The notes under the pieces are model-generated. The model did not search any database. It had not been told where the DNA came from and saw nothing but the letters and a program-made list of their open reading frames with translations. Source: an uncultured Synergistales bacterium (GTDB lineage Bacteria > Synergistota > Synergistia > Synergistales > Aminobacteriaceae). From it: 36,739 nt of DNA. The stretch is taken from NCBI GenBank assembly GCA_905233565.1, contig CAJOCL010000007.1:1-36739 (forward strand), written 5' to 3'. The position numbers and the translations under genes are program-made. Below are positions 1 through 36,739 of this stretch, piece after piece (within the stretch, counting starts at the first letter, position 1; the number at the start of each line of letters is the position of its first letter).

Positions 1-110
1 TATCGGAATTTCGGTTCTGTGTACTGAGATTAGACCGAATACGCAGACAGGCAGTCCGGCCAATTAAGACGGCTGGGAGCACACGACTTTAGTCGTGTGA
101 GGCTTCACTA
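1..110. mobile_element. Possible end of an IS200/IS605-family element
   Basis: A perfect 9-bp inverted repeat with a 2-nt loop (CACACGACT-TT-AGTCGTGTG) lies at 80-99. Hairpins of this kind, often containing ACGACTTTAGTCGT, are common at the right ends of IS200/IS605 elements just after tnpB, where they form part of the TnpB guide RNA. The preceding bases have a short open frame that stops near 66 and could be the tail of a TnpB protein, but too little is visible to identify it. This is an inference from the hairpin; the element would extend left of the window. Confidence 0.35.
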
Positions 111-130
111 TAGCACGATTCATTTATTAC

Positions 131-167
131 AAAAAAAGCCTCCCTGCAGCATACACAGAGAGGCTTT
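131..167 (-). terminator. Rho-independent terminator of ileS
   Basis: Read on the minus strand, a GC-rich stem with arms AAAGCCTCTCT and AGGGAGGCTTT is followed by a run of T. It starts about 18 bases after the ileS stop codon, so it should end the ileS transcript. Confidence 0.8.
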
Positions 168-184
168 AATTTTATCCGTTAATT

Positions 185-2986
185 TTAATTTTCATTCATG
201 ACTTTTGCACAGCGTTCACACAGGCCGTGTTCGTTCGGGTGTTCGTCATATTTCCAGCATCTCGGGCATTTTTCACCTTCAGCCCTTCCGCCTGAAATGC
301 TTATCCCCGTTTCGTCATCATCAAATTTAACCGGCAGAGTCAAATCGTCAGCCCATTCAAATTTTGACACGATCACTATGTCGGCAAGCTCTGAATCCGT
401 AAATTCGGCCTCAAGCTCTGCAAGTTCTTTTGAGCGTTTAACCTGCACTGACGCTTCGAGAGATGTCCCGATTGTCTTAGCAGTTCTCATCGTTTCAAGC
501 ATACGGCTGACTGCGCCTTTGAGCCTGACTGCACCGCTCCATAAAGCATTAAGGCCGTCATCAAGTTTTGAATTGTCAGCTTCAGGGAAATCGGTTAAGA
601 AAACACTTTCGGGCAAAGTTTCATCAGTCTTCCTCATTTCCTGCCAAATTTCTTCAGCCGTGAAACTGAGAAGAGGTGCAATAAGTCTCGTTAAACATGA
701 TAATACTTCATTCATGGCCGTCTGTGCGCTGCGTCTTGTCAGGGAATTTTTATCTTCAACATAAAGCCTGTCTTTGCTGATGTCAAGGTAGAACGCTGAA
801 AGCTCGTTTACACAGAATGAATGTATCATCGACACGGGGACGTGAAATTCATATTCATCATAAGCCTCCCTGACGCGTGATATTATCCTGTTCAGGCGGT
901 CAAGTATCCATTTGTCCATTGAAAGAAGCGAGTTATAAGGGACTGCGTTATCTTTCGTGAAGTCATGGAGATTTCCGAGAAGGAATCTTGCAGTGTTTCT
1001 TATTCTCCTGTAAGTTTCGGATAAAGTTTTCAGAATGTCTTTCGATATTCTTACGTCATTCCTGTAATCCGTTGACGCAACCCACAACCTGAGAATGTCA
1101 GCCCCGAACTCATTGCATACGTCCGCAGGGGCTACGGTGTTTCCGATTGACTTTGACATTTTCCGTCCTTTGCCGTCAAGCGTGAATCCGTGCGTCAATA
1201 CCTGCCTGTAGGGAGCATGTCCCTTTATAGCCGCAGCAGTCAATAATGATGACTGGAACCAGCCGCGATGCTGATCGCTCCCCTCAAGGTACATATCACA
1301 CGGCCATGAAAGCCCGAATTTTTCATTTAACACTGAAATGTGGGATACTCCCGAATCAAACCAGACATCAAGAATATTGCTGTCCTTTTCAACGTTATGG
1401 GATCCGCATTTATCACAGCATGCCTTATCGCCGAATAATCCGCTTAAATCCTCGCGCCACCATATAGATGTCCCGTCAGGCGATGTCTTCACTTTTTCGG
1501 CAAACATTCTTATTCTGTCGGGCGTAAGCGTGAAAGCTCCGCAGTCTTTGCAGTGAATGGCAGGAACAGGAACGCCCCATACTCTCTGACGCGATATGCA
1601 CCAGTCAGAGCGCGAACTGACCATGTTATATATCCTGTCGCGCCCCCAGTCGGGTATCCATTTTATTTCGTTGTCAATTAAGTTTAACGCTTTTTCTTTG
1701 AAGTCTTTAACGTTTATGAACCATTGATCCGTAGCCCTGAAGATTACGGGCTTTTTGCATCTCCAGCAATGGGGGTAACTGTGATCTATTTTTCCTAAGC
1801 CGAGAAGCCTGCCTTTTTCGCGTATTAATTCAAGTGCTTTCTTTCCGCCCTCTTCGAGAGACATTCCGCCGACAACCGGTATTTCCTTCTCAAATTTCCC
1901 GGCGTTGTCAACCGAGCTGTATACATTCAGGCCGTAGCGTACTCCCGTCTCGTAGTCCTCAACGCCGTGTCCCGGTGAAGTGTGTACGCAGCCGGTACCC
2001 GTTTCAAGTTCTACATAATCAGCAAGAACAACGAGTAATTCATGTTCATAGAACGGGTGAAGAGGTTTCATGTTCTCAAGATCTGAGCCCTTGACGGTAA
2101 AAATCTCAGTGAATTTCATTCCCGTATTAGCACTCACTGAATCTTTAAGGGAATTTGCGAACACGTAAACTTTTTCAGAACCCTCAGCAGAATAGAACGT
2201 GTAATCATATTTCGGGTGAACGGCAACGGCTGCGCTTGAAGGCAGTGTCCAAGGGGTGGTCGTCCAAATTACGATATATACATCGCGCCCCTTAAGCTGC
2301 GGGAATTTTTCACACGCACCGGGCAGAGGATAAGCGACATAAACTGAAGGGCTTTCCTCGTCCCAGTATTCAATCTCGCCTGCAGCTAATGCCGTCTGAC
2401 AGTCAGTACACCAGAAGACGGGCTTTAATCCCCTGTATATCAATCCCTTTTCTACCATGTCTGCAAACGCGTTAAGTTCGAGATGTTCATATTCGGGGTC
2501 AAGAGTGATGTAGGGTTTTTCCCATTCTCCGAGTACTCCGAGACGCTTGAACTCGTTGCGCTGAACGTCAAGATAATGTAGTGCCGTTTCTTTGCATTTC
2601 GCCCTAAGCTCTACGGGATCAACGCCCGTTCCGAGTTTCGACAGTCCTCCGTCCTTCAGCGAGCGGAGTTCTATCGGCAGACCGTGAGTGTCCCAGCCCG
2701 GAACGTAGGGAGTGTAAAATCCTGACATCGTTTTTGATTTGATGATGAAGTCTTTCAGAATCTTGTTGAACGCCGTACCGATATGAATATCGCCGTTCGC
2801 GTAAGGGGGGCCGTCGTGAAGCTGGAAGTGTTCGTGTGAATGTTCACGGGCATTAAGTGCTTTGTGATAAATATCGTGAGAATGCCAGAACTCAAGGAAT
2901 GACGGTTCACGCTTTGCCAGATTTGCCCTCATCGGGAACTCCGTAACGGGCAAATTCAGCGTGTCTTTATAGTCTTTGCTTTCCAT
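185..2986 (-). CDS. ileS: Isoleucine--tRNA ligase
   Basis: Class I aminoacyl-tRNA synthetase of 933 residues that charges tRNA-Ile in the cytoplasm; full length for the bacterial type. The HIGH signature appears as HIGT at residues 68-71, inside the conserved PPYANGDIHIG. The CP1 editing domain that hydrolyses Val-tRNA-Ile carries TTTPWTLP (about 242-249) and GTGCVHTSPGHG (about 330-341). The KMSKS loop is at 609-613. The C-terminus has a zinc-binding CPRCW...CERC motif (about 905-926), typical of bacterial IleRS. Only 54 bases separate its start from the gene upstream on the same strand, so there is no room for a T-box leader and the two genes are probably cotranscribed. Confidence 0.98.
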   Translation of the reverse strand: MESKDYKDTLNLPVTEFPMRANLAKREPSFLEFWHSHDIYHKALNAREHSHEHFQLHDGPPYANGDIHIGTAFNKILKDFIIKSKTMSGFYTPYVPGWDTHGLPIELRSLKDGGLSKLGTGVDPVELRAKCKETALHYLDVQRNEFKRLGVLGEWEKPYITLDPEYEHLELNAFADMVEKGLIYRGLKPVFWCTDCQTALAAGEIEYWDEESPSVYVAYPLPGACEKFPQLKGRDVYIVIWTTTPWTLPSSAAVAVHPKYDYTFYSAEGSEKVYVFANSLKDSVSANTGMKFTEIFTVKGSDLENMKPLHPFYEHELLVVLADYVELETGTGCVHTSPGHGVEDYETGVRYGLNVYSSVDNAGKFEKEIPVVGGMSLEEGGKKALELIREKGRLLGLGKIDHSYPHCWRCKKPVIFRATDQWFINVKDFKEKALNLIDNEIKWIPDWGRDRIYNMVSSRSDWCISRQRVWGVPVPAIHCKDCGAFTLTPDRIRMFAEKVKTSPDGTSIWWREDLSGLFGDKACCDKCGSHNVEKDSNILDVWFDSGVSHISVLNEKFGLSWPCDMYLEGSDQHRGWFQSSLLTAAAIKGHAPYRQVLTHGFTLDGKGRKMSKSIGNTVAPADVCNEFGADILRLWVASTDYRNDVRISKDILKTLSETYRRIRNTARFLLGNLHDFTKDNAVPYNSLLSMDKWILDRLNRIISRVREAYDEYEFHVPVSMIHSFCVNELSAFYLDISKDRLYVEDKNSLTRRSAQTAMNEVLSCLTRLIAPLLSFTAEEIWQEMRKTDETLPESVFLTDFPEADNSKLDDGLNALWSGAVRLKGAVSRMLETMRTAKTIGTSLEASVQVKRSKELAELEAEFTDSELADIVIVSKFEWADDLTLPVKFDDDETGISISGGRAEGEKCPRCWKYDEHPNEHGLCERCAKVMNEN

Positions 2987-3040
2987 AAAAATTAATGCTC
3001 CTTTAATTTTCGCAAAAATAATTCGTAAATACTATCACAT

Positions 3041-3844
3041 TCACCTGAAAATCATAATCAATATATTTATGACAATAAGAACGGCGCATATTCCCGAAAG
3101 CCCTGCGGAAATTTTCAGGAGTTTTTCGCTGCCTGCCTCACGGCCTGAATTAACGCCGTCTGAAATCCCTTCAAGTTCACCTGTTACGGCCTCTTTGACT
3201 TCATGAATTAAAGCTATATTATTCTGTTCCGTCATGGCCGAAATTTCGCGTGAAAGTTCCTCAAGTTCTTTGCTGTGCGACGTATTCCCGGCTCTGATAA
3301 GCCCTTCAAGTCCTGAAATGGCTTCGCTTTCAATTGCTGAACCTGAAGGAGGAATGACAGAATTTAGATTTGCGGTTGATAACTGCTCGATCTGTGATGC
3401 GTAAGTTTCAAAAAATGCCTTTATTCCCTGTGTCAAAGCGTCAATACGTTCTGAAATCCCTTCAAGTTCATTCAATATATTTTCGCTGTTGCTGTTGTAG
3501 TCGGGAATAATTTCAGGCTGATTCGATTTTATGCTTTCAACGTTTTCTTTAACTGTTTCAGGAAGTTTTGAGATTTTGCTTCTTAATTCTGAAATTTCCT
3601 CAATTACGCTTGCTAATGACTGCATGATCATACTGCGCCCGGCTCGTGAATCGTCAATCGCTGAACGGAGAGCCTTCTCAATTCCTGAACGCAATTCCTG
3701 AGATGTCCTGTTATTACGTTCAAGGACGGCGGAAAAATCATTAACAGGTATTGCACCGGCCAGAGACTTTGTCAATGACGGCAGAATCAAAGCAGATAAT
3801 TCAGAAACTAAACGCGCTGTAGTAGGGTCTAAATCTTCAGGCAT
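3041..3844 (-). CDS. Tail-anchored coiled-coil protein, unknown function
   Basis: Protein of 267 residues that I cannot assign to a family. It has no signal peptide. Most of it is predicted helix with heptad-like spacing (about 60-110, and 140-235 with EELSREISAM and similar). It ends in a single hydrophobic segment (about 243-264, ICAVLIVINILIMIF) with one basic residue after it, so it is probably a membrane protein anchored by its tail with the body in the cytoplasm. It lies directly upstream of ileS on the same strand and diverges from hemC. An extended -10 sits 39-44 bases before its start. Such architecture suits a scaffold or chemotaxis-like signalling helper, but nothing in the sequence proves that. 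Confidence 0.7.
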   Translation of the reverse strand: MPEDLDPTTARLVSELSALILPSLTKSLAGAIPVNDFSAVLERNNRTSQELRSGIEKALRSAIDDSRAGRSMIMQSLASVIEEISELRSKISKLPETVKENVESIKSNQPEIIPDYNSNSENILNELEGISERIDALTQGIKAFFETYASQIEQLSTANLNSVIPPSGSAIESEAISGLEGLIRAGNTSHSKELEELSREISAMTEQNNIALIHEVKEAVTGELEGISDGVNSGREAGSEKLLKISAGLSGICAVLIVINILIMIFR

Positions 3845-3882
3845 GATAAAATTTTCAGCTCCGTACTAAAATTAATGCAGTT

Positions 3883-3891
3883 AGTATAGCA
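3883..3891 (-). promoter_or_regulatory. Extended -10 promoter for the 3844-ileS transcript
   Basis: The minus strand reads TGCTATACT, an extended -10 (TGn plus TATACT), about 40 bases before the start codon at 3844. I see no convincing -35. Confidence 0.45.
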
Positions 3892-3914
3892 AAGTAAATG
3901 AAAGGTGAACGAAA

Positions 3915-4766
3915 ATAATAATAAAAATCGGCACAAGGTCAAGCCCTCTTGCAGTAGCACAGGCAGAAATAATCGCAGAAAGAATAAAAAGCGTTGCTGA
4001 AGCAGAAATCGAAATCATAAAAATTTCAGTCTCAGGCGACAAAAATATGTCAGCTTTCAGCTCTGACCCTTCAGGAATAAAAGGGATGTTTACTTTTGAG
4101 ATTGAACAGGCATTGTCAGACGGCGTTATTGATATAGCCGTACACAGTCTCAAAGACATGCCGGTAAACGTAAATCCCAATCTGCCGATAATTGCATACT
4201 CACGCAGGGGGAACCCGTTCGATTCACTTGTAATGGGAAAAAATAATAATAATGTAATCGGCTCATCATCGTTAAGACGCTGCCTTCAAATTTCGAGGCT
4301 TTATAAAAATATTGAAGTCAGGCCGGTAAGGGGCAATATAGGAACGAGATTAAAGCGTCTGGACAACGGCGAATATTCAGGGCTGGTTCTTGCTGCCTGC
4401 GGTCTTGAACGTCTCGGGCTTAATGAAAGAATAACGAAAATTTTCACGCCTGATGAGATTATGCCGGCACCGTGTCAGGGGATTTTAGCGTGTCAGGGCA
4501 GAAGAGATAAAAATTACTCGTGGATTGAGGCAGTAAATGATGAAAATTCGAGGGATTGTGCTTTGTCTGAACGCAGTTTTTCGCGTCAGCTCGGCGCGGG
4601 CTGTAACATTCCTGCCGGCGCTTATGCTGAAGTTCAAGGGGATATTTTAACGTTAAGAGGGCTTTATATTGATTCTTCAGGGAATTTTCATAAGGGAACT
4701 TTAACGGGAAGACGCAGCGAAGCCGAAATTATAGGCCGTGAACTGGCTGAAAAGATTATGAGGTGA
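3915..4766 (+). CDS. hemC: Porphobilinogen deaminase with a non-standard or frameshifted start
   Basis: Hydroxymethylbilane synthase, which polymerises four porphobilinogens in tetrapyrrole synthesis. Conserved segments are IKIGTRSSPLAVAQ at the N-terminus, HSLKDMP, SSSLRR, PVRGNIGTR and the cofactor-binding Cys in GAGCNIPAGA (Cys230 counted from 3915). The only in-frame ATG (4047) would delete the conserved first 44 residues, so it is not the true start. Upstream the frame is closed by TGA at 3906-3908, and the codons between are ACG, AAA and three ATAs. AAAGGTGA at 3901-3908 lies 6 bases before the first ATA (3915), a good Shine-Dalgarno spacing. Alternatively ATG 3898 reads six codons to a TAA and needs a -1 shift on AAAA, or the true sequence has one more A. 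From 3915 it is 283 residues, slightly short of the usual 300-310. Confidence 0.85.
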   Translation: MIIKIGTRSSPLAVAQAEIIAERIKSVAEAEIEIIKISVSGDKNMSAFSSDPSGIKGMFTFEIEQALSDGVIDIAVHSLKDMPVNVNPNLPIIAYSRRGNPFDSLVMGKNNNNVIGSSSLRRCLQISRLYKNIEVRPVRGNIGTRLKRLDNGEYSGLVLAACGLERLGLNERITKIFTPDEIMPAPCQGILACQGRRDKNYSWIEAVNDENSRDCALSERSFSRQLGAGCNIPAGAYAEVQGDILTLRGLYIDSSGNFHKGTLTGRRSEAEIIGRELAEKIMR

Positions 4767-4771
4767 TTGAA

Positions 4772-6172
4772 ATGATATATCTTGTCGGAGCAGGGCCGGG
4801 CAGTTATGAATTATTGACATTAAGAGCTTATGAAGTCATAAAGCGTGCTGACGTTGTAATTTTTGACCGTCTGGCAGGAGACGGGGTTTTATCTTTGATT
4901 CCTGAAAGTGCTGAATGTATTGACGCAGGGAAAATTTCGGGCTTTCACAAAATTAATCAGCGTGAAATCGAACGTATTATGATTGAGCGTTCACGCGAAG
5001 GGAAAAATGTAGTCAGGTTAAAGGGCGGAGATCCTTTTTTATTCGGCAGGGGCGGAGAGGAAGCAGAAGCAATCATACGCGCAGGACTGGAATTTGAGAT
5101 TGTTCCGGGCGTAAGTTCCGCGCTCAGCGTTCCGGCATATTCAGGCATTCCGGCAACACACAGGGATTATTGCTCGGGCGTAAATATTTTCACGGCTCAT
5201 GACAAGAACAACATGATACCTGATTTCAATAATACAACGTCAATATTTCTTATGGGCGTTGCAAATTCGTTTGAACTTCAGGAAAAATTATTGCAGTCAA
5301 TGAAACCCGAAACTCCCTGCGCAGTTATTGAAAACGGTACAATGTCATCACAGCGCGTTATAAGATGCAGGCTTTCAGAACTTCATGAAGAAATAATCAG
5401 GAATGCCGTAACCCCCCCTACATTAATAATAGTCGGAAAAACAGCAGAATTAAATCTCAACCGCAGGGAAAATTTACCGCTTAACAAAAAACGAATAATT
5501 ATTACAAGACCTGAAGGGCGCGGGGAAAAACTTTCATTCATGCTTCGTAATTTAGGGGCTGAAGTTATCATGATGCCGGTTATAAAGACCGATACGATTA
5601 AAAAATCTCTTGATGATGTTGAAATTTCGGGATATGACTGGGCAGGCTTCACGAGCGTAACGGGGGTTAATTCACTTATTGAAATTCTGAGAATGACGGG
5701 GCGCGATATCCGTGAACTTGGAAATTCAAAGATTGCCGCAATAGGTTCAGCGACTAAAGAGGCTCTGAATTTTCACGGCCTTAAAACTGATTACGTCCCT
5801 GATATTTTCGACGGGAAAAATCTTGCTGAAGGACTTGTTAAGAGGGGCGGAAAAATACTAATGTTCAGGGCTGAGAACGGAACGCCTGAAATTGATAAAG
5901 TGTTCAGGGAAAATGAAATTTCTTTCAAAAATATTTGTGTTTACAGGATTAATTATGTAAAATTATCACATGTCCCAAATTTTGCAGACATAATAATATT
6001 TACATCGTCTTCAACGGTGAGAGGATTTGCAGAAAACACAGATACACTGCGCGGATCTCTCGCAGTCTGTATAGGTAAACAGACCGCAGACGAGGCATTG
6101 AGGGCAGGTTTCAAAAACATAAGGATTGCGGAACGGGCTGAAGCTGAATCAATCGTTAAAGCCTGTTCGTAA
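4772..6172 (+). CDS. cobA-hemD: Fused uroporphyrinogen-III C-methyltransferase and uroporphyrinogen-III synthase (CobA-HemD)
   Basis: Bifunctional protein of 466 residues. Residues 1 to about 235 are a CobA/SUMT methyltransferase that makes precorrin-2 from uroporphyrinogen III using S-adenosylmethionine: VGAGPG at 5-10, GGDPFLFGRGGEE at 85-97, VPGVSS at 111-116. From about 245 (KKRIIITRPEG) to the end is a HemD-type uroporphyrinogen-III synthase, which closes the ring of the HemC product. Fused with HemC upstream it gives consecutive steps toward siroheme or cobalamin. The ATG at 4772 is preferred because GAGGTGA (4760-4766) lies 5 bases before it; a GTG at 4763, overlapping the hemC stop, is in the same frame. 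Confidence 0.93.
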   Translation: MIYLVGAGPGSYELLTLRAYEVIKRADVVIFDRLAGDGVLSLIPESAECIDAGKISGFHKINQREIERIMIERSREGKNVVRLKGGDPFLFGRGGEEAEAIIRAGLEFEIVPGVSSALSVPAYSGIPATHRDYCSGVNIFTAHDKNNMIPDFNNTTSIFLMGVANSFELQEKLLQSMKPETPCAVIENGTMSSQRVIRCRLSELHEEIIRNAVTPPTLIIVGKTAELNLNRRENLPLNKKRIIITRPEGRGEKLSFMLRNLGAEVIMMPVIKTDTIKKSLDDVEISGYDWAGFTSVTGVNSLIEILRMTGRDIRELGNSKIAAIGSATKEALNFHGLKTDYVPDIFDGKNLAEGLVKRGGKILMFRAENGTPEIDKVFRENEISFKNICVYRINYVKLSHVPNFADIIIFTSSSTVRGFAENTDTLRGSLAVCIGKQTADEALRAGFKNIRIAERAEAESIVKACS

Positions 6173-6206
6173 TATAAATATTTTTGCTACGGAGGTATTA
6201 ATTTTC

Positions 6207-7184
6207 ATGCGTAAAGTTTTAATTTCGTTGTTAATTGTCGTTTTAATATCATCATTTGCTTATGCTGAAGAGACAAAGAAATTTGAGAGCAAGTATCTTG
6301 ATGTTGAACTTACGACAAATCAGGTCAACCTGTACGAGAATATTCCCTTTGCACAGGGTTTCTGGCGCGGTTCAATGATGTACGCCCTGAACATGGATAT
6401 TCTTGTTCCCGACAGCAAAGAGCCTCTGCCGTTAATCGTGTTCGTAACGGGCGGAGGGTTTATCATGGCTCCGAAGAACAACTGGATACAGCAGAGAATG
6501 AGACTTGCACAGGCCGGTTACGTTGTTGCCAGCATTGAATACAGGTATGCGCCTCTGTCAAAGTTTCCGCTTCCTTTGGAGGACTGCAAGACGGCTATAC
6601 GCTGGCTGAGGGCTCATGCTGACATGTACAGGATTGACCCTAACCGCGTCGGCATTCTCGGCAACAGTGCAGGCGGTTATCTTTCGGCATTTGTCGGACT
6701 TACTAACGGGATGAAGGAGTTTGACAAGGGCGATTTCCTTGATTATTCAAGCGATGTGTTATGTGCTGCCGATATATTCGGAATTTCAGATATAACTAAC
6801 ATCGGAATGGATTACGACGAGGAAAACCAGAAGGGCCATGCTTCAGCCGGAGCAACTGAGGCACTTTGGGCATTGGGTACGCCGACTTTTGGCGGAAAAG
6901 ACGGCGGAGTTCTCGCGCACCCCGAAGAATCAGCATATGCCAGCCCCATAACTTATGTCGAAAAGAACGCAGGAAAACTCGTTCCCATGCTGCTTATGCA
7001 CGGAACAAAAGACGTTCTCGTTTCGCCCTCACAGACGGATATACTCTATCAGGCACTGAAAGCAAAGGGAGTTGAGGCCGAACGCTATGTAGTTAATAAC
7101 GCAGCTCACGGCGGGCCGTACTGGGTTCAGGAGCCTGTAATGAAGATAATGGTTGATTTCTTTGACAAATATTTGAAAAAATAG
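6207..7184 (+). CDS. Exported alpha/beta-hydrolase (esterase/lipase family)
   Basis: Secreted serine hydrolase of 325 residues. The start is set by GGAGGT at 6191-6196; an in-frame ATG further up, inside cobA-hemD, is not needed. Residues 1-20 form a signal peptide ending SSFAYA, so export through Sec is expected. The family's oxyanion region appears as VTGGGFI (80-86), the nucleophile elbow as GNSAGG (Ser154), the acid in HGTKDV (Asp268 or Asp269 region) and the catalytic His in NAAHGG (His301). This matches BD-FAE/acetyl-esterase-type enzymes that remove acyl groups from polysaccharides or small esters; the true substrate cannot be read. A terminator follows directly. Confidence 0.88.
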   Translation: MRKVLISLLIVVLISSFAYAEETKKFESKYLDVELTTNQVNLYENIPFAQGFWRGSMMYALNMDILVPDSKEPLPLIVFVTGGGFIMAPKNNWIQQRMRLAQAGYVVASIEYRYAPLSKFPLPLEDCKTAIRWLRAHADMYRIDPNRVGILGNSAGGYLSAFVGLTNGMKEFDKGDFLDYSSDVLCAADIFGISDITNIGMDYDEENQKGHASAGATEALWALGTPTFGGKDGGVLAHPEESAYASPITYVEKNAGKLVPMLLMHGTKDVLVSPSQTDILYQALKAKGVEAERYVVNNAAHGGPYWVQEPVMKIMVDFFDKYLKK

Positions 7185-7199
7185 CGTGAAATAAAGGGT

Positions 7200-7234
7200 A
7201 CAGCCTTCCGCTTTTAGGGGGGCTGTTATTTTTT
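7200..7234 (+). terminator. Terminator after the esterase gene
   Basis: Arms ACAGCCTTCC and GGGGGGCTGT (with G-T pairs) flank an 8-nt loop and are followed by TTATTTTTT. Confidence 0.8.
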
Positions 7235-7240
7235 GCAGGT

Positions 7241-7642
7241 TTACAGTGTCCAGTCTTCGAGCTTGAGGCCGTCAATACGTGAAAATTCGCCCGTGTTGTT
7301 AGTTACGAGTGTTGCATTATGGGTGAGTGCTGTTGCCGCTATAAGCATATCATTATTGCCTATGGGCTGACCTTTTCGTCCGAGCGATGCTCGTATTTGG
7401 CCGTATAAATCTGCTTCAGGAAGGTCAACGGGAATAATCTCAAAATCTTCAACAAAGTTCATTACATCCTTTACATTTTCATCTGCCCTCTTGCTTTTAT
7501 ATGCACCGTATAAGAGTTCGGCCATGACAACAACAGGTATCTTTATCTGTCTTGGATCATATGAATCAATTTTTCGGCGTACATCTTAATTTTTACCGCG
7601 AAGGTACTCAACGCAAATACATGTATCAATAAAGTAAAGCAT
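7241..7642 (-). pseudogene. VapC-like PIN-domain toxin interrupted by an in-frame TAA
   Basis: Read through one stop, the frame encodes a 133-residue PIN-domain ribonuclease of the VapC type. It starts MLYFIDTCIC at 7642 (acidic residue Asp6) and continues with MAELLYG (Glu42) and GNNDMLIAA (Asp98). These are the acidic active-site residues of the family. Codon 19 is TAA at 7586-7588, after LRGKN and before DVRRKI, so only 18 residues are made from the normal start. The remaining frame could restart at ATG 7525 (94 residues), but that piece lacks Asp6. The start follows the antitoxin stop by one base, as is usual for these pairs. Probably an inactivated toxin, unless the stop is read through or is an error. 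Confidence 0.8.
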
Positions 7643-7643
7643 T

Positions 7644-7811
7644 CTAAAAAGCCTCCAATATCGTCGGTATTGAATCAGGCGGCTCAACGAAAGTATCATC
7701 AGTTATTTTTCCGTACATGGAAAATATATGCTGTTTATGTGCTTCCTTTTCCTCTTCAGTCATTATGCTTGTGTCCCAGCGTTTTCTTGCTTCATATTCT
7801 GCTTTAGTCAT
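7644..7811 (-). CDS. Small antitoxin-like protein paired with the VapC remnant
   Basis: ORF of 55 residues beginning MTKAEYEARKRWDTS and ending in an acidic and Pro-rich tail (EPPDSIPTILEAF). GAAAGGA lies about 10 bases before the ATG at 7811. Its stop is one base before the VapC start, so the two form an operon. Antitoxins of PIN toxins bind and block the toxin through such C-terminal tails. I recognise no clear DNA-binding fold in it, so the call rests mainly on position and size. Confidence 0.6.
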   Translation of the reverse strand: MTKAEYEARKRWDTSIMTEEEKEAHKQHIFSMYGKITDDTFVEPPDSIPTILEAF

Positions 7812-7883
7812 GAAAATTTTTTCCTTTCAACTTTTAATATTATGTATTATGTTTCTTTTAATCATTCTATCATGGCATACAAA

Positions 7884-7920
7884 ACAAAGCCCCCTGCTAT
7901 TATCAACAGGAGGCCTTTTG
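7884..7920 (-). terminator. Terminator of trpB2
   Basis: Read on the minus strand, arms AAAGGCCTCCTGTT and AGCAGGGGGCTTT form an imperfect GC-rich stem followed by TTTGTTTTG, shortly after the trpB2 stop. Confidence 0.65.
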
Positions 7921-7932
7921 TTAAACTCTCTC

Positions 7933-9309
7933 TTACAGTTTTACATCAGGAATGCAGGCAAAACCTTTGGCAAGATCATCATCAGACGGAATATAATCCG
8001 TCATAGTTCCGTCGTTGTATTTTTCATACGCCGTCATGTCGAAGTATCCCGTACCCGTAAGCCCGAAAATTATTGTCTTCTCTTCGCCTGTCTCTTTGCA
8101 TTTCAGAGCTTCATCAATCGCAACACGTATAGCGTGTGAACTTTCAGGAGCAGGGAGAATCCCTTCAACCCTTGCGAACTGTTCGGCAGCCTCAAAAACA
8201 CTCGTCTGTTCAACCGCTCTTGCTTCCATTAAACCGTCATGATAAAGCTGTGAAAGTATGCTGCTCATTCCGTGATAGCGCAATCCTCCGGCGTGGTTTG
8301 AGCTAGGGATAAAATCATGTCCGAGCGTGTACATTTTTGCCATCGGGCAGACTTTACCGGTGTCGCAGAAGTCATACGCGAATTTTCCCCTTGTGAAGCT
8401 CGGGCAGCTTGCAGGTTCAACGGCTATGAACTGATAATCTGCCTCGCCGCGCAGTTTTTCACCCATGAAAGGCGAGATTAAACCGCCCAAATTTGAGCCG
8501 CCTCCTGCACAGCCTATAATTACATCGGGTTTAATCCCGTATTTATCACAGGCTGCCTTAGTCTCAAGGCCGATGATTGACTGATGCAGCAATACCTGAT
8601 TCAAAACGCTGCCCAATTCATATCTGTAGCCCTCAGATTTAACGGCTTCTTCAACAGCCTCGCTTATCGCGCAGCCCAGTGAACCCGTAGTGTTCGGGTG
8701 TTCAGCGTTAATCTTCCGTCCGATTTCTGTAGTCATTGACGGAGAAGGCGTTACGCTTGCCCCGTATGTCCTCATAACTTCGCGCCTGAATGGTTTCTGT
8801 TCATATGATACTTTTACCATGAACACTTTGCATTCGAGCTTGAAGAACGCACAGGCCATTGACAGAGCAGTACCCCACTGACCCGCGCCCGTTTCTGTCG
8901 TTACGCCTTTAAGCCCCTGTTTCTTTGCGTAATATGCCTGAGCTATCGCGCTGTTGAGCTTGTGAGAACCTGAAGTGTTATTACCCTCAAATTTGTAGAA
9001 TATATGCGCCGGAGTATCAAGCAGCCTTTCAAGGAAAACTGCGTGTACTAAAGGCGAGGGCCTGTACATTTTGTAGAAATTCAGAATCTCTTCAGGTATC
9101 GGGATGTATGCCGTATCGTTGTCAAGCTCCTGACGTATAAGCTCATCGCAGAATATCGGCTGCATGTCTTCAAATTTCAGGGGCTTCAGGGTTGCCGGGT
9201 GAATTAACGGTGCAGGCTTGTTTTTCATGTCTGCCCTTACGTTGTACCACGATGACGGTATATCTGCCTCATCAAGATATATTTTGTAGGGAACATCGAA
9301 TTTGCTCAT
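7933..9309 (-). CDS. trpB: Tryptophan synthase beta chain, TrpB2 type
   Basis: PLP enzyme of 458 residues that joins indole and serine. The long N-terminus with YKIYLDEADIP and the overall length mark the TrpB2 (trpEb_2) branch rather than the shorter TrpB1 that pairs with TrpA. The PLP lysine is in SGSHKLNSA (Lys117), and the phosphate-binding loop GCAGGGSN is at about 267-274. No trpA or other trp gene is nearby, as is usual for TrpB2, which is thought to salvage free indole or make Trp from serine alone. It is a single-gene unit: terminator at 7884-7920, divergent from tig. A TATAAT on the minus strand at 9350-9355 may be its -10, but no well-spaced -35 is visible. Confidence 0.94.
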   Translation of the reverse strand: MSKFDVPYKIYLDEADIPSSWYNVRADMKNKPAPLIHPATLKPLKFEDMQPIFCDELIRQELDNDTAYIPIPEEILNFYKMYRPSPLVHAVFLERLLDTPAHIFYKFEGNNTSGSHKLNSAIAQAYYAKKQGLKGVTTETGAGQWGTALSMACAFFKLECKVFMVKVSYEQKPFRREVMRTYGASVTPSPSMTTEIGRKINAEHPNTTGSLGCAISEAVEEAVKSEGYRYELGSVLNQVLLHQSIIGLETKAACDKYGIKPDVIIGCAGGGSNLGGLISPFMGEKLRGEADYQFIAVEPASCPSFTRGKFAYDFCDTGKVCPMAKMYTLGHDFIPSSNHAGGLRYHGMSSILSQLYHDGLMEARAVEQTSVFEAAEQFARVEGILPAPESSHAIRVAIDEALKCKETGEEKTIIFGLTGTGYFDMTAYEKYNDGTMTDYIPSDDDLAKGFACIPDVKL

Positions 9310-9415
9310 TGAATTATTTCACACTCCATAAGTTATAATTTTGCGGTTAATTATAATGCAGGTTAGATTTTTCAATCATTCATATTTGAGAGATTGTGCA
9401 TTATTTTTCATTATT

Positions 9416-9444
9416 TTTACAGCATAATTTTTTTGTGGTAGAAT
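9416..9444 (+). promoter_or_regulatory. Promoter of the tig-clpP-clpX-engB operon
   Basis: TTTACA (9416-9421) and TAGAAT (9439-9444) are separated by 17 bases, and a TG one base upstream makes an extended -10. The start codon of tig is about 70 bases downstream. Confidence 0.7.
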
Positions 9445-9456
9445 TTCACGTAATTA

Positions 9457-9480
9457 TGCCCTGTTAAATAGTTCAGGGCA
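9457..9480 (+). other. Hairpin in the tig 5' leader
   Basis: A perfect 7-bp stem, TGCCCTG and CAGGGCA, with a 10-nt loop lies between the promoter and the tig ribosome-binding site. It has no T run, so it is not a terminator. It could stabilise the transcript or affect initiation. Confidence 0.5.
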
Positions 9481-9514
9481 ATTTGTAATTCACAAAGGAG
9501 TCCTGAATTTCACA

Positions 9515-10906
9515 ATGAGAACGGAATTGCTCGGGCAGGAGAAAAATATCGTTAAGATAAAAGCTGAAATTGAAGCATCAGAATTTATCAAGGCTTTGAA
9601 CCGTACAATCAATGAGTTATCAAATCAAGGGAATTTTCGAGGTTTCAGAAAAGGCCACACACCGCGCAAAATCGTTGAAATGCGTTACGGACGCGAGGCA
9701 ATTTACAATGAGGCAATAGAGAAGTTAATGAACGATGAACTTCAGCAGATAGTTGAAGATTACGAGCTTGATTTAATCGAAAGCCCTATGCTTAACGTTA
9801 CGGAAAAAATTGAAGAAGGGAAAAACGTAATCTGTCAGCTTACGTTTGAGGTAAGGCCGGAAGTCGAACTTCCTGAAATTGACGGAATGGAAATCGAAAA
9901 AGTAGTTACTGAAGTAACTGATGCTGATGTTGACAAGCTCGCAAAGAGAATACGCGTTCAGCTTGCGGACATCAAAGAGACTGACAGGCCGATACAGGAC
10001 GGCGATTTAGTCGACCTTGAACTGACAATCAGAACGCTCAACCCTGACGGCTCAGAGACAGAAGAGCAGTTAAAGCCCGAAACTACGCACGAAAAAATCA
10101 ATCTTGCTGACGAAACTATCAGAGTACAGGTACGCGAGGCATTAATCGGAAAGTCAAAAGGCGATGAAGCGTCAGCAGTCTTTGACGTTGAAGAAGGACA
10201 TGCAGACCGCTCGCTTGCCGGCAAACGCGTAAGCTACAAAATGAAGATTGAGACAGTATCAGAATACGTTCTCCCTGAAGTCAACGAGGATTTTTACAAG
10301 CACGTATTCGGCCCCGACACTGACATAAAAGATGACGAAACATACAGAGCCAGACTAAGACAGGACATTGAAGGCGAAGTTACTCAGGAAAACAAATCAG
10401 ACCTTTACACAAGAGCCGTAGATTTAGTTGCGTCAAAATCGAAAGTTGAACTTCCCGACAGGTTCATAGCGCGTCAGATCAACGCAATGAGGCATGAGGA
10501 CGAAGAGTGGGCAAAGTCAAACGGAATCGACATGAATACGGCGTTTGGAGTAGGCACTGAAGAGGGCAAAAAGGGTTATGAAGCACTCCTCAAGACACGC
10601 GCTGAAAATGCTGTCCGCAATGTCTTAGTTATGGATAAACTCGCAGAAAAATACGACATTCACATCGAGCAGTCAGACCTTGAAGCAGAATTTGAACGCA
10701 GGGCAAACGAGCTGCACGTATCAAAAGGATTCGTGGCAAAATATTTCTACGAGAACAAAAACCAGCTTGACCGTTTAACAGACCAGCTCAGATGGGACAA
10801 GACAGCCGAAGCGATGATCTCACACATGGCCGTAAAAGAGGTCAAAGAGCTTTCAAAACCTGAGAATCGCCCTGAAAATGATAATCAGGAAAAGCAGGGA
10901 GAATAA
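9515..10906 (+). CDS. tig: Trigger factor
   Basis: Ribosome-bound chaperone of 463 residues that meets nascent chains at the exit tunnel. The N-terminal ribosome-docking signature GFRKGHTP is at 43-50. An FKBP-like prolyl isomerase domain follows (about 150-240; [11 protein letters not shown], then [13 protein letters not shown]), and the rest is the helical C-terminal cradle. AAAGGAG lies about 15 bases before the ATG. It heads a tig-clpP-clpX-engB operon, an order found in many bacteria that places folding and degradation genes together. Confidence 0.97.
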
Positions 10907-10913
10907 TACTTCA

Positions 10914-11498
10914 ATGTCTTACTACATACCTTATGTTATCGAGCAGACGGGACGCGGCGAAAGAAGTTACGACATTTACAGCCGTCTGCTTAAAGACAGG
11001 ATAATATTCTTGGGTTCTGAAATCGTCGACGATGTAGCAAATTCAATCGTTGCACAGATGCTCTTTCTTGAGAGTGAAGACCCCGAAAAGGACATAAATA
11101 TATATATCAACAGTCCCGGCGGAAGCGTTACGGCCGGGCTTGCGATATATGACACGATGCAGTACATAAAGCCGCAGGTTTCGACTATATGTGTCGGGCT
11201 TGCCGCTAGTATGGCTGCCGTTCTTCTTGCAGGAGGAGCAAAGGGGAAACGCCTTTCACTGCCTAACGCTGAAGTCATGATACATCAGCCTCTCGGAGGT
11301 GCAAGGGGTCAGGCCAGCGACATAGAGATTCAGGCAAAGAATATAATCAAGACAAAAGAACGCATGAACCGTATATTATCATCACACACGGGACAGGATT
11401 ATGAAACCGTAGCGCGTGATACTGACCGCGATAATTACATGACGGCCGAAGAAGCTCTCAAATACGGTTTAATCGACAAGATTATAGAAGCGAGATAA
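10914..11498 (+). CDS. clpP: ATP-dependent Clp protease proteolytic subunit
   Basis: Serine peptidase of 194 residues that forms the barrel of the Clp protease. The start at 10914 ([11 protein letters not shown]) matches the family; an in-frame ATG 36 bases upstream would overlap tig and add unrelated residues. The catalytic triad is visible: Ser99 in GLAASMAA, His124 in MIHQPLGG, Asp173 in the DTDRDNYM segment. The INSPGGSV strand-turn is at 65-72. It sits directly before clpX, the ATPase that feeds it. Confidence 0.97.
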
Positions 11499-11515
11499 AG
11501 GCAGGATTTAGAAAG

Positions 11516-12898
11516 ATGCCTTCAGACAAGAACGATAAAAAAAGCAAGAGTAAAAGCAGCAGCGAAAAATCACAGAAATTTCAGAACGGACAAGAAGAAA
11601 GATGTTCATTCTGCGGGAAAACGCTTTCAGAAGTCGATGAGATGTTCTCCGGGCCGGGTGGAGGCGTAAAGATATGTGATCAGTGTATAGCCGTCTGCAC
11701 TATCATGATGGCAGGGAAAAATAATCCCGTCAATATACAGGCTGAACAGGACGAATACGGGAATATTCCGCCGTTCGAGAGTATTAACGCGCCCATAACG
11801 TCAATAAAGGACTTTAGTAGTAACGTCTCTCCCGTAAAGCCCAGAGAGTTAAGCGAATATTTAGATCAGTACGTTATAGGGCAGTCGAGGGCAAAAAAAG
11901 TCGTTTCTGTTGCCGTTTATAATCATTATCAGCGCATAAAGAATAATCTTGAGCAGAAAAACTCGGATGTTGAACTTCAGAAAAGCAATGTATTGCTTCT
12001 CGGTCCTACAGGTTCGGGAAAAACTCTCATAGCTCAGACTTTAGCACGTAAGCTGAATGTTCCTTTTGCGATTGCCGATGCTACAACGCTGACTGAGGCA
12101 GGATATGTCGGTGAAGATGTCGAGAATATATTAGTGCGTCTTCTTCAGGCTGCCGATTACGATTTGAAGTCGGCTGAACGGGGAATAATATATCTTGACG
12201 AAATCGACAAAATCTCGCGCAAGTCCGAGTCAACGTCAATAACCCGTGATGTTTCCGGCGAAGGGGTACAGCAGGCATTATTGAAGATTCTTGAGGGTAC
12301 AATATCGAACATTCCGCCCAAAGGAGGAAGAAAACACCCTCATCAGGATTTTATACAGATTAATACTGAAAATATATTGTTCATATGCGGAGGGGCGTTT
12401 GACGGATTAGAGCCCATAATAGCAAGGCGCGAACTTCAAAAATCAATGGGATTCGGCGGCGAGCTTGCCAAGAAATCGGGCGGAAGTGAAATTCTCAGCA
12501 AGGTTCAGCCCGAAGACCTAGTTACTTATGGATTTATCCCCGAACTTGTCGGACGTATTCCCGTTTTAGTGAGCCTTGAGGAATTAGACAAGGACGCTTT
12601 TATCAGGATACTTCAGGAGCCGAGAAACGCATTAGTCAAGCAGTACAGGAAAATATTTGAAATGGACGGGGTTAATCTTCAGTTTACGCCCGAAGCCTTA
12701 GAGAGAGTTGCCGAACTTGCAGTTAAAAAGAAAACTGGCGCGAGGGGTCTGCGCTCAATCATGGAGAATCTGATGCTTGACATAGAGTACGAACTTCCTT
12801 CAATGCCGAATAATGAGAAATCAGGCAAAAAATTAATCATTACGCCTGAGTACGTCAATGACCAGAATATAACGCTGAAAGATTTACTTCATGAGTGA
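11516..12898 (+). CDS. clpX: Clp protease ATP-binding subunit ClpX
   Basis: AAA+ unfoldase of 460 residues that delivers substrates to ClpP. A Lys/Ser-rich N-terminal extension of about 28 residues precedes the C4 zinc-binding domain (Cys30, Cys33, Cys54, Cys57) that recognises adaptors. Walker A GPTGSGKT is at 163-170 and Walker B LDEID at 227-231. The sensor-2 region carries GARGLRS. It starts 17 bases after clpP, and its last 8 bases overlap the start of engB, which indicates translational coupling. Confidence 0.97.
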
Positions 12899-13517
12899 AA
12901 TAAAAGAAATAAAGAAAGAAAAAATTTTCACGAATGCCCGGATTGAGGCCACATGCTTTAATCCGGGTCAGCTTATCCCCGAAGATATTAACATTCAGGA
13001 AATCGCGGTTGCCGGACGCTCAAACGTAGGCAAATCATCGCTTATAAATGCCCTTCTCAATGCAAAACTCGCAAAGACGGGGCAAACTCCGGGAAAAACA
13101 AGAAGCATAAATTTTTACCGTGTTGAAAGTCCTAAAGTCATTTTCAGACTTGTTGACCTTCCCGGCTACGGTTACGCTAAACGCAGCAGGGACGAGCGCA
13201 ACGAATGGCAGAGATTAATCAGTGCTTACATGAGAAAAAGGGAAAGTTTAAGGCTTGTTCTGCACCTTGTCGATTTCCGTCACGGCCTTCTGAAAAATGA
13301 CAGGGATTTACAGGAATGGATCAGGGCTGAAGGCAAAAATATATTCGTAGTCTTCACTAAGGCCGACAAGATCGCAAAAGGAAAATGGAAAACTACACGC
13401 GATTTATACATCAGGGACGGGCTTTACTCGTATGATGTCCCTGTAATAACGTCAGCAGAAAAGAAAGAGGGAATTGACCCACTTGGGGAGTTTCTCATTA
13501 AGTTTCTGGAAATGTGA
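12891..13517 (+). CDS. engB: Ribosome-biogenesis GTPase EngB/YsxC
   Basis: TRAFAC GTPase of 208 residues needed for 50S subunit assembly. G1 is GRSNVGKSS (42-50), G2 lies in GQTPGKT (64-70), G3 is DLPG (89-92), G4 is TKAD (156-159) and G5 is the TSAEKK segment near 185. The start overlaps the end of clpX. Its TGA stop (13515-13517) is shared with the extended -10 of the next transcript, so the downstream gene has its own promoter here. Confidence 0.96.
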
Positions 13518-13523
13518 TATAAT
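13515..13523 (+). promoter_or_regulatory. Extended -10 promoter before the leader of the surface-protein gene
   Basis: TGATATAAT is a consensus extended -10. The TG is part of the engB stop codon. No good -35 is seen, which is usual for extended -10 promoters. The same nonamer precedes rpsB (15649) and the gene at 34528. Confidence 0.6.
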
Positions 13524-13587
13524 CACAATGTAATAATTAAAATTCAGCGAACATCAACTAAAAATCAGTAGAAAGGACGTAGACAAA

Positions 13588-13659
13588 ATGATTTCAGGCG
13601 GCTACAATCGAGCCACGAGCCACGAGCCACGAGCCACGCTACAACTATGTTCTGATTGA
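13588..13659 (+). CDS. Leader ORF containing four heptamer repeats, possible phase-variable leader peptide
   Basis: ORF of 23 codons (MISGGYN at the start, LQLCSD at the end) with AAAGGA 10 bases before its ATG. It contains the repeat tract at 13609-13636. The frame one base away, beginning at 13640, is open for 45 codons (YNYVLIDAEKLN...), runs through the terminator and ends with TAG at 13775-13777, inside the start of the next gene. With three repeats instead of four, the ORF would enter that frame. No homologue is recognised; the ORF may be a leader peptide or the remnant of a small gene. Confidence 0.45.
   Translation: MISGGYNRATSHEPRATLQLCSD
13609..13636 (+). repeat. Four tandem copies of CGAGCCA
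   Basis: Four perfect 7-bp copies, followed by a partial CG. Because 7 is not a multiple of 3, gain or loss of a copy by replication slippage changes the reading frame of the ORF that spans it. The tract is flanked by GGCTACAA and GCTACAA, as if it had been inserted into a GGCTACAACTAT sequence. Confidence 0.9.
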
Positions 13660-13686
13660 CGCTGAAAAACTGAATACTGAGACCAA

Positions 13687-13735
13687 CGCTCTCACGTTTG
13701 GCAGAATGTTGCTTGAACGTGAGGGCGATTTTTTT
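13687..13735 (+). terminator. Strong intrinsic terminator in the leader of the surface-protein gene
   Basis: A 12-bp stem (CGCTCTCACGTT and AACGTGAGGGCG, one G-T pair) with a 17-nt loop is followed by ATTTTTTT. It ends only about 23 bases before the start codon at 13759, with no room for another promoter between. Transcripts from upstream must therefore read through it to express that gene, so it is likely an attenuator as well as the end of the clp operon transcript. Confidence 0.75.
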
Positions 13736-13758
13736 ATGTCGAAAGGAGACGTATACTC

Positions 13759-15591
13759 ATGGTCAAAAAAGTTTTAGCGTGTTTATTGTTAGTAGTGTTG
13801 TGGAGTTCTTGTGCGTTCGGTGAAGTTACTCTGTCTCATATTCACCGCTCCATTACGGATTTTGTGAATGGGAAGCCGGATTACACAAACGCGAGATTTC
13901 TGAGTTTCTGGGTTGGCGCAACAAATTATGACGCTCAGGCAACTCAGGAAGATGTGAATCTCACGGGCAGTATGACATTCTCAGGCGGCAGTTATTCCTT
14001 CTGGAACGGCAGAAACGGCGGTATGCTGACAAACTCAGAGACTCAGCGCACGTTCGGGCTTGCAAGCGTAATGAGCATAGGTAACGAGCTTGAGTATGTG
14101 CCGCACACAGCGAGCGGGGACAACATAATTTTCTGTCTTTCTGCTGACAACGGACTCAACGGCGTAAATGTCAGCTGGAATTTTCCCGATATGCCGTCCT
14201 ATAACGGGCAGGGTACAATTCCGAATTACAGAACGACTCAGGAGCAGTTAGAGTCGTATGTACCTTACGTTGAATATATCAGCTTAGGAAGTCAAGTTAC
14301 GGGGCTTAGGTGGCGCGTAGTGAGTCCCGATAACACTTCAGAGGCAGTAACGCTTGATTTTGCGTCATCTTTACGTGTAATAAGCGTTCAGAATGCAAGC
14401 GGAAATACTTTGTATTCAGGCCAGTGGGAATATGTCGAGGCTGACAATCCTGTTTCAGGTGAGGTAACATTTGACAGCCCGATTAGTGAAGCCGATATAT
14501 CAAGGATACGTGTTGGCTTCTATTACTGGAACAACGATTCTGATAACGACTATCAGTGGTACTTCTGCAAGCCGTCAACGCCAGAGCTTTCGATCACTGA
14601 GAATTTTATGTTCAACGCTTCAATCGTGAACGGAAAAGCCAATTACAGCAATGCGAGGTTTGAATCGCTTTTCTTTGACATTTCTGCGGGGAACGTAATA
14701 GCGGAAGCCCGTCATTTCACGGCAGAAGGAAGCGTAACAATACCCGGCGGAGGCTACAGCCTTATGGACGACAACACAGGCGAAGAACTCGGCGTAACGA
14801 TTCCGGCAGGCACGGACAAGACATTCAAGCTGAGAATGCACAGAACCTCAGCTCCCGGCGATACTCATCTTGAATATCAGCCTATATATGACAACGGAGC
14901 AAACCTCACATTTTCGGGCGGAGGGGAAAATCTTGCGGGCAGGACTATAACATGGACATTCCCGGCAGAACTCAATCTCAGCGGAAGCGCAGCACTAAGC
15001 AACTTCAAATCAACATCTGAACAGTTAGCAACAGGCGCGCCATATTTCGAGATTGTCAGCAGGGACGGAAATATTACAGCTATCAACTACAAGATTGTTA
15101 CTTCATCAGACACTTCAACCGCTGTAACTCCGTCATACAGGACTGATTTCAGAATTGAATATTACCGCATAAATCCTGATCCTGCTGAAGGTAACAGATA
15201 CCGCTCAAGCTGGATTAACAACAGCACTTCAGGAACGTGGACACTCGGCAACCCGCAGCCATTGAGCAACATGGACTACATGACAGTGCGCTATAGGACT
15301 TGGGAAGATCCGAACAACTCAAGGCAATATGTCTGGAACTTCTACCCCGCCGAAGCCCCTACAAACCCCAATCAGCAAGAAAATCAGCAGGGAAATGAGC
15401 AGGGCAATCAGCAGGAAAATGAACAGGGCAATCAGCAGGAAAATGAACAGAACAATCAGTCTAACAATCAACAGGACAATCAACAAGACAATCAGCAGGT
15501 AGGTATCGGTCCAGGAACCAGCGGAGGCTGTGAGTCAGGTCTTGCGCTGTCAGGTGTAATTCTTCTGGCGCTCTTCTTCAAAAAACGTTAA
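13759..15591 (+). CDS. Surface protein with duplicated domain and Synerg-CTERM sorting signal
   Basis: Exported protein of 610 residues. Residues 1-21 form a signal peptide (VKKVLACLLLVVLW, then CAFG). Two related domains follow, about 27-262 and 278-520. Both show (V/I)NGK.(D/N)Y.NARF near the start, a GSMTF/GSVTI strand with GG.YS, a LEY.P segment, then a (Y/F)(R/K)(T/S)T.EQL stretch and a closing W. Residues about 535-590 are a Gln/Asn/Glu-rich linker built from short repeats. The end, SGGCESGLALSG plus a hydrophobic run and KKR, has the Cys, membrane segment and basic tail of the Synerg-CTERM family, whose members are thought to be processed and anchored at the surface. AAAGGAG lies 9 bases before the start. 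The function of the domains is unknown; adhesion or glycan binding is a guess. Confidence 0.85.
   Translation: MVKKVLACLLLVVLWSSCAFGEVTLSHIHRSITDFVNGKPDYTNARFLSFWVGATNYDAQATQEDVNLTGSMTFSGGSYSFWNGRNGGMLTNSETQRTFGLASVMSIGNELEYVPHTASGDNIIFCLSADNGLNGVNVSWNFPDMPSYNGQGTIPNYRTTQEQLESYVPYVEYISLGSQVTGLRWRVVSPDNTSEAVTLDFASSLRVISVQNASGNTLYSGQWEYVEADNPVSGEVTFDSPISEADISRIRVGFYYWNNDSDNDYQWYFCKPSTPELSITENFMFNASIVNGKANYSNARFESLFFDISAGNVIAEARHFTAEGSVTIPGGGYSLMDDNTGEELGVTIPAGTDKTFKLRMHRTSAPGDTHLEYQPIYDNGANLTFSGGGENLAGRTITWTFPAELNLSGSAALSNFKSTSEQLATGAPYFEIVSRDGNITAINYKIVTSSDTSTAVTPSYRTDFRIEYYRINPDPAEGNRYRSSWINNSTSGTWTLGNPQPLSNMDYMTVRYRTWEDPNNSRQYVWNFYPAEAPTNPNQQENQQGNEQGNQQENEQGNQQENEQNNQSNNQQDNQQDNQQVGIGPGTSGGCESGLALSGVILLALFFKKR
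15379..15500 (+). repeat. Gln/Asn-rich coding repeats
   Basis: The linker is encoded by degenerate short repeats built on AATCAGCAGGAAAATGAACA. One 24-bp unit occurs twice in tandem at 15403-15450. The unit length is a multiple of three, so copy-number change would alter linker length and not frame. Confidence 0.8.
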
Positions 15592-15599
15592 GCATTTAT

Positions 15600-15635
15600 T
15601 TCAGCCTCTTGAATTTTGAGGGGCTGATTTTTTTG
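15600..15635 (+). terminator. Terminator of the surface-protein gene
   Basis: Arms TCAGCCTCT and AGGGGCTGA are followed by TTTTTTTG, directly after the stop codon. Confidence 0.85.
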
Positions 15636-15648
15636 TGTCAAGCCTCTG

Positions 15649-15657
15649 TGATATAAT
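15649..15657 (+). promoter_or_regulatory. Extended -10 promoter of the rpsB operon
   Basis: TGATATAAT, a consensus extended -10, lies about 105 bases before the rpsB start and just after the preceding terminator. No clear -35. Confidence 0.6.
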
Positions 15658-15698
15658 GGCACTGCTTTAATTTCATGCGTTCATAAAAATTAAAGGTG

Positions 15699-15717
15699 TC
15701 ATATGATTATCATGTGA
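15699..15717 (+). other. Hairpin in the rpsB leader
   Basis: TCATATGA and TCATGTGA pair (8 bp, one G-T) around a 3-nt loop within a leader of about 100 bases. Ribosomal protein S2 represses its own leader in several bacteria, so this may be an autoregulatory structure; the match to a known S2-binding motif was not tested. Confidence 0.35.
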
Positions 15718-15763
15718 TTGAAATTGAGCGCAAGATTATAACCTTTAGGAGGAATTTATTTTT

Positions 15764-16579
15764 ATGGCAGTAGCAAGCATGAAACAGCTCTTGGAGTGCG
15801 GAGTCCATTTCGGACATCAGACGCGCCGCTGGAATCCCAAAATGAAACCCTATATATTCACCGAACGCAACGGAGTATATATCATTGACCTTCAGAAGAC
15901 GGTTAAAGGCCTCGACCGCGCATATGATTTCATACGCGAGACGGCTGCAGCCGGCGGGCATGTTCTTTTTGTCGGCACAAAGCGTCAGGCTCAGGACACA
16001 ATACGCGATGAGGCTACAAGATGCGGACAGTACTACATTAATCAGAGATGGCTCGGCGGACTTATGACTAATTTCCCGACAATCAGGCGCAGAATTTCGA
16101 GAATGCTCGAACTCAGACGCTATGACGAGGAAGGAACTTGGGAAGAGTTCTCGAAAAAAGAGACCGCAGCACTCAAGAAGGAACAGTTAAAACTTGAAAA
16201 ATATCTCGGCGGTATTGCAAACATGGCCGCAGTGCCTGATGCAATTTTCCTTATTGACCCCAGACGAGAGGAGAACGCAATCGCTGAGGCCCGCAAACTT
16301 CATATTCCCGTCGTATCAATCGTAGACACTAACTGCGATCCCGAAATGATAGATTATCCCATTCCGGGCAATGATGACGCTATCAGGGCTATAAAGCTCA
16401 TAACCGGCCTGATGGCAAACGCAGTTATAGAGGGCAGACAGGGAGAAGATGCGGTTATTATCCCCGTTCAGGAACTCAGCGAACCTGACGCAATCAGCAA
16501 TGAAGATTTCATAACTGAAAGCGAGAGGCTCTATGAGAAATATGAGGGCAATATAGACGACGAAACCAGAGAGGACTAA
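15764..16579 (+). CDS. rpsB: 30S ribosomal protein S2
   Basis: Protein of 271 residues, normal for S2 with a somewhat extended acidic tail. Conserved features are [19 protein letters not shown] at about 8-26, [19 protein letters not shown] and [19 protein letters not shown] lies about 12 bases before the start. It heads the rpsB-tsf-pyrH-frr cluster that is conserved across bacteria; its start is separated from the surface-protein gene by a terminator and its own promoter. Confidence 0.98.
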
Positions 16580-16586
16580 TACGACA

Positions 16587-17459
16587 ATGGCAGAAATTAC
16601 AGCCGCAAAGGTTAAGGAATTACGCGAACGCACCGGCTCAGGAATGATGGACTGCAAAAAGGCACTTGCTGAGACCGGCGGAGACATGGAAAAGGCAATA
16701 GATTACCTCCGTGAAAAGGGACTCGCTAAGGCAGCAAAGAAGGCTGAACGTACAGCATCAGACGGAAGAATATTCCATGTTTTGAGCGACGACGGAAAAC
16801 TCGGAGTAATGATCGAGCTTAACAGTGAGACGGATTTTGTTGCAAAGACTGACGAATTTAACGGCTTGGGCAACACGATAACTGCTCACCTTGCCGCTAA
16901 ATCATATGATAACCCTGCAGCACTGCTCGAAAGCGTACACGAGTCAGGCAGCACAATTAATGATTTAGTTACGGCGGTAATCGCAAAACTCGGCGAAAAT
17001 ATCGTACTCAAGAGATTTGCGCGTTATGATGCAGCAAACGGAAGGGCATTCTGCTACATTCACAGCAATTACAAAGTAGGTGCATTGCTTGAACTTGACG
17101 CTGAGGACAAGAAAGTACTGTCATCAAATGAATTTGCCGATCTCGGCCATGAAATTTGTATGCAGATTGCAGCAGCAGCACCGGCGTATCTTGTTCCTGA
17201 AGATGTCCCCGAAGATGTATTGGATCGTGAAAAGGCCGTCTACCGTCAGCAGCTTATTGACGAAGGCAAGCCGGCTGACAAGATCGAGAAGATTATTCCC
17301 GGAAAACTCAGGAAGTATTACGAGACCGTATGCCTTCTTGAACAGGAATATATCAGGGATACTGACAAGAAAGTAAAGGAGCTTATTGCAGAGGCAGGAA
17401 AGAAGCTCGGAACCAAAATAACGGTAAGGCGTTTTGAGCGTTTTGCTATAGGCGAGTAA
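16587..17459 (+). CDS. tsf: Elongation factor Ts
   Basis: Guanine-nucleotide exchange factor for EF-Tu, 290 residues. The N-terminal UBA-like region reads VKELRERTGSGMMDCKKALA (about 9-28), and the core signature ELNSETDFVAK is at about 74-84. It starts 7 bases after rpsB. A stable hairpin separates it from pyrH. Confidence 0.98.
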   Translation: MAEITAAKVKELRERTGSGMMDCKKALAETGGDMEKAIDYLREKGLAKAAKKAERTASDGRIFHVLSDDGKLGVMIELNSETDFVAKTDEFNGLGNTITAHLAAKSYDNPAALLESVHESGSTINDLVTAVIAKLGENIVLKRFARYDAANGRAFCYIHSNYKVGALLELDAEDKKVLSSNEFADLGHEICMQIAAAAPAYLVPEDVPEDVLDREKAVYRQQLIDEGKPADKIEKIIPGKLRKYYETVCLLEQEYIRDTDKKVKELIAEAGKKLGTKITVRRFERFAIGE

Positions 17460-17472
17460 TAAGACGGCAAAT

Positions 17473-17513
17473 ATCCCCAGTGTGAATGAAATATTTTACG
17501 CTGGGGGTATTTT
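17473..17513 (+). terminator. Intercistronic hairpin, weak terminator or attenuator between tsf and pyrH
   Basis: Arms ATCCCCAGTGT and ACGCTGGGGGT (11 bp with G-T pairs) and a 14-nt loop are followed by ATTTTCAT. The short T run suggests partial termination or protection of the rpsB-tsf messenger from decay, which would give more S2 and EF-Ts than UMP kinase. Confidence 0.55.
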
Positions 17514-17535
17514 CATAAAGGGAGGCTGATACTTT

Positions 17536-18247
17536 ATGTCGAAATACAAGCGTATATTACTTAAATTATCGGGTGAAGTCCTTTCGGGCAGCAACGAAAA
17601 TCACGTTGGAATAAATTTCGATACTGTTAAGGATTTTGCAGTTAAACTCGCAGAAATAAGAAATTCAGGGATTGAACTTTCGTTAGTTATCGGCGGGGGG
17701 TAACTTCCGTGATACTGAAAACTCAGGGATTGAACGTGTAAAACTTGACTCAATCGGAATGCTGGGTACGGTAATGAACGCTTTGGCCGTTAAATTTGCC
17801 CTCGAAAAAATCAATGTTCCGGCGAAAGTTTTATCTGCTGTCGGAATGCTGCCCGTTGCTGAACTGTATAACCGTGAACGTGCAATCGAATTGTTAAAGG
17901 CAGGCAATGTCGTATTATTCGCGGCAGGAACAGGACACCCGTTTTTTTCGACCGATACGGCGGCGGCACTCAGAGCGGCGGAATTAGGGCTTGACTGCGT
18001 TATTAAAGGGACAAAGGTTGACGGCATATACGACAAAGATCCGAATAAACATAAAGACGCTGTTTTATTCCCTGAACTGACATACAGCGAGGCAATCAGC
18101 AGGAATCTTGAAGTTATGGACACTGCGGCTTTTGCTTTGTGCCGTGAAAATAAAATCCCTGTCTGGGTAATGAGCATAAATAAGCCTGACTGGGTAAAGA
18201 ATATAATAGAAGGTGTAAAAATCGGAACAATCGTAAAGGAGGACTGA
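17536..18247 (+). CDS. pyrH: UMP kinase, reading frame broken by one extra G
   Basis: Amino-acid-kinase family enzyme that phosphorylates UMP to UDP; essential in most bacteria. The first 55 codons from ATG 17536 ([14 protein letters not shown]...) end SLVIGGG and then meet TAA at 17701-17703. The remaining sequence continues one base later as NFRDTENSG, then [29 protein letters not shown], and [13 protein letters not shown], and ends at 18247. Together they give about 236 residues, the normal length. The break falls in a run of six G (17695-17700). One G fewer restores the frame as GGG-GGT-AAC (Gly-Gly-Asn). GGGAGG before the start and the position between tsf and frr are as expected. Sequencing indel, recent mutation and +1 frameshifting at GGG-TAA-C are all possible. 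Confidence 0.85.
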
Positions 18248-18253
18248 ACATCA

Positions 18254-18811
18254 ATGCCGAAAGATGAACTTGCGGAACTTCGCGCCAATATGGAAAAAGC
18301 AATATCATTCCTTCAGAATGAATACATGTCGATACGTACAGGAAGGGCACATCCGGGACTTGTCAGCGACATTAAGGTGGATTATTACGGAACGCCGACA
18401 CCGATAAAGAACCTGGCAAGCGTAACCATACCCGAAAGCCGCTCGATACAGGTTGCGCCGTTCGATAAGACAGTGTTAAAAGCTATGGAGAAGGCCATAC
18501 TTGCTGCAAATATCGGAATGACCCCGCAGAGTGACGGCACAGTGATACGCATGACACTGCCGGAACTGACAAAGGCGAGGCGCGTTGAATTAACGAAACT
18601 TCTTGCGCGTAAAGCTGAAGAGTCAAAAGTAGTAGTCAGGAATTACAGGCGCGATACAATCGAGGCCCTCAAGAAACAGGAAAAGGCTTCAGAAATAACG
18701 GAAGATGACCTGAAAAAATTCACTAAGGACGTACAGGACATTACGGACAATTACGTGAAAAAGATTGATGAGGTCTACAAGATTAAGGAGAAGGAAGTCC
18801 TTGAGGACTGA
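18254..18811 (+). CDS. frr: Ribosome recycling factor
   Basis: Protein of 185 residues that, with EF-G, splits ribosomes after termination. Conserved segments are IRTGRAHP (about 27-34), VDYYGTPTPIKNLASV, the SRSIQVAPFDK region, and RKAEESKVVVRNYRRD. Full length. It starts 6 bases after pyrH, with AAAGGAGG before the ATG, and ends the translation cluster. Confidence 0.97.
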   Translation: MPKDELAELRANMEKAISFLQNEYMSIRTGRAHPGLVSDIKVDYYGTPTPIKNLASVTIPESRSIQVAPFDKTVLKAMEKAILAANIGMTPQSDGTVIRMTLPELTKARRVELTKLLARKAEESKVVVRNYRRDTIEALKKQEKASEITEDDLKKFTKDVQDITDNYVKKIDEVYKIKEKEVLED

Positions 18812-18855
18812 GACGGACTTTGTATATTTTGAATTAAAAAGGAGGAGTTACTGAA

Positions 18856-19662
18856 ATGGCAGACGAAGTTAGCCAGTACAATTCACCGGGTTACACAACG
18901 TTTAAGATGAAGCTGAAAAGATTAATCGGCATAGATCTTAACTCGTACAAAGAACAGATTCACAGGAGAACTCATGAGCTTATGTCCCGCTGGGGCTGCA
19001 AAACTTATGACGATTATTATGACATGATGAGCAAAGATGAGAAGAAATTACGCGAATTTCTCGATCATCTGACGATAAACGTCTCTGAATTTTTCAGGAA
19101 TGACTCACAGTGGTGGAAGCTCCGCGATAAAATTATTCCCGAATTAATCCAGAAGCGCGGTTCAAAACGCCTCAAGCTCTGGAGTGCCGGCTGTGCAACA
19201 GGAGAAGAGCCGTATTCACTCGCTATACTCTCGGCAGTCTGCGGACTTGACACGATGAATCCAGTTTTAGCCGCCGATGTCGATCAGGGTGCAATATCAC
19301 TGGCTCAAAAGGCAAATTACCGCAAAGCCCAGTTATTAAACGTCCCTAAAGAATATTTATCGCGTTTCTTTACTACTAAGGACGGCGGAACAACTTACGA
19401 TGTCAACCCCGAAATAAAGCGCAGAGTTTCATTCAAGCGCATGAACATGATCGAAGACCCGTTCGGCGCAAATTATGACATAATCTTATGCCGTAACGTC
19501 GTAATTTATTTCACGGCTGACACAAAGGACAAGTTATATCATAAATTCTATGATGCTTTGGCACCGGGCGGCTATTTCCTCGTGGGTTCAACCGAACAGA
19601 TTTTCGGCTATCAGCAGATCGGCTTCATTTCAGCGGGGCCGTTCCTTTACACAAAGAAATAA
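18856..19662 (+). CDS. cheR: Chemotaxis protein methyltransferase CheR
   Basis: S-adenosylmethionine-dependent methyltransferase of 268 residues that methylates glutamates on chemoreceptors. The N-terminal helical domain is followed by LTINVSEFFR (72-81), the SAM-binding SAGCATGEEPYSLAI (110-124), the DIILCRNVVIYF segment (about 215-226) and GGYFLVGSTEQI (about 243-254). AAAAGGAGGA lies before its ATG. No receptor, cheB or other chemotaxis gene is nearby, so it acts on proteins encoded elsewhere; its place after frr may be incidental. Confidence 0.94.
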   Translation: MADEVSQYNSPGYTTFKMKLKRLIGIDLNSYKEQIHRRTHELMSRWGCKTYDDYYDMMSKDEKKLREFLDHLTINVSEFFRNDSQWWKLRDKIIPELIQKRGSKRLKLWSAGCATGEEPYSLAILSAVCGLDTMNPVLAADVDQGAISLAQKANYRKAQLLNVPKEYLSRFFTTKDGGTTYDVNPEIKRRVSFKRMNMIEDPFGANYDIILCRNVVIYFTADTKDKLYHKFYDALAPGGYFLVGSTEQIFGYQQIGFISAGPFLYTKK

Positions 19663-19691
19663 TATCGGAATAATACGGGATTTGAGACGCA

Positions 19692-20054
19692 ATGTATGAA
19701 TTTTCCCTGACTAATTCCGTGAACAATGCGCTGCAGAGTTTATGCAGGCAGACAGGTTGGAGCAGGGTACGCCGCGTTATGATAAAAGTAGGCGGGCTGT
19801 GCAAGGTGAACCCGGAGTTAATGGCGTTCATTTTCGCGGCCGTCTCGAAAGATACTCCGGCTGAAGGTGCCCTGCTCTCCGTCATGATGCTGCCCGTAAC
19901 GTTAAGGTGTTATTCATGCGGGAAAATTTCAGCGCGCGAAGATTCGGAATTATTATGCCCTTTATGCGGCAGCAAAAACGTTCAGATAATATCAGGTCAG
20001 GAGCTTTCAATTGAAGCTCTTGAAGTAGAAGGCAATATTTTTAACCATGAATAA
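19692..20054 (+). CDS. HypA-like nickel metallochaperone lacking the N-terminal His
   Basis: Protein of 120 residues with the HypA/HybF layout: a conserved N-terminal region, a central strand domain, and a zinc site made by CYSC (Cys73, Cys76) and CPLC (Cys89, Cys92). HypA proteins begin Met-His-Glu, and the His at position 2 binds nickel for hydrogenase or urease assembly. Here the start is Met-Tyr-Glu-Phe-Ser-Leu, so that ligand is missing. No hydrogenase or other hyp gene is in the window. The last 8 bases overlap the helicase gene. It may use another metal, or be a family member with a different role. Confidence 0.75.
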   Translation: MYEFSLTNSVNNALQSLCRQTGWSRVRRVMIKVGGLCKVNPELMAFIFAAVSKDTPAEGALLSVMMLPVTLRCYSCGKISAREDSELLCPLCGSKNVQIISGQELSIEALEVEGNIFNHE

Positions 20055-22080
20055 AGACGAAAAAAATATACTGCAAGCCCTGTCGCTCCGTCAGCAGGAA
20101 GCAGTAAAGTATATTGACGGGCCTTTACTCGTTCTTGCCGGTGCAGGAAGCGGAAAGACCCGTGTTTTAACCCGTAAAATCGCCTGGCTGACGGCGGAGC
20201 ATATCGCAGACCCTCATAATATAATGGCCGTAACTTTCACGAACAAGGCAGCCGGTGAAATGAGGGAGCGCATAAACTCCCTAGTTTCAGGAAAAGAAGC
20301 ATCAGGAATAACGGCGGGAACGTTTCACGCTTACGGATTAAAATTTCTTTTCAGGCACCCCGAACAGACTCAGGAAATTACGGGGTTAAGGAGGGATTTT
20401 ACGGTTTTTGACAGATCGGACAGCCGCTCGCTTGTTCAGGAAATTATGAAGGAAATGAACTTCCCCGAAAAAGAATCATCACCTGCATCAATGCTTGAAT
20501 TGATTTCACGCGACTATATGACCTGGACACCGATACGGCACGATACGACACTTGAAGACGAAAATATATTCAAGCTCTCTAAAGAATACAGAAAAAGGCT
20601 GCGCGAACTTAACGCCGCTGATTTTGATGACTTGATGATTCTGCCTCTTGAAATCCTGAAAAATGATATTGATACAAGAAAAAATGAACAGTCAAAAATA
20701 AAATGGCTTTTAGTCGATGAGTATCAGGACGTAAACAAGCCTCAGTATTTATTGCTTCGTTATCTTGCCGGGCCGGACTGCATAATTAACGTAGTCGGAG
20801 ATCCTGACCAGTCAATTTACGGCTGGCGCGGCGCGGATATAAGCATGATTTTGAACTTCACGAATGATTTTGAAGGTGCAAAAACTATAGTCCTCGATGA
20901 GAATTACAGGTCAACGGGAAATATTCTTGACGCATCGAACGCTTTAATACGCAATAATAAAGCCCGTCTCAAAAAGAATCTGCACACGTTCAGAGGGCCG
21001 GGCGAAAAAATTTATTCGATGATAGCACAGAATGATTTCCAGGAAGCAGAGTTCATAGTTAAGGAAATAGAAAGGCTTGTAAACGTTCATAATTACAGTT
21101 ACAGCAACATAGCAATTCTTTACAGGCAGAACGCGATGAGCAGAGTTTATGAAAATCAATTCCTTGAGAATGACATACCATACAGAATAATACGCGGTGT
21201 CTCATTTTATGAACGTATGGAAGTCCGCGACGTTCTGTCAATACTTCAAATTGCCCTTAACCCTTTGGATAAGCCTGCATTGGACAGAGTATCAGGTTTT
21301 GCAATTAAGGGAATGGGAGCTAAAAGCCGTCAAAAATGGTATGAATGGCTCGCATCACAGGATAATGAAACCCTTAATAACCCCGTCAAACTCTGGAGCC
21401 TTGTGCTGGGCGGTTCATGGCCAGTAAAGGGTCAACTCGGCGAAAACATGAAGGCTTTTGCGTCTCATATGTGTTCAATTCTTGAACTCTCTGACGAAGG
21501 AATAAAGCCGGCTATAGATTACGTTTTGAGCGACATGAATTATAATGACTATCTTAAAAATTACGATTCAGAAACGTACAGGGACAGGCTAGAAAACGTA
21601 AAAGAATTAAAATCAATCGTTCCTGACGGCAATTTATCAGAAACACTCGCAGAAGCAGCATTATTCACTGACGCTGACACGGATAAAAATTCTGATGACT
21701 CAGTAGGCTTGTTGACTTTACACGCCTCTAAGGGCCTCGAATTTCCCGTAGTCTTCATAGTCGGAATGGAAGAAAACATATTCCCTCATTCACGTTCAAA
21801 AGATAATGATGACGAACTGGAAGAGGAAAGAAGATTATGTTATGTCGGAATGACCAGAGCAGAAGAAAGACTTTATCTTACTGCAGCACGTTCAAGAAGG
21901 CTTTACGGCGGTTCGATGGAGAATGACCTGTCTCGATTCCTGTTTGAAATCCCTGACGAATGCAAGAGGACTGATGACAGAGGCTCACGCTCAAAACCTA
22001 AACCAATTTACAGGAATGACGGATACAGGGGGCGGAATTATGGCGGTTACGGCTATAACAGGAGATATAGGAGCTGGTAA
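20047..22080 (+). CDS. pcrA: UvrD/PcrA-type 3'-5' DNA helicase
   Basis: Superfamily 1A helicase of 677 residues, slightly shorter than PcrA of Firmicutes (about 720-740). The Q motif is LSLRQQEAV, Walker A is GAGSGKT (32-38), motif Ia is AVTFTNKAAGEM, motif II is VDEYQD (223-228), motif III is GDPDQSIYGWRGAD, motif V is LLTLHASKGLEFPVVF and motif VI is YVGMTRAEERL. The tail is rich in Arg, Gly and Tyr (GYRGRNYGGYGYN) and may bind nucleic acid or RNA polymerase. Roles known for the family are nucleotide excision repair and clearing RecA or stalled polymerase. coaE begins inside its last 41 bases. Confidence 0.94.
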   Translation: MNKDEKNILQALSLRQQEAVKYIDGPLLVLAGAGSGKTRVLTRKIAWLTAEHIADPHNIMAVTFTNKAAGEMRERINSLVSGKEASGITAGTFHAYGLKFLFRHPEQTQEITGLRRDFTVFDRSDSRSLVQEIMKEMNFPEKESSPASMLELISRDYMTWTPIRHDTTLEDENIFKLSKEYRKRLRELNAADFDDLMILPLEILKNDIDTRKNEQSKIKWLLVDEYQDVNKPQYLLLRYLAGPDCIINVVGDPDQSIYGWRGADISMILNFTNDFEGAKTIVLDENYRSTGNILDASNALIRNNKARLKKNLHTFRGPGEKIYSMIAQNDFQEAEFIVKEIERLVNVHNYSYSNIAILYRQNAMSRVYENQFLENDIPYRIIRGVSFYERMEVRDVLSILQIALNPLDKPALDRVSGFAIKGMGAKSRQKWYEWLASQDNETLNNPVKLWSLVLGGSWPVKGQLGENMKAFASHMCSILELSDEGIKPAIDYVLSDMNYNDYLKNYDSETYRDRLENVKELKSIVPDGNLSETLAEAALFTDADTDKNSDDSVGLLTLHASKGLEFPVVFIVGMEENIFPHSRSKDNDDELEEERRLCYVGMTRAEERLYLTAARSRRLYGGSMENDLSRFLFEIPDECKRTDDRGSRSKPKPIYRNDGYRGRNYGGYGYNRRYRSW

Positions 22081-22612
22081 ATCTACAGTTTCAGGGATAT
22101 TCGCAGATTTAATGCACTGCGGGCGGCTCGATGCAGATAAAATTGCAAAAGATTTATGGCTGCGCAATGACGTTAAGAAGATCGCTGTCTCAAGGTGGGG
22201 CAGTGAAATTCTTGACTCTTCGGGAAATATCTTAATGTCCGAAATTTCACGCATAATTTTCGCCTCAGAAAGTGAACATAATTTCTGTAATTCATTAATT
22301 CACCCTTTAGTAATGCTTGAACTTCATGAACGTTCGGAAGGCCTGAAAAATGTAATTATTGAAATCCCTCTGCTGCCTGAAGCCGGGCGGCCTGAATGGA
22401 TTGAAAAAGCGATTTATGTTACGGCTGACTTCAAAGTCAGGGCTGAGAGGTGCAGGGTCAGGGGCTGGAATGACGGGGAACTGAAACGGCGTGAAAAATT
22501 CCTGCTCCCTCAAAATTTGCGTATGTCAAAAAGTGATTATATTATACGGAATGAAGGCAGCCTGTTAGAACTTGAACATCAGGCTGTCAGTTATGTACAG
22601 GAGAATTTTTAA
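22040..22612 (+). CDS. coaE: Dephospho-CoA kinase
   Basis: P-loop kinase of 190 residues that phosphorylates the 3' hydroxyl of dephospho-CoA, the last step of coenzyme A synthesis. The P-loop is GDIGAGKST (8-16) and the substrate-binding segment is RLDADKIAKDLW (about 29-40). The frame stays open further upstream inside the helicase gene, but ATG 22040 is chosen because AGGGGGCGG lies just before it and the family starts a few residues before the P-loop. The C-terminal part (IRNEGSLLELE) also fits the family. It overlaps pcrA by 41 bases and shares one base with pepF (TAATG). Confidence 0.92.
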   Translation: MAVTAITGDIGAGKSTVSGIFADLMHCGRLDADKIAKDLWLRNDVKKIAVSRWGSEILDSSGNILMSEISRIIFASESEHNFCNSLIHPLVMLELHERSEGLKNVIIEIPLLPEAGRPEWIEKAIYVTADFKVRAERCRVRGWNDGELKRREKFLLPQNLRMSKSDYIIRNEGSLLELEHQAVSYVQENF

Positions 22613-24411
22613 TGATAAAGACTAACGAAGTACCTGAAAGAAAAGACATTCCTGAAAATTTCAAATGGAATTTAGAAGCTATATACCCCTCATTTGAGGC
22701 TTGGCAGAAAGTTTATGATGATATAGGCTTAAAAATTGACGAACTCGGCGGATATGCAGGGAAATTAGGCGGAGGCTCAAAAATTCTGCTTGATTTCATA
22801 AAAGCTGAAGAGGCCGTGTCGCTTGAAATCGAAAAACTTTATGTCTATGCAAACATGAAGAGCCATGAAGATTTGCGCGAGAGCAAACCTATGGAACTTG
22901 CGGGGCTTTCTGAAAGCCTGCTTGTTAAATACGCCGCTGCAACAGCGTTTTTTGAGCCTGAAATCCTTTCACTGCCTCATGATTATATTAACGACTGCAT
23001 AAAGAATGAGCATGAACTGACACGTTATGAATTTTTTTTCAGGAAGCTGCTGCGTGAACGTGATCACATTCTGCCTCATGAACAGGAGATTTTACTCGCT
23101 AAAGCAGGAGAGATGAGGGCAGTACCGGAAAATGCTTTTACCCTTCTTACTGACGCTGATATGAAATTCCCTGATATTACGGACGATGAGGGGAATATTT
23201 CAGAACTTACTGAAGAAAGATGGTACAGGTTCAGCAGGAGTGCAAACAGGCAGGTAAGGCGCGATGCTTTCATGGGAATTTACGGAACTTACGCGAAATT
23301 CAAGAATGCCGCCTCAGCATTGTATGCAGGTTCAGTAAAAGGCGACATATTTTACTCACAGGCAAGAAAATACAAAAACAGCCTTGACATGGCCTTATTT
23401 GCCGAGAACGTCCCGGAAGATGTCTATAATCATGTTGTTGAGACGGCACGGAAATATTCACAGCCGTTAATGCACAGGCTTGTAACGCTCAGAAAAAAAA
23501 TACTCGGCCTTGATGATTTTCATTTTTACGATCTTAACGCCCCTATTTCACATGAACCCAAAGAAAGAATAGAGTTTAATGATGCCGTTAATATTGCCGT
23601 TAAAGCTCTTGAACCTCTAGGCGATGAGTATCTCAATGACTTCAAAAATGGAATAAAAGAACGATGGATCGACATTTACGAAAATAAAGGTAAACGAAAA
23701 GGCGCGTACTCTTGGGGAGCTTACGGGACTAATCCATATGTTTTACTGAACTATGACGGTACACTTCACGATGTTTTCACGCTTGTTCACGAAATGGGAC
23801 ACAGTATGCACAGTTATTATTCACGCAAAAATCAGCCTCAAGTCTACGCTGATTACACTATACTGCTTGCTGAAGTTGCATCGACTACGAACGAGGCATT
23901 ATTACTCGAATATCTGTTAAAAAATTCAAATAATGAAGAGAATCGGAAGTGGCTTTTAAGCTATTATTACGACATGGCACGGGCAACATTTTTCAGACAG
24001 GCCATGTTTGCGGATTTTGAGCGCGAGACGCATTCATATGTTGAGGCCGGGAATGTCCTTACGCCTGAGTATCTCTGCAATCTCTGGGAAAAATTAAATT
24101 CTCACTGTTACGGCCCTGATATGACAATTGATCCTGAACTTTGCGCGGAATGGGCGAGAATACCGCATTTCTACTCGGCATTTTACGTCTACAAATACGC
24201 AACGGGATTCACTGCAGCGAATGCCTTTGCTTCGTCAATACTTTCAGGGGAAGACGGTTCTGTGGGACGTTATCTGAACTTCCTGAAAAGCGGCGGAAGT
24301 GATTACAGCCTTAATATATTGCGCAGGGCAGGGGTTGACTTAACCAGTGAAGAGCCGTTTGAAAGAACAATGAAATTCTTTGAAGAGAGGCTGAACGCAT
24401 GGCCGATGTAA
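22612..24411 (+). CDS. pepF: Oligoendopeptidase F
   Basis: Cytoplasmic M3B zinc metallopeptidase of 599 residues, full length, that degrades short peptides. The zinc site is HEMGHS (393-398), and the third ligand is expected in LLAEVASTTNEALL about 25 residues later. The opening PERKDIPENFKWNLEAIYPS is the usual family start. It overlaps coaE by one base and the HAD phosphatase gene by 13, so the whole stretch from hypA to lspA is probably one transcript. Confidence 0.96.
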   Translation: MIKTNEVPERKDIPENFKWNLEAIYPSFEAWQKVYDDIGLKIDELGGYAGKLGGGSKILLDFIKAEEAVSLEIEKLYVYANMKSHEDLRESKPMELAGLSESLLVKYAAATAFFEPEILSLPHDYINDCIKNEHELTRYEFFFRKLLRERDHILPHEQEILLAKAGEMRAVPENAFTLLTDADMKFPDITDDEGNISELTEERWYRFSRSANRQVRRDAFMGIYGTYAKFKNAASALYAGSVKGDIFYSQARKYKNSLDMALFAENVPEDVYNHVVETARKYSQPLMHRLVTLRKKILGLDDFHFYDLNAPISHEPKERIEFNDAVNIAVKALEPLGDEYLNDFKNGIKERWIDIYENKGKRKGAYSWGAYGTNPYVLLNYDGTLHDVFTLVHEMGHSMHSYYSRKNQPQVYADYTILLAEVASTTNEALLLEYLLKNSNNEENRKWLLSYYYDMARATFFRQAMFADFERETHSYVEAGNVLTPEYLCNLWEKLNSHCYGPDMTIDPELCAEWARIPHFYSAFYVYKYATGFTAANAFASSILSGEDGSVGRYLNFLKSGGSDYSLNILRRAGVDLTSEEPFERTMKFFEERLNAWPM

Positions 24412-25223
24412 AATTAATAGCATTCGATCTTGATGATACACTGTTCAATAAAAAGAAAGAAATTACGCCGGAAACGCTTGAAACTCTTGAACGTGCAGCC
24501 TCAATGGGAATTGAAATTGTCCCGGCAACAGGGAGATTCTGGCGCGCAGTTCCTGAAAATCTGAGAGCCTTAGATTTCGTGCGTTACGCAATAACCCTCA
24601 ACGGTGCAGCGATTTTCGACATAAAGGCCATGAAGACGCTTGCCGAGTTCATGATAACGGTTGAACAGGCTGTTACGATGTGCCGGGTTTTTGATGACCT
24701 GCCTGTAATTTATGATTTTGTTGCTGACGGTGAAGGATTCATGAAGCGTGAACATTATGATTCTCTTGCCGATTTCATGTACGGTCAGTGGCAGACTGAA
24801 ATTGTACGTAAAATGAGGACACCTGTTAATGATGTTTATGAAATTCTGATGACGAAAAAAGGCGTTCAGAAAATGCAGATATATACGCTTGATAATGATC
24901 TGCGTGAAAATCTTCTGAAGTCATTTCCTAATGTTTTCCCGAAATTATTATTTACGTCATCAGTGCCGAATAACATTGAAATTAATGACACTAAGGCACA
25001 TAAAGGGCACGGCCTGAAATTCATTGCTGAATACTTGGGCATTCCGATAAGTTCAACACTTGCATTCGGTGACGGCCTCAATGACATGAGCATGATTGAG
25101 ACAGCGGGAATCGGGGTTGCTATGGGTAATGCCTGCCCTGAACTTTTAAGGGCTGCGAAGTACGTTACGAATGACTGCGAGAATAACGGAGTTTCTGAAG
25201 GGATAAAGAAATTTTGCTTCTGA
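24399..25223 (+). CDS. Cof-type HAD phosphatase
   Basis: HAD-superfamily hydrolase of 274 residues, class IIB (Cof/YbiV-like). Motif I is FDLDDTLF, with nucleophile Asp10 and acid-base Asp12; the second half of the motif is Asp-Asp-Thr instead of the more common Asp-Gly-Thr. The catalytic Lys should be in NDTKAHKGHGL. Motif IV is FGDGLNDMSMIETAG, followed by GVAMGNA. These enzymes dephosphorylate sugar phosphates, nucleotides or pyridoxal phosphate; the substrate cannot be told from the sequence. It overlaps both neighbours. Confidence 0.92.
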   Translation: MADVKLIAFDLDDTLFNKKKEITPETLETLERAASMGIEIVPATGRFWRAVPENLRALDFVRYAITLNGAAIFDIKAMKTLAEFMITVEQAVTMCRVFDDLPVIYDFVADGEGFMKREHYDSLADFMYGQWQTEIVRKMRTPVNDVYEILMTKKGVQKMQIYTLDNDLRENLLKSFPNVFPKLLFTSSVPNNIEINDTKAHKGHGLKFIAEYLGIPISSTLAFGDGLNDMSMIETAGIGVAMGNACPELLRAAKYVTNDCENNGVSEGIKKFCF

Positions 25224-25597
25224 CAATAATAATAGCGGCAGTCTGCATAAATCTTGAACATATAGGACGCATATTGCTTTCTAATCCTGAAAGCCTTGTA
25301 TTCAATTACGGAATGGCATTCAGCACTTTGCAGGATATGCCGTTTTTTGCGACTATATTGTCAGGGCTTGCATGTCTGATGATATGTTCAGTATTTTTCT
25401 TTGCTGACCTTAATACGGGTGAACGGGTGGGATATTCAATAATGCTGGGAGGGGCGTTGTCTAATTTTGCCGAAAAGTTAATACTTGGCTATGTCATTGA
25501 CTGGATACCCCTTCCGTTAATTCCTTTGACGATTAATATTGCTGATATTGAAGTGTCGCTGGGGGCGTTGATTGCGTTCATTAATTTTACTAGGTGA
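25214..25597 (+). CDS. lspA: Divergent signal peptidase II (lipoprotein signal peptidase)
   Basis: Membrane protein of 127 residues with about four hydrophobic segments, short for LspA (about 150-165). Family motifs are NYGMAFS (the N.G.AF motif), LGGALSNFAEKLILGYVIDWI, and the closing INIADIEVSLG. The two catalytic aspartates, in VIDW and NIAD, are both present, but the usual Asp-Arg of the GNxxDR motif is Glu-Lys and the N-terminal Asp of motif I is missing. It starts at TTG, overlapping the HAD gene by 10 bases, with GAAGGGA about 11 bases before. Likely active in cleaving prolipoprotein signal peptides, unless a second lspA elsewhere does this. Confidence 0.75.
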   Translation: MLLTIIIAAVCINLEHIGRILLSNPESLVFNYGMAFSTLQDMPFFATILSGLACLMICSVFFFADLNTGERVGYSIMLGGALSNFAEKLILGYVIDWIPLPLIPLTINIADIEVSLGALIAFINFTR

Positions 25598-25667
25598 ATC
25601 AGTACCATGACCTGTTTTTACCGTATAATCACGTTGATGACACTGTGCAGGATTTCTTATAAAAATC

Positions 25668-25859
25668 ATGGGACGAGTTCATAAAACGCTTGACAGTAGT
25701 AGCACGTCAGGACGGCAAGGAACATATTATATCTTTGACGACAATAACACTTACTCGACAATAATAATGCGCGGAGTAAAAAATATCCCTTATGAAGAGT
25801 GGCTTAGGCAACTACCTAAAGAAGACAGGCAACAGCTGCGCGATAACCGTATACGTTAA
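25668..25859 (+). CDS. Short hypothetical protein
   Basis: ORF of 63 residues, polar, with a Ser/Thr-rich start and a charged C-terminus (EEWLRQLPKEDRQQLRDNR). No signal peptide or membrane segment. It has no strong ribosome-binding site; AGGA lies about 14 bases before the ATG. A TATAAT at 25624-25629 could be its -10. It resembles the end of a longer protein more than a complete one and may be a remnant at the edge of the accessory island. Confidence 0.35.
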   Translation: MGRVHKTLDSSSTSGRQGTYYIFDDNNTYSTIIMRGVKNIPYEEWLRQLPKEDRQQLRDNRIR

Positions 25860-25935
25860 AATCTTTAACGCTATAGATAGCAATTTATTTTTAGCCCCTT
25901 TTGTGTATACTTAAACATGAAAGGAGCTTTTTATA

Positions 25936-26016
25936 TTGTCAAAAAATGCCGTTTTTGATACTATAGCTTTACTATCTTGTCAATTTACGTTTTTTTTGAC
26001 TATATACAGGTGCTAA
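25936..26016 (+). CDS. Possible leader peptide before fic
   Basis: TTG-initiated ORF of 26 codons (MSKNAVFDTIALLSC, then a hydrophobic stretch) with AAAGGAG about 9 bases before it, a better ribosome-binding site than fic itself has. Its stop lies two bases before the proposed fic start, so translation could be coupled. The evidence is only the site and spacing. A hairpin with one mismatch (AGCCCCTTT and AAAGGAGCT, about 25894-25929) overlaps the ribosome-binding site. Confidence 0.25.
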   Translation: MSKNAVFDTIALLSCQFTFFLTIYRC

Positions 26017-26018
26017 CT

Positions 26019-26960
26019 TTGGACAGTTTATATAAAATATTTTATTCTAACCAGAAGGCTCATCAGGACGCTTATATATCTCGGTTTTCTTCACCTTCAG
26101 CCGTTCATTTACCGCTGCAAATTCAGCAGTTCAACCACCAAAAGACTTTTCAGGCTTTCTTCTTCTATAACCATGAGCTAACGTCTATGCTTGAAAAAAT
26201 TTATACTTTGTTCTATGAATTTTCTGAAATACTGCATGATACACCTTCTATCGTTCGGAAACAGTTTTCTTTAGCATGTCTTATTGACGAAGTTCATTCT
26301 ACCAGTTCCATTGAAGGCATTCACAGCACTCACAAAGAATTAAAGGATATTTTAGACGGCAAGGCTCATAATAACCATTTCTCCAGTATTATTAAAAAAT
26401 ATGACTTGCTCATGTCCGGCCAGTCTCAGCTTTTCCTGTCGTGCAATGATGTTAGAAAATTCTATGACGAGTTCGCTCATCAGGATATTATCTCAGAAAA
26501 CATTAATAATAAACTTGACGGAGTTTTAATCAGAAAGGAAGCTGTTGATATTCATTCTGCGTCAGGCAAAATTATTCACAGGGGCTTATCTCCTGAAGAT
26601 AATATTATTGATGCTTTATCCAACGCTTTAGACTTCCTTAACAATGACAATTTCGTTCTCCTGCTTCGTATCGCCGTCTTTCATTATATGTTCGTCTATA
26701 TTCACCCGTTCTATGACGGCAACGGCAGAACTGCTCGTTTTATCTCTTCCGCTTACATTGCAAAGCACCTGCACCCGCTTATCGCTCTCAGGCTCTCCGT
26801 TACCATAAAGAAAAAAAAGAGCCTGTATTACTCCATGCTTAAACACACTGACGCTGAATGCAACTGCGGCGACTTAACACCTTTTATATGCTCTTTCTTG
26901 GAGTTTATCTCTGATACTATACAGGATATTAACCGCAAACTTAGGCGCAAAAATTCATAA
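26019..26960 (+). CDS. Fic-domain protein, truncated by an in-frame stop
   Basis: Fic AMP-transferase of 313 residues. The active-site motif is HPFYDGNGRTARF (catalytic His, and the Asp-Gly-Asn-Gly-Arg that holds ATP). The N-terminal inhibitory helix motif (S/T)xxxE(G/N) is present as TSSIEG, so it belongs to the self-inhibited class II. The TTG at 26019 is preferred: AGGTG lies 7 bases before it and the resulting start, MDSLYKIFYSNQK, matches related proteins; GTG 26010 and TTG 25977 are in frame too. TAA at 26958-26960 ends the protein after RRKNS, but the same frame continues for 87 codons with the winged-helix tail that such proteins normally carry. Codons often end in T, unlike the neighbouring core genes, which suggests transfer. 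Confidence 0.85.
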   Translation: MDSLYKIFYSNQKAHQDAYISRFSSPSAVHLPLQIQQFNHQKTFQAFFFYNHELTSMLEKIYTLFYEFSEILHDTPSIVRKQFSLACLIDEVHSTSSIEGIHSTHKELKDILDGKAHNNHFSSIIKKYDLLMSGQSQLFLSCNDVRKFYDEFAHQDIISENINNKLDGVLIRKEAVDIHSASGKIIHRGLSPEDNIIDALSNALDFLNNDNFVLLLRIAVFHYMFVYIHPFYDGNGRTARFISSAYIAKHLHPLIALRLSVTIKKKKSLYYSMLKHTDAECNCGDLTPFICSFLEFISDTIQDINRKLRRKNS

Positions 26961-27224
26961 TTAAAACGCTTTAATACTCTGTTAAGTAAGGCTGTTAATG
27001 ACAATGGACTAAAGTCTTTGATATTGAATTTACTGCTGCAGGCCAGCGTATTCTACGGCAGGGGACTTGCTATAAACGAAATTATTTCCTTCACAGGCAA
27101 GTCTAGGAACACCATAAAAGGAAAACTTCTAACAATGCCTGTACGTTCTTTTTATGTCCCTAACGGACGGCAGAAATTTTACAAAATAGACTGGACTGCG
27201 TTGAAATGCCTGCTTAATGTTTAA
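26961..27224 (+). pseudogene. Detached C-terminal winged-helix part of the Fic gene
   Basis: Directly after the Fic stop and in the same frame there are 87 more codons. They contain LLLQASVFYGRGLAINEI, then SFTGKSRNTIKGKL, a helix-turn-helix, and GRQKFYKIDWTALKCLL, a wing. This is the C-terminal domain typical of class II Fic proteins, used for DNA binding or dimer control. Together with the front part it would give a normal protein of about 400 residues. A TTG at 27018 could restart translation, but no ribosome-binding site is evident. Confidence 0.75.
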
Positions 27225-27372
27225 CCGCTTCAATGCCGATACAGTTGAATTTCTAAACTTCGGCTATGTCTAACATTTTTACTGTTCCTTTAGATAACTT
27301 TCTTGACGCGGCTAATTTAGCCACATCAAAATCAATGCTTCATTAACTGGATACCTTTGCTTTACACAAAAT

Positions 27373-27903
27373 TCACGCCTGTAACTGTTTCTTGAGTTCC
27401 GCGTTATTCTCGTCTATCAAGCGTTTTACCAGACTTTGAACGTCTTCCAGTGTTAGCGGCTTTGCTGTACTTTCAGGCTTATCACGGCTCTGGAACTTCT
27501 CGCGTATTTTCGGCCATGATATTATCGTTCCTATCACTACAAGCCACAGATAAAGGCCATTACGCAAGTCGTCTACCCGCGTATTCACTCCGTCTATACG
27601 GTTTGATAACGCCAGCGCGCTGCCGTCTATTCTCGCTGTAAGCGTCGCTTCCAGTCCGCTTATTTTTGCGTCAACTCCGTCAATACGTGCTGATAGTACA
27701 GATACCGTCCGCGTCAGCTCACTCATGTCTTTTCTCTGCGCTTTCAGCTCTTCCAGTATTTTCTCCATGTTCGTATTGATATTCTGCATGTACACTTCAA
27801 ATACGTCCTTGCGAACATACACGCTAGTATCTTCCGATAACGCTCCATAGCTGACTTCAGCCGTTACTCCTATTAACATTAATGCTATTAATAACTTTTT
27901 CAT
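27373..27903 (-). CDS. Exported or membrane coiled-coil protein, unknown function
   Basis: Protein of 176 residues. Residues 1-20 form a signal peptide (KKLLIALMLIGVTAEVSYGA). About 38-112 are a coiled coil with repeated (A/N)RIDG(V/S) units. A single membrane segment, LYLWLVVIGTIISW, lies at about 117-130, followed by a charged tail of about 45 residues. Proteins with RIDGV repeats next to DDLRNGLYL and a membrane segment occur in many bacteria without known function. AAGGAA precedes the start. It is the third gene of a minus-strand unit with the membrane protein and the XRE regulator. Confidence 0.75.
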   Translation of the reverse strand: MKKLLIALMLIGVTAEVSYGALSEDTSVYVRKDVFEVYMQNINTNMEKILEELKAQRKDMSELTRTVSVLSARIDGVDAKISGLEATLTARIDGSALALSNRIDGVNTRVDDLRNGLYLWLVVIGTIISWPKIREKFQSRDKPESTAKPLTLEDVQSLVKRLIDENNAELKKQLQA

Positions 27904-27928
27904 TTCTATTTCCTTCTTTCTGTGTGAA

Positions 27929-29161
27929 TTATGAGTTTATTAAAGCCTTATATTCGCGGCTTATCGCTCCATAGCTATACATGAACACCGCATACAGGCC
28001 GTCTTCCGTCCGCATGTCCGTGTAACTCTCGCCGGCTAGCATTTCAGGCACTTCGTCCAGCAGTTTGCTCCAGAATGAGAAATTTAACGCTGCCTTCATG
28101 TTATTTCCTGTCCGTTTATACTCGTCATAGAATTCACGTGATATTTCTTGCCAGTACTTTCCCCGCTTGTCCTGCACTTCCGAAGATATGTTCAGAGATA
28201 ATATTTCCTTCAGGCCGCTTCGCACCTGACTATGTAACTCCTTATTATTTTTTAATACTATGGCGTATATCATGAAAAGCGTTGTTTCCTTATACAGCAT
28301 AAAATGACGCGCCAGCTTCTTGCGTACCGCTTCGTCCCTGAACTTTTCCGCTAATATCTTCAGGAACGGACGTTCTATACTCTTTCTCGCTTCCGTCTGC
28401 TCCGGCGTAAGATATTTATTGCTAAGGCTCGTTTTACGGCCTATATGTGCTAGTCCTATGTTCACTAGGCGAGTGGCCATGTCAGGTGTCTCAATATGTA
28501 GTTCTTGGCGAGGTTCTTCATAAGTTTGCTCTGGCTCTTTAGTATGTGAATTAACTTTGTGCATATTCAAAATAATACTGAGAGTTATTGCTTCCCATAT
28601 CGGGAAAATATAATGTTCGGTACTAGTGAAATGCTTGCTACTAAAATACAAAACAACAAACACAGCACAAAATGTAAAGAATGTCAGAGCATACCTATAT
28701 AGACGAGGAATTTCTCGATACTCCGTAGCCTTATACGAAAGGACACTGTATATAGTCAGACTATCAAGAAACCCTAATGTCGGAATTAACTCTCCTAGAA
28801 TAACAACATATAAAACACGTGTTAAGAACATAGATACCAACATATAACAATACATCTCTATCCCGTATTTTAATTCACGTTTAGGAATAATGAAGCGTAT
28901 CACTGTAATCGGCAATATGAGAGGCAGGTAAGTTAATATTCCAATTTTCCACGCTATAGAATTAACTAACATTGACATATCACTGAGTGTTTTTTGTGTT
29001 CTAAATATCTTACTTCCATGTTTACGATACAACTCGTTTATTATTCCACCACCAATATACCCGTATATCAATATTGGAGATATTATGTAAGCATATATCA
29101 GCTTCGCTTTATCTCTCTTTCGGAGGCTATCCCGCATATTTATTAATTCCATAACGTTCAT
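27929..29161 (-). CDS. Multi-pass membrane protein with cytoplasmic helical C-terminus
   Basis: Protein of 410 residues, family not recognised. The first half has about five or six hydrophobic segments (roughly 22-42, 72-92, 102-126, 130-143, 155-175, 183-200). The second half (from about 205) is soluble, charged and mostly helical. Residues 361-370, FSFWSKLLDE, resemble FAYWGKVLDE in the XRE protein encoded just upstream, so the two proteins share a motif. AAAGGAGGT lies 6 bases before the start, overlapping the end of the XRE gene, which indicates coupled expression. A signalling or membrane effector role is possible but unproven. Confidence 0.75.
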   Translation of the reverse strand: MNVMELINMRDSLRKRDKAKLIYAYIISPILIYGYIGGGIINELYRKHGSKIFRTQKTLSDMSMLVNSIAWKIGILTYLPLILPITVIRFIIPKRELKYGIEMYCYMLVSMFLTRVLYVVILGELIPTLGFLDSLTIYSVLSYKATEYREIPRLYRYALTFFTFCAVFVVLYFSSKHFTSTEHYIFPIWEAITLSIILNMHKVNSHTKEPEQTYEEPRQELHIETPDMATRLVNIGLAHIGRKTSLSNKYLTPEQTEARKSIERPFLKILAEKFRDEAVRKKLARHFMLYKETTLFMIYAIVLKNNKELHSQVRSGLKEILSLNISSEVQDKRGKYWQEISREFYDEYKRTGNNMKAALNFSFWSKLLDEVPEMLAGESYTDMRTEDGLYAVFMYSYGAISREYKALINS

Positions 29162-29174
29162 TCTTATACCTCCT

Positions 29175-29663
29175 TTATGTCATCGCTCCAACAGTTAAAC
29201 TATTTCCGCTGTAGCTGCTGCTATTACCGTTATATGCTGATATATTAGGCGCAGCATTAAGTTTATCTTGTTCGTGTTTCTGCACTGATACTAATGTCTC
29301 ATACGCAAGTTTTATTAACGGAATTATTATTCCTATCTCCTGTAAATTTCTGCCCCGTGCCACTCTCTGCGCTTCGTCCAATACTTTCCCCCAATAAGCA
29401 AAACTGCCAGTATTCTCACTCTTGTTCTGTTCCTGTTCTACCATAGACGTACCTTCTTCTAGTGTCCCAGTCATTTCGCCTAATAAGTCATGCGGTGATA
29501 TGCCTAATACCGTTGCAAGCCTTTCTATATCAACTGTTCGCGGAGCGCGTTTCCCTGTTTCCCAGTTAATTATAGAACTTCTCGAAAATCCGCTACGCTC
29601 TGCTAATTCTTCCTGTTTCCAACCCTTAGACTTTCTGTACTGTTTTAATTTGTCCCCTAACAT
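29175..29663 (-). CDS. XRE-family transcriptional regulator
   Basis: Protein of 162 residues. The N-terminal helix-turn-helix of the Cro/CI type spans about 4-61 (LKQYRKSKGWKQEELAERSG, then SRSSIINWETGKR). A linker is followed by a helical C-terminal domain with FAYWGKVLDE (88-97) and EIGIIIPLIKLAYETL. The end is rich in Asn, Ser and Gly. ATG 29663 is chosen because AAGGAG lies 8 bases before it; the GTG at 29672 directly abuts that site. It is the first gene of the three-gene minus-strand unit and probably controls it. TATAAT on the minus strand (29684-29689) is close but would leave a very short leader. Confidence 0.88.
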   Translation of the reverse strand: MLGDKLKQYRKSKGWKQEELAERSGFSRSSIINWETGKRAPRTVDIERLATVLGISPHDLLGEMTGTLEEGTSMVEQEQNKSENTGSFAYWGKVLDEAQRVARGRNLQEIGIIIPLIKLAYETLVSVQKHEQDKLNAAPNISAYNGNSSSYSGNSLTVGAMT

Positions 29664-29692
29664 TTTTACCACTCCTTATATATATTATAGTG

Positions 29693-29889
29693 TTGTTGAA
29701 AAAATCAAAAAATCAAGAAAAACAAGGTTTATCTCAAGAACAATTAACCAAAATCTCTGGACTATCAAGAAGTTCAATTATCTCTATTTCAGGTCATTAA
29801 TCGTGAAGTATAAACTCAATGACGCACACCATTTAGCAAAGTTAGTAGCCATACCATGTTACAGAGCTGAAAATTTTGAGTACGTTTAG
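29693..29889 (+). pseudogene. Decayed XRE-family helix-turn-helix gene
   Basis: Two frames joined by a shift near 29795 reconstruct a small Cro/CI-type regulator. The first frame (29693-29800) reads KKSKNQEKQGLSQEQLTKIS and then GLSRSSIIS, a clear XRE helix-turn-helix, and ends GH-stop. The second (29803-29889) reads KYKLNDAHHLAKLVAIP, which fits the usual second half (helices 4-5), and ends FEYV-stop. No intact start is visible; the frame begins at TTG codons in the control region of the minus-strand XRE gene. It fills most of the 29673-29977 gap. Probably a dead relative of the neighbouring regulator. Confidence 0.6.
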
Positions 29890-29915
29890 TGTGTAGCATA
29901 ATGCACACGCTCCGA

Positions 29916-29934
29916 GTACAATGTGGGTACAATG
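29916..29934 (+). repeat. Direct repeat GTACAATG
   Basis: Two 8-bp copies of GTACAATG (29916-29923 and 29927-29934) are spaced 11 bases start to start, one helical turn apart, about 45 bases before yfiH. The second contains TACAAT preceded by TGGG and could be a -10. It may be an operator, or only a promoter duplication. Confidence 0.35.
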
Positions 29935-29977
29935 CACGAAAGCAAACACCTGATATGCAATGATGGGGATTAACTGA

Positions 29978-30667
29978 ATGCCTGTAGAGAAAAAAATGAA
30001 GGGAGAATTTTTAATCACCATGAAAATACTTACATCTGAATATATTCTCGCTGACTTCTTTATGAAGGGTGAAAATTTTACGGCTCCGGCAAGCCATATA
30101 ATGCCGTCACAGGTTCACGGAAAAAATATTATAGTCATAAACGATGATAATATTTCTGATTTTGTTATGCCTAAGCGTCCCGAAGCTGACGGAATATTAC
30201 TGCTGACTTCAAGAGCAGGCGCATCACTGAGATTTGCTGACTGCGCCCCCGTCATGATATGGGCTGAAAAATGGGTAATGATACTTCATTCAGGCTACAA
30301 GGGTACCGTTATGAATATATCTCGTGAAGGTCTTGAAATCGTCAGTAATATATTTGGCCGAAAAGCAGCAATAAATTCAAATGCCTGGATAGGCCCCTGC
30401 ATAGGCCGCGAATATTTCAGGAAATCGGACGACGAGTGGACAGTTAAGGGGATTAATGCCTTCCATCGTGAAAATTATGACGTAAAAGACGGCCATGTAT
30501 ATTTTGACCTGTCAGGCGAAATAAAATCTCAGCTCATTGACTGCGGACTTACCGGGAAAAATATAAAACTTTCGGGAATAGATACGCTTCACGATGACCG
30601 GTGCTGTTCTTACAGGCGCGGTGATATTCACGAACGTATGACGCTTTTTGTAAAACTTATTCAATAA
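29978..30667 (+). CDS. pgeF: YfiH/PgeF-family multicopper-oxidase-like protein (purine nucleoside phosphorylase / peptidoglycan editing)
   Basis: Cytoplasmic protein of 229 residues from the YfiH/LACC1 family, once called polyphenol oxidase. The zinc site is formed by His47 in QVHG, Cys89 in ADCAPV and His104 in HSGYKG (the family's HAGWRG). IGPCIG is at 138-143. Family members act on adenosine and related nucleosides, and E. coli YfiH removes misincorporated serine from peptidoglycan precursors. The start at 29978 has GGGGAT 8 bases before it; an ATG at 30020 with GGGAGA is an alternative giving 215 residues. Confidence 0.88.
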   Translation: MPVEKKMKGEFLITMKILTSEYILADFFMKGENFTAPASHIMPSQVHGKNIIVINDDNISDFVMPKRPEADGILLLTSRAGASLRFADCAPVMIWAEKWVMILHSGYKGTVMNISREGLEIVSNIFGRKAAINSNAWIGPCIGREYFRKSDDEWTVKGINAFHRENYDVKDGHVYFDLSGEIKSQLIDCGLTGKNIKLSGIDTLHDDRCCSYRRGDIHERMTLFVKLIQ

Positions 30668-30679
30668 AATCTGCAAAAG

Positions 30680-30708
30680 TTGACTTATCTTTAATATTAA
30701 GCTAAAAT
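30680..30708 (+). promoter_or_regulatory. Promoter of the glutamine synthetase gene
   Basis: TTGACT (30680-30685) and TAAAAT (30703-30708) are separated by 17 bases, about 65 bases before the start codon. It is the best -35/-10 pair in the window. Confidence 0.7.
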
Positions 30709-30772
30709 TCATTACATGTTAAGCAGATATTTTTTAATTTTTATTGCTTATACATGAAAGGAGAGTTGCTTA

Positions 30773-32896
30773 ATGTCAGAACAAGAACGCAAAACAATAC
30801 ATGAAATTTTCGGGACAATGATTTTTGACCGTCATGTAATGAAAGAAAAGTTAAACCCTGATATATATGAACAGGTTGTCGAGGCAATGGAGGGCAGAGA
30901 GAGGTTAAGCCCGGAAGCCGCCGACATAGTTGCCGGAGCAATGAAGGACTGGGCAATATCCAAAGGCGCAACGCACTGGTCTCACTGGTTTCAGCCTATG
31001 AGCGAAATGACCGCAGAAAAACACCTCGCTTTCACCCTCCCCGACAATGAAGGAACGCCCCTAGAAATTTTCAGGGGTCATCACCTCGCACAGGGTGAGC
31101 CGGACGCATCGAGCTTCCCTTCAGCCGGAACACGTTCAACATTCGAGGCAAGAGGCTATTCAGCTTGGGACATTTCAAGCCCCGCTTTTATCGTGAAATC
31201 TCCGAAGGGCGGAACTCTGTTTATACCGTCAGTTTTCCTGTCGTTTGACGGAACGCCTTTAGACCTGAAAACACCGCTTCTTCGTTCACTTGAGGCCGTT
31301 GAGAGCAGGGCTTTGAAACTTCTGAAGACACTCGGGCAGCGCGGAGTGAGATACGTTAAAATGACGGTCGGCGCGGAACAGGAATTTTTCCTGCTTGACA
31401 GGCCTAGAGCGCAGTTAAGACCGGATATAAGATTCTGCGGACGCACTTTAATCGGGGCTCAGCCGGCAAAAGATCAGAAACTCGATCATCATTACATGGG
31501 CGCAATACCGACAAGAATACTTCATTATATGGAGGATGTTGAACGCGATTTAGCACGTCTCGGCGTTTCGGTAATGACAAGACACAATGAAGTTGCTCGC
31601 TGCCAGTTTGAATTTGCTCATCTTTATTCTGACGCTAACAGAGCCTGTGACGCTAACCAAATATTAATGGAAACGATGAGGAAACTTGCACGTCAGCACG
31701 AACTGAGATTGTTATTCCATGAAAAGCCGTTCGCGGACATGAACGGATCGGGTAAGCATACTAACATGTCATTAGTTGACAGCGAGGGGCGCAACCTGTT
31801 AAAACCGTCAAACAGCCACAGAAGGAATGTAGTTTTTCTTGCGTTCCTGTCAGCAGTAGTTCTCGGAGTTTCAAAATTTCACAGCCTCCTGCAATTCTCG
31901 ATCGCAAATTCGGGTAATCTGTTCAGGCTCGGCGGACATGAAGCACCTCCGTCAATAATCAGCATATATCTCGGCTCGGCTTTAACTGACCTGATAAAGA
32001 GGCTTGATAATTCCGATGTATCACTGCCGGAAAGAGGAGTTATTGATCTTGGACTGGCTAAACTGCCGGATATAATACCGTTCGACAGCGACAGGAACAG
32101 GACATCGCCGGTTGCGTTCACAGGTGATAAGTTCGAGTTCAGAGCGCCGGGAGCAAGTCAGAGCATAGCACTGCCGGTAACGATGTTTGCATCACTCTGG
32201 GCGTGGGGAATTGATCAGGTAACGGGAATGGTTGAAGCTAAAATTTCCGAAGGCAAGGAACCGATTGACGCGGCACTTGAGGCAGCACGCGAGGCATTCA
32301 GAATGGGGAGCAGCATTCTTTTTGAGGGAGATGCTTATACACCTGAGTGGCAGGAAGAGGCAAAGAGACGCGGACTTGTTGAGGCCGAAACTATGCCCGA
32401 CAGGATAGATTTAATCCTGAAGCCTGAGAATAAAGAAATGCTTGAAGAGTTAGGCGTTTACCGTTCACATGAGCTTGAAAATCTTAGAGCCGTAAGAATG
32501 GAAAGTTTCGCAACAGGGCTTGAAGTTGAAGCGGCTGTGCTTTATGACATGCTGTGGGAAGGGGTACTGCCTGCAATTTCAAAACAGCTGACCCTTGAAC
32601 GCAATTCAATGCTGTACTTCGAGGATGTAGACTTCGGGGACATGAAGCCGTGGCGCGATTATGTCGGAGGACTTGGGCGCGCAAAGAATGCACTGATACA
32701 TGACGCAAATAACCTCTTTGAACTGAAGGGCAGATTATCGGCCATGAACGCGAGGGAACGTTCAGACTTCCTGACGGGGACAATAATTCCGCTTATGGAC
32801 GAAATACGCGCTAAATGTGATGCAGCCGAGCTGACAATCGCGGCGGATATTTGGCCGTATCCGATTTACAGGAATTTATTATCACTGAGCGCATAA
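30773..32896 (+). CDS. glnN: Glutamine synthetase, type III
   Basis: GSIII enzyme of 707 residues that makes glutamine from glutamate and ammonia. The length and the early segment FGTMIFDRHVMKEKL separate it from type I (about 470 residues). Catalytic and metal-binding segments include GAEQEFFLLD, ARCQFEFAH, and HEKPFADMNGSGKHTNMS with the ATP/glutamate-binding Asn-Gly-Ser-Gly. AAAGGAG precedes the start. The TSUP permease gene begins two bases after its stop, so the two are cotranscribed. Confidence 0.96.
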   Translation: MSEQERKTIHEIFGTMIFDRHVMKEKLNPDIYEQVVEAMEGRERLSPEAADIVAGAMKDWAISKGATHWSHWFQPMSEMTAEKHLAFTLPDNEGTPLEIFRGHHLAQGEPDASSFPSAGTRSTFEARGYSAWDISSPAFIVKSPKGGTLFIPSVFLSFDGTPLDLKTPLLRSLEAVESRALKLLKTLGQRGVRYVKMTVGAEQEFFLLDRPRAQLRPDIRFCGRTLIGAQPAKDQKLDHHYMGAIPTRILHYMEDVERDLARLGVSVMTRHNEVARCQFEFAHLYSDANRACDANQILMETMRKLARQHELRLLFHEKPFADMNGSGKHTNMSLVDSEGRNLLKPSNSHRRNVVFLAFLSAVVLGVSKFHSLLQFSIANSGNLFRLGGHEAPPSIISIYLGSALTDLIKRLDNSDVSLPERGVIDLGLAKLPDIIPFDSDRNRTSPVAFTGDKFEFRAPGASQSIALPVTMFASLWAWGIDQVTGMVEAKISEGKEPIDAALEAAREAFRMGSSILFEGDAYTPEWQEEAKRRGLVEAETMPDRIDLILKPENKEMLEELGVYRSHELENLRAVRMESFATGLEVEAAVLYDMLWEGVLPAISKQLTLERNSMLYFEDVDFGDMKPWRDYVGGLGRAKNALIHDANNLFELKGRLSAMNARERSDFLTGTIIPLMDEIRAKCDAAELTIAADIWPYPIYRNLLSLSA

Positions 32897-32898
32897 AT

Positions 32899-33669
32899 AT
32901 GGAATGGACTTTTTCGCAGTTATTAATAATATGCCCGTTGATATTTATCGGCGGAATAATTGACGCGATAGGAGGCGGGGGCGGGTTAATAACGCTCCCT
33001 GCTTTCATGATTGCCGGCCTGCCCGTTCATTTTGCAATCGGGACAAACAAAGTTAGTTCTTCAATGGGAACATCAATAACCCTTACAAAATTTATTCTCA
33101 ACGGTTATATAAATCTCAAACTCTCAATACTCGGTACAATATTCGCAGTTCTCGGCTCATCACTGGGCGCGAACACGGCATTATTAATCAGCGATTATGT
33201 TTTCAAAATTTTAATGCTTGCAATCCTGCCCGTAACAGCGTGGTATGTCTTCAAAAGTCAGGATTTATTGAGAGAAGAGAGGGAAATAACGGCTGAAATA
33301 ACGCTGAAGACCGACATAATATGCGCTCTTGTTGCGTTCTTTATGGGATTTTATGACGGTTTTTACGGGCCCGGCGCAGGTACTTTCATGTTATTACTAA
33401 TGGCCGGAGCAGCTAAATTAAGCGTACAGAAAGCGAACGGAATAACGAAAGTCATAAATTTCACGACAAACATAGCAGCCCTTACAGTGTATTTAATGAA
33501 CGGGAAAGTAATTCTGCCTCTTGGAATAATTGCAGGGATTTTCAGCATTGCAGGTAATTACATGGGCGCTAGATTTTTCGAGAAGGGCGGGGCTAAAACA
33601 GTGAGACCCGTTATAATGATTGTGCTATCATTATTCTTTGTTCGTGTAGTATACGATTTATTATTTTAA
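32899..33669 (+). CDS. TSUP (TauE/SafE) family permease
   Basis: Inner-membrane protein of 256 residues with about eight hydrophobic segments. The two family half-motifs are GGIIDAIGGGGGLITLP (about 14-30) and GFYDGFYGPGAGTF (about 153-166). Members export or import sulfite, sulfoacetate, taurine or related anions; the substrate here is not readable. ATG 32899 is chosen because the in-frame ATG 48 bases upstream lies within glnN and would add charged residues before the first membrane segment. Confidence 0.9.
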   Translation: MEWTFSQLLIICPLIFIGGIIDAIGGGGGLITLPAFMIAGLPVHFAIGTNKVSSSMGTSITLTKFILNGYINLKLSILGTIFAVLGSSLGANTALLISDYVFKILMLAILPVTAWYVFKSQDLLREEREITAEITLKTDIICALVAFFMGFYDGFYGPGAGTFMLLLMAGAAKLSVQKANGITKVINFTTNIAALTVYLMNGKVILPLGIIAGIFSIAGNYMGARFFEKGGAKTVRPVIMIVLSLFFVRVVYDLLF

Positions 33670-33689
33670 CGAAAGGAATTGATTTTTTC

Positions 33690-34331
33690 ATGCGCAGGTT
33701 AAGATTTTTACTCGCACTCATTATCGTTCTGGCCATGTCATTAACGGCCTTTGCACATCCGGGAAAGCTCGACAAAAACGGCGGGCATTACGACAAGGAG
33801 ACGGGCGAATATCATTACCACAAAGGCCCGAACGCCCTCGAAAGCCTCGAAATCAGGCGCAACACCGTTTACAGGGCAAAAGTTGAGAGAATTGTTGACG
33901 GCGATACGATTATAGTATCGTTCATATTCGATGACGGCAGCAAATATCTCAAAGAACGCGTAAGAATGCTTGGAGTTGACACGCCCGAAACTGTTCACCC
34001 GACAAAGCCAGTCCAGTATTACGGCAAAGAGGCAAGCAACTTCACAAAAGAACACCTGACTGACAAGACAATATGGCTTCAGACCGATGTAGGAGTTAAG
34101 GACAGGTACGACAGAATGCTGGCTTATGTGTGGCTTAAAGAACCGTCCAAGAAAGACCTTGATGACGAGGCCGCAATACGTAAGAACATGTTCAACGCAC
34201 AATTACTGCTAGGCGGATATGCACAGCTCATGACGGTACAGCCGAACTCACGTTATTCAAATATTTTCGTTCACTTTCAGCGTGAGGCAAGACAGGAAAA
34301 GCGCGGATTATGGGGCAAAGACCCTGAATAA
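33690..34331 (+). CDS. Exported SNase-like nuclease with YHYH motif
   Basis: Protein of 213 residues. Residues 1-22 form a signal peptide (LLALIIVLAMSLTAFA). The mature start, HPGKLDKNGGHYDKETGEYH, is a His-rich YHYH-type motif known next to secreted nucleases, possibly metal binding. Residues about 60-205 are a staphylococcal-nuclease domain. The catalytic residues are Arg92 (VRMLG), Glu100 (DTPE) and Arg142 (YDRMLAYV), with the calcium-site Asp in VDGDT. It likely degrades external DNA or RNA for nutrients. AAAGGAA lies before the start; it follows the permease by 20 bases and ends at a terminator. Confidence 0.93.
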   Translation: MRRLRFLLALIIVLAMSLTAFAHPGKLDKNGGHYDKETGEYHYHKGPNALESLEIRRNTVYRAKVERIVDGDTIIVSFIFDDGSKYLKERVRMLGVDTPETVHPTKPVQYYGKEASNFTKEHLTDKTIWLQTDVGVKDRYDRMLAYVWLKEPSKKDLDDEAAIRKNMFNAQLLLGGYAQLMTVQPNSRYSNIFVHFQREARQEKRGLWGKDPE

Positions 34332-34348
34332 TTATTGCTGAACAACAG

Positions 34349-34386
34349 GCAGGGCTGGGGACAAAATCTCCGGTCCTGCTTTTTTT
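34349..34386 (+). terminator. Terminator after the nuclease gene
   Basis: A 13-bp stem (GCAGGGCTGGGGA and TCTCCGGTCCTGC, with G-T pairs) and a 5-nt loop are followed by TTTTTTT. Confidence 0.88.
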
Positions 34387-34476
34387 AACATTATGTTCAT
34401 CGTTTTTTCAGCTCCTTTATTAATTATTTTTATTGCTAATACTTTTATAATATCGAAATCCGTACCGTTTTGGGAT

Positions 34477-34485
34477 TGATATAAT
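34477..34485 (+). promoter_or_regulatory. Extended -10 promoter of the Rpn-family gene
   Basis: TGATATAAT, identical to the elements at 13515 and 15649, lies 42 bases before the GTG start, in a very AT-rich stretch. Confidence 0.55.
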
Positions 34486-34527
34486 AATAAAAATTATTAA
34501 GTTTATTAAATTTATTTTGAGGGCAGC

Positions 34528-35379
34528 GTGAACAAAGCGGCATATAAAACATTAACTCAAGAGGAACGAGAAAAGAGATGGCAAGGTCTGACTTTCGGTG
34601 ATGACTTTCTTTTCTGTAAAATATTGTCAGACATGGCTCTTTGCGCCGAAATGCTTCACCGAATTTTTCCAGATCTTGATGTCAGTGATATTCAGCCTGT
34701 GAGAAATCAAAAGTCCGAAAAACTCGATTTACACATACGGGGAGTCCGATTTGATATTTTCACGGCAATAGCTAAAAATTTTATCGACGTTGAAATGCAG
34801 AAGGAGCGGCTTGATGACGTGTTCAAGCGGCCAAGAGCATATCAAACCGTCATAACATACAGGGGACTTGAACAGGACACGTTGAAAAAATCAGGAAATT
34901 ACAAAGACTTACCTGATTCTTATGTTGTTTTTATCTGTAACTTCGATCCGTTCAAGAAAGGGCGACATATTTACAGCTTTCAAAATTATTGCACTGAAGA
35001 TAAGGAAATTGCTCTCGGTGACGGCGCACATATCGTGTACCTTAACACGAAAGGGAAGCTCGATGACGTAAGTCCGGAATTAAAGCGATTCTTAGATTTC
35101 GTAGGTAAGAATAAAGTTAGCAAGGGAGACGCATTTATTGAAACATTAGACCGAAAGGTTAAAGAAGCAAAGAAAAATACTCAATGGAGGCACGAATTTA
35201 TGATGTTAATAACAATTGAAGACGAGAAATTTGCGGAAGGAAGAGCTGAAGGGCGCAGAGAAGCTCAGAGAGAAGAAAGACATGCAATATACGAGCGACT
35301 TGTTACTAGAGGCATGTCCCCGCAAGAAGCAGCCGACATGACTGGCTGGAATGTCAATTCTTCATACAGCATGAACTGA
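34528..35379 (+). CDS. Rpn-family recombination-promoting nuclease (PD-(D/E)XK transposase-like)
   Basis: Protein of 283 residues. It opens with LTFGDDFLFCKIL (about 21-33), the usual family start, and has a PD-(D/E)XK core with Asp76 (RFDIFTA) and DVEMQ (87-91). It ends in a charged helical region (about 230-262; EGRAEGRREAQREE), also typical. Rpn proteins cut DNA and promote RecA-independent recombination, and family copies are often multiplied within genomes. The start is GTG 34528, with GAGGG shortly before. No terminal inverted repeats are seen, so it is not an obvious insertion sequence. Confidence 0.85.
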   Translation: MNKAAYKTLTQEEREKRWQGLTFGDDFLFCKILSDMALCAEMLHRIFPDLDVSDIQPVRNQKSEKLDLHIRGVRFDIFTAIAKNFIDVEMQKERLDDVFKRPRAYQTVITYRGLEQDTLKKSGNYKDLPDSYVVFICNFDPFKKGRHIYSFQNYCTEDKEIALGDGAHIVYLNTKGKLDDVSPELKRFLDFVGKNKVSKGDAFIETLDRKVKEAKKNTQWRHEFMMLITIEDEKFAEGRAEGRREAQREERHAIYERLVTRGMSPQEAADMTGWNVNSSYSMN

Positions 35380-35420
35380 TAATCAAGACTTTTTCAGCCA
35401 CATTAAGCCTTAAAGCCATA

Positions 35421-35456
35421 AAAAGGGAGTCAGGAAAATCCGACTTCCTTTTTATT
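35421..35456. terminator. Bidirectional terminator between convergent genes
   Basis: Arms AAAAGGGAGTC and GACTTCCTTTT around a 10-nt loop give an A run on one side and a T run on the other, so it can serve both the Rpn gene and the minus-strand pilC gene. Confidence 0.8.
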
Positions 35457-35464
35457 ACGATATT

Positions 35465-36739
35465 TTATGATAATTGGATAATTGCAGATGTTACGGGTGC
35501 GAAAATTGACGTTGCAATTATCGCTATTATTCCTCCTACAAAAACGATTAACATCGGCTCAAGAAGTGAAACCGTAGCTTTTACCTGTTCGTCAAGTTCC
35601 TGATCGTACCAAGTTGCCACGCGTTCGAGCATACTGTCCAAGTGTCCTGTCTCCTCGCCGATTCTCATCATCTGAGACACGAGGACTGGGAATATTCCAG
35701 CCTGACGCGCCGAATCACCAAGCGATATGCCCCTGATAACGCCCTGCCTTAAATTTGCGTAACCTTCCTGAACTGCTGCATTTCCCGCAGTCCCTTCGGC
35801 CATTTCAATCCCCCTGACTATCGGGACTCCCGCCGCCGTCAACGCTGAAAGCGTTCTGCTTGAACGTGCCATAGAGGCCTTCATGATTAAGTCTTTCATT
35901 ACGGGGATTTTAAGTTTTATTCTGTCCATATATTTTTTAGTGAGCTTGTTTGTTGATAATACGTGAAGCCCGAATATTATTCCTGCGAATATTCCTGCCA
36001 CTATGTACCAGTTTTTTGAAAACCAGTTCCCTATGGCAAACATGACTAAAGTTACCTGCGGAAGATCTATATTAAGAGCCGCGAAGGTCTCCTCAAATTT
36101 AGGGACAAGAAAAAGGAAAAAGAATATCAGTATGCCGACAGCAAATATCATTATGAACGCAGGGTAAAACATTGCACTTTTTATTTTGCTGCGTAACTGT
36201 TCCTGTTTTTCAAGCAATACTGCTGACTGTTCAAGAGACTGGCCGAGAAGCCCGCCCTCTTCACCTGCTTCAATAAGCGAAATCAAAAGTGCATTGAAAG
36301 TTTTTTCCTGGCTCATTGCCTGACTGAGGGGCATTCCCCTGTCTAACCTGTTCTTAATCTGCGTAAGTGTGTAACGTAATGAAGCGTTTTTTTCGCCGCC
36401 TGATATTACGTCTATTGATGTTGAGAGGCTTAACCCTGCATTTTCCATTGTTGCGAGCTGACGGAAGAAGACCATTAAAGTTTTCAGGGGTACCTTTCCC
36501 CTGCTGAAAATATGTCCTATATCCATGCTGAGAATGGATTTCAGGGAACCGCCTCCTCCTGAAGATTTTGAACCTGACTGAGAGGCTTTGCCGGATGACG
36601 ACGACAGGGACTGGGAACCGCCCTGTGCATTGAGATTGATTACAATCATTCCCCTTGCCCTTAGGGTATCCAGTGCTTCTTTCTGGGTATTGGCATCAAC
36701 ATAGCCTTCGACCATTTCACCGTCAGAGGCTCTTGCGCG
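35465..36739 (-). CDS. pilC: Type II secretion / type IV pilus inner-membrane platform protein (partial)
   Basis: GspF/PilC family protein; 424 residues are visible and the 5' end lies beyond the right edge. ATG 36715 is not the true start, since the frame continues upstream as RARASDGE and family members begin about 15-20 residues earlier. Two copies of the GspF domain are present: about 80-200 (FFRQLATMENAGLSLSTSID) and about 280-400 (MARSSRTLSALTAAGVPIV), each with its GEE motif (EAGEEGG, RIGEETG). Three membrane segments lie near 180-200, 225-250 and at the C-terminus. A Ser/Gly-rich linker (about 35-60) joins the N-terminal part to the first domain. It connects the assembly ATPase to the growing pilus or pseudopilus. 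Confidence 0.93.
   Translation of the reverse strand, partial: RARASDGEMVEGYVDANTQKEALDTLRARGMIVINLNAQGGSQSLSSSSGKASQSGSKSSGGGGSLKSILSMDIGHIFSRGKVPLKTLMVFFRQLATMENAGLSLSTSIDVISGGEKNASLRYTLTQIKNRLDRGMPLSQAMSQEKTFNALLISLIEAGEEGGLLGQSLEQSAVLLEKQEQLRSKIKSAMFYPAFIMIFAVGILIFFFLFLVPKFEETFAALNIDLPQVTLVMFAIGNWFSKNWYIVAGIFAGIIFGLHVLSTNKLTKKYMDRIKLKIPVMKDLIMKASMARSSRTLSALTAAGVPIVRGIEMAEGTAGNAAVQEGYANLRQGVIRGISLGDSARQAGIFPVLVSQMMRIGEETGHLDSMLERVATWYDQELDEQVKATVSLLEPMLIVFVGGIIAIIATSIFAPVTSAIIQLS

Follow-up and report, generated by a model that had tools for sequence, protein, structure and literature searches.

Probable AUA initiation of hemC in a Synergistaceae genome, and apparent AUU/AUA start codons shared across its genus at trmD, DUF1015 and mazG

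The hemC locus

The window, meaning the whole stretch of 36,739 nucleotides that was analysed, is the beginning of contig C7 of G000, a Synergistaceae MAG (2.02 Mb, 34 contigs, 96.5% complete). Goat reticulum and rumen were the source of three named relatives, all Synergistaceae MAGs, and G000 itself is presumably of rumen origin. The features around the start of hemC are as follows.

3041..3844, minus strand: divergent gene upstream of hemC, whose sole match, CorA, is below Pfam's cut-off
3898..3918, plus strand: out-of-frame mini-ORF ATG...TAA (MKGERK), by direct reading
3900..3908, plus strand: extended Shine-Dalgarno (SD) sequence GAAAGG (3900-3905), continuing into TGA, by direct reading and SD scoring
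3906..3908, plus strand: in-frame TGA closing the hemC frame upstream, at -18 relative to 3924, by direct reading
3915..3917, plus strand: ATA, the most likely hemC start codon, at position -9, from comparison
3918..3923, plus strand: two more in-frame ATA codons, possible alternative starts, by direct reading
3915..4766, plus strand: hemC coding sequence (hydroxymethylbilane synthase) from proposed start to stop, by reading and profile matches
4772..6172, plus strand: next gene, a cobA-hemD fusion with an ATG start (PF00590, PF02602), which served as the same-locus control

The protein is a full-length HemC, matched from residue 1 by TIGR00212 with 265.5 bits (cut-off 164) and also by PF01379 and PF03900. 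Direct reading of its frame gives TGA (3906), ACG (3909), AAA (3912), ATA (3915), ATA (3918), ATA (3921), AAA (3924), ATC GGC ACA AGG TCA. In the letters of the window there is no ATG, GTG or TTG between the upstream in-frame stop and the conserved HemC N-terminus, and the reading frame first offers one at ATG 4047, 41 codons inside the conserved region. A preliminary description of this DNA had claimed that hemC lacks a usable ATG, GTG or TTG start, and that TGA 3906-3908 closes the frame with only ACG, AAA and ATA codons before the N-terminus at 3924; our letter-by-letter reading confirmed both statements. In another frame, ATG AAA GGT GAA CGA AAA TAA can be read from 3898 (TAA at 3916-3918), and we judge this mini-ORF to be a by-product of the AT that precedes the SD sequence.

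GAAAGG was the best-scoring SD sequence for ATA 3915, with an aligned spacing of 7, an initiation distance; the complement of the 16S tail used in this scoring was a general one, from which the genome's own may differ. Since the gene upstream is divergent, hemC probably leads its transcript. The stretch AGTATA(A/G)CA was seen by eye upstream of hemC, at 3882-3891 of the window and in many relatives. It is perhaps a -10 element, in which case the hemC leader would be about 20 nt long.

hemC start codons in the genus and beyond

The genus was sampled with one genome per species (43 genomes). A hemC match was found in 40 of them, and the start was read in 39, G023 being dropped with its N-terminus cut off. 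Our analysis showed a canonical homologous start in 35 of the 39 genes (TTG 26, ATG 6, GTG 3). The starts of the genus lie 3 to 5 codons ahead of the first conserved residue, and the hemC of G025 has a GTG farther upstream. Three of the 39 genes, those of G000, G006 and G008, have no canonical start codon. The ATA of G000 at -9 aligns with the TTG of G040, G041, G011, G026 and G024. Comparison of starts in relatives had been proposed beforehand as a check, and it agreed with ATA 3915 in position but not in codon, the homologous codon being mostly canonical as counted above. The putative AUA start of hemC is a lineage-specific case and is not conserved among orthologs. It is known from one assembly, one genome of the species. 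In other genera, a canonical codon was present near the start in the 13 hemC genes that were readable by script.

The other two genes without a canonical start have other codons instead of ATA. In G008 (L032), ACG stands in place of the TTG of its sister G031, and G006 (L019) has TTA at -12, ACG at -15 and ATC at -18. As neither shows ATA, loss of the start without use of a near-cognate codon is conceivable. In the HemC tree, a starred clade unites G006, G008 and G031 and excludes G000, the nearest fork of which is open. This indicates at least two losses of the canonical hemC start.

By eye, an SD-like stretch precedes most hemC starts of the genus, and relatives show GAAGGTGA, GGAGATG, GGAGG and similar sequences. 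The SD match of G000 is six bases long, which is the commonest length (22/39), so it is not specially strong. At the place of ATG 3898, the relatives carry by eye an SD-like stretch and no start. Of the remaining 38 hemC genes, 5 carry an ATG in the frame of the mini-ORF at -35 to -18, including those of G040, G041 and G002. A conserved leader mini-ORF before hemC was rejected on this count.

Genome scan and control genes

G000 was scanned for coding sequence upstream of the first ATG, GTG or TTG, over 386 kb and later over 786 kb (613 genes, 39% of the genome). In the 786 kb, hemC had the top coding-potential score (17.1, the next being 10.7), beyond what chance would give. Four further genes, trmD, mazG, a DUF1015 gene and a lysA-like gene, lacked a canonical start and had ATT or ATA behind an SD sequence. 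The remaining matches without a start were explained, by eye, by an ordinary start, a break of the frame or masked bases. Near-cognate candidates thus amount to 5 of the 613 scanned genes, which is a floor, because a gene is picked up by the scan only if its first canonical codon is deep within it.

Two of the frame breaks are described here. The frame of pyrH (window 17537-18247) breaks in a G run at about 17694-17700 (...SLVIGGG, then a stop), and a homopolymer error of the assembly is the likely cause. In L302 (G000:C5), 13368-15206, minus strand, the ATG upstream of a selB-like frame lies in a different frame, and the selB-like frame extends into masked bases.

No missing start was found among the genus control genes cobA (33 genomes), adk (29), pyrG (30), purA (30) and infC (30). 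ATG predominated at cobA (ATG 29, GTG 3, TTG 1), adk (29/29 complete loci, L147 being cut off) and pyrG (30/30). TTG was the start of infC in 30/30 loci and of purA in 28/30 (L089-L118; L180-L209). The counts for adk, purA and cobA were made by eye; the script tally for adk and purA picks the canonical codon nearest the motif, which is often internal. TTG is thus normal at infC and purA, a weak start is not peculiar to hemC, and the proposal that TTG initiation sets hemC apart in this genus was rejected. A further proposal, that hemC is universally weak and starts with TTG in E. coli, was wrong, as RefSeq has ATG.

Apparent AUU and AUA start codons at trmD, DUF1015 and mazG

The other candidate genes of G000 are located as follows.

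L289 (G000:C3), 18513-19673, minus strand: trmD, starting at ATT two bases past an upstream TAG
L223 (G000:C3), 17534-18727, minus strand: DUF1015 gene, with an ATA/ATT start behind GAAAGGA, common to most of the genus
L304 (G000:C6), 19058-19858: mazG, with an ATT start
L289 (G000:C3), 5052-6353, minus strand: lysA-like pyridoxal-dependent decarboxylase, where ATT follows AAGGGGAG and a canonical codon is lacking for 33 codons; G000 only

In trmD, the fourth codon before the motif (I/V)(I/V)TAFPE (position -12) was ATT in 30, ATA in 2, ATG in 2 (G013 and G025) and another codon in 2 (G032 and G034) of 36 genus members, and in 32 of the 36 a canonical codon was absent from the nearest 36 nt. 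Elsewhere in the family, outside the genus, the trmD start was canonical in 25/25, being the same codon in 23 (ATG 13, GTG 10) and lying eight codons upstream in 2; these 25 were read among 33 family genomes with a match, 8 of which were not fetched.

The codon ahead of the conserved Phe in the DUF1015 gene was ATA in 26, ATT in 13 and ATG in 1 of the 40 genes read (41 had a match; G039, cut off, was dropped). The SD sequence was GAAAGGA in 24/40 and GAAGGGA in 9/40. No canonical codon was present within 30 nt in 33 of the 40. Upstream canonical codons were found as ATG at -12 (L243, L268, L269), TTG/ATG at -15 to -24 (L274, L275) and TTG at -21 (L236), so five or six of the ATA/ATT genes may start at a codon other than the near-cognate one. 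Outside the genus, the starts by eye were ATG in 13 and GTG in 2, in the 15 genes readable of 18 fetched (24 in all, 6 not fetched; L258-L260 unreadable by motif).

For mazG, 29 genes were read of the 38 in the genus with a match (9 not fetched), and the aligned codon was ATT in 16, ATA in 9, TTG in 3 and ATG in 1. The ATT of G000, G008 and G031 is shifted by one or two codons. No canonical codon was present within 30 nt of the anchor in 21/29. In 4 of the 25 genes with ATT or ATA, an ATG or TTG lies just upstream (G005, G023, G024, G037), and these four may start at that codon instead; in some genes an ATC precedes the ATA, so that the ATA may not be the exact start codon there. Eight mazG genes read outside the genus had ATG.

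That a single aligned position alternates among ATT, ATA, TTG and ATG suggests a start codon rather than an Ile codon. Moreover, ATC makes up 21.6% of the internal Ile codons of G000, yet it was found at 0 of the 105 aligned codons of trmD, DUF1015 and mazG, which come from related species and are not independent. From these alignments, AUU/AUA initiation at the three genes looks genuine and genus-wide. These shared starts are a stronger result than the AUA of hemC, and they make the AUA reading of hemC credible. No report of genus-wide AUU/AUA start use was found in the open-access literature, searched by title and abstract, among the matches listed.

Initiator tRNA, IF3 and the proposed mechanism

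An initiator tRNA with the anticodon CAU was found by eye in G000, and no unusual initiator tRNA was seen in the sampled 39% of the genome. In the IF3 of the genus, Tyr75 and Arg99 (E. coli numbering) are conserved, and the place of Arg116 is taken by Thr, Gln or Asn in 27/30. This place is basic in the E. coli IF3 chain and in two other solved IF3s. In G000 (96.5% complete), neither infC nor rplT had a match. Since rplT is missing along with infC, one assembly gap is probably likelier than loss of IF3, and the latter was rejected.

Taken together, we consider that hemC is probably translated from the near-cognate AUA at 3915-3917, placed by GAAAGG and read by an ordinary initiator tRNA (probability roughly 0.77). 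The 30S subunit would be positioned by the extended SD sequence, and the CAU anticodon would pair with the AU of AUA, the mismatch at the third base being accepted. The predicted N-terminus of HemC is then fMet-Ile-Ile-Lys-Ile-Gly. Initiation would be weak and the output of HemC low, which may be tolerable, as the enzyme feeds siroheme/cobalamin-type tetrapyrroles. The same device would act at trmD (AUU), mazG (AUU/AUA) and DUF1015 (AUA/AUU) in most species of the genus, where IF3 would limit the use of AUA and AUU. An AUA start behind an SD sequence had been raised earlier as a possibility, and the homologous position, the SD spacing and the genus-wide AUU/AUA codons at trmD, DUF1015 and mazG now support it. 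A bolder reading, which we offer tentatively and hold to be somewhat doubtful, is that the genus has an enlarged set of start codons, with AUU/AUA regular at dozens of genes as a low-output setting on TrmD, MazG, HemC and others, possibly by way of the change in IF3.

Alternative explanations

An assembly or sequencing error, the true sequence having a canonical hemC start, is unlikely in our estimation. The sequence does come from a single MAG, and pyrH of the same window breaks frame inside its G run; however, canonical starts are missing from other genes of the genus in about 30 separate assemblies each, and two apparent frame breaks (pyrH, and selB beside masked bases) were met among the top matches of the 786 kb scan, which was not designed to count them. 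One extra A would join ATG 3898 to hemC, as the preliminary description had pointed out together with a -1 slip. Neither join fared well, since ATG 3898 has no good SD sequence of its own, adjoins GAAAGG, is followed by four As only, and has a counterpart in few relatives. Translation from ATG 3898 could otherwise feed hemC by a slip near CGA AAA T, or by termination at TAA 3916 and re-initiation on the overlapping ATA 3915, and the same-frame ATG of the five relatives counted above (G040, G041 and G002 among them) would fit such a route. However, no slippery heptamer was seen by eye (CGAAAAT only), 33 of the 38 relatives have no such ATG, and no RNA structure of note was found at the hemC start, where folding of the leader is weak (z -0.78), which makes this route highly improbable.

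ACG 3909 is very unlikely to be the start. The ACG of G008 in place of the TTG of G031 would give it a parallel, but the ACG of G000 comes immediately after TGA 3908, which leaves almost no spacer behind the SD sequence, and trmD, mazG and DUF1015 show ATA/ATT. We give equally little weight to the view that the start was lost, leaving a young pseudogene or a reading only from ATG 4047. It would account for the missing canonical codon, but the frame is intact, and identity to the HemC of G015 is 27/41 over the first 41 residues against 165/239 over the rest, which indicates that the part before 4047 is about equally conserved.

Implications and comparison with known systems

Gene finders limited to ATG, GTG and TTG would truncate or mis-start these proteins throughout the genus. 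As trmD, mazG and DUF1015 keep such codons in most of about 30-40 species, the genus offers a natural system for the evolution of start-codon fidelity, and it is suited to asking whether weak starts are selected. AUU/AUA starts have so far been known one gene at a time.

E. coli infC has an AUU start, as read from its sequence, and is thus like the hemC of G000 in its near-cognate AUN start. In E. coli, IF3 limits the start of its own gene. Unlike infC, hemC encodes no initiation factor and so falls outside IF3 autoregulation, and the infC of the genus itself starts with TTG (30/30). Also, unlike programmed -1 frameshift genes, hemC has neither a slippery heptamer nor a conserved upstream start (5/38).

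In 36 groups of prokaryote genomes, one study gives 2 switches to AUU among 68,906 reconstructed AUG, GUG and UUG starts (PMC5622118), a count that may miss switches hidden by annotation. In Borrelia burgdorferi, pncA (BBE22) has a biochemically shown AUU start (PMC13398362); the Synergistaceae genes would resemble it as enzyme genes mis-started in databases because of AUU, with one such gene described there. The closest parallels are those of S. aureus, where AUA starts infC, ccpN and citZ and AUU starts cvfC1 (PMC13009471). There, the infC AUA start was seen by ribosome density, and in poor medium reporters of ccpN, citZ and cvfC1 reached about 10% of the AUG level. For ccpN, citZ and cvfC1 the reported mechanism is the one proposed here for hemC. 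The likeness lies in AUA/AUU behind an SD sequence, with the codon of ccpN and cvfC1 conserved between species and the output reduced. The S. aureus starts were established by ribosome profiling and reporters, unlike the starts proposed here for hemC, trmD, mazG and DUF1015 of Synergistaceae, which are drawn from comparison.
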